IMG/VR virus record: IMGVR_UViG_3300035698_002855 | Location: 1-40,528 of that record | Direction: 5' to 3' (one strand) | Source: a virus | Length of the DNA: 40,528 nt | Shown here: in pieces, positions 1-40,528 of the stretch | Layout: each line of letters begins with the position of its first letter | Numbering within the stretch: position 1 is the stretch's first letter | Notes under the pieces: generated by a model | What the model saw: the letters and a program-made list of their open reading frames with translations, nothing else | What the model was told of the DNA's origin: nothing | The model's database searches: none | Position numbers and translations under genes: made by a program

Positions 1-252
1 ATTTGTGCAATCGGCAGCGGGTATATCATAATACTGGTCCATGTCAAGAATAGGGTATATCCTGTTCAGGTAAATCCCAAAATGCCCTTCCGATGTTTGC
101 AACCACAAAGGCGTAGCAAGTGCCGTGTGCATCGTAGCTGTAGAATGATTCCTTGACTCATCGTGTAACAGAGTCCCAGTAGCCTCCAGCATAGAAAGGT
201 CAAGTTGTATATCCTCATTGAGCCCTAAGCTATCGTAAAATGTCCTAGCCAT
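1..252 (-). CDS. LamG-like (concanavalin-fold) virion protein, 5' part, copy A
   Basis: The first 84 codons of a gene cut by the window edge. It begins at the ATG at 252-250, which shares one base with the stop of the preceding gene (TAATG), so translation is probably coupled. The protein is a paralogue of the complete gene at 39779-40501 and starts with the same MARTFYDSL motif. The full copy looks like a LamG/concanavalin-like lectin domain, a fold phages use on fibres and other virion surface proteins to bind glycans. The two copies are about 82% identical in DNA with no gaps. Function is inferred from fold resemblance only. Confidence 0.7.
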   Translation of the reverse strand, partial: MARTFYDSLGLNEDIQLDLSMLEATGTLLHDESRNHSTATMHTALATPLWLQTSEGHFGIYLNRIYPILDMDQYYDIPAADCTN

Positions 253-279
253 TATATCTCGTAATGCACGTCCCAGGGG
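1..279. repeat. Left copy of a diverged terminal repeat (matches 40250-40528)
   Basis: By hand alignment positions 1-279 match 40250-40528 without gaps, with 51 mismatches. Perfect blocks of 46 and 34 bases lie near the two ends (2-47 and 245-278). The repeat covers the end of one gene and the first 84 codons of the LamG-like gene. It is too diverged to be an assembly-overlap terminal repeat and is more likely a duplicated gene pair. Confidence 0.85.
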
Positions 280-731
280 TAAGCCCGGTTAGCGCCTCCA
301 GTCTTTTCAATCGTAACGGCTACACCGTACCGATTAGGGTCAAGGTCAATAACAAGCATCTCAGGCGATATTAAGCCAGCATAAGTCACTTCATCAACTA
401 ATATCAGCCCTGCGCCTCCAGGGGCATTGTCAAGATATTCCCTGATAACTATAGTCTCACCTGCTGTATGAGCTGTGCAGTTTATCGTTACGCAGATAGG
501 GTTAAACTCTCCTAGTGGGTTAGCATTGATATAGACGTTCTGCTCCGTGCCATCTGTCGTTACCGTGCCACCCGTCTCTGATAGAGTAGGCAAAGCGGAG
601 GTAACATCTTCTATAAGAGTTACTAAATTCAGTATAGTGGTGACGTCTGTCTGTACAGCGTCAACAGCATCCTCTAATAAGGCGATAAGCACCAATAGAG
701 CAGCATCGTCATAACTGTTGTAGACTTTCAT
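252..731 (-). CDS. Putative virion surface protein with N-terminal helix and beta-rich C-terminus
   Basis: A 159-residue protein. Residues 5-50 are predicted helical (ALLVLIALLEDAVDAV), suggesting a coiled coil that could trimerise. Residues 55-159 are beta-rich and end in YPWDVHYEI. The last codons are repeated before the LamG copy at the right end of the window (40501-40528), so this gene belongs to the duplicated module. It sits after the major capsid protein and before a LamG-like protein, with TGATG and TAATG overlaps on either side. A head fibre or fibre-adaptor role is inferred from position; I do not recognise the family. Confidence 0.6.
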   Translation of the reverse strand: MKVYNSYDDAALLVLIALLEDAVDAVQTDVTTILNLVTLIEDVTSALPTLSETGGTVTTDGTEQNVYINANPLGEFNPICVTINCTAHTAGETIVIREYLDNAPGGAGLILVDEVTYAGLISPEMLVIDLDPNRYGVAVTIEKTGGANRAYPWDVHYEI

Positions 732-1027
732 CAGTTTGAACCTTCTGATATAGCAAGGTTTAATTGACCAGAAGCACAGATAGCATACACTTCTCCATAG
801 AACATATTGTCAGTCTGTATCCTGCCGACACCAGATGGATATAGAGGGTCTCCGCTACCCATTACGGCAGGATTACCCTCAGCCATGTAAACAACCTCGT
901 CTCCGCAGTTTGTGAACTGGCACCATACACGTCTATCATTTGCAGCCCTGACTAAGGTTGAGACTGCGCCGACAGTGGCAAACGTATCTTCTATAGTTAC
1001 TATAGGGAATATTCGTGGGTCAGGCAT
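731..1027 (-). CDS. Small beta-rich virion protein
   Basis: A 98-residue protein if translation starts at the ATG at 1027, which has a GGAG ribosome site 9 bases upstream. An in-frame ATG at 1042 would add five residues but lacks a good site. The start overlaps the end of the 55-residue gene upstream by 8 bases, and the stop overlaps the next start (TGATG). The sequence is beta-rich, with a pattern (VRAANDRR, then FTNCGDEVVYMAEG) resembling small phage head or tail decoration domains. Role inferred from context. Confidence 0.6.
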   Translation of the reverse strand: MPDPRIFPIVTIEDTFATVGAVSTLVRAANDRRVWCQFTNCGDEVVYMAEGNPAVMGSGDPLYPSGVGRIQTDNMFYGEVYAICASGQLNLAISEGSN

Positions 1028-1187
1028 TGGGTTCGTCTCCATCGGCTAATACGCCATGTGTAGTGAAATATATTACCCTCTTCTCACATCCCTCTCGTTC
1101 GCATACTTCAACTATGCATTTATTACCACGTCTCAAAGGGCACTTAACTTCTTTGCAGTATTTAGAGTTATAAGGTTCCCTGTCCAT
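1020..1187 (-). CDS. 55-residue cysteine-rich protein
   Basis: A small ORF with an AGGTGG ribosome site before the ATG at 1187. The protein has five cysteines (positions 11, 16, 24, 29, 34) and many charged residues, suggesting a small metal-binding or disulphide fold. It lies between the 100-residue and 98-residue virion genes and overlaps the latter by 8 bases, supporting real coupled translation. No family recognised. Confidence 0.6.
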   Translation of the reverse strand: MDREPYNSKYCKEVKCPLRRGNKCIVEVCEREGCEKRVIYFTTHGVLADGDEPNA

Positions 1188-1194
1188 ATTCCAC

Positions 1195-1497
1195 CTACTT
1201 ATGAGTGATTGTAAGGCTACCTACGAAGGCAGTAACCTCAAGAAAGATACCATTCGACATCTCACAGTCATAGCTTAGTGTGATGGGCTGTATTGATACT
1301 TGGACAGCCGACCTGAGAGTCAGCGTGGCAATGCTCGTTCCGGTATTATCAACACCGTCAAAGACTTCTACATCCCCAACGGTAGTAGTGCCATTGATTA
1401 CGATATTATGAAGGACACAAGCCCCGGTCTGAACCAGAACGTCAGCATTAGTTAATTGCGTTCTAGCCCACGGAAAGTCTATTGCTGGGTTTCCCAT
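1195..1497 (-). CDS. Small beta-sandwich-like virion protein
   Basis: A 100-residue protein starting at the ATG at 1497, which follows a perfect AGGAGG six bases upstream; the longer open frame to 1632 overlaps the capsid gene and is not used. The sequence is almost all short beta strands (VLVQTGACVLHNIVI, then TLTLRSAVQVSIQPITL), typical of small decoration or fibre-base proteins. It is the first gene after the major capsid protein, separated from it by a GC-rich hairpin. Exact function unknown. Confidence 0.65.
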   Translation of the reverse strand: MGNPAIDFPWARTQLTNADVLVQTGACVLHNIVINGTTTVGDVEVFDGVDNTGTSIATLTLRSAVQVSIQPITLSYDCEMSNGIFLEVTAFVGSLTITHK

Positions 1498-1519
1498 AAT
1501 TAACCTCCTGTAAAATCCT

Positions 1520-1561
1520 GCCGGGGTCCGGGGGAAAGGAGCGTAACCCCCTCGCCCCGGC
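1520..1561. other. GC-rich hairpin between capsid gene and next gene
   Basis: GCCGGGG at 1520-1526 pairs with CCCCGGC at 1555-1561, and an inner GGGGG (1530-1534) pairs with CCCCC (1547-1551). No strong U-run follows on the minus strand, so this is more likely an mRNA-stabilising or partial attenuation hairpin after the highly expressed capsid gene than a full terminator. Confidence 0.6.
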
Positions 1562-1570
1562 AAGCTAGAT

Positions 1571-2701
1571 TTAGATAGTATTGACCAGGCCTCCGGCATA
1601 AGTGGCTCTCCAGTCAAGCCGTGTGACGCCACATACCAGGCGGACTCTGTAGAAGACGTTATCAGTTGCGAAGTCTCCGCTCATCGGGTTAATTGATCCA
1701 CCGCCGACAGTTACCTTGTCGCTTGCCTTCATGCAGATTTCAGGTCGTTCATGTCCCGAAAGATGTGCAAACTCCAGGGCTGCGATGTCATTCGGGTCGG
1801 AGAACAGATACCATGCGGTATTCCCATCCACAGCATCCATTATAGGCAAGTAAGGGTCAACTATAAGAGTCAAGCCCATCTGTGAGACCACGTTGTTGGT
1901 CGGGTATGCTATCGCAGCACCCGCAGCAGCAGTCCACATCTTGTTAGCTGAAGTCAGGATTTGCATAGCGGTCATTTTTAACGCAGGTGGCACAACAAGA
2001 TATTTGGCTGCGTTCATTATAGGCTCACCACCGGCATCCACCCATCCGGCCATAGCTTCCAGACCGTTTTCAAGATTTGCAATGGTCAAGAGTGCCTCAA
2101 CCGCATTTACTTCTGTCGCTACGCCATCAGAGTACAGGTCACCAGCCGCATGGTTAGCGGCACTGTAGTCGGCTGCGTAGCGGTTGGTGAGTATCCGATG
2201 CTCAGTCCTTGTGGCAGCTTTGGCAAACCTCATCGGCGTATCCTTGAGGGCGTTCAGGTCATCGTTAACTATTGCCTCGTAGGATATGTCGAACTGACGG
2301 CCATATTTCAGGACTGCCAAGGTGAATTTAGCTTCATCCCTGTCACTTGCTTGGTATTCTCCTTTTTCAGGTACCAGGTCAAGGTGCTGGTCGCCACCGC
2401 TTATAGCAAAGCGATATGCGTCTTTGAAGTCTCTGACGGTAGACATTTTGGTAAAAGCCTTCCATACTGGGTCTACGGCTTTATAGGATGCCAGGACTTG
2501 CCTGTCAAACACATCACCAAACAGGTAAGGGAAGTCAGCGGTAGTTAGAGCTTCCTTTATTCGGTATTCATGTAGATGGGCTGGAACTCCATCGGCATTA
2601 CTGAGCAGATTGATAAACGCAGCCCTCTCAGCATCGGAATGTCTCCCACTTACGGGGACATACCCGCCCCAGTCCTCCATTAATTTCATTAGTTCAGGCA
2701 T
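1571..2701 (-). CDS. Major capsid protein (HK97 fold)
   Basis: A 376-residue protein placed directly after protease/scaffold and decoration genes, the usual position of the major head subunit. The N-terminal part (TTADFPYLFGDVFDRQVLASY) resembles Mu gpT-type and other HK97-fold capsid proteins, and the middle has the expected mix of long helix (residues about 150-230) and beta strands. The start has a strong ribosome site (AGGAGGAAATTCTAATG). It would form the icosahedral shell after cleavage or maturation by the upstream protease. Confident as capsid protein from size, order and sequence character; subfamily less sure. Confidence 0.85.
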   Translation of the reverse strand: MPELMKLMEDWGGYVPVSGRHSDAERAAFINLLSNADGVPAHLHEYRIKEALTTADFPYLFGDVFDRQVLASYKAVDPVWKAFTKMSTVRDFKDAYRFAISGGDQHLDLVPEKGEYQASDRDEAKFTLAVLKYGRQFDISYEAIVNDDLNALKDTPMRFAKAATRTEHRILTNRYAADYSAANHAAGDLYSDGVATEVNAVEALLTIANLENGLEAMAGWVDAGGEPIMNAAKYLVVPPALKMTAMQILTSANKMWTAAAGAAIAYPTNNVVSQMGLTLIVDPYLPIMDAVDGNTAWYLFSDPNDIAALEFAHLSGHERPEICMKASDKVTVGGGSINPMSGDFATDNVFYRVRLVCGVTRLDWRATYAGGLVNTI

Positions 2702-2726
2702 TAGAATTTCCTCCTGTGTTTATTTT

Positions 2727-3089
2727 TTATATCTTGACGAACTTATCCAAAGCCATCAAGACGGTAGGTTCAACCTCCAACGTATCAGGTAATGTAACCA
2801 CCTCAAATACTATCTCGGTTTCCTGAGACATTAGTTCCCCATATTCTTCAGCAAACTTTGAGAAGCCCCCCATCCCTGGTGTAACCCTGATTTGCGTTGG
2901 ATTATCAGGGTCTTTCTCGCCATAGGTTTCGATTAATCCTTGCCGGACTTTCTCAATGACACCTAACTGGGCATCGAGTTGAGCCGCCAGTTTAGCTAAC
3001 CCATAGCTGACCTTGACTGGGAACTTCTCCTGCATTAGTTTCTGTAGTGGTTCCTTTGCGTTAAAGATTTCTCCGTTTGCTAGTTTCAC
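2727..3089 (-). CDS. Conserved phage protein, DUF1617-like
   Basis: A 120-residue protein with a GTG start at 3089 behind AAAAAAGGAG. The N-terminal pattern (LANGEIFNAKEPLQKLMQEK, followed by a helix ending in LIETYGEKD) resembles the DUF1617 family of small phage proteins of unknown function. Its position between decoration protein and major capsid protein suggests a role in head assembly, but the family is usually linked to tail genes, so this is tentative. Confidence 0.45.
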   Translation of the reverse strand: MKLANGEIFNAKEPLQKLMQEKFPVKVSYGLAKLAAQLDAQLGVIEKVRQGLIETYGEKDPDNPTQIRVTPGMGGFSKFAEEYGELMSQETEIVFEVVTLPDTLEVEPTVLMALDKFVKI

Positions 3090-3131
3090 GTTCTTACTCC
3101 TTTTTTATTGTGCTTTATTCAGTTGTCGTGT

Positions 3132-3998
3132 TTAGCCTGCCGTGTCGTAGAGCCTGATATAGCGGACGACACCACCCATGTCCTGCATGAAAGGAATATC
3201 GCCGATTTTGGTTGAGGCGACACCGGCGTCTACTGCATAACCAATAGATTCATTATTGCCGATGGTGTACATCGCATCGATTCCAAATCCAACAAGGCTA
3301 TTAACACGATACAGGAAGAAGTGAGCAGGCGCAGTAGCGCATTGAATTTGCATTTGCAGACCTATAACCGTACCGAGCGTCAAGGTTGCACCGGCATCGT
3401 AGAGTCCGATTTCAGCAGCTACAGTAATGCTGGCACTGGTGATATAGCCAGCGGCCAACTCCATCCATGTGCTGATACCGTAGAGTGGGCCGGTCTGTTG
3501 TCCAGTTACTTGCTGGTCAAAGTATTCAAGGCCAGTCGATTCACCACCGGCAAAGATGCTGGTGTGGTGTTTGCCGAAGGTATACGCACCACTGGTCACC
3601 GTGAAGTAGGTGTGCTTGGCATTGTCGAGTGACGGGTCAAAGTGAACCTTCACTGCGATGACAGCAGTTGCATCTTGAGCAATCCCACCCATGGCTAGTC
3701 CAAAAGGTATTGATGTAGCCTGGTTTGAGATTTTGCTGATTACAGCAGTAGTGGTATTGATATAGAGATTGTCACCACCAACCACTACCCCCCCAGCACC
3801 GGCAGCATCATACGTAGCTAGTACACTGAGGTTAAAGATACCCTCAGTATCAATGACACAGCTATCAGTAACAGCCGTAGGTGTAATGTTCAGTAAAACA
3901 CCAACACCCTGCAATCCAACAGAACCCCACACTACCGGATCACCCTTAACGGGAAAACCAGTGCCGTGATTTGGATGGGCTAAGTCCTGCTCTTCCAC
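3132..3998 (-). CDS. Capsid decoration/stabilisation protein, DUF2190-like N-terminus, abnormal 5' end
   Basis: The annotated span begins at a GTG (3998). The N-terminus (FPVKGDPVVWGSVGLQGVG, then DTEGIFNLSV) matches DUF2190-type capsid decoration proteins; the rest is beta-rich and may be a second surface domain. The open frame continues upstream of the GTG and still looks coding (RIGAYTQGLTAG), but has no ATG, GTG or TTG start near the ribosome site. An AGGAGG plus ATG at 4083 is in the neighbouring frame and stops after 22 codons. So either a one-base frameshift (natural or sequencing error), recoding, or a rare start codon is involved. Role: binds the capsid exterior. Placed between protease and major capsid genes. 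Confidence 0.6.
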   Translation of the reverse strand: MEEQDLAHPNHGTGFPVKGDPVVWGSVGLQGVGVLLNITPTAVTDSCVIDTEGIFNLSVLATYDAAGAGGVVVGGDNLYINTTTAVISKISNQATSIPFGLAMGGIAQDATAVIAVKVHFDPSLDNAKHTYFTVTSGAYTFGKHHTSIFAGGESTGLEYFDQQVTGQQTGPLYGISTWMELAAGYITSASITVAAEIGLYDAGATLTLGTVIGLQMQIQCATAPAHFFLYRVNSLVGFGIDAMYTIGNNESIGYAVDAGVASTKIGDIPFMQDMGGVVRYIRLYDTAG

Positions 3999-4117
3999 TG
4001 TGATATGTCTACCCTCATAGGTAGATGAAACTTGTGTTCCCGCAGTTAATCCCTGCGTGTATGCCCCAATCCTCTGTAGGCATTTTATTATTCCTCCTGT
4101 GTTATTTTTCTTTTCAC

Positions 4118-5869
4118 TTAGCGCCCGGTGACGGCTATGTTTACCTGGTCATCCGTCCATTCAGGGTGCATCCTCTTGAAGGACTCTTTAAGGGCTTCCT
4201 TGTCCTTCTCAGGGTCAACTTTAGTAGCCCCTAGTCCCTTCACCTTGCCTGCCTCAGACAACTTGGCGATGTAATCCACCTCGGACTGTATCGCTTCGGT
4301 AATTCCTTCAGCAGTCTCGACATCCTTGAACCTTTCGATTAGCCTCTCTTTAGCAGCATCGGGCAGCTCGGCCTTATCAACAGCCTCTTTAATGACGGCT
4401 TGTGCTTCGGCTTTTGCGGCTTCCTTAACTGCCTTCTCGGCGGCTTCCTTGAGTAAGTCTCTCTCTGTAGTCAGAGTCGCTAACTGTCCTTCTAGTTCTG
4501 TGATTTTCTCATCGTTCTCCATTGCTTTCTTAACCTCCTTGGTAATTTCTGTCCTAATATTAGCCTCAATCAGTTTGACTAAATCAGGGCGTCTCTCCTT
4601 TAAGGTTGACAGTTCCACCAGGTCTATATCCTGTTTTCTGTCCGCTTCATACAGTGTGACAATCCCGCCCGCTCCAGGTTCAGTTACAAAGTCAACCGAC
4701 CTGCAAGCTACGAGTTTCTCTATCACCAGAGTTTCTTTGCCATCAATCGTGCCCTTTGAAGCACTGCCTACCGCATTGATAGAAACGCCCATTTCCGATA
4801 GCATATTCTTTTCTCTGAGGGAGGCTAACTTCTGCATCAACCACGGCTCGACAATCTCGGCAATACCAGTAACTACTCCGTTCTCATCACACGTTACTTC
4901 AGACAGCGTGGCAACCCAGTCCTTTATCGACCTTTCAGGACGAGCCTTGTCTTCATCTTCAGTCGGGTGGTCGGCATACATCTTCATGCCTTCAAACACC
5001 TTGAAATCTCTTTTAAGCATTTCAGCCGGATAGTATCGGTCTTCAGAGGCATTGAAACCAGCTTTAATGACTATTACAGTGGCTCTCCCCTTGTCAAACG
5101 TGGCTTCGGTAAGGGGGATATAATTTACTACCCGCTCCCTGGTCTCAGCTTCCTTTACCCACCTCGGTATCTCCTCATCCTCAACACCCAGCTTTCTGTA
5201 TTCAGCCCTTATCTTCCTTTTAACAGCAGCCATGTCATCGGCTGGTATCTGGACTTTCTGCCCCCTGAATCCACCGGGGCTTAAAGCCGCAGCCGCCCTC
5301 CCTAATTGAGCACGGGTGACTTTCTTTTCAGGATCTTCCCATAATCTAAGTTTCCAGTTTGAGGTCGTTTCAACATCAGGCACATAGGCAAAAGCGGAGG
5401 CAGGGTAGGATTGCCCATCTTCTGTTTTCATAGCCTCCTGTAATTTAACTAACTCTAATACAGAGGTTGCTTCTTTTAGTGCTTCAGTAGCCTTCTTTTC
5501 ATCAGGCTCTTCAGACGATAACAACTCCTGGCACAATTCCTGAATCTTCTTTACCCTGGCAACATCCTTAATAGCGTTGCGCTTGCCCGCTTCCTGTATG
5601 AGTTCGGAATAAGTCTCTTGCAAAGACTCCATAGCTGTAAAGACTCTGGTGCTCATTACCTTTTTAGGGTCGCTGAATGTAGCCTTGCCACTATCATCAA
5701 GTTCATAGGTAGCTTCGTAGAGCTGCCCGTCAACGTCATAGATAACCTTGTCTGCAAAGACCTCATCTATAACAAGGTTCTTGGGTATGGTCTGCTCAGG
5801 CTTAATCTTGTATTCTGTGACTAGAGCCGACTGCAATAGGTTCTTCTTATTATCATCACTTATCTTCAT
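4118..5869 (-). CDS. Prohead protease fused to scaffold domain
   Basis: A 583-residue protein starting at the ATG at 5869 (GGAGGG ribosome site); the frame is open upstream to a TAA at 5981. Residues about 1-260 form a helical, charged region. Residues about 265-410 carry protease hallmarks: a histidine in MYADHPT (about 301), a serine in EMGVSINA (about 363) and an acidic site in VDFVTEPGAGG (about 397), compatible with the His/Ser/acidic triad of phage prohead proteases. The last 150 residues are a long charged coiled coil, the expected scaffold. The protein would template the procapsid and then cleave itself and head proteins before DNA packaging. The gene lies just before decoration and capsid genes. 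Confidence 0.8.
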   Translation of the reverse strand: MKISDDNKKNLLQSALVTEYKIKPEQTIPKNLVIDEVFADKVIYDVDGQLYEATYELDDSGKATFSDPKKVMSTRVFTAMESLQETYSELIQEAGKRNAIKDVARVKKIQELCQELLSSEEPDEKKATEALKEATSVLELVKLQEAMKTEDGQSYPASAFAYVPDVETTSNWKLRLWEDPEKKVTRAQLGRAAAALSPGGFRGQKVQIPADDMAAVKRKIRAEYRKLGVEDEEIPRWVKEAETRERVVNYIPLTEATFDKGRATVIVIKAGFNASEDRYYPAEMLKRDFKVFEGMKMYADHPTEDEDKARPERSIKDWVATLSEVTCDENGVVTGIAEIVEPWLMQKLASLREKNMLSEMGVSINAVGSASKGTIDGKETLVIEKLVACRSVDFVTEPGAGGIVTLYEADRKQDIDLVELSTLKERRPDLVKLIEANIRTEITKEVKKAMENDEKITELEGQLATLTTERDLLKEAAEKAVKEAAKAEAQAVIKEAVDKAELPDAAKERLIERFKDVETAEGITEAIQSEVDYIAKLSEAGKVKGLGATKVDPEKDKEALKESFKRMHPEWTDDQVNIAVTGR

Positions 5870-6037
5870 TGATTCCCTCCGTTCACCTGCTGTCTTAGCC
5901 GTCATGGGAGCACCGCACTCAGAGCACTCCTGCGTATTACACTTCACGCCTTCCTCAACAGTCACCTCATGCTTACACTCTTAACAGATACATATATGCT
6001 CACCGTGTGGATGAACAGCCTCTTTAGCTTTTACCAT
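5870..6037 (-). pseudogene. Zinc-ribbon ORF interrupted by in-frame TAA, in frame with protease
   Basis: An ATG at 6037 follows a strong GGAGG site. The frame reads MVKAKEAVHPHGEHICIC, then TAA (5983-5981), then ECKHEVTVEEGVKC and CSECGAPM, and runs on into the protease start. The two halves together make a four-cysteine zinc ribbon (CxC, then C and CxxC), so the TAA breaks a coherent domain. A CAA to TAA change would explain it. The phage uses TAA as a normal stop elsewhere, so a nonsense mutation, readthrough or a base error are all possible. Confidence 0.55.
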
Positions 6038-6039
6038 GA

Positions 6040-6231
6040 CTACCTCCTACTCCCCAATCGGCGAGTCCTATTCGTAATTTCTAGGTCTTTAGGCCACTCA
6101 CCACGTTTATATTGTGCCAAAGACATGTCATTTAGCATACCCGTAACTGGGTCTCTAGGTAGCCATTGTCTCTCAGTTCCTGGCGGCTCGTGATAGTGGG
6201 CGTTCCCTGATTTATCAATATAATAAGGCAT
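6040..6231 (-). CDS. Small hypothetical protein, 63 residues
   Basis: Starts at the ATG at 6231 behind AGGAGGG and ends just before the zinc-ribbon ORF. The sequence is polar and aromatic (YYIDKSGNAHYHEPP) with no membrane segment and no motif I recognise. It is the first gene after a strong terminator at 6255-6297, so its expression depends on readthrough or antitermination. Confidence 0.55.
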   Translation of the reverse strand: MPYYIDKSGNAHYHEPPGTERQWLPRDPVTGMLNDMSLAQYKRGEWPKDLEITNRTRRLGSRR

Positions 6232-6254
6232 GATTCCCTCCTAGGTTGTTAAAT

Positions 6255-6297
6255 AAAAAAAGACCGACAAGCCTGAGTTTCCTCAAAGCCTGTCGGT
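6255..6297 (-). terminator. Rho-independent terminator inside the head operon
   Basis: On the minus strand ACCGACA (6297-6291) pairs with TGTCGGT (6269-6263), with an inner TGAG/CTCA closed by a GAAA loop, followed directly by seven U residues (6261-6255). This separates terminase/portal/MuF genes from protease/capsid genes. Confidence 0.8.
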
Positions 6298-6330
6298 TCC
6301 TCCGTTTCAGCTAATTTAATTATTTTTTAG

Positions 6331-6420
6331 TTACATATTAATCAATGCATCAATAAGGAAAATAATTGCTAGTATGGATAATGAGAATGGAATTATCCAT
6401 CGTTTTACAAAATCAAACAT
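6331..6420 (-). CDS. 29-residue single-span membrane peptide
   Basis: A very short ORF with an AGGAGG site before the ATG at 6420. After a short charged start (MFDFVKRW) it is one hydrophobic helix (IIPFSLSILAIIFLIDALI) to the end, so probably an inner-membrane peptide. It is the last ORF before the terminator at 6255-6297. Function unknown. Confidence 0.45.
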   Translation of the reverse strand: MFDFVKRWIIPFSLSILAIIFLIDALINM

Positions 6421-6431
6421 AAGGTTCCTCC

Positions 6432-6605
6432 TTAATCCAGTTTAACCGTCCTATCAATTTTTGCTAATGTCGGTATGCCATTCCTTATCTGCACATGAAC
6501 AGAGCCATGCCTGCGGATTTTAAGCCAGTTGACTTTGGCAAGCTCCTCCTTGATTTCATCATCTTCAAGTTCCTTCTTGAGTTCTATGTCTTTAGTGTCT
6601 GTCAT
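6432..6605 (-). CDS. 57-residue DUF2292-like protein
   Basis: Starts at the ATG at 6605 with an AAGGAGA site, right after the MuF gene. An acidic N-terminal helix is followed by a beta-hairpin pattern (IRRHGSVHVQIRNGIP, then TVKLD) like the small DUF2292 family found in many bacteria and phages. Biochemical role unknown. Confidence 0.55.
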   Translation of the reverse strand: MTDTKDIELKKELEDDEIKEELAKVNWLKIRRHGSVHVQIRNGIPTLAKIDRTVKLD

Positions 6606-6615
6606 CTATCTCCTT

Positions 6616-7218
6616 TTATTTCCTTAGTCGGGCTGGCGCTACTACACATCGGCAATCAGGGTGTTGAGGAGGAGCATCAACCCCACCTGAGAACGTCTGG
6701 TTGACTGGTATGACCCCTTCCGCTTCATTACCCATACATTCATCACTTACATCAGCATCACCCGCCGTTATCCATTGTTTGCCCTCTATGCCCATATCAG
6801 CCATAGAGTCTAAACTAGCTGTTGATAAGGCGTTGGCTGTCTCTGTTCTTGCGATTAACTCTGACCGGTGCTTACTCATGTCGGCAAAGGTGTTCTTAAT
6901 ATCCCTTGACAATCCTGGGATGCCCCTTTTATTCTTAATCCCGTTGCTAATGGTACTAGCTAGGCGCCGCTTGGTTTCTTCATCCATCTGGGTTACGAGT
7001 TTTGCCCCATGGTCTTTAGCCCAATCTATCGCCTGACTAATCGGCGGGCCCTCATAGGCTATCGGTATGCCGCCTTTAGTTTTGCCCCACGTTATCATCT
7101 CCGCCTGACCGGATACATAAACCTCGGCTAACTGGCCCTCTAGCGTGGCACTCAGTGTCTTAGAGAAGGTATCCAGTATAGGTTTGATAATGTTTTCAGC
7201 ATCAGGGGTTATTGGCAT
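6616..7218 (-). CDS. Phage head morphogenesis protein (MuF/SPP1 gp7 type)
   Basis: A 200-residue protein. The C-terminal part carries the MuF-domain pattern: ARTETANAL, a QWITAGDADVSDEC stretch and PPQHPDCRC at the end. Such proteins bind the portal and enter the procapsid as minor head proteins. It is shorter than many members. Helical N-terminal material normally fused to this domain may be encoded by the small ORF at 7414-7611, with a zinc-ribbon gene between. It starts immediately after the stop of the preceding gene (TAGATG), with GGTGG as ribosome site. Confidence 0.8.
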   Translation of the reverse strand: MPITPDAENIIKPILDTFSKTLSATLEGQLAEVYVSGQAEMITWGKTKGGIPIAYEGPPISQAIDWAKDHGAKLVTQMDEETKRRLASTISNGIKNKRGIPGLSRDIKNTFADMSKHRSELIARTETANALSTASLDSMADMGIEGKQWITAGDADVSDECMGNEAEGVIPVNQTFSGGVDAPPQHPDCRCVVAPARLRK

Positions 7219-7410
7219 CTAATCCACCTTTGGAATATACTCATACATCTTTGATTCAGTTATTAGGATATTACAATCGTCGCATTTATATGAGGTTTCA
7301 CACTGACACAAAATCTTTACTGGCAGAAGCGACCCCACTTCTAGAATATTAAATGTTTTCACATCAGTGTTATTATATATAGCTTCTTTGCCACATTTGG
7401 AACACTTCAT
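7219..7410 (-). CDS. Small zinc-ribbon protein
   Basis: A 63-residue protein with two CxxC-type pairs (CSKCG at the N-terminus, CQC and CDDC near the C-terminus), consistent with one treble-clef or double zinc ribbon. AAGGAG precedes the ATG at 7410. It sits between the two MuF-region genes and is probably cotranslated with the MuF protein (stop and start abut). Confidence 0.65.
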   Translation of the reverse strand: MKCSKCGKEAIYNNTDVKTFNILEVGSLLPVKILCQCETSYKCDDCNILITESKMYEYIPKVD

Positions 7411-7413
7411 CGC

Positions 7414-7611
7414 CTACTCCTTCTCTGCATATTTATTATAGATACTGGATAGCTTAGAATATGGAAATGCCCTCTCCAGACCGTTGAAGTATTTAGCCAG
7501 GCTTTGCTCTAGCCTTTTCCTTTGCTTTAGATTGGCGGGGCTGTTTGGGTTGGCTGGTATCTCCGCTTCCAGTAATGCTACCAGGCTGTCCAGTTCCGCT
7601 ATCACTATCAT
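7414..7611 (-). CDS. Small helical protein, possibly detached N-terminus of the MuF protein
   Basis: A 65-residue, mainly helical protein (RKRLEQSLAKYFNGLERAF, then SSIYNKYAEKE). Its start at 7611 has a GAGG site and lies inside the preceding zinc-ribbon gene, in another frame, giving a 119-base overlap. The sequence resembles helical N-terminal segments of minor head proteins in related phages, so it could work with the MuF protein at 6616-7218. That link is inferred. Confidence 0.5.
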   Translation of the reverse strand: MIVIAELDSLVALLEAEIPANPNSPANLKQRKRLEQSLAKYFNGLERAFPYSKLSSIYNKYAEKE

Positions 7612-7756
7612 TCGTTACCTCTCCAGATGGGGCTTTCCCACTTTCACCAAATACCTCCGCCCTTAAAGCCTCACCCTTTTCGCAGTCACAGACCACCATC
7701 AATAGGCCGTATTCCTTTTCTATGAAGCCCCTGTCCTGGCACTTTTCACACTTCAT
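7493..7756 (-). CDS. Zinc-ribbon protein with basic disordered tail
   Basis: An 87-residue protein. The N-terminus has CEKCQDRGF and VCDCEKG (a CxxC plus CxC zinc site); the remainder is low-complexity Ser/Gly/Pro ending in a Lys/Arg-rich tail (KQPRQSKAKEKARAKPG). A good site (AAAAAGGAGTAAACAAATG) supports the start. The C-terminal 119 bases are also read in another frame by the gene at 7414-7611. Possibly a nucleic-acid or portal-contacting minor protein; function unknown. Confidence 0.55.
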   Translation of the reverse strand: MKCEKCQDRGFIEKEYGLLMVVCDCEKGEALRAEVFGESGKAPSGEVTNDSDSGTGQPGSITGSGDTSQPKQPRQSKAKEKARAKPG

Positions 7757-7770
7757 TTGTTTACTCCTTT

Positions 7771-7944
7771 TTAACTCACCTGTCCCAAGAGTTCCAACAG
7801 AGTCTTAGCACTTGACTCTCCATATTCTTCAGGGGTGTAATCATCTACTTTATTATACCCTTCTGGGTCAACTCTTTGGTCCATTAACCACTTAGCGAAG
7901 GCTTCGGCTAGTTGCGTCTCTGTGAAACTGTATTCTTTTTTCAT
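7771..7944 (-). CDS. 57-residue acidic helical protein
   Basis: Starts at the ATG at 7944 with AAAAAGGAGTAGG, four bases after the portal stop. The sequence (YSFTETQLAEAFAKWLMDQ and a helical C-terminus) suggests a small soluble two-helix protein. Its place between portal and MuF suggests a head-assembly or packaging accessory. No family recognised. Confidence 0.6.
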   Translation of the reverse strand: MKKEYSFTETQLAEAFAKWLMDQRVDPEGYNKVDDYTPEEYGESSAKTLLELLGQVS

Positions 7945-7948
7945 ATTC

Positions 7949-9352
7949 CTACTCCTTTTTAATACTCTCCTTAAACTGCTTCAACACCCTAGTCAGTGCT
8001 ATACTGGGGTTCGCCTTTGATTCTTTGTTCAGAGCAGCTAAGACCTCAGTCGTATCATCTATACCCAGTGTCATCAAGGCTACCTGCTTAACGTCATCCG
8101 TATAACCTAACTCCGGCATGACCTGAAGTATCTGCAATAGGGCTGCGGCTGTCTGAGCTGCATCAGAGGGGGCGATAGCAGGGAAGTCCATATCAACATA
8201 CCACTTATCTGAAGGAACGTTATTATGAGCTAGGACAACCTCATTAATATCCTTGTAGGTGTCCTCCCATACCTTCTGATAGGACTGTATCATCTTCTGT
8301 ATGGGGAGCTCTACTGTCTTAGCTGTAGCCAGATTACCTGTTGATATATCCGCATAATACTGCTCGGAGAAACCAGCGGTCATCTCAATCATTAGCTTTA
8401 TCATTCTGCCGTCTTGATATGCCCCTTGCGCCCCAGTCTCTGCTTTAATAGGCGTGGTGTCAGAGCCCAAGTTCTCCAAGAGTTGTGAACCAGCGCTTAC
8501 GGTTTTGCCCTCAGTCTTTGCCTTGATAGCGTCTACCGTAGCCTGTCCGCCTGTAACCTTCGTGTGCCAAGCGAACTTAGCCAGCGCCAGCATAACCGCT
8601 ATCCTTGAAGACAGGAACTTGGTGTGGTATTTCATCCACACTAGGGCGGGCAATAATAACGGGTTGCCTCTCTGGGTGGTAGTGTTATAGCTTAAATGAT
8701 AGATTAAAGCATCATCAGTCTTTGTTACAGTATCACCCTGAGCGTTCTTAGCAGCCTCGTTTTTGATGTTGGTGGTGCTTCTATAGATAGTCTTGTGTGG
8801 GCTACTCTGTGCATCTGACCACTCCCTTTTATAGAACTTCACATCCTCTTTATCATCGGAGTCAGTGATTATCTCGGTTATCTCTAATGGGTCAATCCAC
8901 CTTATCTTAGCCTCACCCTTTGAACCTAAGAATAGAGCAAAGAACACCTCACCATCTATTAAGAGCTTATCAGATGACTTGCGTTGACCTCGTGCCGATA
9001 ATACATTCTGATTGGCCAGTGAACCCCAGAACAACTCAAGAGCCTTCTCTGCCTGCTTGTTCTTCTCATCGGGAACACTCCAATTCATACCAGTGCCGAA
9101 GGTATAGTCAGTCCATAGTCTAATCGACTGTTTGCCCATAGGGTCCTTAGTAGCATATAATCTTGATAGCTTGAGGTTAGTTATCCTTTCCTGTCCAGAG
9201 ATAACATCCCCCGTCTGACCACTGAGGTTTGTCCAACCTGCATCTTCTAATGCAAGGTCAGCCTCAACACTAGCTGTAGCTTCACGGACTAATATATCAA
9301 GCTCATCCCTTGGTGCTAATTCTCTTAACTTTGTATCTTCTCTATCTGTCAT
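7949..9352 (-). CDS. Portal protein
   Basis: A 467-residue protein directly after the large terminase and before MuF, the canonical portal position. Features fitting the family: an N-terminal segment with SRLYATKDPMGKQSIRLW, a central beta-rich region (GEVFFALFLG, IRWIDPLEI), a long helix, and a conserved segment GRMIKLMIEMTAG followed by TAKTVELPIQKMI typical of crown/stem regions. The protein would form the dodecameric ring at the capsid vertex, the docking site for terminase and connectors. Its ATG overlaps the stop of a 24-codon ORF (ATGA), implying translational coupling. Confidence 0.85.
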   Translation of the reverse strand: MTDREDTKLRELAPRDELDILVREATASVEADLALEDAGWTNLSGQTGDVISGQERITNLKLSRLYATKDPMGKQSIRLWTDYTFGTGMNWSVPDEKNKQAEKALELFWGSLANQNVLSARGQRKSSDKLLIDGEVFFALFLGSKGEAKIRWIDPLEITEIITDSDDKEDVKFYKREWSDAQSSPHKTIYRSTTNIKNEAAKNAQGDTVTKTDDALIYHLSYNTTTQRGNPLLLPALVWMKYHTKFLSSRIAVMLALAKFAWHTKVTGGQATVDAIKAKTEGKTVSAGSQLLENLGSDTTPIKAETGAQGAYQDGRMIKLMIEMTAGFSEQYYADISTGNLATAKTVELPIQKMIQSYQKVWEDTYKDINEVVLAHNNVPSDKWYVDMDFPAIAPSDAAQTAAALLQILQVMPELGYTDDVKQVALMTLGIDDTTEVLAALNKESKANPSIALTRVLKQFKESIKKE

Positions 9353-9423
9353 ACTGACCCCTTGCTGTCCGTTTTATTGCCAACTGGATACCCGAATTGC
9401 GGGGTTTGGCTGCCAACTGTCAT
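9349..9423 (-). CDS. 24-codon ORF coupled to the portal gene
   Basis: Begins with the ATG at 9423 (AGAGAT-type weak ribosome site) and ends with a TGA that overlaps the portal ATG. The encoded peptide is polar (TVGSQTPQFGYPVGNKT). It may act mainly as a translational coupler for the portal rather than as a functional protein. Confidence 0.35.
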   Translation of the reverse strand: MTVGSQTPQFGYPVGNKTDSKGSV

Positions 9424-9435
9424 TTTATATCTCTT

Positions 9436-9549
9436 TTAACCTACTGGTGTAAACCAACCAAAGGAAAGCACATGCCCTATTAAAGTCCCCAATAGGAAAC
9501 AAAGTAAAATCCCGACTCCAACCCAAATTACCATTAAACACTCTTTCAT
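9436..9549 (-). CDS. 37-residue membrane peptide
   Basis: An ATG at 9549 follows AAAAGGAGTAGCG. The product is one long hydrophobic segment (MVIWVGVGILLCFLLGTLIG) with a short polar end. It lies between the large terminase and portal genes. Single-span membrane peptide of unknown role. Confidence 0.5.
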   Translation of the reverse strand: MKECLMVIWVGVGILLCFLLGTLIGHVLSFGWFTPVG

Positions 9550-9560
9550 CGCTACTCCTT

Positions 9561-11018
9561 TTATAACTCCAATTCCCTTACTGCTTCCATAGCATCGTAT
9601 ATAACAACCTGCTCTATCGGTTCACCCGGGCCTCTCATGTAGGATAGTGCTTGTGTGGTGCTGTCTACCTGGTCATCATGCTCGGCATTGGGGAAGGCTG
9701 ACAGCTCTTCTATGTAATCAAATAACCAGGGTGCGTTCTCCGGTAAGTAAACTCTACCAGCTTCTATCAATGGTGTGGCTGAGTTCGCCCGGGCTACCTT
9801 GTTGGCATCTACCTTAACTGGTAAGACTGGTATTCTGGTGTTCCTCTGTAGCTCTTGAATTAAGGACTGGCCACTGGCCTTGTCCTCCACTATCACCACA
9901 TCTGGTAAATCACGTTCATATAAGGCAACAGCAACCCTCTTCAACTCAGGAAATTCAACCTTATCCCTCCATACATTCAGGAGGTAATAACCGTTCTGTG
10001 ACTCTCCCCATGTGGTGCAGACTGAGTAATCGTTCTGTGTCTTATCCTTAAAAGCTGTGTCCCAGCTATGTATCTTCCTTATGAATTGTGGGGGTGTGCT
10101 GAAATACTTCCACCATTCCCTCTTAATTATCTGACCTTCAGCTACTGTAGGATTGCCTTGATATAATGCTTCAAATGTCCGCATAGATGATGGGTCAGCT
10201 CGTAACTTATTCAGCACTTCAAGGGGATACCGCTCAGGCCATAACGCCTTACCATCCTTTATAGCAGGGAAGTGTAAGACTTTCCATTGGTCAGCTTCGG
10301 GATACAACTGCATTTGCCTTAACAGCCTGCCAACAAGGTCGTCAGGTGACCATCTCGTCATTACTACTATAATAGCAGCATCTGGCTCCGCCCTGGTTCT
10401 AAATACCTTCTCATACCACTCCCAGACCTTATCCCTTATCGTCTGGCTGGAGGCTTCCTCATCGTCTTTAACAGGATCGTCTATAATCCCAATATTGAAA
10501 CCCCGGCCTGTTAAACCTCCACCAATACCAACTGCGTAATAAGAACCGCCTTGCTTGGTACCCCATTCATGGGCTGCCTGGCGTTCTGGTACTACTGTCT
10601 CCTGCCCCGCCCTCTCTGGCCTATAGTGAATATCTGGAAACAACCGGTCCATCTCAGGGGATATGAATATGTCCCTAGCTTTCCTTGAATGTGTTAGTGC
10701 TATAGACTCAGCATAACCAGCCTGTACGATGTAGTCTTCAGGGTGCCTTGCCATATACCAGCACGGAAACCTTAAAGAGACTAATTCCGACTTACCGTGT
10801 CTCGGAGGCATCAATACTATAAGACGCTTTAACTCACCCCCCTCTATCGCTTCTAGGGCTTCTGATAGGGCTATAATATGAGGGGGTGTCTGGTATTCCG
10901 GTAGCGTGTATTGGCAAAAGGATAGTAGCCCCTTGCGAGCACTACGTCTTTTCAGTAGCTCCGTTGCCGCTTCTGCTGGTGTTATCTCCTTTTCCTGCAA
11001 TGGCAAGAAGTTCGTCAT
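9561..11018 (-). CDS. terL: Terminase large subunit
   Basis: A 485-residue packaging motor. The ATPase domain has Walker A MPPRHGKSE (70-78), Walker B IGIIDDP (176-182) and a coupling motif VMTRW (219-223). The C-terminal RNase H-like nuclease has SWDTAFK (Asp 320), VVIVEDKASG (Glu 378/Asp 379) and HDDQVD (447-452). All catalytic residues expected for a working enzyme are present. It cuts concatemers and pumps DNA through the portal. The start at 11018 has AGGAG and overlaps the small-subunit gene by 77 bases, an unusually long but plausible coupling overlap. Confidence 0.95.
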   Translation of the reverse strand: MTNFLPLQEKEITPAEAATELLKRRSARKGLLSFCQYTLPEYQTPPHIIALSEALEAIEGGELKRLIVLMPPRHGKSELVSLRFPCWYMARHPEDYIVQAGYAESIALTHSRKARDIFISPEMDRLFPDIHYRPERAGQETVVPERQAAHEWGTKQGGSYYAVGIGGGLTGRGFNIGIIDDPVKDDEEASSQTIRDKVWEWYEKVFRTRAEPDAAIIVVMTRWSPDDLVGRLLRQMQLYPEADQWKVLHFPAIKDGKALWPERYPLEVLNKLRADPSSMRTFEALYQGNPTVAEGQIIKREWWKYFSTPPQFIRKIHSWDTAFKDKTQNDYSVCTTWGESQNGYYLLNVWRDKVEFPELKRVAVALYERDLPDVVIVEDKASGQSLIQELQRNTRIPVLPVKVDANKVARANSATPLIEAGRVYLPENAPWLFDYIEELSAFPNAEHDDQVDSTTQALSYMRGPGEPIEQVVIYDAMEAVRELEL

Positions 11019-11535
11019 CCGTAAAATCTCCTAGTTCAACCCTGACAAGGAGGGCGTGTTTCTCAGGGGCGTAAGCCCCATCCATCTTGTTTAGGAGGTC
11101 TAACGCTTGCATAGGGTTATGTAATTTAATCTTAGTAAAAAGAGTCCCAGTGTTACCCTCTTCGTCAAACTTAGTAGCTGATTCTATCCCCTGTATAGCT
11201 GCCGTGTTGGGGGAGTCTTTAGTAATAGAGATATAACCAGCGCCGTCTAATCCAGCCTCTTGATAATCAGTTAGTCTAGCACGGGCTATTTCGGATAACC
11301 TTTCCATGCGTTCTTGGACTGGCATAACCTTGTCTTTCTCAACCTTGCTACGAAGTTCTTGAAGTCTTAGTAATACCTTATTAGATTTAGCTAAATTGCA
11401 AGCGTTGGTATCAATAATAGCCAGTGAATAATTAGTAGAATAACCAGCTTGTATATAAGCCTCTCTTTGGGGCATACCATCAAAGATATTTAGTGTAAAA
11501 TTTTCCTGCTTCTGTGTTAGTTTCACCTTATTCAC
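10942..11535 (-). CDS. terS: Terminase small subunit
   Basis: A 197-residue protein. The N-terminus (LTQKQENFTLNIFDGMPQRE, then AYIQAGYS) is the helix-turn-helix of the Terminase_2 family, followed by a helical oligomerisation region and the characteristic segment MQALDLLNKMDGAYAPEKH. It would recognise the packaging site and recruit the large subunit. A GTG at 11535 is the likely start, overlapping the end of the 25-residue zinc-knuckle ORF. Confidence 0.9.
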   Translation of the reverse strand: MNKVKLTQKQENFTLNIFDGMPQREAYIQAGYSTNYSLAIIDTNACNLAKSNKVLLRLQELRSKVEKDKVMPVQERMERLSEIARARLTDYQEAGLDGAGYISITKDSPNTAAIQGIESATKFDEEGNTGTLFTKIKLHNPMQALDLLNKMDGAYAPEKHALLVRVELGDFTDDELLAIAGKGDNTSRSGNGATEKT

Positions 11536-11605
11536 CCTTGCATCTGGGGCATTTCTGGTTCTTATTTAATCGCTTATAATAGAGCCCGCACACTGGACAC
11601 TTCAT
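11528..11605 (-). CDS. 25-residue zinc-knuckle peptide before terminase
   Basis: Very short ORF starting at the ATG at 11605 after TGGAGG. It consists of two CxxC pairs (CPVCG and CPRC) separated by 12 residues, a minimal zinc ribbon. Its stop overlaps the terS start, so it is the first gene of the head operon. Function unknown; could be a regulatory peptide. Confidence 0.5.
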   Translation of the reverse strand: MKCPVCGLYYKRLNKNQKCPRCKGE

Positions 11606-11641
11606 TTATCCTCCAATATTATTAAAACACTTGCTAAATGC

Positions 11642-11670
11642 TTGACATTTGCCTGTTTAGGGTGTATAGT
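11642..11670 (+). promoter_or_regulatory. Consensus sigma70 promoter for the plus-strand mini-operon
   Basis: TTGACA at 11642-11647, a 17-base spacer and TATAGT at 11665-11670. Transcription would start near 11677, just before the AAGGAGG ribosome site of the gene at 11697. This promoter lies in the divergent gap before terS. Confidence 0.85.
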
Positions 11671-11696
11671 GTAGCTAGAATAAGTAAGGAGGTAAC

Positions 11697-11888
11697 ATGA
11701 ACGAAGAAAAGGACAGTTGGACACATGATGGGCAAGTATTCAATACAGGTGGTGAACCCTATCTCCTAACCCCTGGACTTAGAACTATCTGTATATCTGA
11801 AAGCGACCTCCCCAGGGACACACAGGGGATAGTGCTAGAGACCGCACAATCAAGTTCTGACCGATTAACTAGGAAAGTAAGGGGATAG
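11697..11888 (+). CDS. First gene of divergent mini-operon, 63 residues
   Basis: Starts at the ATG at 11697 with a perfect AAGGAGG site and its own consensus promoter. The product is small, polar and has no motif I recognise (begins MNEEKDSWTHDGQVFN; a beta-rich middle). It is one of only four genes on the plus strand and is followed closely by the next gene. A regulatory or host-takeover role is plausible from its separate transcription, but unproven. Confidence 0.65.
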   Translation: MNEEKDSWTHDGQVFNTGGEPYLLTPGLRTICISESDLPRDTQGIVLETAQSSSDRLTRKVRG

Positions 11889-11889
11889 T

Positions 11890-12033
11890 ATGAGAAGATT
11901 TATAATACTAAAAGGTAAGGCTAAAGATGTATTCAGGGAATTAGCACTAATGGCTGTAGCTGATAGATTGCTGGAGATGAAATTCGGAAGGAATACAGAA
12001 TATCTAGAGCCTGAAGATTTTTGCAGGAATTAA
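11890..12033 (+). CDS. 47-residue hypothetical protein
   Basis: Begins one base after the stop of the previous gene (TAGTATG), ribosome site AAGGGG. The product is basic at the N-terminus (MRRFIILKGKAKDVF) and largely helical. Part of the four-gene plus-strand unit; no family recognised. Confidence 0.5.
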   Translation: MRRFIILKGKAKDVFRELALMAVADRLLEMKFGRNTEYLEPEDFCRN

Positions 12034-12056
12034 GGAAGGGAAAAAGGAGGCTTAAC

Positions 12057-12182
12057 ATGGAGAAGGTAATTTATTTAAGGGTTGAAGAGGAACGTAAGAA
12101 GGCTCTGGAGATTAAAGCTAAGGAGTTCGGATTAACTCTTGCTGGGTACTGTAGGTTTATACTGTTTCAATCTTTGAAGTAA
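12057..12182 (+). CDS. 41-residue ribbon-helix-helix-like protein
   Basis: Strong AAGGAGG before the ATG at 12057. The sequence (KVIYLRVEEERKKALEIKA, then FGLTLAGYCRFILFQS) has a beta strand followed by two helices, with spacing like Arc/CopG/MetJ ribbon-helix-helix DNA-binding proteins. It may act as a dimeric repressor of its own promoter or of the divergent terminase operon. Family call is by pattern only. Confidence 0.5.
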   Translation: MEKVIYLRVEEERKKALEIKAKEFGLTLAGYCRFILFQSLK

Positions 12183-12191
12183 GGAGGAATT

Positions 12192-12242
12192 ATGAAAGGT
12201 GGGAAATACAAAGGGAAAGAATACCCCGAAGGATTAGATTAA
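12192..12242 (+). CDS. 16-residue basic peptide
   Basis: A tiny ORF with an ideal site (AAGGAGGAATTATG) right after the ribbon-helix-helix-like gene. The product MKGGKYKGKEYPEGLD is Lys/Gly-rich. The quality of the ribosome site argues for translation, but function is unknown. Confidence 0.35.
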   Translation: MKGGKYKGKEYPEGLD

Positions 12243-12272
12243 GGAGACCGACAATAGAATATGACCTGTTAA

Positions 12273-12302
12273 GCCGGGGCATTGTTCCCGGCTTCTTCTT
12301 TC
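12273..12302 (+). terminator. Terminator of the plus-strand mini-operon
   Basis: GCCGGG (12273-12278) pairs with CCCGGC (12287-12292), followed by a U-rich run (TTCTTCTTTCT). It lies between the converging plus-strand unit and the end of the early minus-strand operon at 12304. Confidence 0.75.
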
Positions 12303-12303
12303 T

Positions 12304-12579
12304 CTAACTGGGCATACTTAATACAGTTATTTTTCTAACCATCCCTCCAGGGATACTATTTATGTGACGGAACCCACCATCTTCAAAAGTCTCCGAACCT
12401 ATCTTCACAACCTTTTTGTTTTTCTCCAGTAAATAACCAATCGTTCTTGCATTGATAGTAGTTGTATATTCAGGATGCCCCTTGTCATAGTATCCAGTAT
12501 TATTAGCAGCATCTTCCCAATCAACACACACCATCTTTGTCTTAGGGAACTTAGGTAAGTCTCTTATCCTATTACTCAT
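12304..12579 (-). CDS. Hypothetical early protein, 91 residues
   Basis: Last gene of the early minus-strand operon, starting with TAGATG directly after its neighbour and GGAGG upstream. The sequence is mixed alpha/beta (MVCVDWEDAANNTGYYDKG at the N-terminus) with no motif I recognise. Small soluble protein of unknown function. Confidence 0.55.
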   Translation of the reverse strand: MSNRIRDLPKFPKTKMVCVDWEDAANNTGYYDKGHPEYTTTINARTIGYLLEKNKKVVKIGSETFEDGGFRHINSIPGGMVRKITVLSMPS

Positions 12580-12888
12580 CTATTCCTCCACTAACTGCTT
12601 GAGAGATTGCAAGTATTCTATGGGAAGTATGAACCATTCAGCGTCTATCCATGCAGTCCTCTCGCCCATGCAATCGCACCCTTCTCCACGATATTCTAAG
12701 TCCCCCACAAACCCCTTTAAGTCTAACTGGTACTGGGCTTTGAGTAGTTCTTCTAATGTGTCCTTGCTGAAGGTTACGAATTCCGCCATGTTGTATTCTC
12801 TTGGGCTACCCGCCAATTCTTGTAATTGTTCCTTTGTTTTGAATATGATTTTCCCAGTCTCTTCATCATCAAGTAGTCTCATCATCAT
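12580..12888 (-). CDS. Hypothetical early protein, 102 residues
   Basis: Starts in a run of three ATG codons at 12888 behind AAGG, so the first residues are uncertain by one or two. An acidic helical protein with one CDC motif (EGCDCMGERTAW). The context is a string of small early genes. No known family. Confidence 0.55.
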   Translation of the reverse strand: MMMRLLDDEETGKIIFKTKEQLQELAGSPREYNMAEFVTFSKDTLEELLKAQYQLDLKGFVGDLEYRGEGCDCMGERTAWIDAEWFILPIEYLQSLKQLVEE

Positions 12889-12890
12889 CC

Positions 12891-13031
12891 TTATTCTGGA
12901 ATTAAGTTACAAGCTCTTTCTACCATCTCACCTATTGCCCATCCTTCACCATCTGTTTGTTTTAACTGCTTTGCCTTCTCCCTTAGCGTCTTAATATCTT
13001 GGTATTTAAGTGCTTCAAGTAACTCTATCAT
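12891..13031 (-). CDS. 46-residue hypothetical protein
   Basis: The ATG at 13031 abuts the TAA of the upstream zinc-ribbon gene and has GAGGAAT upstream. The product is a short, mostly helical, basic-then-acidic protein (MIELLEALKYQDIKTLREKA). Unknown function. Confidence 0.5.
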   Translation of the reverse strand: MIELLEALKYQDIKTLREKAKQLKQTDGEGWAIGEMVERACNLIPE

Positions 13032-13184
13032 TTATTCCTCTTCTTTCTCTATCAAAAGCGGACTGGTTACTGCACAGTCGGCTGAGATATAGATAGCAGC
13101 CTGGCAGTTACGGCATATATAGGACATACAGGTGCTCGCTTCTAATTCACCACCGCAATACGGACACCATTTAGCTTTTATCAT
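13032..13184 (-). CDS. 50-residue zinc-ribbon protein
   Basis: Starts at the ATG at 13184. It contains CPYCGG and CRNCQ, a classic four-cysteine zinc ribbon, plus an extra Cys near residue 37 and an acidic C-terminus (EKEEE). One of about ten tiny zinc-binding proteins in this genome. Possibly a nucleic-acid or RNA-polymerase-binding regulator. Confidence 0.6.
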   Translation of the reverse strand: MIKAKWCPYCGGELEASTCMSYICRNCQAAIYISADCAVTSPLLIEKEEE

Positions 13185-13379
13185 CTATTGCTCCTCTGGT
13201 ATACCGTAGACATTTATAATATTAGTGTCCAGGGTAAAAGTCTTAGTGGGCGATTCCTCTGCCATTTTCCATAGTGCATTATACATGGCTGCCAACCCTA
13301 TCTCATAAGCCTCGTACTCAGGCATGGTAGCGTCAGGCTTTATCTCCGTGTATCTCTTTATTCCTTCGGGCCTATACAT
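13185..13379 (-). CDS. Hypothetical early protein, 64 residues
   Basis: The start is set at the ATG at 13379 because it overlaps the TAA of the upstream gene (TAATG) and follows GGGAGGGG; a GTG four codons earlier is less likely. Helical middle (YEAYEIGLAAMYNALWKMA). No known family. Confidence 0.55.
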   Translation of the reverse strand: MYRPEGIKRYTEIKPDATMPEYEAYEIGLAAMYNALWKMAEESPTKTFTLDTNIINVYGIPEEQ

Positions 13380-13624
13380 TACCCCTCCCACTGTATTATA
13401 CCGTCATTTACAGCACTTGATACTTCAGCTATATCCTCAGTGCTTACCATTATACCTAAATAGACACCTAGTATCTCATGTATCACCGCTTCACGCTGCC
13501 TTAATAGTGGTAAGCTTGAGTCAACAGTTATCTCCGCCTTGACTATCCTTGTACCACCACCTGTATCATGGTTGGATAAGTCCTCTTTACTGACAGTTAT
13601 GTCTATTATCTGTTCCTCACTCAT
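13379..13624 (-). CDS. Conserved early protein with VIHEIL helix, 81 residues
   Basis: An acidic N-terminal beta region is followed by a helix LLRQREAVIHEILGVYLG. The HE dyad resembles the start of a zinc-metalloprotease HExxH helix, but the second histidine is absent, so catalysis is not supported. GAGG precedes the ATG at 13624. It lies directly downstream of the structured non-coding region. Function unknown. Confidence 0.5.
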   Translation of the reverse strand: MSEEQIIDITVSKEDLSNHDTGGGTRIVKAEITVDSSLPLLRQREAVIHEILGVYLGIMVSTEDIAEVSSAVNDGIIQWEG

Positions 13625-13639
13625 TCAATCCTCTTATAC

Positions 13640-13910
13640 CGGGGCTAGGTCAGGACTCGTTGTGTGATACCTGACTGGCTCAATTAACCAGAGAGAGTTG
13701 CGAACTCTATCTCCGACACATTGCCACCCCAATGTGTAATTCTTTTATGCTGGGGCTTCGGGTTTGCAACGGTGCTATTAGGTATGTCTGGAATTGGGTG
13801 TAGTCCTCACCAGCGCAATAGTCCGCAGACCAGAGCCGTATCTACCTTTTGTTGCAATTAGTGGCTACCCTTTTACTACACTCAGCTTTCGCTACCCCAG
13901 CATCACTCAT
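13640..13910 (-). ncRNA. Candidate structured non-coding RNA or long leader
   Basis: A gene-free stretch of 360 bases (13625-13984) in a region where genes otherwise touch. Pairings: 9-bp long-range ATGCTGGGG/CCCCAGCAT (13895-13903 with 13747-13755), a nested 7-bp TTGCAAC/GTTGCAA (13764-13770 with 13851-13857), a GAAA-capped hairpin (13884-13893), a UGCG-capped hairpin (13821-13830), an 8-bp hairpin ACACATTG/CAATGTGT (13716-13737), a hairpin at 13691-13713, and GTCAGG/CCTGAC (13649-13675). The only ORFs are very short: one at 13963 with a good GAGG site encodes MEPVSS. Known classes (RNase P, tmRNA, tRNA) do not fit. Confidence 0.55.
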
Positions 13911-13984
13911 TGGGAGAGTAGTTGCTTGATAACCTACAATTATTTATGACGAGACTGGTTCCATTTTATTCACCTCACTCAATC

Positions 13985-14314
13985 TTAAAGAACTCCCTTA
14001 GTTTCTTGCTCATATATCACTTCTAGTTTAAGGCTTCTAGCTAACTCTAATTCCTGTCTAGCACCAACAGACTCAACCCACCCCGTCAACATATATATCG
14101 TATCACAGCGAGCTAAAATTTCAAGGTCGCCCTCTATGAATTTATCATCACCGCCGAGCCTACTCCCCATGAATATTGAATTGGTGTGAGGGCATATAAC
14201 AGCCCAGCCTTCACGCCAGAGTTTTTCAGCTTCCCTTCTAGCGTGCATGATGTTTTCAAATACTTCATTCTCACTGTCAGCCCGATACCGCCCTGCAATA
14301 TATATTATCTTCAA
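13985..14314 (-). CDS. DUF4406 protein, nucleoside 2-deoxyribosyltransferase-like
   Basis: A 109-residue protein with a TTG start at 14314 behind AAGGAG. The pattern IYIAGRYR, NIMHARREAEKLWREGW, VICPHTN, and CDTIYMLTGWVESVGA matches DUF4406, a Rossmann-like family related to nucleoside deoxyribosyltransferases. A role in nucleotide metabolism is inferred; the acidic/aromatic active-site residues are not all verifiable here. Confidence 0.75.
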   Translation of the reverse strand: MKIIYIAGRYRADSENEVFENIMHARREAEKLWREGWAVICPHTNSIFMGSRLGGDDKFIEGDLEILARCDTIYMLTGWVESVGARQELELARSLKLEVIYEQETKGVL

Positions 14315-14323
14315 AACACTCCT

Positions 14324-14422
14324 TTAATCAGGGGGGCTGATGTATCGCTCAATTATAAGTTGAGTTGCTAACCTGTTCATTATGACGGCTACACCAGCCC
14401 ACCCTACTATGAAATTAATCAT
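14324..14422 (-). CDS. 32-residue hydrophobic peptide
   Basis: Short ORF between the phosphoesterase and DUF4406 genes, ATG at 14422. It begins with a hydrophobic stretch (INFIVGWAGVAVIM) that may insert in the membrane. The ribosome site is poorly spaced, so this is uncertain. Confidence 0.35.
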   Translation of the reverse strand: MINFIVGWAGVAVIMNRLATQLIIERYISPPD

Positions 14423-14427
14423 CCTTT

Positions 14428-15306
14428 CTAATATAGGTTCCTGCTCTTCTCTAGCGTCATTGTCCCTTTGTCGGGATTAAAGACTATTCTCGGACATCCG
14501 AGAACTGATGGAGGGCTTCCATACCTTTCAAGATAACCAGGGGGGACACCTTGTTTATAAGCTAATAGCCACGCCCCTGTCATGGTTGCCAGTGCGTTCT
14601 TCTCTTTTAACTTCCCTCGCCTTACCACCAATCGCTGCGGTATGTCTGGCGATTCCTGCCCGTGAAGATGAGACATGAGAGTTACATCCGCTTCAGGGGT
14701 GCTCTGTGCCATCCTTAATACTGCCATCGCCCTTGCCCCGGATGTCCTGGCTGCCCCCTCTCCATGCCTTGCATGAATAGTAATATCGTGGACTTCCGAT
14801 GAATTTTTCCTTACAAAGTGGAGAACCAGGAAACACTGAACCCCAGCATAAGGGACATCATTCTTTTTATTCGCCAGTATCAGGAGTTCCTTCATAAAGT
14901 TGTAGTGGTTATACTTGCGTATCCCGTCATCATGGTTGCCCTCTATAAGACCTACAAACGAGCCCCATATAGGATTTAGTATTTCATCAACCCTGCGAAG
15001 TATCCCCGGCCCTATATTGTCAGCGTTAGACCTCATCCATGCCGGGAGCTTGTTATCCATATCGTCTAGTAACCACGGCGCAAGTATCCTGGCATCCCAC
15101 CTCTTGAGGTCATTGGGTGTTATGCAATCACCATAATCACCGCCGCCGAGAACGATAGCCTGCCTGCCATGCTGCTTAATCTCGTAGACCTTTTCTACCA
15201 GTGCCTTCTCATCACAGTGAACAGCTCCCAGGTGAAGGTCACTCAAATCATAGAAGTAGAACTTGTCAGACCTGGTATATTCAATAGTCTTTACAATTAC
15301 TTCCAA
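14428..15306 (-). CDS. Calcineurin-like metallophosphoesterase
   Basis: A 292-residue enzyme with the metal-binding motifs of the calcineurin-like fold in order: DLH (23-25), GGGDYGD (54-60), GNHDD (123-127), HARHGEG (178-184) and SHLHG (212-216). It could hydrolyse phosphodiesters (nucleic acid ends, cyclic nucleotides); the substrate is unknown. The TTG start at 15306 has AAAGGAGG. It is the first gene after the promoter-attenuator at 15338-15407, so its level is probably controlled by transcription termination in the leader. Confidence 0.85.
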   Translation of the reverse strand: MEVIVKTIEYTRSDKFYFYDLSDLHLGAVHCDEKALVEKVYEIKQHGRQAIVLGGGDYGDCITPNDLKRWDARILAPWLLDDMDNKLPAWMRSNADNIGPGILRRVDEILNPIWGSFVGLIEGNHDDGIRKYNHYNFMKELLILANKKNDVPYAGVQCFLVLHFVRKNSSEVHDITIHARHGEGAARTSGARAMAVLRMAQSTPEADVTLMSHLHGQESPDIPQRLVVRRGKLKEKNALATMTGAWLLAYKQGVPPGYLERYGSPPSVLGCPRIVFNPDKGTMTLEKSRNLY

Positions 15307-15337
15307 TTATCCCTCCTTTGCGGGAGGTTAAATAAAA

Positions 15338-15367
15338 ATACCCGCCCTTTCAAGCGAGTATAATCAT
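15338..15367 (-). promoter_or_regulatory. Attenuator: leader peptide plus terminator in the phosphoesterase leader
   Basis: About 35 bases after the promoter start point, ATACTCGC (15361-15354) pairs with GCGGGTAT (15345-15338), followed by U-rich bases: a compact terminator. Overlapping it is a five-codon ORF MIILA (15367-15350) with a GGAAGG site, whose stop lies in the hairpin loop. This arrangement fits translation-coupled attenuation or an antiterminator target. Confidence 0.65.
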
Positions 15368-15378
15368 ATCCTTCCGCT

Positions 15379-15407
15379 ATTATAAAACTATTTACTATCA
15401 TTGTCAA
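15379..15407 (-). promoter_or_regulatory. Perfect consensus sigma70 promoter
   Basis: On the minus strand TTGACA (15407-15402), a 17-base spacer and TATAAT (15384-15379). It follows directly after the stop of the gene at 15419 and would drive the phosphoesterase-to-12304 operon, including the structured RNA region. GGGGG precedes the -35, as at two other promoters in the genome. Confidence 0.9.
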
Positions 15408-15418
15408 CCCCCTTTTTG

Positions 15419-15877
15419 TCATTTTGATATATTCTTATATGAATTTTTAAGAGCTTTCCAAAGTGCATAGGTCACTCTCTTGCGTGTTTTACCCTTGAGA
15501 TACATCAATACCCTGAGAGCTGGCGGGCTGAAGTTCTTTACAAAATACTCCTTTTCTATAGCATCCATAAAGGCTTCTCTAGCATCCTGGCTCACAGTCT
15601 CCATGCGCTTCTCAACTTCGGCTATTATCAATCTTGGCTTAACAAAATACGCCTCATCGTTATAACCTGTATGAATAGCTGCATCGGTATAACCCGAACT
15701 ACTTAGTTCTTGGGGCCACTTATCACCATATAACTCTTCATAATTCTTGTGTATCCATATCACTTGAAAGGGGCAAAACCTTATCTCAGCGTAACTATAC
15801 CAGTTCTTACCCTCACCATGGGGACAATCCTGCCAACGCTTGCAGTCTAAACATGGACTCTTAGTCTCGTCCTTCAT
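15419..15877 (-). CDS. Cysteine-containing putative regulatory protein, 152 residues
   Basis: The start is set at the ATG at 15877, which overlaps the TGA of the gene before it (ATGA); the open frame extends further but without support. N-terminal Cys/His cluster (CLDCKRWQDCPHGEG, then FCPFQVIWI) may bind zinc. The C-terminal third is basic and helical (LKGKTRKRVTYALWKALKN), suggestive of DNA binding. Similar phage proteins are often near transcription regulators, so a transcription or replication accessory role is possible; not proven. Confidence 0.5.
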   Translation of the reverse strand: MKDETKSPCLDCKRWQDCPHGEGKNWYSYAEIRFCPFQVIWIHKNYEELYGDKWPQELSSSGYTDAAIHTGYNDEAYFVKPRLIIAEVEKRMETVSQDAREAFMDAIEKEYFVKNFSPPALRVLMYLKGKTRKRVTYALWKALKNSYKNISK

Positions 15878-16092
15878 GCCATATACCTCGGAGAATGGGG
15901 TGGCTCCTGCATGCACTTCTCAATCTCTTCAAGCTGCTCCTCTTCTATATCAGCGTCTATAGTAACCGATGGTCTGTGTACTTTCTTGCCAGACCTTTCA
16001 TCCCAGTCAGGATAATAGCCGTATTCCTTCTCGTATAGATAACCTAGCCTAGCCCTGCTCTTCGGGTCACAGGTCTCCCATAGTTCGGGCAT
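15874..16092 (-). CDS. Acidic hypothetical protein, 72 residues
   Basis: ATG at 16092 with AAAGGAT. The product has an N-terminal aromatic region (YEKEYGYYPDWDE) and a strongly acidic helix (EEEQLEEIEKCM). Coupled by ATGA to the next gene. No recognised family. Confidence 0.55.
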   Translation of the reverse strand: MPELWETCDPKSRARLGYLYEKEYGYYPDWDERSGKKVHRPSVTIDADIEEEQLEEIEKCMQEPPHSPRYMA

Positions 16093-16105
16093 AATTTATC
16101 CTTTC

Positions 16106-16134
16106 CTACTCCCCCTTAATCTCTTTAATGGTAT
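16106..16134. repeat. 29-bp direct repeat, left copy (matches 16841-16869)
   Basis: An exact copy of 16841-16869. It encodes the last residues (TIKEIKGE and stop) of the ASCH protein plus a ribosome-binding site for what follows. The two copies bracket the ASCH gene. Confidence 0.9.
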
Positions 16135-16837
16135 CTACTGTGGCTCTAAACTCATATCTGAATACCCACTTGTTGAGGGCAAAGTCTCCCTTGCCATTGA
16201 TGGAGTCCCATAATTCTTGGTAGGCACATTTTAACAGCACATCTTGAGCATCTTTGAGATTATTTGTTCCAGTTATTAGCATCGTTGTTCGGGCTAAAAC
16301 CATCCCACCAGCAGAAACTCCCTCTGCCACACAATCTTCTGGCGTTATCCCCTGCAATCTCTCAGCCCTTACGTCTGTTATCTTGAGGAAGTGGCGGGCT
16401 GCCCATGCTGGCATGAATAGAGGGGTGCGCTTGTACCATCCCAAACCATGTTCGCCGCTTTCCCTAAGACTATCAATCGGCTTCTGTTCAAGATACATGA
16501 TTTCTTTCCCGACAACTACAAACCGCCATCCCTCTTTGCCAGTTGGTGTTGTGAAACTGTGCTCCCAGTAACCAAAGCTATAATGAGCCTCCTTGATGTA
16601 GGCCGTCTCACCTACTTGGTAGCGAGGCTTGATTTGTTTCCCATTATCACCACATACCCATGCCCAGCCTTTGAAATTTATTCTATCGGGTATTACCGAA
16701 AGACACCCATTAGATAAATAGGGCTTGCCAGCTTCGGGTGGGAGTTCAAATTGTGGCTTAATAACTCTCCGTGTAACTGTCTTTCTCTTATCACGGATAG
16801 CCTGTATCATATCGGGTTTAAACAATATTCCTTTCAT
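16106..16837 (-). CDS. ASCH-domain protein
   Basis: A 243-residue protein with the phage ASCH pattern: MKGILFKPDMIQAIRDKRK followed by TVTRRVIKP, YQVGETAYIKEA, MPAWAARHFLKITDVR, and YQELWDSINGKG near the end. ASCH folds are RNA-binding PUA-like domains; phage members may act on tRNA or modified nucleobases, and some ASCH proteins are amidohydrolases. Its last eight residues duplicate those of the upstream gene, because the gene is bracketed by a 29-bp direct repeat, suggesting cassette-like insertion. Confidence 0.8.
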   Translation of the reverse strand: MKGILFKPDMIQAIRDKRKTVTRRVIKPQFELPPEAGKPYLSNGCLSVIPDRINFKGWAWVCGDNGKQIKPRYQVGETAYIKEAHYSFGYWEHSFTTPTGKEGWRFVVVGKEIMYLEQKPIDSLRESGEHGLGWYKRTPLFMPAWAARHFLKITDVRAERLQGITPEDCVAEGVSAGGMVLARTTMLITGTNNLKDAQDVLLKCAYQELWDSINGKGDFALNKWVFRYEFRATVDTIKEIKGE

Positions 16838-16840
16838 CTT

Positions 16841-16869
16841 CTACTCCCCCTTAATCTCTTTAATGGTAT
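16841..16869. repeat. 29-bp direct repeat, right copy (matches 16106-16134)
   Basis: Encodes the C-terminal TIKEIKGE of the 262-residue protein and the ribosome site (GGGGGAGTAG) for the ASCH gene. Distance between copies is 735 bases, the size of one gene. Confidence 0.9.
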
Positions 16870-17629
16870 GGGCTAACTGGGCTTTCCTTTGTAGCTCCCC
16901 ATAATCTAGGTATCCCCGCAAATGCCCTTCTTGAAGATAATTTTTTAGCCATTCAGATGCTTCCTCATCACTCAGTACCGTAAGTTTCTCTGTATCTATG
17001 GGTGATACAGCATCTATTTCCTCTTGGGCTTCCTTGTCAGCCTTAACAAAGTGATACCTAAACTCAGGGTCAGCCAGTTCCCTGAACAAGTCACCCATAG
17101 GGGTTCTAACACCATCAGGTTCTAGTTTCTTTTCCCACTCTGTATCTATGGGTGGTACTTCCGAGTTTTCATGCTTTACTATTTCCTTTACCACATCAGC
17201 ACTAAGCTCTATCTTGTTACCATTCTTGAGCTTTATTACCCAATTCCGTATTGCATGATAGTGGTATGTACCCTCCACATCATCAAGGTTTATCACGATA
17301 TCTATGGGTGAGATGAGGGAGAGGATTACACCAGCAGATTCGTTTGCTATTTCCTCTGGGTCAGTGTCTCCTATTAAATCCCACTGGCAACCAAATACTT
17401 TTAATTCACTCTTTACCGCTTCCATCTTATCTTTAGGTATATCTACTTTACGGTAGCCTGCCTGATAAAGTTTGTTGGTAAGTTCAGCCGCAAAAGACTC
17501 TGGCTTATAGAAGTTCCTCAATCCCTTTCCTGGGTGATCAAGGGCGTTTGCATAAGAGCAAGTCATGGCACTCCATATTACTTCAGCTGCAATCCCGTCC
17601 ACCTCCCCTATTGCCTGTTCCTTATCCAT
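16841..17629 (-). CDS. Hypothetical early protein, 262 residues, with repeated PID motifs
   Basis: A mainly acidic, helical protein of no recognised family. A short motif recurs three times (SPIDIV, PPIDTEW, SPIDTEKL), encoded by an exact 12-base repeat at 16993, 17143 and 17299, spaced about 150 bases, hinting at internal duplication. The C-terminus AHTIKEIKGE is shared with the downstream ASCH protein through the 29-bp repeat. The start at 17629 overlaps the end of the DUF4177-like gene. Confidence 0.55.
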   Translation of the reverse strand: MDKEQAIGEVDGIAAEVIWSAMTCSYANALDHPGKGLRNFYKPESFAAELTNKLYQAGYRKVDIPKDKMEAVKSELKVFGCQWDLIGDTDPEEIANESAGVILSLISPIDIVINLDDVEGTYHYHAIRNWVIKLKNGNKIELSADVVKEIVKHENSEVPPIDTEWEKKLEPDGVRTPMGDLFRELADPEFRYHFVKADKEAQEEIDAVSPIDTEKLTVLSDEEASEWLKNYLQEGHLRGYLDYGELQRKAQLAHTIKEIKGE

Positions 17630-17783
17630 CTTTAGCCTCCTTCTCCACTATGAAAAACACCCTACCCTTCTCTTCATTATACTCTATGTGAACTACACGC
17701 CACCCCACTGCGCCAAGTTGGTTCAGGACATCCTCAAACTCGTTAATCTTTGCCGAATTAAACGCATACTTATATGTTTTCAT
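17622..17783 (-). CDS. DUF4177-like small protein, 53 residues
   Basis: The start at the ATG at 17783 follows GGAGGAG and lies one base after the upstream stop; the longer open frame overlaps the previous gene. The sequence (MKTYKYAFNSAKINEFED, then LNQLGAVGWRVVHIEY) matches the DUF4177 pattern of small beta-alpha-beta proteins of unknown function common in phages. Confidence 0.7.
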   Translation of the reverse strand: MKTYKYAFNSAKINEFEDVLNQLGAVGWRVVHIEYNEEKGRVFFIVEKEAKDG

Positions 17784-17784
17784 C

Positions 17785-18072
17785 CTATTTCTCCTCCAAT
17801 AGTATTTTAAGAGCTTTGGTTGCGTGTGCTTCTCCTCTTCTGTAAGCATCCGCCATAGATGTTGCTAGGAAATTATTCTCCCAATCTACACAAAACTCGT
17901 CTGATTCATATGGTGGTATTTCCTTCTCCATAGTATCTAACATCTCTTTGAAGATGGCGATTTGCTGGTCGGCTTTATTCCTATAATGCTCCTGATTATC
18001 TGCGGTTAAATCATCCCACCTGAATAAGTCATTGTCGGCTAGCCTTCTTGCCAGTTTCTCTCTAATGTTCAT
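17785..18072 (-). CDS. Hypothetical early protein, 95 residues
   Basis: Starts at an ATG overlapping the upstream TGA (ATGA). A helical protein with an acidic C-terminal half (YESDEFCVDWENNFLATSM). No motif recognised. Part of the replication-associated operon between the DUF1064 and DUF4177 genes. Confidence 0.55.
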   Translation of the reverse strand: MNIREKLARRLADNDLFRWDDLTADNQEHYRNKADQQIAIFKEMLDTMEKEIPPYESDEFCVDWENNFLATSMADAYRRGEAHATKALKILLEEK

Positions 18073-18386
18073 CTATTACCCCCTGATAATATAATGTCTA
18101 TTCCCTGCTGGTCCCTTAACCATGCCATCTTGATTCGGTAAGGTTCAGTAAGTCGGCCCTTGAAGTCCTCATATTTTACTTGTCCATCTTCCCTGTAAAT
18201 AAAGTCCACTTCTATTTTTACACTGGGCTTCTTGGAGAGCACGAACATGGTATGATAGTGGAGGTTGCTTATCTCACCAGCTTTCTCTAAAAGATATAAC
18301 TCCTCACCACGCACACACTCACCTTTACTTGCAAACCATATCCCTACAAGATTTGAAAATGCCCGCTCGGCATGATATTTATTCAT
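18069..18386 (-). CDS. DUF1064 putative nuclease
   Basis: A 105-residue protein with the DUF1064 pattern: KYHAERAFSNLVGIWFASKG, LYLLEKAGEISNLHYH, VDFIYREDGQVKYEDFKG and TEPYRIKMAWL. The D-x-(D/E)xK-like array (Asp in VDF, then EDFKG) is that of PD-(D/E)xK nucleases, to which this family is related. It probably cleaves branched or other phage DNA intermediates. Adjacent to the P-loop ATPase, fitting a replication or recombination role. Confidence 0.75.
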   Translation of the reverse strand: MNKYHAERAFSNLVGIWFASKGECVRGEELYLLEKAGEISNLHYHTMFVLSKKPSVKIEVDFIYREDGQVKYEDFKGRLTEPYRIKMAWLRDQQGIDIILSGGNR

Positions 18387-19261
18387 TATTCATCTCCATA
18401 GTAAGGTATTATATTCGTGAACCTGGTTCCCTCGTTATCATAGGTGAAGGTCCATTGCATATTCTTGGGGTGTAGTGTCTTGTCTGCCGGCACTTTTGCG
18501 TCAACTATCTTTAATTTCTTATTGTCCATTGCGATATACAATGAGGCGACTTTTAGGGTTTGCTCACCACCAAAGGCCGTATCTCGCATGGCTGGTTTCT
18601 GTAATCCTATAACAGCGATACTATTCAGCCCTTGGAGTTTATGGTCAATCTTCTTTATCTGCGACCCTATCAGGTAGAAGTCGTCACCCTCTGGCGCATC
18701 AATATAATCAATCAGGTACAGGGTGTCCTTGTGTTTTATCTGGTCATGAAAGTGGTCACTAACAGGATAGATAAACTCCGGCACTGCTGCCAGGTCAACC
18801 CCCATAGCCTTAAACCTGTCATACATCTGCTCCCGACCACCCTCCATATTACTCAAGAGTCTGATATTTATTTTACCCATGTTAAGGGGTACTGTCGCAT
18901 AAATAAAGCCCGTCTTACCAGAACTCTTTGAGCCAGCCACTACTATAGTTGTATCAGGATAGACAAATACAAACTTCCTTAAATCAAACGGCAATACTAC
19001 AGGGAAATCCTTTGGCCTCAACACCTTAAAGTCTATCGGCGCAACCTCCCCCTCTACTGGTCTGTAGTATCCATCCCGCCTGCCAACTGTCTCACAAACA
19101 CCAGCCTTGCAAAGTTCAAAGATTATACCCCTGAGCTTGTTATCCTCCTGGGGGGTGAGCACCCTTTCAAGTCCAAGAACGGTCTTATAGTGGAACTCAC
19201 CAGTAGCCACCGTCTTAATCCATGTTTCAATCGCAAACCTTGTAATTTGAACTTCAGGCAT
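18386..19261 (-). CDS. P-loop ATPase with winged-helix N-terminus, replication-type
   Basis: A 291-residue protein. Residues 1-70 resemble a winged helix (LTPQEDNKLRGIIFELCKAG, then TVGRRDGYYRP). The ATPase core has Walker A GSKSSGKT (110-117) and Walker B LYLIDYI (181-187) in a RecA/DnaB-like order. It may be a helicase loader, RecA-type ATPase or replication initiator. The stretch just upstream of its start contains repeated AACAAT motifs and AT-rich DNA, which supports an origin-binding role. No primase or polymerase domain is present. Confidence 0.65.
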   Translation of the reverse strand: MPEVQITRFAIETWIKTVATGEFHYKTVLGLERVLTPQEDNKLRGIIFELCKAGVCETVGRRDGYYRPVEGEVAPIDFKVLRPKDFPVVLPFDLRKFVFVYPDTTIVVAGSKSSGKTGFIYATVPLNMGKINIRLLSNMEGGREQMYDRFKAMGVDLAAVPEFIYPVSDHFHDQIKHKDTLYLIDYIDAPEGDDFYLIGSQIKKIDHKLQGLNSIAVIGLQKPAMRDTAFGGEQTLKVASLYIAMDNKKLKIVDAKVPADKTLHPKNMQWTFTYDNEGTRFTNIIPYYGDE

Positions 19262-19271
19262 ACATTACCTC

Positions 19272-19440
19272 AACAATCCTAACAATGCTAACAGACAAAC
19301 AATTTCAACAATTCCTAACAATCCAAACAACTCTAACACTGAGGCTAAAACCATTGATTTCTGGCTACTTTTCTTATCAAATATGACCCTATTCTTGTTA
19401 CCCTACCCCTATATATAAATATATATTAATAACTACGTAA
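19272..19440. other. Iteron-like repeats and AT-rich stretch, possible replication origin
   Basis: On the plus strand AACAAT occurs at 19272, 19281, 19298, 19307 and 19317, with a variant at 19326; most spacings are 9-10 bases, near one helical turn. About 90 bases away, 19411-19434 is almost pure A/T. Iterons plus an AT-rich unwinding element next to a replication-type ATPase are typical of origins. This is the only gene-free gap (19262-19432) in the neighbourhood. Confidence 0.5.
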
Positions 19441-19987
19441 TACTATATTTAGTACGTTTCTTATCAGTGGATGTAATGTGCTCTTTAATCTTCTTATTTA
19501 GGTCTCGTATCAATCTACCCATTGGCTCATAGTCTACCAAATAGCCATCTATTCTGCGTGTTTCTTTTTCTACGGTGTTATCTTCTAATATACTAACCCG
19601 TTCCTCCATTAGTGAAACTGGCGACAATGACTCAGCGGGGTCGGGTACTCCACAGTATTCAAATGAGAACCCCCTGTAAGTATCTGATAGCGGGAAGTCA
19701 TAGTCCTCTGGCCCGATAGATTGGTAACGCTCAACCTCTTGTTTCTTACATTCACAGTCAAGAAATGTATTTGGGATTACCCGTCCATTCTTTTCAAAAG
19801 GTAATAAGCCGGTGTGGTTGCACTTCTCACAGAACTTACTTGGTGGTATATACATCTTATCATTATCCCTAGATGGTTGAGTATAGCGACAATCAGGAAA
19901 TCGTGGGCAGGCTAGAAATTCACCATGTTGTCCTTCTCTAAGAACTAAATGACTGCCACATTTCGGACATACATCTTGAAATCTCAT
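19433..19987 (-). CDS. Topoisomerase-type zinc-finger protein
   Basis: A 184-residue protein. Residues about 7-36 (CPKCGSHLVLREGQHGEF, then CPRFPDCRYT) are a textbook C4 zinc finger as found at the C-terminus of bacterial topoisomerase I. A second Cys cluster follows (CEKCNHTG and DCECKK). The C-terminal third is helical and basic. It probably binds single-stranded DNA. No topoisomerase catalytic domain is present, so this is a stand-alone zinc-binding protein. GGAG precedes the ATG. Confidence 0.7.
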   Translation of the reverse strand: MRFQDVCPKCGSHLVLREGQHGEFLACPRFPDCRYTQPSRDNDKMYIPPSKFCEKCNHTGLLPFEKNGRVIPNTFLDCECKKQEVERYQSIGPEDYDFPLSDTYRGFSFEYCGVPDPAESLSPVSLMEERVSILEDNTVEKETRRIDGYLVDYEPMGRLIRDLNKKIKEHITSTDKKRTKYSIT

Positions 19988-19989
19988 TT

Positions 19990-20309
19990 CAATTCTCCTT
20001 TTTTAGAAGTGGGGCTGAGGTAGAACAAACATTTAAAAGCCAATGAGTTTAATGGCTTCACCCCACTCCTTTTGCCAGCTAGTAGCCCACCGTCCGTGCT
20101 CGTCAGCAGTTGCACTGTTACTACTAATGAACCGCTTGCCCTTTCGTCACCTAGAGGGTAGCTGGCCTTGCCGACTCTTTCTGTAATCTGGCTTCTCTGC
20201 TTGTACTTAACAGTATCAACACCAGTGTCGTTGTTCGGCAAGTTCCTGCTGGCTAACAGGACGCCCAACCCCTGTTATAGATGGGACTACACTATGCCCA
20301 CCAGCAATA
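19990..20309 (-). other. Structured, probably non-coding stretch after HNH gene
   Basis: About 320 bases with several perfect pairings: GCCAGCTA (20074-20081) with TAGCTGGC (20159-20166), AGTGGGG (20008-20014) with CCCCACT (20061-20067) enclosing AAGCCA/TGGCTT (20037-20058), CCCT/AGGG (20139-20158), CAGT/ACTG (20107-20117) and TCCTG/CAGGA (20244-20261). An open frame of 94 codons (20268-19984, TTG start) spans it and ends in ATGA overlap with the next gene, but its Ser/Leu/Gly-rich product looks spurious. A structured RNA or a decayed gene are both possible. Confidence 0.4.
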
Positions 20310-20825
20310 TTAAGTTTTACCCCTCTCTTTACAGATGCGCCATACCCAAGCTGTATCAATGCTAAACACTTTCCCGATTTCGGCATAAGAGAGTTCGGGA
20401 TTGTTCTTGACACATTCACAGATTGCTTCTCGTTTCAATAGTCTATATTTCTCAAGTTTAGCTTCAGGTGTTCGTTGTAGCTTAGGGATATTCTGCTTTA
20501 TTAGCCCCTCATCCCATTGGCTTAACTCCCCAGATAGGATTTCTAACCTTTTAGCAGCGCGGATAATGGTTCTGGAATGAACACCAATTTCTCTAGCCAA
20601 TGACGATGCAGATTTGTTATTCCAATAAGGTTGGTTGTTAGTTGAAAAGAAAAGGGCTTTTGGTACATCGGGATGCCTTTTACTGTGGCACTCAGCACAA
20701 AGGGCAATAAGGCTATCATCATCGCCGGGTATCTCATGGTGGGCTTGAACCAGCTCGGTTGAGCCACACTCTTGGCAAGTGTAGTTAGCATTAGCCTTGA
20801 CCCCGATTGCTCGTGAGTTCAGCAT
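20310..20825 (-). CDS. HNH endonuclease with helix-turn-helix C-terminus
   Basis: A 171-residue protein. Zinc/HNH motif: CQECG (17-21), AHHEIPGDD (28-36), CAECHSKRH (43-51). The C-terminal half has two helix-turn-helix-like segments (SASSLAREIGVHSRTIIRAA, then LSYAEIGKVFSIDTAWVWRI), so it probably binds a defined site and nicks or cuts it, like free-standing homing endonucleases. It overlaps by 7 bases a small HTH gene sharing its promoter. Likely a mobile selfish gene; possibly regulatory. Confidence 0.8.
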   Translation of the reverse strand: MLNSRAIGVKANANYTCQECGSTELVQAHHEIPGDDDSLIALCAECHSKRHPDVPKALFFSTNNQPYWNNKSASSLAREIGVHSRTIIRAAKRLEILSGELSQWDEGLIKQNIPKLQRTPEAKLEKYRLLKREAICECVKNNPELSYAEIGKVFSIDTAWVWRICKERGKT

Positions 20826-20986
20826 TTTTGCTTTATTTCCTCCCGAAGTATAGACAAAACTCGCACATGACTTAAATGAAAGATATTACCTATTGCCCTA
20901 AGCGTCATATCGGGATGGTCAAGCCGGAACTGATAGAGCCTTTTGTTCCTATCCCTCTTATCTTTTAAGCTATAATACTTACCCAT
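20819..20986 (-). CDS. Small helix-turn-helix protein, probably leaderless mRNA
   Basis: A 55-residue protein (MGKYYSLKDKRDRNKRLY, then LRAIGNIFHLSHVRVLSIL) with an evident helix-turn-helix (TLRAIGNIF–LSHVRVLSILR), similar in layout to the C-terminal HTH of the HNH protein it precedes. Six bases separate the promoter -10 from its ATG, so transcription would start at or next to the ATG. Its stop overlaps the HNH start by 7 bases. Possibly the DNA-binding partner of the nuclease. Confidence 0.6.
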   Translation of the reverse strand: MGKYYSLKDKRDRNKRLYQFRLDHPDMTLRAIGNIFHLSHVRVLSILREEIKQKC

Positions 20987-20992
20987 AACAAA

Positions 20993-21021
20993 ATATTACC
21001 ACACCATTAACTAATTGTCAA
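20993..21021 (-). promoter_or_regulatory. Sigma70 promoter for the HTH-HNH unit
   Basis: TTGACA (21021-21016), 17-base spacer, TAATAT (20998-20993) on the minus strand, preceded by GGGG. The expected start point falls on the ATG at 20986. Confidence 0.85.
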
Positions 21022-21025
21022 CCCC

Positions 21026-21337
21026 TTATTTCCCCCACTGAGGCTGCTCGTTATAGATATTATGAAGTCCGTGTTCTTCATTGGGGTGGCAACCGGCTAA
21101 CCAGGAAGCACAAGTAACCTCGCAGTTTTCCTTATTCGTTACACTTTTATCCTTACAGCCACCCATGCCGCTATGCTCCTTATGAGATAGTTCCGATTGA
21201 TAATACTTCAGATACCTGCCGCACTTAGCACATTTATTACCCTGCTCTATCAGGAGTTCATGGTGTAAGTCAGTGCGCTTCTTTATCTCAACCTTCTGCT
21301 TGGCACTTGGTTTCCTGCTTATTGGCGTTCTCTTCAC
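21026..21337 (-). CDS. HNH-like zinc-binding protein, 103 residues
   Basis: GTG start at 21337. The sequence has a basic N-terminus (KRTPISRKPSAKQKVEIKKR), CAKCG, LSHKEHSGMGG and a C-terminal CASWLAGCHPNEEHGLHN, compatible with an HNH or related treble-clef nuclease of the kind found in phage recombination modules. The catalytic pattern is incomplete by eye, so nuclease activity is inferred only. Confidence 0.55.
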   Translation of the reverse strand: MKRTPISRKPSAKQKVEIKKRTDLHHELLIEQGNKCAKCGRYLKYYQSELSHKEHSGMGGCKDKSVTNKENCEVTCASWLAGCHPNEEHGLHNIYNEQPQWGK

Positions 21338-21358
21338 TTTCCATCCCCTTTACTGTGG

Positions 21359-21994
21359 CTAAATTAAAACTCCTTGTGTTGGTGGTTCATAGCTTGCATC
21401 ATACCTCTTGTTATCACCCTTGGGATATGGCAAGATGGTGAAACGTAGCATGGCTAACATTTTCTTTTTATCCCTCTTGTTGGCATGAAAATAAAAATAC
21501 CTATTCTTGCCAGTTGTCAACTCAATGTGGTCAATCATTTCAGTGTCAATATCCTCACCATGACGCTGGTGCTGTTCGTAACCATTCTTGAGAATGTATA
21601 TCTTACAACCCTCTCCCCCAACCCCTGTGTATAACCAATTCGTAGCTTGGTATATATATCCCTGATGCCCCTTGCCCATATCCGCATAAGATATTAGCAC
21701 TGTAGGAGAAGGCAATAACTTGATTGACTTGCCCACAAAATACGATAGAGTGTTCCCCACATGGTTGTCATTAACCACAAGCCTATTTAGTTCCAAGATT
21801 GAGAAGGGCTCCCATGCTTTCATCTCAACATAATTAGCTATCATACCTAACGTGCAAACCCCCTGTAGAATATTAGCCTCATCATATAAACCGAAGGCAT
21901 AACTGATTGATGGTATCCGATGGGCATAATGCTTCCTTAACAGCCATTCATGTGTCTGCTTTGATGGTATTTGTCTAACACTATACCCATTCAT
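21359..21994 (-). CDS. Mom-like DNA adenine modification protein
   Basis: A 211-residue protein resembling the Mu Mom family (GNAT-like fold): KHYAHRIPSISYAFGLYD (21-38), QGVCTLG, a conserved ELNRLVV (68-74), SYADMGKGHQGYIYQATNW (102-120). Mom converts adenine in phage DNA to N6-carbamoylmethyl-adenine, protecting it from host restriction. If functional it would make this phage's DNA hypermodified. The start has AAGAAGGAG. It lies in the early operon between the OB-fold protein and an HNH-like gene. Family call by motif; activity unproven. Confidence 0.75.
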   Translation of the reverse strand: MNGYSVRQIPSKQTHEWLLRKHYAHRIPSISYAFGLYDEANILQGVCTLGMIANYVEMKAWEPFSILELNRLVVNDNHVGNTLSYFVGKSIKLLPSPTVLISYADMGKGHQGYIYQATNWLYTGVGGEGCKIYILKNGYEQHQRHGEDIDTEMIDHIELTTGKNRYFYFHANKRDKKKMLAMLRFTILPYPKGDNKRYDASYEPPTQGVLI

Positions 21995-21996
21995 GT

Positions 21997-22740
21997 CTAC
22001 TCCTTCTTTTCCAGTACATCAGTTACACTAAGGACAGTTGCCCAGCAGTCCTTTCTACCTTCCTCTGTTGTCAAGTCAAAGCCACTGGTCGCTGCGTTAA
22101 TCTGTGTTGCAGTCATTGGTTGGCCTTCCACTTTTATATTTTTCTGCATGGCTGTTTTAACTTCTCCAGCATCCTTGAACACTAAACTACTCAGGTCGGC
22201 GGCGGATGGCTCAGATTTTGATTTGGTGGCCTCTGGTGTTGGTTTCTGCTTGTCCATGCGGTCTGCAATTACAGAACCACCGAGGTGTATCATCGCCCAG
22301 TCAAGTGCTGCGTCATAAACTTCTGCGAGCTTCCTTGCCTGAGCTGGTTCGCACTTAATTTGAGTCGTCATTAACTGGATTATCCCAGTGAAACAGACTT
22401 GAGTCTCAATGCTCAACTGTTTTACCTTGTCCTTATCCCTCCATTCCTCTTTGCTCATGCTGTCTGTCTTGGTGGTTGCTGGTAGTGTTTGTGGTGGAGC
22501 CGTAGTTATGGGTGCGGGTGCTTCTGTTGTTGCCTTGAAGTCCTTAACAAACGGCTTGCCACTAAAGTCACCCATTGTCCACTCGTAGGTTGTGCCGACT
22601 TCCAGTTCACCCCACTTGTTTTTAAGATAGCCTTCCTTGCCATACTTCACCTTGAGGACTGAATTATCACTGAGTGTTACTTTCTTGAAGTCCTTGCCAT
22701 CGTATGAGTCATCCTCAATCTTTACTATTGTTCCTATCAT
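21997..22740 (-). CDS. OB-fold protein, probable single-strand DNA-binding or recombination accessory
   Basis: A 247-residue protein. Residues 1-70 are beta-rich with alternating charge (MIGTIVKIEDDSYDGKDFKK, then VGTTYEWTMGDFSGK), suggesting an OB-like domain. A Thr/Pro-rich linker follows (70-95), then a helical domain (MSKEEWRDKDKVKQLSIETQ, then ALDWAMIHLG) of the kind seen near phage recombination genes. A second low-complexity linker and C-terminal helical region end the protein. Likely ssDNA-binding; not certain. Confidence 0.5.
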   Translation of the reverse strand: MIGTIVKIEDDSYDGKDFKKVTLSDNSVLKVKYGKEGYLKNKWGELEVGTTYEWTMGDFSGKPFVKDFKATTEAPAPITTAPPQTLPATTKTDSMSKEEWRDKDKVKQLSIETQVCFTGIIQLMTTQIKCEPAQARKLAEVYDAALDWAMIHLGGSVIADRMDKQKPTPEATKSKSEPSAADLSSLVFKDAGEVKTAMQKNIKVEGQPMTATQINAATSGFDLTTEEGRKDCWATVLSVTDVLEKKE

Positions 22741-23141
22741 TATCCCTCCTTACCTTTACCTTGTGGATATAGTTCTTTGGTGTGTATGTAAAGCCATTGC
22801 ATTTCGACCACATCTAACGCATAGCCAAAAGTAGCAGGCTCGCCTCGCAAGGCTTGACGAATTTTCTTGAACATCTCTTTTGCCCCGGTCATACGGCTCT
22901 CTTCTTGTAACTTGGCTACCTCATTAAAGGTATAGTTGCTGGGCTGTTCAAAGTAGTCTGTTTTGCCCACACCAGCTTGCATGTTAATAGCTTCTGCGGT
23001 CTGGAGTTCCTCAATCCCCTTCATCCCTGCCGATATTCTGCCAGCTGTTTTCTCACTGAGGTCGGCACGCCTTTCAGCTATACACTGGCGACAGCCTGCA
23101 ATGAGTTCAAATTCTCCATGCTTACATTTTCTGATTGTCAT
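22740..23141 (-). CDS. Cysteine-containing early protein, 133 residues
   Basis: The N-terminus has a Cys/His cluster (CKHGEFELIAGCRQC), likely a zinc finger. The rest is helical and mixed charge. ATG at 23141 overlaps the TGA of the upstream gene (ATGA). Neighbour of the OB-fold protein and a conserved recombination-region gene, suggesting a DNA metabolism role; exact function unknown. Confidence 0.55.
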   Translation of the reverse strand: MTIRKCKHGEFELIAGCRQCIAERRADLSEKTAGRISAGMKGIEELQTAEAINMQAGVGKTDYFEQPSNYTFNEVAKLQEESRMTGAKEMFKKIRQALRGEPATFGYALDVVEMQWLYIHTKELYPQGKGKEG

Positions 23142-23566
23142 AATACCCCCTCTATCTTGGCAAGTTCGGTTGCAATAGTTGCAGTTGCTTCCTCCGTGAT
23201 GATAACAAATGGCAGGTTACTTGTCTTGGCTATCTTCTCAAATGTAGAGGTGTCTAGCTTTAGTGCCAACTTATGCTCTACCGCCCAATCCATAGCTTCC
23301 TTGCCATCATAACCTAGTTTTGTTAGAACCCTGATACCAATACCAGGCGCAACCGCCTTGTCCCCAGTCTCCGTGTATGTTTGGATAGCCAGTTCCCTGA
23401 GTTTGATTTCTGCAAGGTCTTGATCACTCTTTGCCGACTTCTCATTATCAAAGAGTGATTGATTTGCCTCAACCCAACCATTGTATGAAGCCACTCTCAG
23501 GCTATTTGCTTCTCTCGCCTTTTCCCTTGCATCTACTACCTCGTTGATTTGTTCTGTGATTGTCAT
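23138..23566 (-). CDS. Conserved phage protein of recombination/replication region, 142 residues
   Basis: N-terminal helices (residues 1-65) are followed by a conserved-looking segment EAMDWAVEHKLALKLDTSTF and EKIAKTSNLPFVIITEE. This latter pattern is common in phage early operons next to Erf/RecT-type genes, but no recombinase is visible here. Function unknown. TAAAATG links it to the preceding gene. Confidence 0.55.
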   Translation of the reverse strand: MTITEQINEVVDAREKAREANSLRVASYNGWVEANQSLFDNEKSAKSDQDLAEIKLRELAIQTYTETGDKAVAPGIGIRVLTKLGYDGKEAMDWAVEHKLALKLDTSTFEKIAKTSNLPFVIITEEATATIATELAKIEGVL

Positions 23567-23567
23567 T

Positions 23568-23741
23568 TTAACCTCCGACTCCTTTTAATAGTTCTTTCTT
23601 TTCGTCTTCCCATGCCTCACAAGTATCCCCTGTCATTAAGAGACATACATGGTCTGATAGGTCACACCACTCTATCTCGCCCCTGATTTCCCCCTCATCA
23701 TTTCTGCCTACTATAGTCCTTTGATAAGAACACCTGCTCAT
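23568..23741 (-). CDS. 57-residue hypothetical protein with cysteines
   Basis: ATG at 23741, GGAGGGA upstream. Contains Cys at 4, 27, 34 and 41 in a beta-rich frame (GEIRGEIEWCDLSDHVCLLM), perhaps a small metal-binding protein. Stop is two bases from the next start. Unknown role. Confidence 0.55.
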   Translation of the reverse strand: MSRCSYQRTIVGRNDEGEIRGEIEWCDLSDHVCLLMTGDTCEAWEDEKKELLKGVGG

Positions 23742-23749
23742 AATCCCTC

Positions 23750-24037
23750 CTAATGTTTTATATTCTCGCTTCCCTTTGAACTGCCGTTTCTACCAGGTAC
23801 TTTCAATAATGCCCTGCACTTCATACAATACTTCTTGATAATAACTGTCTCACCACATTCAGGGCAGGTTGCTTCTTCGCTATCACACCTTAAATCATAA
23901 TATGCAAGACAGGGCTCTTCATCATGGCAACCCTCACACCCGTCATGCTTTCTACTACAACCATTAAGCTTCCTTACCAGATAGTCAATGTTGTGCTGGT
24001 TCCTGTTCTGTACCATCAGTGCTGCGCCTTCTCTCAT
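23750..24037 (-). CDS. Double zinc-ribbon early protein, 95 residues
   Basis: The start is set at the ATG at 24037, which overlaps the TGA of the upstream gene (ATGA) behind GGAG; the longer frame (to 24085) is inside that gene. It has several Cys clusters: CSRKHDGCEGCHDEEPC, then CPECGETV and CMKC, so at least one zinc ribbon. Probably nucleic-acid-binding; no known family. Confidence 0.6.
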   Translation of the reverse strand: MREGAALMVQNRNQHNIDYLVRKLNGCSRKHDGCEGCHDEEPCLAYYDLRCDSEEATCPECGETVIIKKYCMKCRALLKVPGRNGSSKGSENIKH

Positions 24038-24645
24038 CTCCCAAATAACTCCTTCATAAGTTTGTTGAGTTCCCTCTTTTGCCATTTAATTTCGGCAGAG
24101 TAGGCGGCATAGCGGGCGGCATAGTAGGCGGCAGAGTAGGCGGCAGAGTAGGCGGCAGAGTAGGCGGCAGAGTAGGCGGCATAGTAGGCGGCAGAGTGGG
24201 CGGCATAGTAGGCGGCAGAGTCGGCGGCAGAGTAGGCGGCATCCAATTCTTCCTTAGTTGCCTCACCCTTATTATAAAGCCTTGCTGTTTTGATGGCGTT
24301 CCAGCTTCTTTCGTCTGTAACTTTAGCTTTCTTTAAGGCTCGTTCCGCACAACTGCAACCCCATTCCCTTAGAACGTGAGTGGCATCCCTGGCATCTATG
24401 AGCTTGCGTTTCCTTGACACGAACTTAGTAGCATCTTGTTCTAATGGCTCTGATACTTCCACGATACAAGCCATGCTACCCTGTGCGTAACCCAAGGCGT
24501 CATACCAACTAGAGGAGGAGTGATAACCCCTCTCACAGAGTTTGATTTTACCTCGCTTAATCTCCCTTTCTTCCCCGATAGTCCACCTCTTTTCTTTTCC
24601 GTAGCCTCCGTGCATATCGTCTTTTAAGAAATGGTAAGCCTTCAT
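24034..24645 (-). CDS. DUF7666-like protein with tetrapeptide repeat tail
   Basis: A 203-residue protein. Residues 1-125 have a pattern (WTIGEEREIKRGKIKLCERG, then SWYDALGYAQG, then KFVSRKRKLID) found in a phage/bacterial family of unknown function that often ends in Ala-rich repeats. Residues about 137-184 are twelve copies of a four-residue unit (YSAA with YYAA, HSAA, DSAA variants), encoded by a 12-bp tandem repeat. A short basic helix closes the protein. The repeat is prone to slippage, so length may vary between strains. Confidence 0.6.
   Translation of the reverse strand: MKAYHFLKDDMHGGYGKEKRWTIGEEREIKRGKIKLCERGYHSSSSWYDALGYAQGSMACIVEVSEPLEQDATKFVSRKRKLIDARDATHVLREWGCSCAERALKKAKVTDERSWNAIKTARLYNKGEATKEELDAAYSAADSAAYYAAHSAAYYAAYSAAYSAAYSAAYSAAYYAARYAAYSAEIKWQKRELNKLMKELFGR
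24094..24237. repeat. 12-bp tandem repeat, 12 copies
   Basis: Units GGCAGAGTAGGC and near variants (GGCATAGTAGGC and others) repeat without interruption. In the minus-strand gene they encode alternating YSAA/YYAA. On the plus strand the same repeat gives a spurious Gly/Val-rich open frame. Confidence 0.95.
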
Positions 24646-24646
24646 C

Positions 24647-24862
24647 TCAATTCACCTCTAACCTTTTATAAAATACATACTGTGAGTCATGATATGGTGG
24701 GTTACAGGGTTTACACTCTTCCCACCAGCATCTAATTTGTTCAATCTTTAACACATGGAAATTGCTATCAAGTAACTGACACAGACCTTGAATTTTCTCG
24801 TATCGTTCCTGTAGTTCATTTCTCTTGTGTGCCAGTTCTTTTAAGCGTTGGAAGTAGTCCAC
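24647..24862 (-). CDS. Hypothetical early protein, 71 residues
   Basis: The start is a GTG, most likely at 24862 with AAGGGAG eight bases upstream; a GTG at 24871 would add three residues but lies in the ribosome site. An N-terminal helix (FQRLKELAHKRNELQERYEK) is followed by a Cys/Trp-rich region (CWWEECKPCNPPYH). Possibly metal-binding. Unknown role. Confidence 0.55.
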   Translation of the reverse strand: MDYFQRLKELAHKRNELQERYEKIQGLCQLLDSNFHVLKIEQIRCWWEECKPCNPPYHDSQYVFYKRLEVN

Positions 24863-24863
24863 G

Positions 24864-25166
24864 TTAATCACTCCCTTCGGCTCTGGCTATGGCTTTTAGC
24901 ATTTCACCGATACACCTTGTCGCTTCGCCCCTCTTAGTATTTTTACCTTCATACCATTGGGCTAAGTGCTTACTTGCCTCATACATATCCGGGGCTGCTG
25001 CTATCAGGTTAGCGTTGGCTAGTTGCTGGTCGTGTGAATAATAATCATGCTTAAACACCCTTGTAATCTCGTGGCCGTGATTGTCGTATATTGGCAGTTC
25101 GTCTCCTGCCTTGCCAAAATCATCTCCTACTCTCCATTCACCCTTAGTAAATCCTTCAACCAACAT
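24864..25166 (-). CDS. Conserved early phage protein with NANLIAAAPDMYEA motif
   Basis: A 100-residue protein. The C-terminal segment NANLIAAAPDMYEASKHL is a hallmark of small phage proteins found in many early regions, all of unknown function; the N-terminus is beta-rich. A related helix (PDALEDMYEALKVAE) occurs in the next gene upstream. GAGAGGG precedes the ATG. Confidence 0.65.
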   Translation of the reverse strand: MLVEGFTKGEWRVGDDFGKAGDELPIYDNHGHEITRVFKHDYYSHDQQLANANLIAAAPDMYEASKHLAQWYEGKNTKRGEATRCIGEMLKAIARAEGSD

Positions 25167-25177
25167 TTTCCCTCTCC

Positions 25178-25468
25178 TTATCCCTTACCGTCTGCTTTAG
25201 ATAGGGCTTGTGATATTTGCCTTAACTCTGCTTGTAGTATTTCCCTGTAATCTCCTGCTTCTGGGTGGTGTCTTATCTCATTGTGTATTCGTGTTTCGGC
25301 AACTTTTAGTGCCTCATACATATCTTCTAGGGCATCGGGATTAAGGATAACCCCACCAGATTTGATATAGGCTCGCTTCTTAGCCTTTTGAACTGCATAA
25401 ATGTCATAACCTAAAGCATCACATTTAGCACGTTCTTCGTCTGTTAGCATCCAGTCTTTCTCAAACAT
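25178..25468 (-). CDS. Hypothetical early protein, 96 residues
   Basis: A helical protein with PDALEDMYEALKVAE, similar to the DMYEA helix of its neighbour, and a C-terminal helix ILQAELRQISQALSKA. It starts at an ATG three bases after the previous stop. No known function. Confidence 0.55.
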   Translation of the reverse strand: MFEKDWMLTDEERAKCDALGYDIYAVQKAKKRAYIKSGGVILNPDALEDMYEALKVAETRIHNEIRHHPEAGDYREILQAELRQISQALSKADGKG

Positions 25469-25469
25469 A

Positions 25470-25613
25470 TCATTCTTCCTTCTTAGCCCTTTTCAGGCAG
25501 GCGTTAATATCTCTACAATATATCTGTGTTACCAGCTCATCGCTACCGCCCACCTTTGCCTCATGCTTTAGGACATCTTTGTTGGTTATTCCACAAGACT
25601 TGCAAGTGTTCAT
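25470..25613 (-). CDS. 47-residue zinc-binding protein
   Basis: ATG at 25613, AAAGGAG upstream, overlapping the TGA of the XRE gene (ATGA). Has CKSCG at the N-terminus and two later cysteines (YCRDINAC), consistent with a four-Cys zinc site, and a basic C-terminus. Coupled expression with the regulator suggests early control. Confidence 0.55.
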   Translation of the reverse strand: MNTCKSCGITNKDVLKHEAKVGGSDELVTQIYCRDINACLKRAKKEE

Positions 25614-25807
25614 TTCATCTCCTTTGCCAGTTTACTATGAAGCCTCTTTAGCTGTCTTATTGCTAGTTGAGAAGGTCTGGACTTGCCATCTTCCCACCTG
25701 TTGATTGTCATTCTGGAAACACCCAGATAATCGGCTAACTCCTGAGTACCCATCTTTGCCCTGTCCCTTAAATCCTTAATGTCATACCTGTCTAACTTAT
25801 CTGGCAT
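25610..25807 (-). CDS. XRE/Cro-type helix-turn-helix regulator
   Basis: A 65-residue protein consisting of one HTH domain: MGTQELADYLGVSRMTINRW followed by EDGKSRPSQLAIRQL. This is the Cro/CI-like fold, lacking any oligomerisation or cleavage domain, so more Cro-like than CI-like. It lies second in the early operon and probably binds operators near the promoter at 26101-26139. A phage regulator with no integrase suggests either a lytic control switch or missing lysogeny genes. Confidence 0.85.
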   Translation of the reverse strand: MPDKLDRYDIKDLRDRAKMGTQELADYLGVSRMTINRWEDGKSRPSQLAIRQLKRLHSKLAKEMK

Positions 25808-25851
25808 TTATCTTACTCCTTTTTTATTTAATACTATTTAGCTGATTGTAT

Positions 25852-26082
25852 TTACTCGTCTATTGTCTCCATGCAACCTAGAGCATCTTCTAGTGAGTTT
25901 ATTGCATCATCCATATTAGATACTACACTCTCGGCATTGGAGTAGCGTTCACTGTTGACTAGGTTCTCGGGCATATTGTCTAGGTATTCTTGCTCCTCGT
26001 CCCTTATTCCCTCTAGGTCTTGCTTGGCATCTTCTAGTGTTCCAGCTATCCTGGCTATTACTTTTCGCCTGGTGTTGTTCAT
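25852..26082 (-). CDS. Small acidic coiled-coil protein, 76 residues
   Basis: First gene of the early operon. Highly acidic with heptad-like helices (TLEDAKQDLEGIRDEEQEYL, then NMDDAINSLEDALG). Similar small acidic proteins are frequent in phage early regions. It may bind a host or phage basic protein; function unknown. GGAGG precedes the ATG; an overlapping short upstream ORF (MNVEVMR) precedes it. Confidence 0.6.
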   Translation of the reverse strand: MNNTRRKVIARIAGTLEDAKQDLEGIRDEEQEYLDNMPENLVNSERYSNAESVVSNMDDAINSLEDALGCMETIDE

Positions 26083-26100
26083 CTCATAACCTCCACATTC

Positions 26101-26139
26101 ATTATAACTTATGTTATACTATTTTGTAACACTTGTCAA
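26101..26139 (-). promoter_or_regulatory. Early promoter region
   Basis: On the minus strand TTGACA (26139-26134), 17 bases, TAACAT (26116-26111), preceded by GGGGG. A second overlapping pair with TATAAT at 26106-26101 is possible. It drives the leftward early operon and starts just downstream of the late-operon terminator. Likely target of the XRE regulator, though no clear inverted-repeat operator is seen. Confidence 0.75.
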
Positions 26140-26187
26140 CCCCCTAGACCACTATTTTCATAAAGATTTTCAAATAAAAAACTCAAC

Positions 26188-26221
26188 AAAAAAACTGCCC
26201 TCCACTATAAAAGCAGAGGGC
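26188..26221 (-). terminator. Strong terminator ending the tail operon
   Basis: GCCCTCTGC (26221-26213) pairs with GTGGAGGGC (26205-26197), followed by a run of seven U (26194-26188). It insulates the early promoter from tail gene transcription. Confidence 0.85.
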
Positions 26222-26283
26222 ATTAGTATAATCCTTTAGATTGTTATAATAAGGCTCAGATATTGATTACAGGGCTTCTCATG

Positions 26284-26460
26284 TTATCCTAGTAGCCTGT
26301 CGGTTAAAGCCCAAATTATTATCGCACCGAGTATAGTGCCATTCAGCCAAAGTAATAATCTTACGTTTCGCTGGACGTGCCAGAAATCATTAGTTAGAAA
26401 CTTGTTGAACATCTCTATTGTAACATATTTATTCGGACGACCTCTCTTGAGTTCCGGCAT
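26284..26460 (-). CDS. 58-residue single-span membrane protein, holin-accessory candidate
   Basis: ATG at 26460 with AGGAGG. An amphipathic, basic N-terminal half (KRGRPNKYVTIEMFNKFL) precedes a single C-terminal membrane helix (LWLNGTILGAIIIWALTD). This tail-anchored layout resembles XhlA-type haemolysin/holin partners. It is the last gene before the terminator, next to another membrane protein; a lysis role is inferred. Confidence 0.55.
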   Translation of the reverse strand: MPELKRGRPNKYVTIEMFNKFLTNDFWHVQRNVRLLLWLNGTILGAIIIWALTDRLLG

Positions 26461-26469
26461 GATGACCTC

Positions 26470-26730
26470 CTACTTTATCCAGTCTTCAGGCGGTTCGGGA
26501 AGTTTATCCCACCCCTTTGACCAATGAAAATGGCCCATGATATATCCAAAGAAATAGATACCCCAGAAGATACCTACACCAATCCAGCCACCGATAGCAT
26601 AAGCGCAAACGCCTATAAAGAACCATGAGGCTTGACCGACAGGCTCTACGTTTCTCCACAGCCATCTCCACCAGTAAGTCCAGGGAATTCCATTACTTGT
26701 CTTGTTACACCACCAGTTATAAAGGTTCAA
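26470..26730 (-). CDS. Tryptophan-rich membrane protein, possible holin
   Basis: An 86-residue protein with a TTG start at 26730 (AAGGAGG). Two hydrophobic segments (SWFFIGVCAYAIGGWIG and GIFWGIYFFGYIMG) sit in an aromatic-rich chain; the ends are polar. Size and topology fit small holins, and its neighbour is a single-span membrane protein. No endolysin is visible nearby, so lysis is a guess. Confidence 0.45.
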   Translation of the reverse strand: MNLYNWWCNKTSNGIPWTYWWRWLWRNVEPVGQASWFFIGVCAYAIGGWIGVGIFWGIYFFGYIMGHFHWSKGWDKLPEPPEDWIK

Positions 26731-27083
26731 GTAATTGCCTCCTTTTTATGAACTCCCCATATTACAGTATCAGCAGGCTTGTAACATTCAGGGCAAATTA
26801 CACCCGTCTTCTGAATGTCCTTATCTCTAACCTCAACTATTACTTTAACCAACCCATCAATGCTCTTGCTTGCTTCAAAATCAGGTATCTCAACCTGGTC
26901 ATAATCTTTATCGGCGATAACTTCTAACTTCTCAGTTTTAGCCAAGGTAGCTTCATTCTGCTTTAATGCTACAAAAACCTCTCTCGGTTCTCTTGCTATG
27001 GTGTCCTCGGCAATAATATAATCGGCATTTCTATCATCTGGACTATCTAATTCCTTTCCGCAGCGATAGCAAGTTATAATCAT
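26727..27083 (-). CDS. Zinc-ribbon protein, 118 residues
   Basis: CYRCG at the N-terminus and CPECY near residue 97 make a split zinc ribbon around a beta-rich acidic core. ATG at 27083. It ends overlapping the start of the Trp-rich membrane protein. Function unknown. Confidence 0.55.
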   Translation of the reverse strand: MIITCYRCGKELDSPDDRNADYIIAEDTIAREPREVFVALKQNEATLAKTEKLEVIADKDYDQVEIPDFEASKSIDGLVKVIVEVRDKDIQKTGVICPECYKPADTVIWGVHKKEAIT

Positions 27084-27094
27084 CTCTTATCTCC

Positions 27095-27553
27095 TTATGA
27101 TTTCATTAGGAAAGCGATGTCGTAGAATAAGGGTCTTATGTCTGCAATGGAATCATTTTTAGAATCGGTGTTTGCTCTACCATCATTGCCCCCACCCCCG
27201 GAAGCTTGGTCAAGAGGTGCGCCATCGCTATGAGTATGCCCCGCGGTATTTTTAGCAGTAGCCCCACCAGTAGCACCAGGATTAGTAGCCGCAGTAGCTA
27301 CGCCCTCAACAAACCTAGTTAAGAGGTTAGGTGTAGCATTATTACCATCACAGATTAAATAGCCAGCAGGTATATTGCCGATAGTTCCATGCCACATCAC
27401 GATTAAGCCAGCCTTCATGTGGGGAGTAGCTTCATGGGTAGTTAGTTCAGCATCAGCCTCATCATACTGTGTCTCAAGGTGGTCTAGGTTAGCTTTGCTT
27501 ATCGGGGTGGTAACAGCGGGTAGATTCGCCCAGGTATATTTTACGTATGCCAT
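27095..27553 (-). CDS. Tail fibre protein with tail-collar domain
   Basis: A 152-residue protein. After a short helical N-terminus (KANLDHLETQYDEADAELTT) the segment GLIVMWHGTIGNIPAGYLIC, with DGNNATPNLLTRFVEG, is the classic phage tail-collar motif, followed by a Gly-rich loop with GHTHSDG. Such domains tip tail fibres or sit at the baseplate and contact the host. The gene is the last of the tail module, fitting a distal position. Confidence 0.8.
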   Translation of the reverse strand: MAYVKYTWANLPAVTTPISKANLDHLETQYDEADAELTTHEATPHMKAGLIVMWHGTIGNIPAGYLICDGNNATPNLLTRFVEGVATAATNPGATGGATAKNTAGHTHSDGAPLDQASGGGGNDGRANTDSKNDSIADIRPLFYDIAFLMKS

Positions 27554-27554
27554 T

Positions 27555-28022
27555 TTAAGCCTCCACCATCGTGTCCGTTCTCTCGATTTGTAAACTTTCT
27601 AAGGCCGTCTTATTCCTAGAATATAGAACTCTTGAAACCATGATACCAGTGTCGGGACCAACACCATCACAACCAGCGCCTGCAAACCAGCCTATCTCTT
27701 CTATCGCCCCCACCGCATCGGCTGGGGGTATATAAACTATGCTCAATAATGAGGTTGTAGAGGCTTCAGCCTGAGATGTCATTGTCCAGCGATCTGTCTC
27801 ATTTCCCAGGGTTGTGTCGGTAAGGGCTGGAGCTGTGCTATCATCGCCAACAGCCATATCCTTAATCTCACCATCCCCTAAAGCACCCCAAAGAAAGTCA
27901 ATTACCATACCGAGTCCGACAGTGGTAATGAGGTTGTGGAATTCAGTAACGTCTTTTACGTTACCGTCAAGGTCAAGGGCGGTTATCTTTACATTGGTTG
28001 TCCACTTCCAGTTAGATTTCAA
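27555..28022 (-). CDS. Tail/baseplate-associated beta protein
   Basis: A 155-residue protein with a beta-rich core and the pattern VKDVTEFHNLITTVGLGM, similar to the protein at 37827-38303 (EVKDERIILNTVT). Both look like members of one phage family of fibre- or baseplate-associated proteins. It lies between tail hub and collar protein. Function inferred from context. Confidence 0.6.
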   Translation of the reverse strand: MKSNWKWTTNVKITALDLDGNVKDVTEFHNLITTVGLGMVIDFLWGALGDGEIKDMAVGDDSTAPALTDTTLGNETDRWTMTSQAEASTTSLLSIVYIPPADAVGAIEEIGWFAGAGCDGVGPDTGIMVSRVLYSRNKTALESLQIERTDTMVEA

Positions 28023-28031
28023 TTCAATCTC

Positions 28032-29468
28032 CTAACAGGGGAATATTATCGTATCAGGAAAACGAGTTGCCGCAGGGAAAATACAGACGTTGGCGTATTC
28101 TGTTATCGTCTCAGTCCATCCCCACGTCTCATCGGTTTTAACCAGTACAATTAATATCTGCTCAGAGCCTACGTTTAGTCGCTCTATTACTTCAGACTTC
28201 ATGGCAGCCAGAGCTTTGAAGAGATTAGTCCAGCTACCCATCTCCGGTCCCTGAATGGCTACAATATCGTAGGTGTAATTCTCCGCATAAGCCCTTATGG
28301 TTACTGATTCAATGAGCATATCTTCAGCAGTTAATCCTAGCGCAGCATGGGTTATTGTTTGTAATTGCCCTGGTTTCAATCCGCTTCTGGTAGTCTGGAA
28401 ATAGAACCGCTTACCAGCTACTCCATACTTAGCAAGTTTAGCCTCTCCCGAATCAATGGAGGCATCCTTATCATTCAGTGTGGGCTCGTCGGCAATATCA
28501 TCAACATAACCGGTGCCCGTTCCTTCAGTCACCTTGAGCGCTGCAATCTCAAGAGGGTCTTCAGCTAGAACAAGTATGGGGAACTGCCCAAAATACTTGA
28601 TTTCAACTTCCTTTGTTGCGGCAGGCGCAGCAGTGAGGGTTATCGTGGCATCACCTTTATTCCAGTAGGACTCATAATCACCTGGAACATCAAGCCCCTT
28701 AATCCCCATTGTTAGGGCAGCACCACCATCTACCTTAATGCTAGTAGGCTCTTTCTGGATAGGGAATGAGAGTGTAAAGGCTACCTGCTCACCATCTGCT
28801 ATAAAAGTCTCGGTCTGCTCTAGTGTCGTGCCTCTCCCACCCCTGATATACTGCCTGTTCCTATATAATGGATTAGCCCCTGATAGTCTGGCAGTTCCCT
28901 TAGCCGGTCTGTTAGTAGTATCATCTAACACCCAAGGTGCAGGGGTGATGTCTCTGGCTTGGAAGTAAAGGGCTTTGTTCTCATCTATGTACCAGATTTT
29001 ATTTGACTTCTCTGCTAGGGCATCCAGCGCATCAGTAGCACGGACATAATTAAATATCGCCTCAACTATGTCAGGCCCAGCTTCTATGTTGCCTACGGTT
29101 ATGCCTTCATCCAGTAAATACTTGGTGCGAATGTCCGCAACGATAGTGCCAGCAGCCGTAGCTAAATAGGACTCTGCTATCAATCTCTTGTCAGCAAAGT
29201 AATGATAGTCAGCACAGCGTATGGGATGATATAATCCACCCTCTGGAGACTGGGCTACAGTTTCAGGGGTATCTATTACACCACCAAATATTCTACCATC
29301 AGCGTCATTTATTAGAACAGGCTGACCTTTCGTGTAACTAGCCGTTCCCAGTGTGTCAACTATAGTAAATTCAGCAGTGCTTCTTTCTTCTATTCTCTGT
29401 TCTACTACAAGAGACCCTTTAACTATCTGCTGAGTTATGCCATCGACTTTAACATACGGAGCAGCCAT
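28032..29468 (-). CDS. Tail hub/tip protein (distal tail or baseplate hub)
   Basis: A 478-residue protein immediately after the tape measure gene, the normal position of the tail hub. N-terminal region (TAEFTIVDTLGTASYTKG, then DGRIFGGVIDTPE) resembles gp27/hub-like and siphovirus tip proteins; a middle beta domain (FTLSFPIQKEPTSIKVDGG) may be an insertion. It would close the tail tube and connect to fibres. The stop-start TAATG overlap couples it to the tape measure gene. Confidence 0.7.
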   Translation of the reverse strand: MAAPYVKVDGITQQIVKGSLVVEQRIEERSTAEFTIVDTLGTASYTKGQPVLINDADGRIFGGVIDTPETVAQSPEGGLYHPIRCADYHYFADKRLIAESYLATAAGTIVADIRTKYLLDEGITVGNIEAGPDIVEAIFNYVRATDALDALAEKSNKIWYIDENKALYFQARDITPAPWVLDDTTNRPAKGTARLSGANPLYRNRQYIRGGRGTTLEQTETFIADGEQVAFTLSFPIQKEPTSIKVDGGAALTMGIKGLDVPGDYESYWNKGDATITLTAAPAATKEVEIKYFGQFPILVLAEDPLEIAALKVTEGTGTGYVDDIADEPTLNDKDASIDSGEAKLAKYGVAGKRFYFQTTRSGLKPGQLQTITHAALGLTAEDMLIESVTIRAYAENYTYDIVAIQGPEMGSWTNLFKALAAMKSEVIERLNVGSEQILIVLVKTDETWGWTETITEYANVCIFPAATRFPDTIIFPC

Positions 29469-31561
29469 TATATCCTCACCCCATGTAATCTTATTTCTTC
29501 AACCATAGGCTGGCCGATAGCTTTCATTATGTTTCTACCATCAAGTTCTACATAGACATTGACAGTCTTACCACCAATCATCCCCTCTAGCTTATCAAGG
29601 GGTATCAATGCCTCCGGTCCCTTCTCACCAAACACGCCCGGGATAGGGCGTGTGGCAATACCACCCTCAGCAGCATATTTACCAGGGATAACACCCTCGG
29701 CATAACCTAAATACTTATAATCGTTCGCCCCTGTTTTCTCAACATATCTACCTGTTTCTAAACTTGCTTGCCTTGAGGCTTCGGCAGCAGACATACCACC
29801 AGCATAAAGCTCTTGTCTGCGTGCCATAGTAGCATCCATAGCCGCACCTATAGCAGCCTCTCTCCCCGTTGCAGTGGTAGCGCCTGCGATTCCAGCATAC
29901 GCATTAGCCATCCTGTTGGCATAAGCAGAGACGACACCTAAAGTGTTATCTAGACTTTTGGTGATACCGTCCTTTAACGTGCCAAACATTGTCTCACCGG
30001 CACCGGATAAGTCAACAGCTCCGAGGTAATTAGTCAGCCCCTTTGTCCAGTTCTCAACATCGGAATGACCGAATATCCCCTTGAGAACACCGCCGATACC
30101 TTCTCTTAATTTATCCCAGCCCTCTTTCATCCAGTTCCAGGGGTTCAATCTCTCAAGGAACCGTCTTATGTTACCTATCCACATTTCAATCGTTCTGGTT
30201 ATACTGCTCCATATCTCAGCAGACTTAGCTTTTATAGTGTCCCAGTTCTTCCAGAGCAGAACTCCTATTGCGATAAGAGCAGCAATAGCAGCTACCACTA
30301 GGGTAACAGGCCATATAGCTGCGCTCAAGGTAATACCAAAGGCTGCTGTGGCTGCTGTGATCCCAGGCATCAACAATAAGAGTGAACCCAGAACCACCAT
30401 TAAAACACCAAAAGCACCAGCCCCAATCACAATTATTTTAGTCAGTTTGGGATTTTCCTTTATCCAGTTTACAACATTCTCTATTATGGGCTTTATAATG
30501 CCTAGAAGGTCTGTCAATATAGGTATCAGGACATTACCTATTGAGATTGCAACACCCTTGCCTGATTCCTTAAGTGCCGCCATCTGGCGGGAAGCACTAT
30601 TCTCCATCTCGTTAAAAGCATCAGTGGCTGCACCTTCAGAATTAGCCATAGCATCAAGGTCGGCTGTAAACATAGCAGCATTTTCACCTGTTAAAGCAAG
30701 AACGGCCTGCCCTGCCTCCACCGAACCAAACATTGTCATCAACATCTGGTTACTGCCTGCTGTAGCTTCTTTTAATGTGTTTAGTGTATTGGCAAGTCCC
30801 AGTTCAGTAACCATAGCTTGTCCAGATTCATAACCAAGCCCTTTGATAACTTTATCCATGTCAGCCGTAGGTTTCTGTAGTGCTACCATCGCCTGCCTAA
30901 GCTGAGTGGTCGCAACCTTAGTGGGAACACCCTGCTTGGTCATAGTAGCCAGAGCTGCCGACACCTCTTCAAAGCTCACCCCAGATGCTGCTGCTATGGG
31001 AGCTACTTGGAATAAGGATGCCGATAGTTCTTCAAAGGTAGTTTTGCCACCCTTGACTGTTTGAAACATTAAGTCGGCTACCTTTTGTGTGTCTGATAAG
31101 GGCAACTTGAAGGCATTAATGACAGTGGAAAGCCCATCAACCGCAACCTCTGTTGAGGTAATACCGCCAATGGCCGCCTTAGTAGCAATAGATAAGAACT
31201 CAATAGCGTTATCTTTGGGGATGCCTGCTGATATAGCCTGATACAAGGCCTTAGCTGATTCTACCGCATCAACTCCGAGGTCTGCCGCAAGTGCCTGCAC
31301 CTCTCCTGAGAATTCCTTAAATTCATCTTGGGACAACCCCATCATAGTGTTGACTTCTCGCATGGCAGACTCAAAGTCAGTAGCAGCCTTTAGACTCATA
31401 CCCAGACCACCAAGAATAACCCCACCAGCAGCGGCCATACCTAGACCTATGGCCTTCTGGTGCTTCTTAATAGTCGCACCAATGCCCTGCATACCTTTGT
31501 CTAGGTCTTTGGTATCTACACCTAATTTTAATACGGCATCGCCTATTGAGATTCCAGCCAT
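29468..31561 (-). CDS. Tape measure protein
   Basis: A 697-residue protein. N-terminus (KLGVDTKDLDKGMQGIGATI) and the repeated Met/Ala-rich helices that follow are typical TP901-type tape measure features (FESAMREVNTMMG; FEEVSAALATMTKQG). Hydrophobic helices lie at about residues 395-460. The C-terminus has EGGIATRPIPGVFGEKGPEA, a common tape measure motif. It sets tail length during assembly. Length predicts roughly a 100-nm tail by the usual 0.15 nm per residue, so a typical siphovirus. Confidence 0.9.
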   Translation of the reverse strand: MAGISIGDAVLKLGVDTKDLDKGMQGIGATIKKHQKAIGLGMAAAGGVILGGLGMSLKAATDFESAMREVNTMMGLSQDEFKEFSGEVQALAADLGVDAVESAKALYQAISAGIPKDNAIEFLSIATKAAIGGITSTEVAVDGLSTVINAFKLPLSDTQKVADLMFQTVKGGKTTFEELSASLFQVAPIAAASGVSFEEVSAALATMTKQGVPTKVATTQLRQAMVALQKPTADMDKVIKGLGYESGQAMVTELGLANTLNTLKEATAGSNQMLMTMFGSVEAGQAVLALTGENAAMFTADLDAMANSEGAATDAFNEMENSASRQMAALKESGKGVAISIGNVLIPILTDLLGIIKPIIENVVNWIKENPKLTKIIVIGAGAFGVLMVVLGSLLLLMPGITAATAAFGITLSAAIWPVTLVVAAIAALIAIGVLLWKNWDTIKAKSAEIWSSITRTIEMWIGNIRRFLERLNPWNWMKEGWDKLREGIGGVLKGIFGHSDVENWTKGLTNYLGAVDLSGAGETMFGTLKDGITKSLDNTLGVVSAYANRMANAYAGIAGATTATGREAAIGAAMDATMARRQELYAGGMSAAEASRQASLETGRYVEKTGANDYKYLGYAEGVIPGKYAAEGGIATRPIPGVFGEKGPEALIPLDKLEGMIGGKTVNVYVELDGRNIMKAIGQPMVEEIRLHGVRI

Positions 31562-31761
31562 TATTTTTTCTCCACTTTAATCATGCCCCTTGACATAGCC
31601 GCTAGAGTTTCAGGGGATACGGAACGGTCTAGGGGTTGAGTTTTAGACACAGTATCCGTTTCCCTATTCTTGCGCTCCACTAACTTCTCTACCATGAGGT
31701 CAAATAGTTCGTCAGTCCAGTTGTTGATAATATAGTCAGGGGTGACGTGCCACTCGGTCAT
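31561..31761 (-). CDS. Tail assembly chaperone, downstream frame (T part of G-GT)
   Basis: A 66-codon ORF (WHVTPDYIINNWTDELFDLM) directly before the tape measure gene. Its frame is open upstream through the end of the preceding gene as far as a CCCTTTA slippery heptamer at 31854-31848, giving SRSSTGDDDTDDAGTEKE before the ATG at 31761. So it is mainly made as a -1 frameshift extension of the preceding chaperone (about 211 residues in all), exactly as lambda G/GT; the internal ATG probably is not used. The extension would recruit tail tube subunits to the tape measure. Confidence 0.8.
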   Translation of the reverse strand: MTEWHVTPDYIINNWTDELFDLMVEKLVERKNRETDTVSKTQPLDRSVSPETLAAMSRGMIKVEKK

Positions 31762-31781
31762 CAGGAATTCAAATGCTCCAC

Positions 31782-32195
31782 CTATCGAGAGGGCTTCCTT
31801 TTCGGTACCTGCGTCATCCGTGTCATCGTCGCCGGTAGAGCTTCTGCTAAAGGGAAGGCTATCTTTACCACCTCCCCAAAAGCATCTCTTAACTCAGCGT
31901 CTGTGGCTATTCCCTCAATCTCTTCCCTGTCCAGGTTAGTAGCATACCCAAAGAATAGGTCCACAACTTCATCGGACATAGTGATGCACAACTGTGTTAG
32001 TGCCTCACCAAACCCTTCAGGGCTGTCGGTTTTTATATTCACCACTTCGGGTAATGGCGCAATTAGTTTGATGACCTTCTGCCGCCACTCCCTTGAGTCA
32101 CGGATAACAAGGGGGGCAATAGAATATTCTACACCCCCCAGTATTACCACTATAGGCGCACGTGCTACCTTCTGTTCTTCTGTTCTTTCAGTCAT
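31782..32195 (-). CDS. Tail assembly chaperone (G part)
   Basis: A 137-residue acidic protein (VVILGGVEYSIAPLVIRDSR, with RDSREWRQKVIKLIAP) between tail tube and tape measure genes. Size, place and the overlapping -1 frame identify it as the short form of the tail chaperone pair. AAAAGGAGTAAATC precedes the ATG. Confidence 0.75.
   Translation of the reverse strand: MTERTEEQKVARAPIVVILGGVEYSIAPLVIRDSREWRQKVIKLIAPLPEVVNIKTDSPEGFGEALTQLCITMSDEVVDLFFGYATNLDREEIEGIATDAELRDAFGEVVKIAFPLAEALPATMTRMTQVPKRKPSR
31848..31854 (-). promoter_or_regulatory. Programmed -1 frameshift site (CCCTTTA)
   Basis: In the zero frame TTC CCT TTA; slippage of the two tRNAs by one base re-pairs as CCC TTT. The heptamer fits X XXY YYZ exactly, lies 22 codons before the zero-frame stop, and the -1 frame is open from here to the end of the 31561 ORF. 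Confidence 0.8.
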
Positions 32196-32216
32196 GATTT
32201 ACTCCTTTTAGTTTAT

Positions 32217-33308
32217 TTAGGCTGCGTTATAGACTATTGTTACTGCCGGATGCCCAGTAGTTTTTAGGGCACGGAGGGTTATCGGCACCACAGTCTTTTC
32301 ACCCTTCTTGAAAGGCATACCAACCGACCCAGCAGCAACGCATGACGGCATCTGGATAGCCCCGATAAGTTCGGCGGGATTAACAAATCTAACTTGTGCA
32401 GTCATCTTCTTATTCACACCACCGCCAAGTTTCAGGATGCTGCCACTTAATAGACTGCCAGCCATAGCCTTATCCAGATTGAATAAAGACGCTTCAGCCA
32501 TGTTGCAGGTAACTTCCACAGTCTCCTTGGTTATGACATTATCAATCGGGAATGTTTCCTCTTCAACCTCAATATCAGCATCGTCTTTGGTGTATGTTAC
32601 AGTCACACCATCTTCGGTGTAGCCAACCTCAGTGAACATGGATGACAGCCTGATTCCGGCAGTCCCGGTATCCCCCGGTTCCAGATTATAGGTAACACCG
32701 TCAATCACGATATTGTCAACAAAGCACTGTCGCTCTGTAGCCGTCTCCCAAAGCTCTAATCGAACTCTGGTAAGTAGCCATGTAGAGCAGGCAGTAACCG
32801 CAGATTGGTTCGGAGCAGTAGCAACGACATCATCCGACACACCGGAAATCACCTGGGGGGTATAGTCACTAAATGAGCCATCAAGTTCAGTCCAGCCACC
32901 GAAGTAAGCAGTCTCGGTATCAGCGATGTCCCTAGTTGCCCAGATAGCATCACCGGCTATGACCACTGCTGTAGTCGTTACGTCTACCCAGCTATTGCTA
33001 TTGGGGTCTTCAAAGCGGCACTCCATCCCTATCCACCATGCAACCCCGGTAGTTACCGACCTGCGATAATCCCAACCCCATACTAAAGTCTGTGCCTGGA
33101 AATCAGCCAGAGTCTGCGCTGCTGCATTGTCTGATGCTGTAATCTGGACATGTGTACTTCCATAGTCACCAGTCGCTGCCTTTGAAAGTTTTACCGAGTG
33201 AGAGCCCTCAGTCACAAATTCGTCTGACCATTCAGCCCTCATGGTATCCGGGTTTTTGACTTCTAAAGTCGCCACCCCTGTTAGTACGTTTGATATTGTG
33301 TTAGCCAT
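32217..33308 (-). CDS. Major tail tube protein with N-terminal extra domain
   Basis: A 363-residue protein. The C-terminal 160 residues (EVGYTEDGVTVTYTKDDADI, then NVITKETVEVTCNMAE) have the character of tail tube subunits. The N-terminal 200 residues (DEFVTEGSHSVKLSKAATGD, then FVDNIVIDGV) look like a jelly-roll carbohydrate-binding-type beta sandwich. Such decorations on the tail surface occur in some siphoviruses, often at the C-terminus. It sits between a 57-residue gene and the chaperones. TAATG overlap with the gene before. Confidence 0.75.
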   Translation of the reverse strand: MANTISNVLTGVATLEVKNPDTMRAEWSDEFVTEGSHSVKLSKAATGDYGSTHVQITASDNAAAQTLADFQAQTLVWGWDYRRSVTTGVAWWIGMECRFEDPNSNSWVDVTTTAVVIAGDAIWATRDIADTETAYFGGWTELDGSFSDYTPQVISGVSDDVVATAPNQSAVTACSTWLLTRVRLELWETATERQCFVDNIVIDGVTYNLEPGDTGTAGIRLSSMFTEVGYTEDGVTVTYTKDDADIEVEEETFPIDNVITKETVEVTCNMAEASLFNLDKAMAGSLLSGSILKLGGGVNKKMTAQVRFVNPAELIGAIQMPSCVAAGSVGMPFKKGEKTVVPITLRALKTTGHPAVTIVYNAA

Positions 33309-33481
33309 TAAAATTCACCTCCTACAAGAAATTTCACTATCTTCATTTCATGTGCCCGCTGGCGAGACGTAAAATGGTCAGGGCTAAGAATAGGGTCGGC
33401 TTCTATCCCAGCTTCAACCAACATTGTCTCGACTTCCAGCGTTTCTAGTTCCAGTTCTTCTTCTGTCTTCTCTTCGTCCAT
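33308..33481 (-). CDS. 57-residue acidic protein before tail tube
   Basis: AAGGAGGAGAAC precedes the ATG at 33481. The N-terminus is a run of acidic heptads (EEKTEEELELETLEVE), then a short basic end (SRQRAHEMKIVKFLVGG). Overlaps the tail tube start (TAATG). Possibly a tail assembly helper; unknown. Confidence 0.55.
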   Translation of the reverse strand: MDEEKTEEELELETLEVETMLVEAGIEADPILSPDHFTSRQRAHEMKIVKFLVGGEF

Positions 33482-33507
33482 GTTCTCCTCCTTGAATTTT
33501 GATATAG

Positions 33508-33528
33508 AAAAAGGCAGCCTAAGCTACC
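33508..33528 (-). terminator. Terminator-like hairpin before tail tube operon
   Basis: GGTAGC (33528-33523) pairs with GCTGCC (33518-33513) around a TTAG loop, followed by five U (33512-33508). It is the second of two hairpins in tandem. The 103 bases between them (33529-33631) hold only a CTGGG/CCCAG hairpin and no gene. Confidence 0.6.
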
Positions 33529-33631
33529 TCGTAGAATGGTATGAGACGCCACTAGATTAAATTCTGGGCGTTTTAATTACCCAGCCCTTATCATTACCTT
33601 AAAGAACGTTAATACTCTTATCTTCCAATAG

Positions 33632-33658
33632 AAAAAGCCCGCTGTTTAGACGGGCTTT
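33632..33658 (-). terminator. Strong terminator after HNH unit
   Basis: AAAGCCCG (33658-33651) pairs with CGGGCTTT (33641-33634) and runs into five U. Ends the transcript that starts at the promoter at 34490-34519. Confidence 0.85.
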
Positions 33659-33681
33659 AGTAGATTTGGCCTATGCTTAGA

Positions 33682-33861
33682 TTATAGAATAATACATCTA
33701 CAATTAGGATGGAAAGGAGGATGAGGAATCACTTTGTAAATAACCATCTGTCCGTATAGCCATTTATATCCGATTGTCATTAACGGGGTGTCTTCCTTCC
33801 AGTGCATAGGCTTGAACCACAATAATAATCGTTGCCACCATTTAGGTTTATCACTAGACAT
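33682..33861 (-). CDS. 59-residue protein with HPNCRC end
   Basis: ATG at 33861 behind AAGGAGC, starting two bases after the stop of the HNH gene. An aromatic basic N-terminus (KPKWWQRLLLWFKPMHWKE) and the C-terminus PHPPFHPNCRCIIL. The HPNCRC ending closely resembles the C-terminal motif of MuF minor head proteins, here on a separate tiny protein. Possibly a remnant or a zinc-binding helper. Confidence 0.5.
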   Translation of the reverse strand: MSSDKPKWWQRLLLWFKPMHWKEDTPLMTIGYKWLYGQMVIYKVIPHPPFHPNCRCIIL

Positions 33862-33862
33862 A

Positions 33863-34483
33863 TCACTTGCTCCTTTTTAGTTCCGCTTTGAGTGCTTGGT
33901 TTTCTGTTTGTAATTCCTTAATTCGTTTATCCCTGCCATCAAACAACCCCTTTTGGTATCCATCTCGATAGCCTTTATTATGTTCTATAATATGGCTACC
34001 AATAGTAGTGAGTTTAAGGTTCTCTAATCGGTTATCGTCCTTTATCCCGTTTTTGTGGTGAACTAATTCCCAAGACTGGAGGCATCTACCGAGATGCTTT
34101 GCCATCACAAGGCGATGCTCTAATACCCTATGAGCATGAGTACTCATTGGTAAATAAAATTCATCTTCATCCGTTAGTAAAACACTAATATAGCCTGTGC
34201 TAGTTTTGAATTTGCCACTTTTATATGAATAGGCTTCTTTGCCACTTTTGATGATACCAGGCTTTCTTGGTATTCCCCTGCGTGATTCAAAAACTCTAGA
34301 TCTCGCAGGAGTTAGCACATATTCACGGCACTTTACACAATGCTTTGAAACAGGCTGGCCACGCTTTAAGTAAACCCAACGCTGTTTGCCACATTTAGGG
34401 CAAGCGCGCCATTCCCAATAATTCGTGCCCTTCCTTCCGATTTCATACCCTCTTTTAACTTCTCCGAGTTGTGTCAACATCAT
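33863..34483 (-). CDS. HNH homing endonuclease
   Basis: A 206-residue protein. A zinc ribbon at the N-terminus (CPKCGKQ, CVKC) is followed by the HNH core: HAHRVLEHRLVMAKHLGR, then ELVHHKNGIKDDNRLENL, with a coiled helix at the end (RIKELQTENQALKAELKR). This is a free-standing homing endonuclease of the HNH_3 type, able to cut phage genomes lacking it and spread by repair. It interrupts the tail module, with its own promoter (-10 six bases from its ATG) and terminator. Confidence 0.9.
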   Translation of the reverse strand: MMLTQLGEVKRGYEIGRKGTNYWEWRACPKCGKQRWVYLKRGQPVSKHCVKCREYVLTPARSRVFESRRGIPRKPGIIKSGKEAYSYKSGKFKTSTGYISVLLTDEDEFYLPMSTHAHRVLEHRLVMAKHLGRCLQSWELVHHKNGIKDDNRLENLKLTTIGSHIIEHNKGYRDGYQKGLFDGRDKRIKELQTENQALKAELKRSK

Positions 34484-34489
34484 ATTATA

Positions 34490-34519
34490 ATTATATCACT
34501 ATTGGCACTATCTTGTCAA
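34490..34519 (-). promoter_or_regulatory. Promoter of the HNH gene
   Basis: TTGACA (34519-34514), 18-base spacer, TATAAT (34495-34490) on the minus strand; a second TATAAT follows at once. The ATG at 34483 is six bases after the first -10, so the mRNA is probably leaderless. Confidence 0.8.
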
Positions 34520-34522
34520 GGG

Positions 34523-35092
34523 TTATTCAGCTCTAATCATAATTTTGTAAAAGCAAAGTACTCTAAACATATTCTGGATTTCGTTATCAACCAAGTCCTG
34601 CCCCTGTACCTCTTCCTCAGCACTCATTATCTCATGGGTGGGTCTGTAACCTGCTGTATTAATCCATATTGAACCAACCCCCGTGCCTCCCGTAGCTGCC
34701 CAGTAAGTCGCCGTTAGTGCTCCTGTGATAGGTTTGTTCCTGTTGTTTGACGTATGAGATAATATGCAAGAATAATCATTACTATCCGAGCCTACCACTA
34801 CTGAAGGGCTGGCAACTGATATATTCTGAATACCCTGTAGGGCTGAATATAAAGCTGAATATATATTTCGTGCCTCCATAGGATTATCAGCCCAGCAGTC
34901 AAATTGAACCGAGGGCTCTGGCGTTCCCGGGATATAAGGTGTTGAAGTCCCGCCCCTAGTAAAGAAGCCGATAGCAGGAAGAGGACAATTTGCATATAAT
35001 CTAGGGGTGCAAATCCGTGAAGCGACTAGTCCAGTCAATTCAGCCTGAGTTAGTAGGTATGTTGTTATGACAGCATTAGTGTTTATATTCAT
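34523..35092 (-). CDS. Tail terminator/DUF3168-like protein
   Basis: A 189-residue protein. N-terminus (NTNAVITTYLLTQAELTGL, then RICTPRLYANCPLPAIGFF, with SVQFDCWADNPMEARNIY) matches the DUF3168/tail terminator (gpU-like) pattern. It caps the tail tube and joins it to the head. Its start overlaps the stop of the gp10-like gene (ATGA). Confidence 0.75.
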   Translation of the reverse strand: MNINTNAVITTYLLTQAELTGLVASRICTPRLYANCPLPAIGFFTRGGTSTPYIPGTPEPSVQFDCWADNPMEARNIYSALYSALQGIQNISVASPSVVVGSDSNDYSCILSHTSNNRNKPITGALTATYWAATGGTGVGSIWINTAGYRPTHEIMSAEEEVQGQDLVDNEIQNMFRVLCFYKIMIRAE

Positions 35093-35439
35093 GCCATATG
35101 TCCTTTTATATTATTGGGTAGGTTCTTTTTGTTCATGTCAAAGGCTGGCTTGATGTATAGGCGTGGAGCCATTGTAGCCGTCCCAGTTTCAAGATAACCA
35201 CCATAACCAGATGTGGAATAGATAGCACCCTCCAAGTCCTTTGTGGCGACTGGCTTTCCGGGGCCGACTTCATACTTGATAGACCGCCTATTATTCCCCG
35301 TATCAATAGGGCTCATCCCGACAGCATCATTGGCAATATCAGTAACAGAATCCAATAAACCCTGCTTGGATGCCTTCTCTACCTTGTTTTCTACTTCGGG
35401 AATCTTGAGGTTGACTAGCCATTTAGTGCTTATCTTCAT
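35089..35439 (-). CDS. HK97 gp10-like head-tail protein
   Basis: A 116-residue protein with the HK97-gp10 pattern: NDAVGMSPIDTGNNRRSIKY, YGGYLETGTATMAPRLYIKP. These proteins act between head closure and tail terminator at the head-tail joint. ATGA overlap with the head closure gene. Confidence 0.8.
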   Translation of the reverse strand: MKISTKWLVNLKIPEVENKVEKASKQGLLDSVTDIANDAVGMSPIDTGNNRRSIKYEVGPGKPVATKDLEGAIYSTSGYGGYLETGTATMAPRLYIKPAFDMNKKNLPNNIKGHMA

Positions 35440-35789
35440 CGTACAGTCCTTAAAAGTAATTCCTTATGGTGGCTGTCTGCACCATCCTGCCTGTCCTTAA
35501 CTAATAGGATTTCGTACTCTACCCAGGCATCCACAGTTCCCCAGTAGACCTTAACTTTATCCTGCTCACTGATAGTTACGTCTCCTAAGAATAACTGGTA
35601 GTCGGCGATAACGAGTTCAGCACCGACCTTAACCTCCACACCACTCACTGGCATTATCCTGCAGGCTACGTCAGACAACGCAGGAACGACAGCCCAGACT
35701 TTATCTGGAGTCCCGTAAGCATCCGTAGCCCCTCCCGCTGGATAGCGATATACACTACACCAATTAATCAGTAAAGATGTATAGCTCAT
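35436..35789 (-). CDS. Head closure/head-tail connector protein
   Basis: A 117-residue beta-rich protein (INWCSVYRYPAGGATDAYGT, CRIMPVSGVEVKVG, HHKELLLRTVR) resembling SPP1 gp16-type head closure proteins. It seals the connector below the adaptor. ATGA overlaps on both sides place it in a tight connector cassette. Confidence 0.7.
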   Translation of the reverse strand: MSYTSLLINWCSVYRYPAGGATDAYGTPDKVWAVVPALSDVACRIMPVSGVEVKVGAELVIADYQLFLGDVTISEQDKVKVYWGTVDAWVEYEILLVKDRQDGADSHHKELLLRTVR

Positions 35790-35956
35790 TTAGTCCTCTT
35801 AAAATCTAAATTGATATTGGCAATAACCGCTCCCAGTCTAAAGAGTTGTCTTGCAATCCAGACTTGGAAACGCCACTTAATCAAGCCTGTTATTTTGACG
35901 GTTACGGTAACATTCGGCAACACGTCTTTAATGGGCACATTCACTTTCCCTATCAT
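35786..35956 (-). CDS. 56-residue basic hydrophobic protein in connector cassette
   Basis: ATG at 35956 behind AAGGAGAAG. N-terminal beta (KDVLPNVTVTVKITG) then a hydrophobic, basic helix (FQVWIARQLFRLGAVIANI). ATGA overlap with the head closure gene shows coupling. Possibly a small connector or membrane-interacting protein; unrecognised. Confidence 0.55.
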   Translation of the reverse strand: MIGKVNVPIKDVLPNVTVTVKITGLIKWRFQVWIARQLFRLGAVIANINLDFKRTK

Positions 35957-35969
35957 TTTACTTCTCCTT

Positions 35970-36317
35970 TTATTCTATATCCTCTGAAACAGTGGTATCT
36001 TCTACCCCTGATAAGTCCATTTCAGCCAAGGTTAGATATGGGGTTGAGGCATCCTTTTCCATTAATTCATTTTTCAGCTTGTTCATGTTCTGAATTATCT
36101 TTTGTGTGTAGGCATAATCACCTATCTTTTCGCTGTCTGGGGCTGTGGCATATTTGGACATCCATGCTTCCAGTGCAGCAGCGGCAGACAGGTTGAGATT
36201 ATTTGAATTTGCAGTAAGGAAACAGGTAATTTCCGCATCGGTAAATACTTCAACTGCAAGATTGTCCCCGATGATAAGTCTTACCTTACCTACGTTGGTG
36301 GTTATATCATAACTCAT
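35970..36317 (-). CDS. Head-tail adaptor (gp6/gp15-like)
   Basis: A 115-residue protein: NVGKVRLIIGDNLAVEVFTD, followed by a helix AAAALEAWMSKYATAPDSEK and KLKNELMEKD. This fits small helical adaptor proteins that bind the portal. Overlaps the DNRLRE gene stop. Confidence 0.7.
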   Translation of the reverse strand: MSYDITTNVGKVRLIIGDNLAVEVFTDAEITCFLTANSNNLNLSAAAALEAWMSKYATAPDSEKIGDYAYTQKIIQNMNKLKNELMEKDASTPYLTLAEMDLSGVEDTTVSEDIE

Positions 36318-37825
36318 AGAAATCTCCTACATATAAATCTAGCTAAAGGGATTCGGGAAGTCTGTAATCGGTTGGCCGCCATCCTTGACGCTTTCTGCCT
36401 GAGACCAGTCCATGTGCAAACAATACCAGTCCATGTGCAAACAATACCAGGGAATGTGTCGGTTATGGCTATTGTATCAACTTTCGTTAAACTGATACCC
36501 TTTACTATGCTATCCGCAATGCTTATGACACTGGACTTAACCACTGCCACTGCTTTACTTATTGAGTCTGAAATTGTCAAATTATCCACTGGGCTGCGGA
36601 CATAAGCTACTGTCCTTGAAAAGCTATCAGACAAAGCCACACTATCAGCTTGGGCTTGCCCAATTCCCTTTACTATTGCATCGCCTATAGCTACTGAATC
36701 AGATAAGTCCTTTGTCCAGTTTGTGGCTGCTGTATAGGTAACAGCCAATATAGGACAGTGACTTGAGTCACCGTCCCAGGACCATGCTTGTCTTATTGGA
36801 GCAGAAGCTTGTGTAGTAGACCTGTCATCAAAATCATCCCAGAAGAAAACTATGTCTCCCTGATTCCAACCAGGTCTATCTACAATCTCCTGTAAGACTG
36901 TCTTTATTTCAGGACTATCATAATCACTACCTGCAACCCAAGCGCCTATATTATCCCAATCAACCCTTGCGGCTGTTCTGGCCGCCCATCTGGTATCAAA
37001 GGTTGCTGCATTGTCTGCGAAGGTAACTGCATCATCTACATCTTCGGCACTTATTCTTGTATTACAGGTGGTTCCTGCCTTATTTGCTTGCGCTCGGAAA
37101 GTCAACTTTGCAGTATTTATTATAGAACCTTGTGGTATAGTGATGGTCAAAAGACGTATGCCAGCACCGTATTGGTGATAAGTAGCACTAGCAGCACCAG
37201 TATAGGATACAATAGCAGTTAAACTAAAACCACTAGTTGCCAGCCTCCTATAACAGTCATCGGTACTTGCGCCAACCTGCCATGTTGGGTCAATCCGCAC
37301 TGGGTATTTAACGAGTCTATCAGGCTTTAATGTTTCAGTAAGTATGCCATCCTTTAAGGTAACTTCAACAGGCAATTCATCTTCAACATCATGGGCATGG
37401 ACTATAAAGTTCCCCTTGACCTTGAATTTTGCCTCTCTATTATCGCTGTCGGATTTCAGGGTGCGGACAAATCGTATATGACCATTCTCCGCTTTAACCT
37501 CAAGGCCATTAGACTTCCAATCAACGGCAGTAATCTTGTCTGCGACTTCCAGTAGTTCAATAGTGGAGACTTCACCTGACTTCTTGTTCCTGATAGTAGC
37601 CTTGTTACCCTCAAGGGTAAGTTCGTAAGGAGCTTTGGTTATCCGATTTTCTACCCACGTGAGGTCAATATCCCTCCACCCCTCAGACTTATCAGCATAG
37701 TTATCCTTATAGTGAATAGCGCCCATAGAAGCATAGAATTGCCTCTTACCCGCACCTAAATCAAAGGTCTTACTATTCTCCTGGCGGAGACTTAATAGTT
37801 CAGTGACCTTCTGGATTTCAGGCAT
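36314..37825 (-). CDS. DNRLRE-type beta-sandwich protein with DS-repeat tail
   Basis: A 503-residue protein. Residues about 30-175 form a beta-rich scaffold (KRQFYASMGAIHYKDNYADK, DGILTETLKPDRLVKYPVRI). Residues about 180-360 look like a DNRLRE carbohydrate-binding-like sandwich (LLTITIPQGSIINTAKLTF). Residues about 370-460 carry repeats of the form DSVAIGD, DSVALSD, DSISKAV, as in surface-layer stalks. The Arg-rich C-terminus follows a 21-bp tandem repeat. Likely a surface adhesin or head fibre, inserted between receptor-binding and connector genes. Confidence 0.6.
   Translation of the reverse strand: MPEIQKVTELLSLRQENSKTFDLGAGKRQFYASMGAIHYKDNYADKSEGWRDIDLTWVENRITKAPYELTLEGNKATIRNKKSGEVSTIELLEVADKITAVDWKSNGLEVKAENGHIRFVRTLKSDSDNREAKFKVKGNFIVHAHDVEDELPVEVTLKDGILTETLKPDRLVKYPVRIDPTWQVGASTDDCYRRLATSGFSLTAIVSYTGAASATYHQYGAGIRLLTITIPQGSIINTAKLTFRAQANKAGTTCNTRISAEDVDDAVTFADNAATFDTRWAARTAARVDWDNIGAWVAGSDYDSPEIKTVLQEIVDRPGWNQGDIVFFWDDFDDRSTTQASAPIRQAWSWDGDSSHCPILAVTYTAATNWTKDLSDSVAIGDAIVKGIGQAQADSVALSDSFSRTVAYVRSPVDNLTISDSISKAVAVVKSSVISIADSIVKGISLTKVDTIAITDTFPGIVCTWTGIVCTWTGLRQKASRMAANRLQTSRIPLARFICRRFL
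36404..36450. repeat. 21-bp tandem repeat, about 2.2 copies
   Basis: Unit starting ACCAGTCCATGTGCAAACAA repeats at 36404 and 36425, then partially at 36446. In the DNRLRE protein it encodes GIVCTWT twice, just before an Arg-rich end that looks like altered reading frame. Confidence 0.9.
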
Positions 37826-37826
37826 A

Positions 37827-38303
37827 CTAACTTGCTCCGAATGTCGCTGTCCAGGTTATCACCAGTGTATCGGCAGCCAGTTTATTAACAACGGCAAAGT
37901 CAGCATAGTATTGGAGTGATGTGTTGTTATCGGCTGTAATTATACCCGCCTCTGTTATTGCACCTGTGCCTACCCCCGCTCCCCATGTGCCAACATAAAC
38001 TACGTCATTGTCAGCGACACCGATCCCCTGAGTCGTTGAGGTAAGTGCGTGGCGTTCAAGGCTGGTGGCTAACCCTGTAGATGCCGAAGTCTGGCCGGAA
38101 CCCGTGCCGACTGCCATAAAGCCTATGGCTGCCTCGCCAGAGTCGGAGAGCTGGTCGGCTACATGAGCATCACTAAGCTCAGTGACTGTATTAAGGATTA
38201 TCCTTTCATCTTTTACTTCACCATCAGGTCCGAATAACGTGGCATGGAATAGCCCCTTGATACCTATTTTGCTATGAAATTCTTGGTCTTTTACTTGTAA
38301 CAT
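37827..38303 (-). CDS. Fibre/baseplate-associated beta protein, paralogue family
   Basis: A 158-residue protein: FHATLFGPDGEVKDERIILN followed by beta-rich, Gly/Thr-rich segments (MAVGTGSGQTSASTG, VVYVGTWGAGVG). The same family appears to include the protein at 27555-28022, and its N-terminus is copied in the short ORF just upstream. Probably part of the adsorption apparatus. Role inferred. Confidence 0.6.
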   Translation of the reverse strand: MLQVKDQEFHSKIGIKGLFHATLFGPDGEVKDERIILNTVTELSDAHVADQLSDSGEAAIGFMAVGTGSGQTSASTGLATSLERHALTSTTQGIGVADNDVVYVGTWGAGVGTGAITEAGIITADNNTSLQYYADFAVVNKLAADTLVITWTATFGAS

Positions 38304-38427
38304 TCCTGTCCTCCGTCTTTCTTACTGATTTACTCGGCACTCTTTCATCTTTTACCTCGCCATCCGGCCCACGCAGGACGACATGGATTTTATCCTTCAT
38401 GCCCATATTGTCTTTAATTTCTGACAT
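38272..38427 (-). CDS. 51-residue truncated paralogue (GPDGEVKDER)
   Basis: ATG at 38427 behind GAGGAG. The segment KDKIHVVLRGPDGEVKDERV duplicates the N-terminus of the next protein (HATLFGPDGEVKDERII), but the rest is short and basic. It overlaps that gene's start by 32 bases in another frame. Either a decayed duplicate or a true small protein. Confidence 0.5.
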   Translation of the reverse strand: MSEIKDNMGMKDKIHVVLRGPDGEVKDERVPSKSVRKTEDRNVTSKRPRIS

Positions 38428-38569
38428 GATTTTCTCCTCTATATATATCGGAATTAAACCGCCTTGAGTCCCAGCTTATCCACAGGTAAACCTTCAGTTT
38501 TCTAAGTCTGGCTATCACCCTAATAGTCGTATTACTCCACGGCCCCAACCTTAAAAAGCTAAAGGACAT
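38414..38569 (-). CDS. 51-residue basic protein
   Basis: ATG at 38569 with GAGG. Strongly basic and aromatic (RLRKLKVYLWISWDSRRF). Overlaps the following ORF by 14 bases. No family; may bind nucleic acid or be a spurious ORF with a good ribosome site. Confidence 0.4.
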   Translation of the reverse strand: MSFSFLRLGPWSNTTIRVIARLRKLKVYLWISWDSRRFNSDIYRGENHVRN

Positions 38570-38590
38570 GATAGCTACCTCTTAATATAA

Positions 38591-39778
38591 TTAAATTTCT
38601 TGTATCTTTAACCAGACTTGTAAGCCCTGTGTGAGTGTTTCACTTCTGGCCGATGCGCTTATTCTTGAGCCTGCGTTAAAGATATACTCCGTCCCGCTTG
38701 GTGCGCCGAGTCCCTTTTCTTTTCTCCCGTAAAATAACGTATTATCAAAAAAGGTTGAGCCGCTATCATCACTTAATCTAATCTGGAACCATTCTTCCCT
38801 CGCAGGTTCAAGTATAATACCGACTATTCTGAATGGAACGGTTGAAGTAACAGCAGCCCTCAATTCCGTATCAGCCCCCCATGCCCCTGCTGCCCCTGTT
38901 GTCATTGCTGTACCATTAAGGCCGTCTGGCTCTGTTGTAATGGAAAACTCACCAATCGTGGCACTGTAAATATGGTCACCGACCTCATCGTCAAAATTAA
39001 CTGTGTTACGGTGTAGTATAGTCTCATAGAAATGCTGTTCATTCCCTGCATCTATGTCATATGCAATAGCGCAATCCCCAATATCAGCTTTCCAAAATAG
39101 ATTCAGGTCAGCATTAGCACCCAGAATATGAGTACCCTTGAGACAATTATGTGCACGGTGTTCGTAGAATTGACAGTATGCGAAGTTCTCAACCTTCAAT
39201 CCCGTCATATAACTTATATGACCAAGAAAGTCCACGTCAACTACCTTGGCATGCTTTTCCTGCGTTGCGCTATAAAGATGGAGCGCAGTTTTTGCAGATG
39301 TTAAATCCTCACCGACAAACTGTAAACCATAAGCCCTAGCACCACCCGATGTCATTATTAAACCATTGTTACTTGTGCCAAGATTGTAATTAAGATGCTG
39401 GCAACAGGAACGACCTGTTAATTTCATAACGGAGGTCGCTGAATCATGGCAGTTTTCAATCTTAACCCAATTACGATGTGACCCCATAAGGCAAACATTA
39501 GCCGCCCATGTCGGGTCGCCGGTTCTATCAATGTCGTAATGCACGTCACCAGTCTGAGGGGCTATCAGGATTAACGTAAGGGAATTAACGTCAGTAGATG
39601 CCGCATCAAGTGCGTCCTGTATAGTCTGGTAGGCCGTTCTCCATGTTAGACCATCAGCACCAGAACCGTCAGGGGATACATGGAGCGTAGCTGTGACAGC
39701 CCTACCGACAGTGGCATTACCAAGCATATCAACTTGGCGCTCAGTTAATCTATTAAATCGTCCCTTTTTATCTATCAT
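38591..39778 (-). CDS. Right-handed beta-helix virion protein (tailspike-like)
   Basis: A 395-residue protein. N-terminal anchor (KKGRFNRLTERQVDMLGN) then ATLHVSPDGSGADGLTWRTA and IQDALDAASTDVNSLTLIL, the usual opening of pectate-lyase-like right-handed beta-helices, followed by stacked short strands (residues about 110-260) and a C-terminal beta domain (EWFQIRLSDDSGSTFF). Such proteins serve as tailspikes or surface depolymerases. No catalytic residues can be assigned by eye. Directly follows the LamG-like gene. Confidence 0.7.
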   Translation of the reverse strand: MIDKKGRFNRLTERQVDMLGNATVGRAVTATLHVSPDGSGADGLTWRTAYQTIQDALDAASTDVNSLTLILIAPQTGDVHYDIDRTGDPTWAANVCLMGSHRNWVKIENCHDSATSVMKLTGRSCCQHLNYNLGTSNNGLIMTSGGARAYGLQFVGEDLTSAKTALHLYSATQEKHAKVVDVDFLGHISYMTGLKVENFAYCQFYEHRAHNCLKGTHILGANADLNLFWKADIGDCAIAYDIDAGNEQHFYETILHRNTVNFDDEVGDHIYSATIGEFSITTEPDGLNGTAMTTGAAGAWGADTELRAAVTSTVPFRIVGIILEPAREEWFQIRLSDDSGSTFFDNTLFYGRKEKGLGAPSGTEYIFNAGSRISASARSETLTQGLQVWLKIQEI

Positions 39779-40501
39779 TTACGGATACCCCAGTCTATAA
39801 AGCAATCTATGTTCATCGGCGGACAATCCCCTTGACCATGCTCTCGGTCTGTGAAATCGAGCCTTAAACCAATTAGCGTCTTCTGTGAAACGACACCCCA
39901 GTCTCCAGTCGTCTCCGATAGTGGACTCAGGGTTAATCAAGACATCAGAGACTGTAGTTATCGGCTCACCATCTCTGTAGTGATATCCTGTTGTGCCTAT
40001 CTTGGAATATGAGAATAGATGCCATTCGTTATAAACCCAGTCCAGAGAATAAGAAGCTGTCCTGATAGAAGCCCCGGCTGCGTGGTGGTGTCTCACTGAC
40101 ATATATCTCAGAGCGCCTATATTAGACAGATACACTTCCCACCCTCGGTCAGAAACAACGTACTTGCCCATGACGACTTGAGAAGTCTCCCCTGAGTCTG
40201 CCCAGTAAAACCAGATTGCCAAACTATAATCGGTTGCTGTGAAGTCCAGGTTTGTGCAATCGGCAGCGGGTATATCATAATACTGGTCCATGTCAAATAT
40301 TGGGATGATACGGTTGAGGTTGATCCCAAAGCGACCTGCCGAAGTTTGCATCCACAAAGGCGTGCCGATAGCGGAGTGCATCGTGGCCATGCTGTGATTT
40401 CTGGACTCGTCATGTAATAGTGAACCAGTGGCTTCCAGCATAGAAAGGTCAAGCTGAATGTCCTCATTGAGTGCTAAGCTATCATAGAATGTTCTAGCCA
40501 T
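39779..40501 (-). CDS. LamG-like (concanavalin-fold) virion protein, full copy B
   Basis: A 240-residue protein. The core (FTATDYSLAIWFYWADSG, VVMGKYVVSDRGWEVYLS, EWHLFSYSKIGTTGYHYRDG, GDDWRLGCRF) has the strand pattern of LamG/concanavalin-like domains, known glycan binders in phage adsorption proteins. It starts with TAATG overlap after the end of a gene homologous to 252-731, and ends next to the beta-helix gene. A diverged paralogue of the truncated gene at 1-252. Confidence 0.8.
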   Translation of the reverse strand: MARTFYDSLALNEDIQLDLSMLEATGSLLHDESRNHSMATMHSAIGTPLWMQTSAGRFGINLNRIIPIFDMDQYYDIPAADCTNLDFTATDYSLAIWFYWADSGETSQVVMGKYVVSDRGWEVYLSNIGALRYMSVRHHHAAGASIRTASYSLDWVYNEWHLFSYSKIGTTGYHYRDGEPITTVSDVLINPESTIGDDWRLGCRFTEDANWFKARFHRPRAWSRGLSADEHRLLYRLGYP

Positions 40502-40528
40502 TATATCTCGTAATGCACGTCCCAGGGA
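40250..40528. repeat. Right copy of the diverged terminal repeat
   Basis: Matches 1-279 with 51 mismatches and no gaps. Includes the start of the LamG-like gene and the last codons of the gene before it. Confidence 0.85.
40501..40528 (-). CDS. 3' end of a homologue of the 252-731 gene
   Basis: Only the last codons are in the window (WDVHYEI and stop), identical in protein to the end of the 159-residue protein at 252-731. This shows that the gene before copy B of the LamG gene is a second member of that family. Confidence 0.7.

Follow-up and report, generated by a model that had tools for sequence, protein, structure and literature searches.

The longest minus-strand gap of the 40.5-kb viral record analyzed here (the window, meaning the whole of that stretch) almost certainly holds a real conserved structured RNA, whose 162-nt core (13745..13906, minus strand) recurs in two other viral contigs, L130 and L134. 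As judged from the aligned sequences, the three RNAs constitute a new family of pseudoknotted phage RNAs, and all three members come from metagenomic viral contigs. It is covariation in the two relatives, not folding energy, that lifts the RNA above chance.

Nearly all genes of the window lie on the minus strand; the terminase large subunit is encoded at 9561-11018 and the portal at 7949-9352. The gap (13625-13984, 360 nt) is bordered by the gene for a DUF4406/nucleoside 2-deoxyribosyltransferase-like protein of 109 aa (13985-14314, minus strand) and by an 81-aa gene of no family (13379-13624, minus strand). An earlier note had described it as a gene-free stretch. The absence of genes was borne out, as scoring against the codon usage of the phage itself puts all six frames on the non-coding side (-0.04 to -0.24 per codon), with most genes neighboring the gap scoring +0.24 to +0.40 per codon. 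The gap is also the longest on its strand, but five others of 171-245 nt exist. In the window, a copy of TGAGTGAGG stands at each end of the gap (13973-13981 and 13615-13623) within a 25-nt repeat at 72%, and removing the gap together with one copy would place a TTG start for the 81-aa gene directly behind the stop codon of the DUF4406 gene, an insertion-like arrangement. Elsewhere in the window, three repeated strong ribosome sites (AAGTAAGGAGG...ATG) on the plus strand at 11682-12196 suggest that a few short genes are grouped there, between the minus-strand operon and the terminase genes, and the 203-aa product of positions 24034-24645 contains a long tract of AAYSAAYYAAY repeats.

Fold and covariation of the RNA

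Comparison of the three sequences shows a predicted fold that consists of a closing helix, P1, and a long irregular arm, P4-P5-P6-P7, with the loop of P7 folding back to form P3 with the strand before P4. All elements lie on the minus strand of the window. P1 is a 9-bp helix between a 5′ strand, AUGCUGGGG (13895..13903), and a 3′ strand, CCCCAGCAU (13747..13755), exactly where the earlier note had placed it (13903-13895 with 13755-13747). Three different helices of 9 bp occupy this position, with CUGCGGGGC/GCCCCGCAG in L130 and GCUUGUUAG/CUAACAAGC in L134, where P1 is extended to 11 bp. The pseudoknot P3, which was absent from the pairings first listed for the gap, joins GUGUAG (13876..13881) to CUACAC within the P7 loop (13798..13803); the pairing is the same in L130 and becomes GCAAAG/CUUUGC in L134. 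In the arm, an invariant AAAA linker precedes the 5′ strand of P4, GGGU (13867..13870), which pairs with ACCC (13760..13763). P5 follows as UUGCAAC (13851..13857) paired with GUUGCAA (13764..13770), replaced by UUAUGC/GCAUAA in L130, and P6 pairs AGGUA (13843..13847) with UACCU (13780..13784). The apical P7 hairpin (13788..13813) has the stem CUGG/CCAG and the loop UGAGGA-CUACAC-CCAAUU; its stem reads ACGG/CCGU in L130 by hand alignment, and a longer form, UCUGG/CCAGA, was dropped for CUGG/CCAG, which suits L130. Two further hairpins, P2 (UAGC-GAAA-GCUG with a GNRA loop, 13883..13894) and P6.1 (with a UGCG loop of the UNCG type, 13815..13836, from the minimum-energy fold), are identical in L134 and are considered optional since both are missing from L130. 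Both tetraloops and the nested helices named in the earlier note are thereby confirmed. The unpaired segments UGAG, AAAA, AGCC, GAUACGGCU, UGAGGA, and CCCAA are identical in all three sequences. AGCC (13863-13866) and GGCU (13834-13837), neither of which varies among the three, may form a second pseudoknot.

Across the three sequences, 97.6% of cells are paired and 18 of the 46 pairs change on both sides. None of 500 shuffles scored as high as observed, and slid controls, in which partners were shifted by 1-3 columns, gave only 0-2 pairs changed on both sides. The covarying pairs sit in P1, P3, P5, and P6, so that several helices show compensatory change beyond chance, as expected of a conserved structured RNA. 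Compensatory change in the 9-bp helix had been named in advance as a test, together with covarying pairs in relatives generally, and all nine P1 pairs change on both sides (to GCUUGUUAG in L134 and CUGCGGGGC in L130). In P3, three of six pairs change between L134 and the other two sequences; L130 accounts for the changes in P5 (4/7 pairs) and P6 (2/5), and P6 is interrupted by a single mismatch in either relative. P4 is paired in all three with a single change from G-C to G-U, and two P7 pairs change on both sides in L130, again by hand alignment. P3, P6.1, and P7 were not part of R1, the covariance model built from the window's 162 nt alone and used for the alignment; support for these elements is therefore not a product of fitting. 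The two weakest points of the fold are the P6 mismatches and the small number of sequences.

The window alone would have left the RNA unproven, because its folding energy is no better than that of dinucleotide shuffles (z = -0.01 over the full 360 nt and -0.5 over the core). Shuffling the 162-nt core, which was chosen by its own helix ends, yields three perfect helices of at least 7 bp, one of them of 9 bp, in 0.3% of cases, and the helix count of the whole gap is ordinary against shuffles (P 0.14). The helices behind the earlier description of dense structure exist, but the energy of the gap does not set it apart. The description also extended too far, since the conserved part covers about 160 nt, not 360, and the RNA is not a "large ornate" one. 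A leader of about 30 nt (13905..13937) may be added at the 5′ end by alignment to that of L134 (GUAG...CUAC; CU-UCCCAWU-AG), though it is tentative because the two leader hairpins of the window have 2 nt in common. The six-codon ORF noted at 13964-13944 (MEPVSS, 13944..13964 on the minus strand) does carry a GAGG Shine-Dalgarno sequence, and the three additional hairpins before the next gene (13649..13737, minus strand) are present, but neither the ORF nor the hairpins are common to the relatives and all lie outside the RNA.

The possibility that the gap is an ordinary intergenic spacer with chance pairing, or a decayed or antisense gene, was also considered. The shuffle-like folding energy would agree with it, as would an antisense frame: over the core it is uninterrupted in L134 and, in another register, in L130, and it is open in part in the window. 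This reading is contradicted by the covariation and by homologs at E values of 1e-16 and 5e-41. Between the window and L134, 22 of 36 differences fall within the 30 columns of P1 and P3, and every frame shows 15-18 non-synonymous vs. 1-4 synonymous codon changes. The earlier note held that codons conserved in one frame would speak against an RNA; non-synonymous changes instead prevail in every frame, and no reading frame is open in all three sequences. Coding in any frame is thus ruled out by codon usage in six frames, the non-synonymous excess, and the lack of a common open frame, and chance pairing or a former gene is extremely improbable. What the note had proposed, a phage non-coding RNA, is supported by the covariation in two relatives and the absence of a conserved frame.

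Relatives and known RNA families

Structural genes are shared between the window and 43 viral contigs with a related terminase, in which blastn and nhmmer did not find the RNA region. R1 gave no match on the fetched pieces of the terminase-related contigs, and a single clear match on the whole records behind those pieces, at 62 bits and an E value of about 1e-16; this is L130, in the record of L024, the only one of the 43 relatives to have the RNA by covariance model. L130 and the window have in common GGGUAGCC, 20 bases, and GAUACGGCU, and a scan of viral contigs for this pattern gave seven hits, of which one was already known, one was L134, and five were unrelated and set aside. Scored with R1, a model never exposed to it, L134 reaches 150 bits (E 5e-41). 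Both relatives match R1 over positions 1-162. An exact 18-mer match in L129 was rejected as lying inside a protein gene. Among the terminase relatives, the gene for the large subunit is split by about 735 nt in L044 and L045 and by 510 nt in L047; these splits match no known intron in Rfam and may be novel introns, inteins, or insertions.

Searches beyond these contigs added no members. The RNA region and both relatives gave nothing or short chance matches by blastn against phage and plasmid records, and when viral contigs were searched for proteins like the products of the 81-aa and phosphoesterase genes, no relatives came up. No RNA match was obtained in up to 1,932 bacterial genomes (five draws around named groups, two of them overlapping), and the RNA may be more widely spread than this sampling shows. 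The window terminase pointed to no host, its best bacterial match having 53% identity and its best phage match 38.5%.

At the gathering threshold, neither the window nor L132, which holds the L130 RNA, matched any of the 4227 models of Rfam 15, which include RNase P, tmRNA, introns, and riboswitches. The RNA regions of the window, L134, and L130 gave only chance-level scores down to an E value of 10. ARAGORN called no tRNA or tmRNA gene in the window, L130, L132, or L134; together with Rfam, this upholds the initial statement that the RNA is not RNase P, tmRNA, or tRNA. A stretch of L130 (about 2030-2160, minus strand) resembles a degenerate leucine tRNA and is called by neither ARAGORN nor Rfam.

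Transcription signals and genomic neighbors

The RNA lies upstream of same-strand genes in all three phages. In L134, a predicted sigma-70-like promoter, TTGACA/TATAAG (1894-1923, with TATAAG 18 nt on), was recognized by eye about 50 nt before the core; the automated promoter rule demands a final T and therefore does not list it. An intrinsic terminator (2139-2162) directly follows P1, and downstream of it are the terminase small subunit, a terminase large subunit of a different type, and the portal. The predicted promoter of L130, TTGACA-17-TATTAT with a TG (extended -10), has 11 of 12 matches about 40 nt before the core, and P1 is followed by 6 nt, a strong Shine-Dalgarno sequence, a short ORF, and the phosphoesterase gene. 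This phosphoesterase (L130:3-1397, minus strand; L132:6149-7708) carries a large in-frame, intein-like insert and has 519 aa, compared with 292 aa for its window counterpart. No good promoter immediately precedes the RNA in the window, and no terminator follows it; a promoter-like site with 10 of 12 matches lies before the DUF4406 gene (14379-14352).

Sequence comparison shows the RNA in three phages, whose terminases are of at least two types, and since it occurs with different terminase types, its job would not be tied to one virus lineage. Its neighbors differ, comprising the DUF4406 and 81-aa genes in the window, the short ORF and phosphoesterase in L130, and the terminase small subunit in L134. 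With neighbors that differ and a core that is nearly invariant, the RNA would be either functional in its own right or a general element acting in cis, as opposed to a switch for one gene.

Possible functions

The promoters upstream of the RNA in two relatives, combined with the L134 terminator, imply a short separate transcript. The proposal is a transcript of about 160-240 nt that two relatives would make from a dedicated promoter, one of them ending it at a dedicated terminator, with the operon transcript as the possible source in the window phage. The folded core would then bind a host or phage factor, acting neither by translation nor mainly by antisense pairing. Whether the RNA has its own transcript and acts as a folded molecule is evenly balanced. 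Taken as a whole, the best explanation, and one that is slightly favored, may be a stand-alone pseudoknotted RNA of a new family that acts through its conserved core. Weighing against a stand-alone RNA are the Shine-Dalgarno sequence of L130, placed about 6 nt behind P1 in the manner of a regulatory leader, and the lack of a good promoter before, or a terminator after, the RNA of the window.

The main rival to the stand-alone RNA is a cis-acting leader, either a put-like antiterminator or a riboswitch. In the put-like case, the nascent RNA would fold, bind RNA polymerase, and let the polymerase pass later terminators of the operon, whatever the genes, as in HK022. Unrelated downstream genes are expected from such an element, and in all three phages the RNA does lie ahead of genes on the same strand. 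The L130 RNA directly follows a strong promoter, and the L134 order of promoter, RNA, intrinsic terminator, and terminase/portal operon resembles a phage late leader. The proposed folded RNA would also share with put RNAs the ability to work without a phage protein (PMC9378689). However, the HK022 put RNA consists of two stem-loops in about 70 nt (PMC9378689), vs. a 162-nt core closed by P1 and bearing a pseudoknot, a different size and shape and no kinship in Rfam. In addition, the window RNA follows a gene instead of a promoter, and the terminator of L134 may serve only to end the RNA. Put-like antitermination is unlikely yet deserves weight. Riboswitch aptamers such as SAM-I or THF have a loop-to-junction pseudoknot, and the RNA described here has a similar layout, with a variable P1 that closes a conserved core of internal loops and a loop paired to a junction strand. 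A small molecule bound by the core would steady P1 and so control the terminator in L134 or the ribosome site in L130; the 3′ strand of P1 (P1′, AAGCCC) of L134 is able to pair with the terminator arm (GGGCUU), and the L130 Shine-Dalgarno sequence abuts P1′. This reading would be weakened, as shuffled sequence yields alternative P1′ pairings just as good (P 0.33, 0.11, and 0.48) and the downstream genes, in three cases only, share no pathway or other feature. No Rfam riboswitch matches the RNA, and an attenuator or translational switch of this kind has a rather low probability.

A ribozyme or an RNA gene cassette moving between phages would account for the three different genomic contexts and for TGAGTGAGG at both gap edges within the 25-nt repeat (72%). 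However, no transposase or nuclease gene adjoins the RNA and no ribozyme or intron of Rfam matches it; the edge repeat, seen in the window, includes a purine run like that of a ribosome site and may be chance. A mobile or catalytic element is quite improbable.

Other phage RNAs offer partial likenesses. GOLLD and ROOL are structured non-coding phage RNAs whose function is not known, and ROOL has multiple pseudoknots. GOLLD members are often more than 800 nt, and both RNAs often lie near tRNA islands (PMC12286853), whereas this RNA is about 160 nt, has no tRNA called nearby, and has no Rfam match, which places it outside these families. The abiF and type III antitoxin RNAs are likewise phage RNAs upstream of a gene with a terminator after them, but they comprise repeats of a 33-37 nt motif before the AbiF toxin gene (PMC12373285), in contrast to one unrepeated 162-nt domain with no AbiF toxin gene identified.

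Where an RNA that is not in Rfam combines covariation support with a pseudoknot and dozens of invariant bases, a specific biochemical role is often found. It is possible, if tentative, that the RNA represents a functional class new among small phage RNAs, such as a ribozyme, an antiterminator that consists of RNA only, or an RNA that captures a host factor. It would be built on a fold with no counterpart in Rfam, in which the long arm bends its end loop back onto the preceding strand, and which is common to phages with unrelated terminases. The three-member seed alignment and structure are now available for others to expand.
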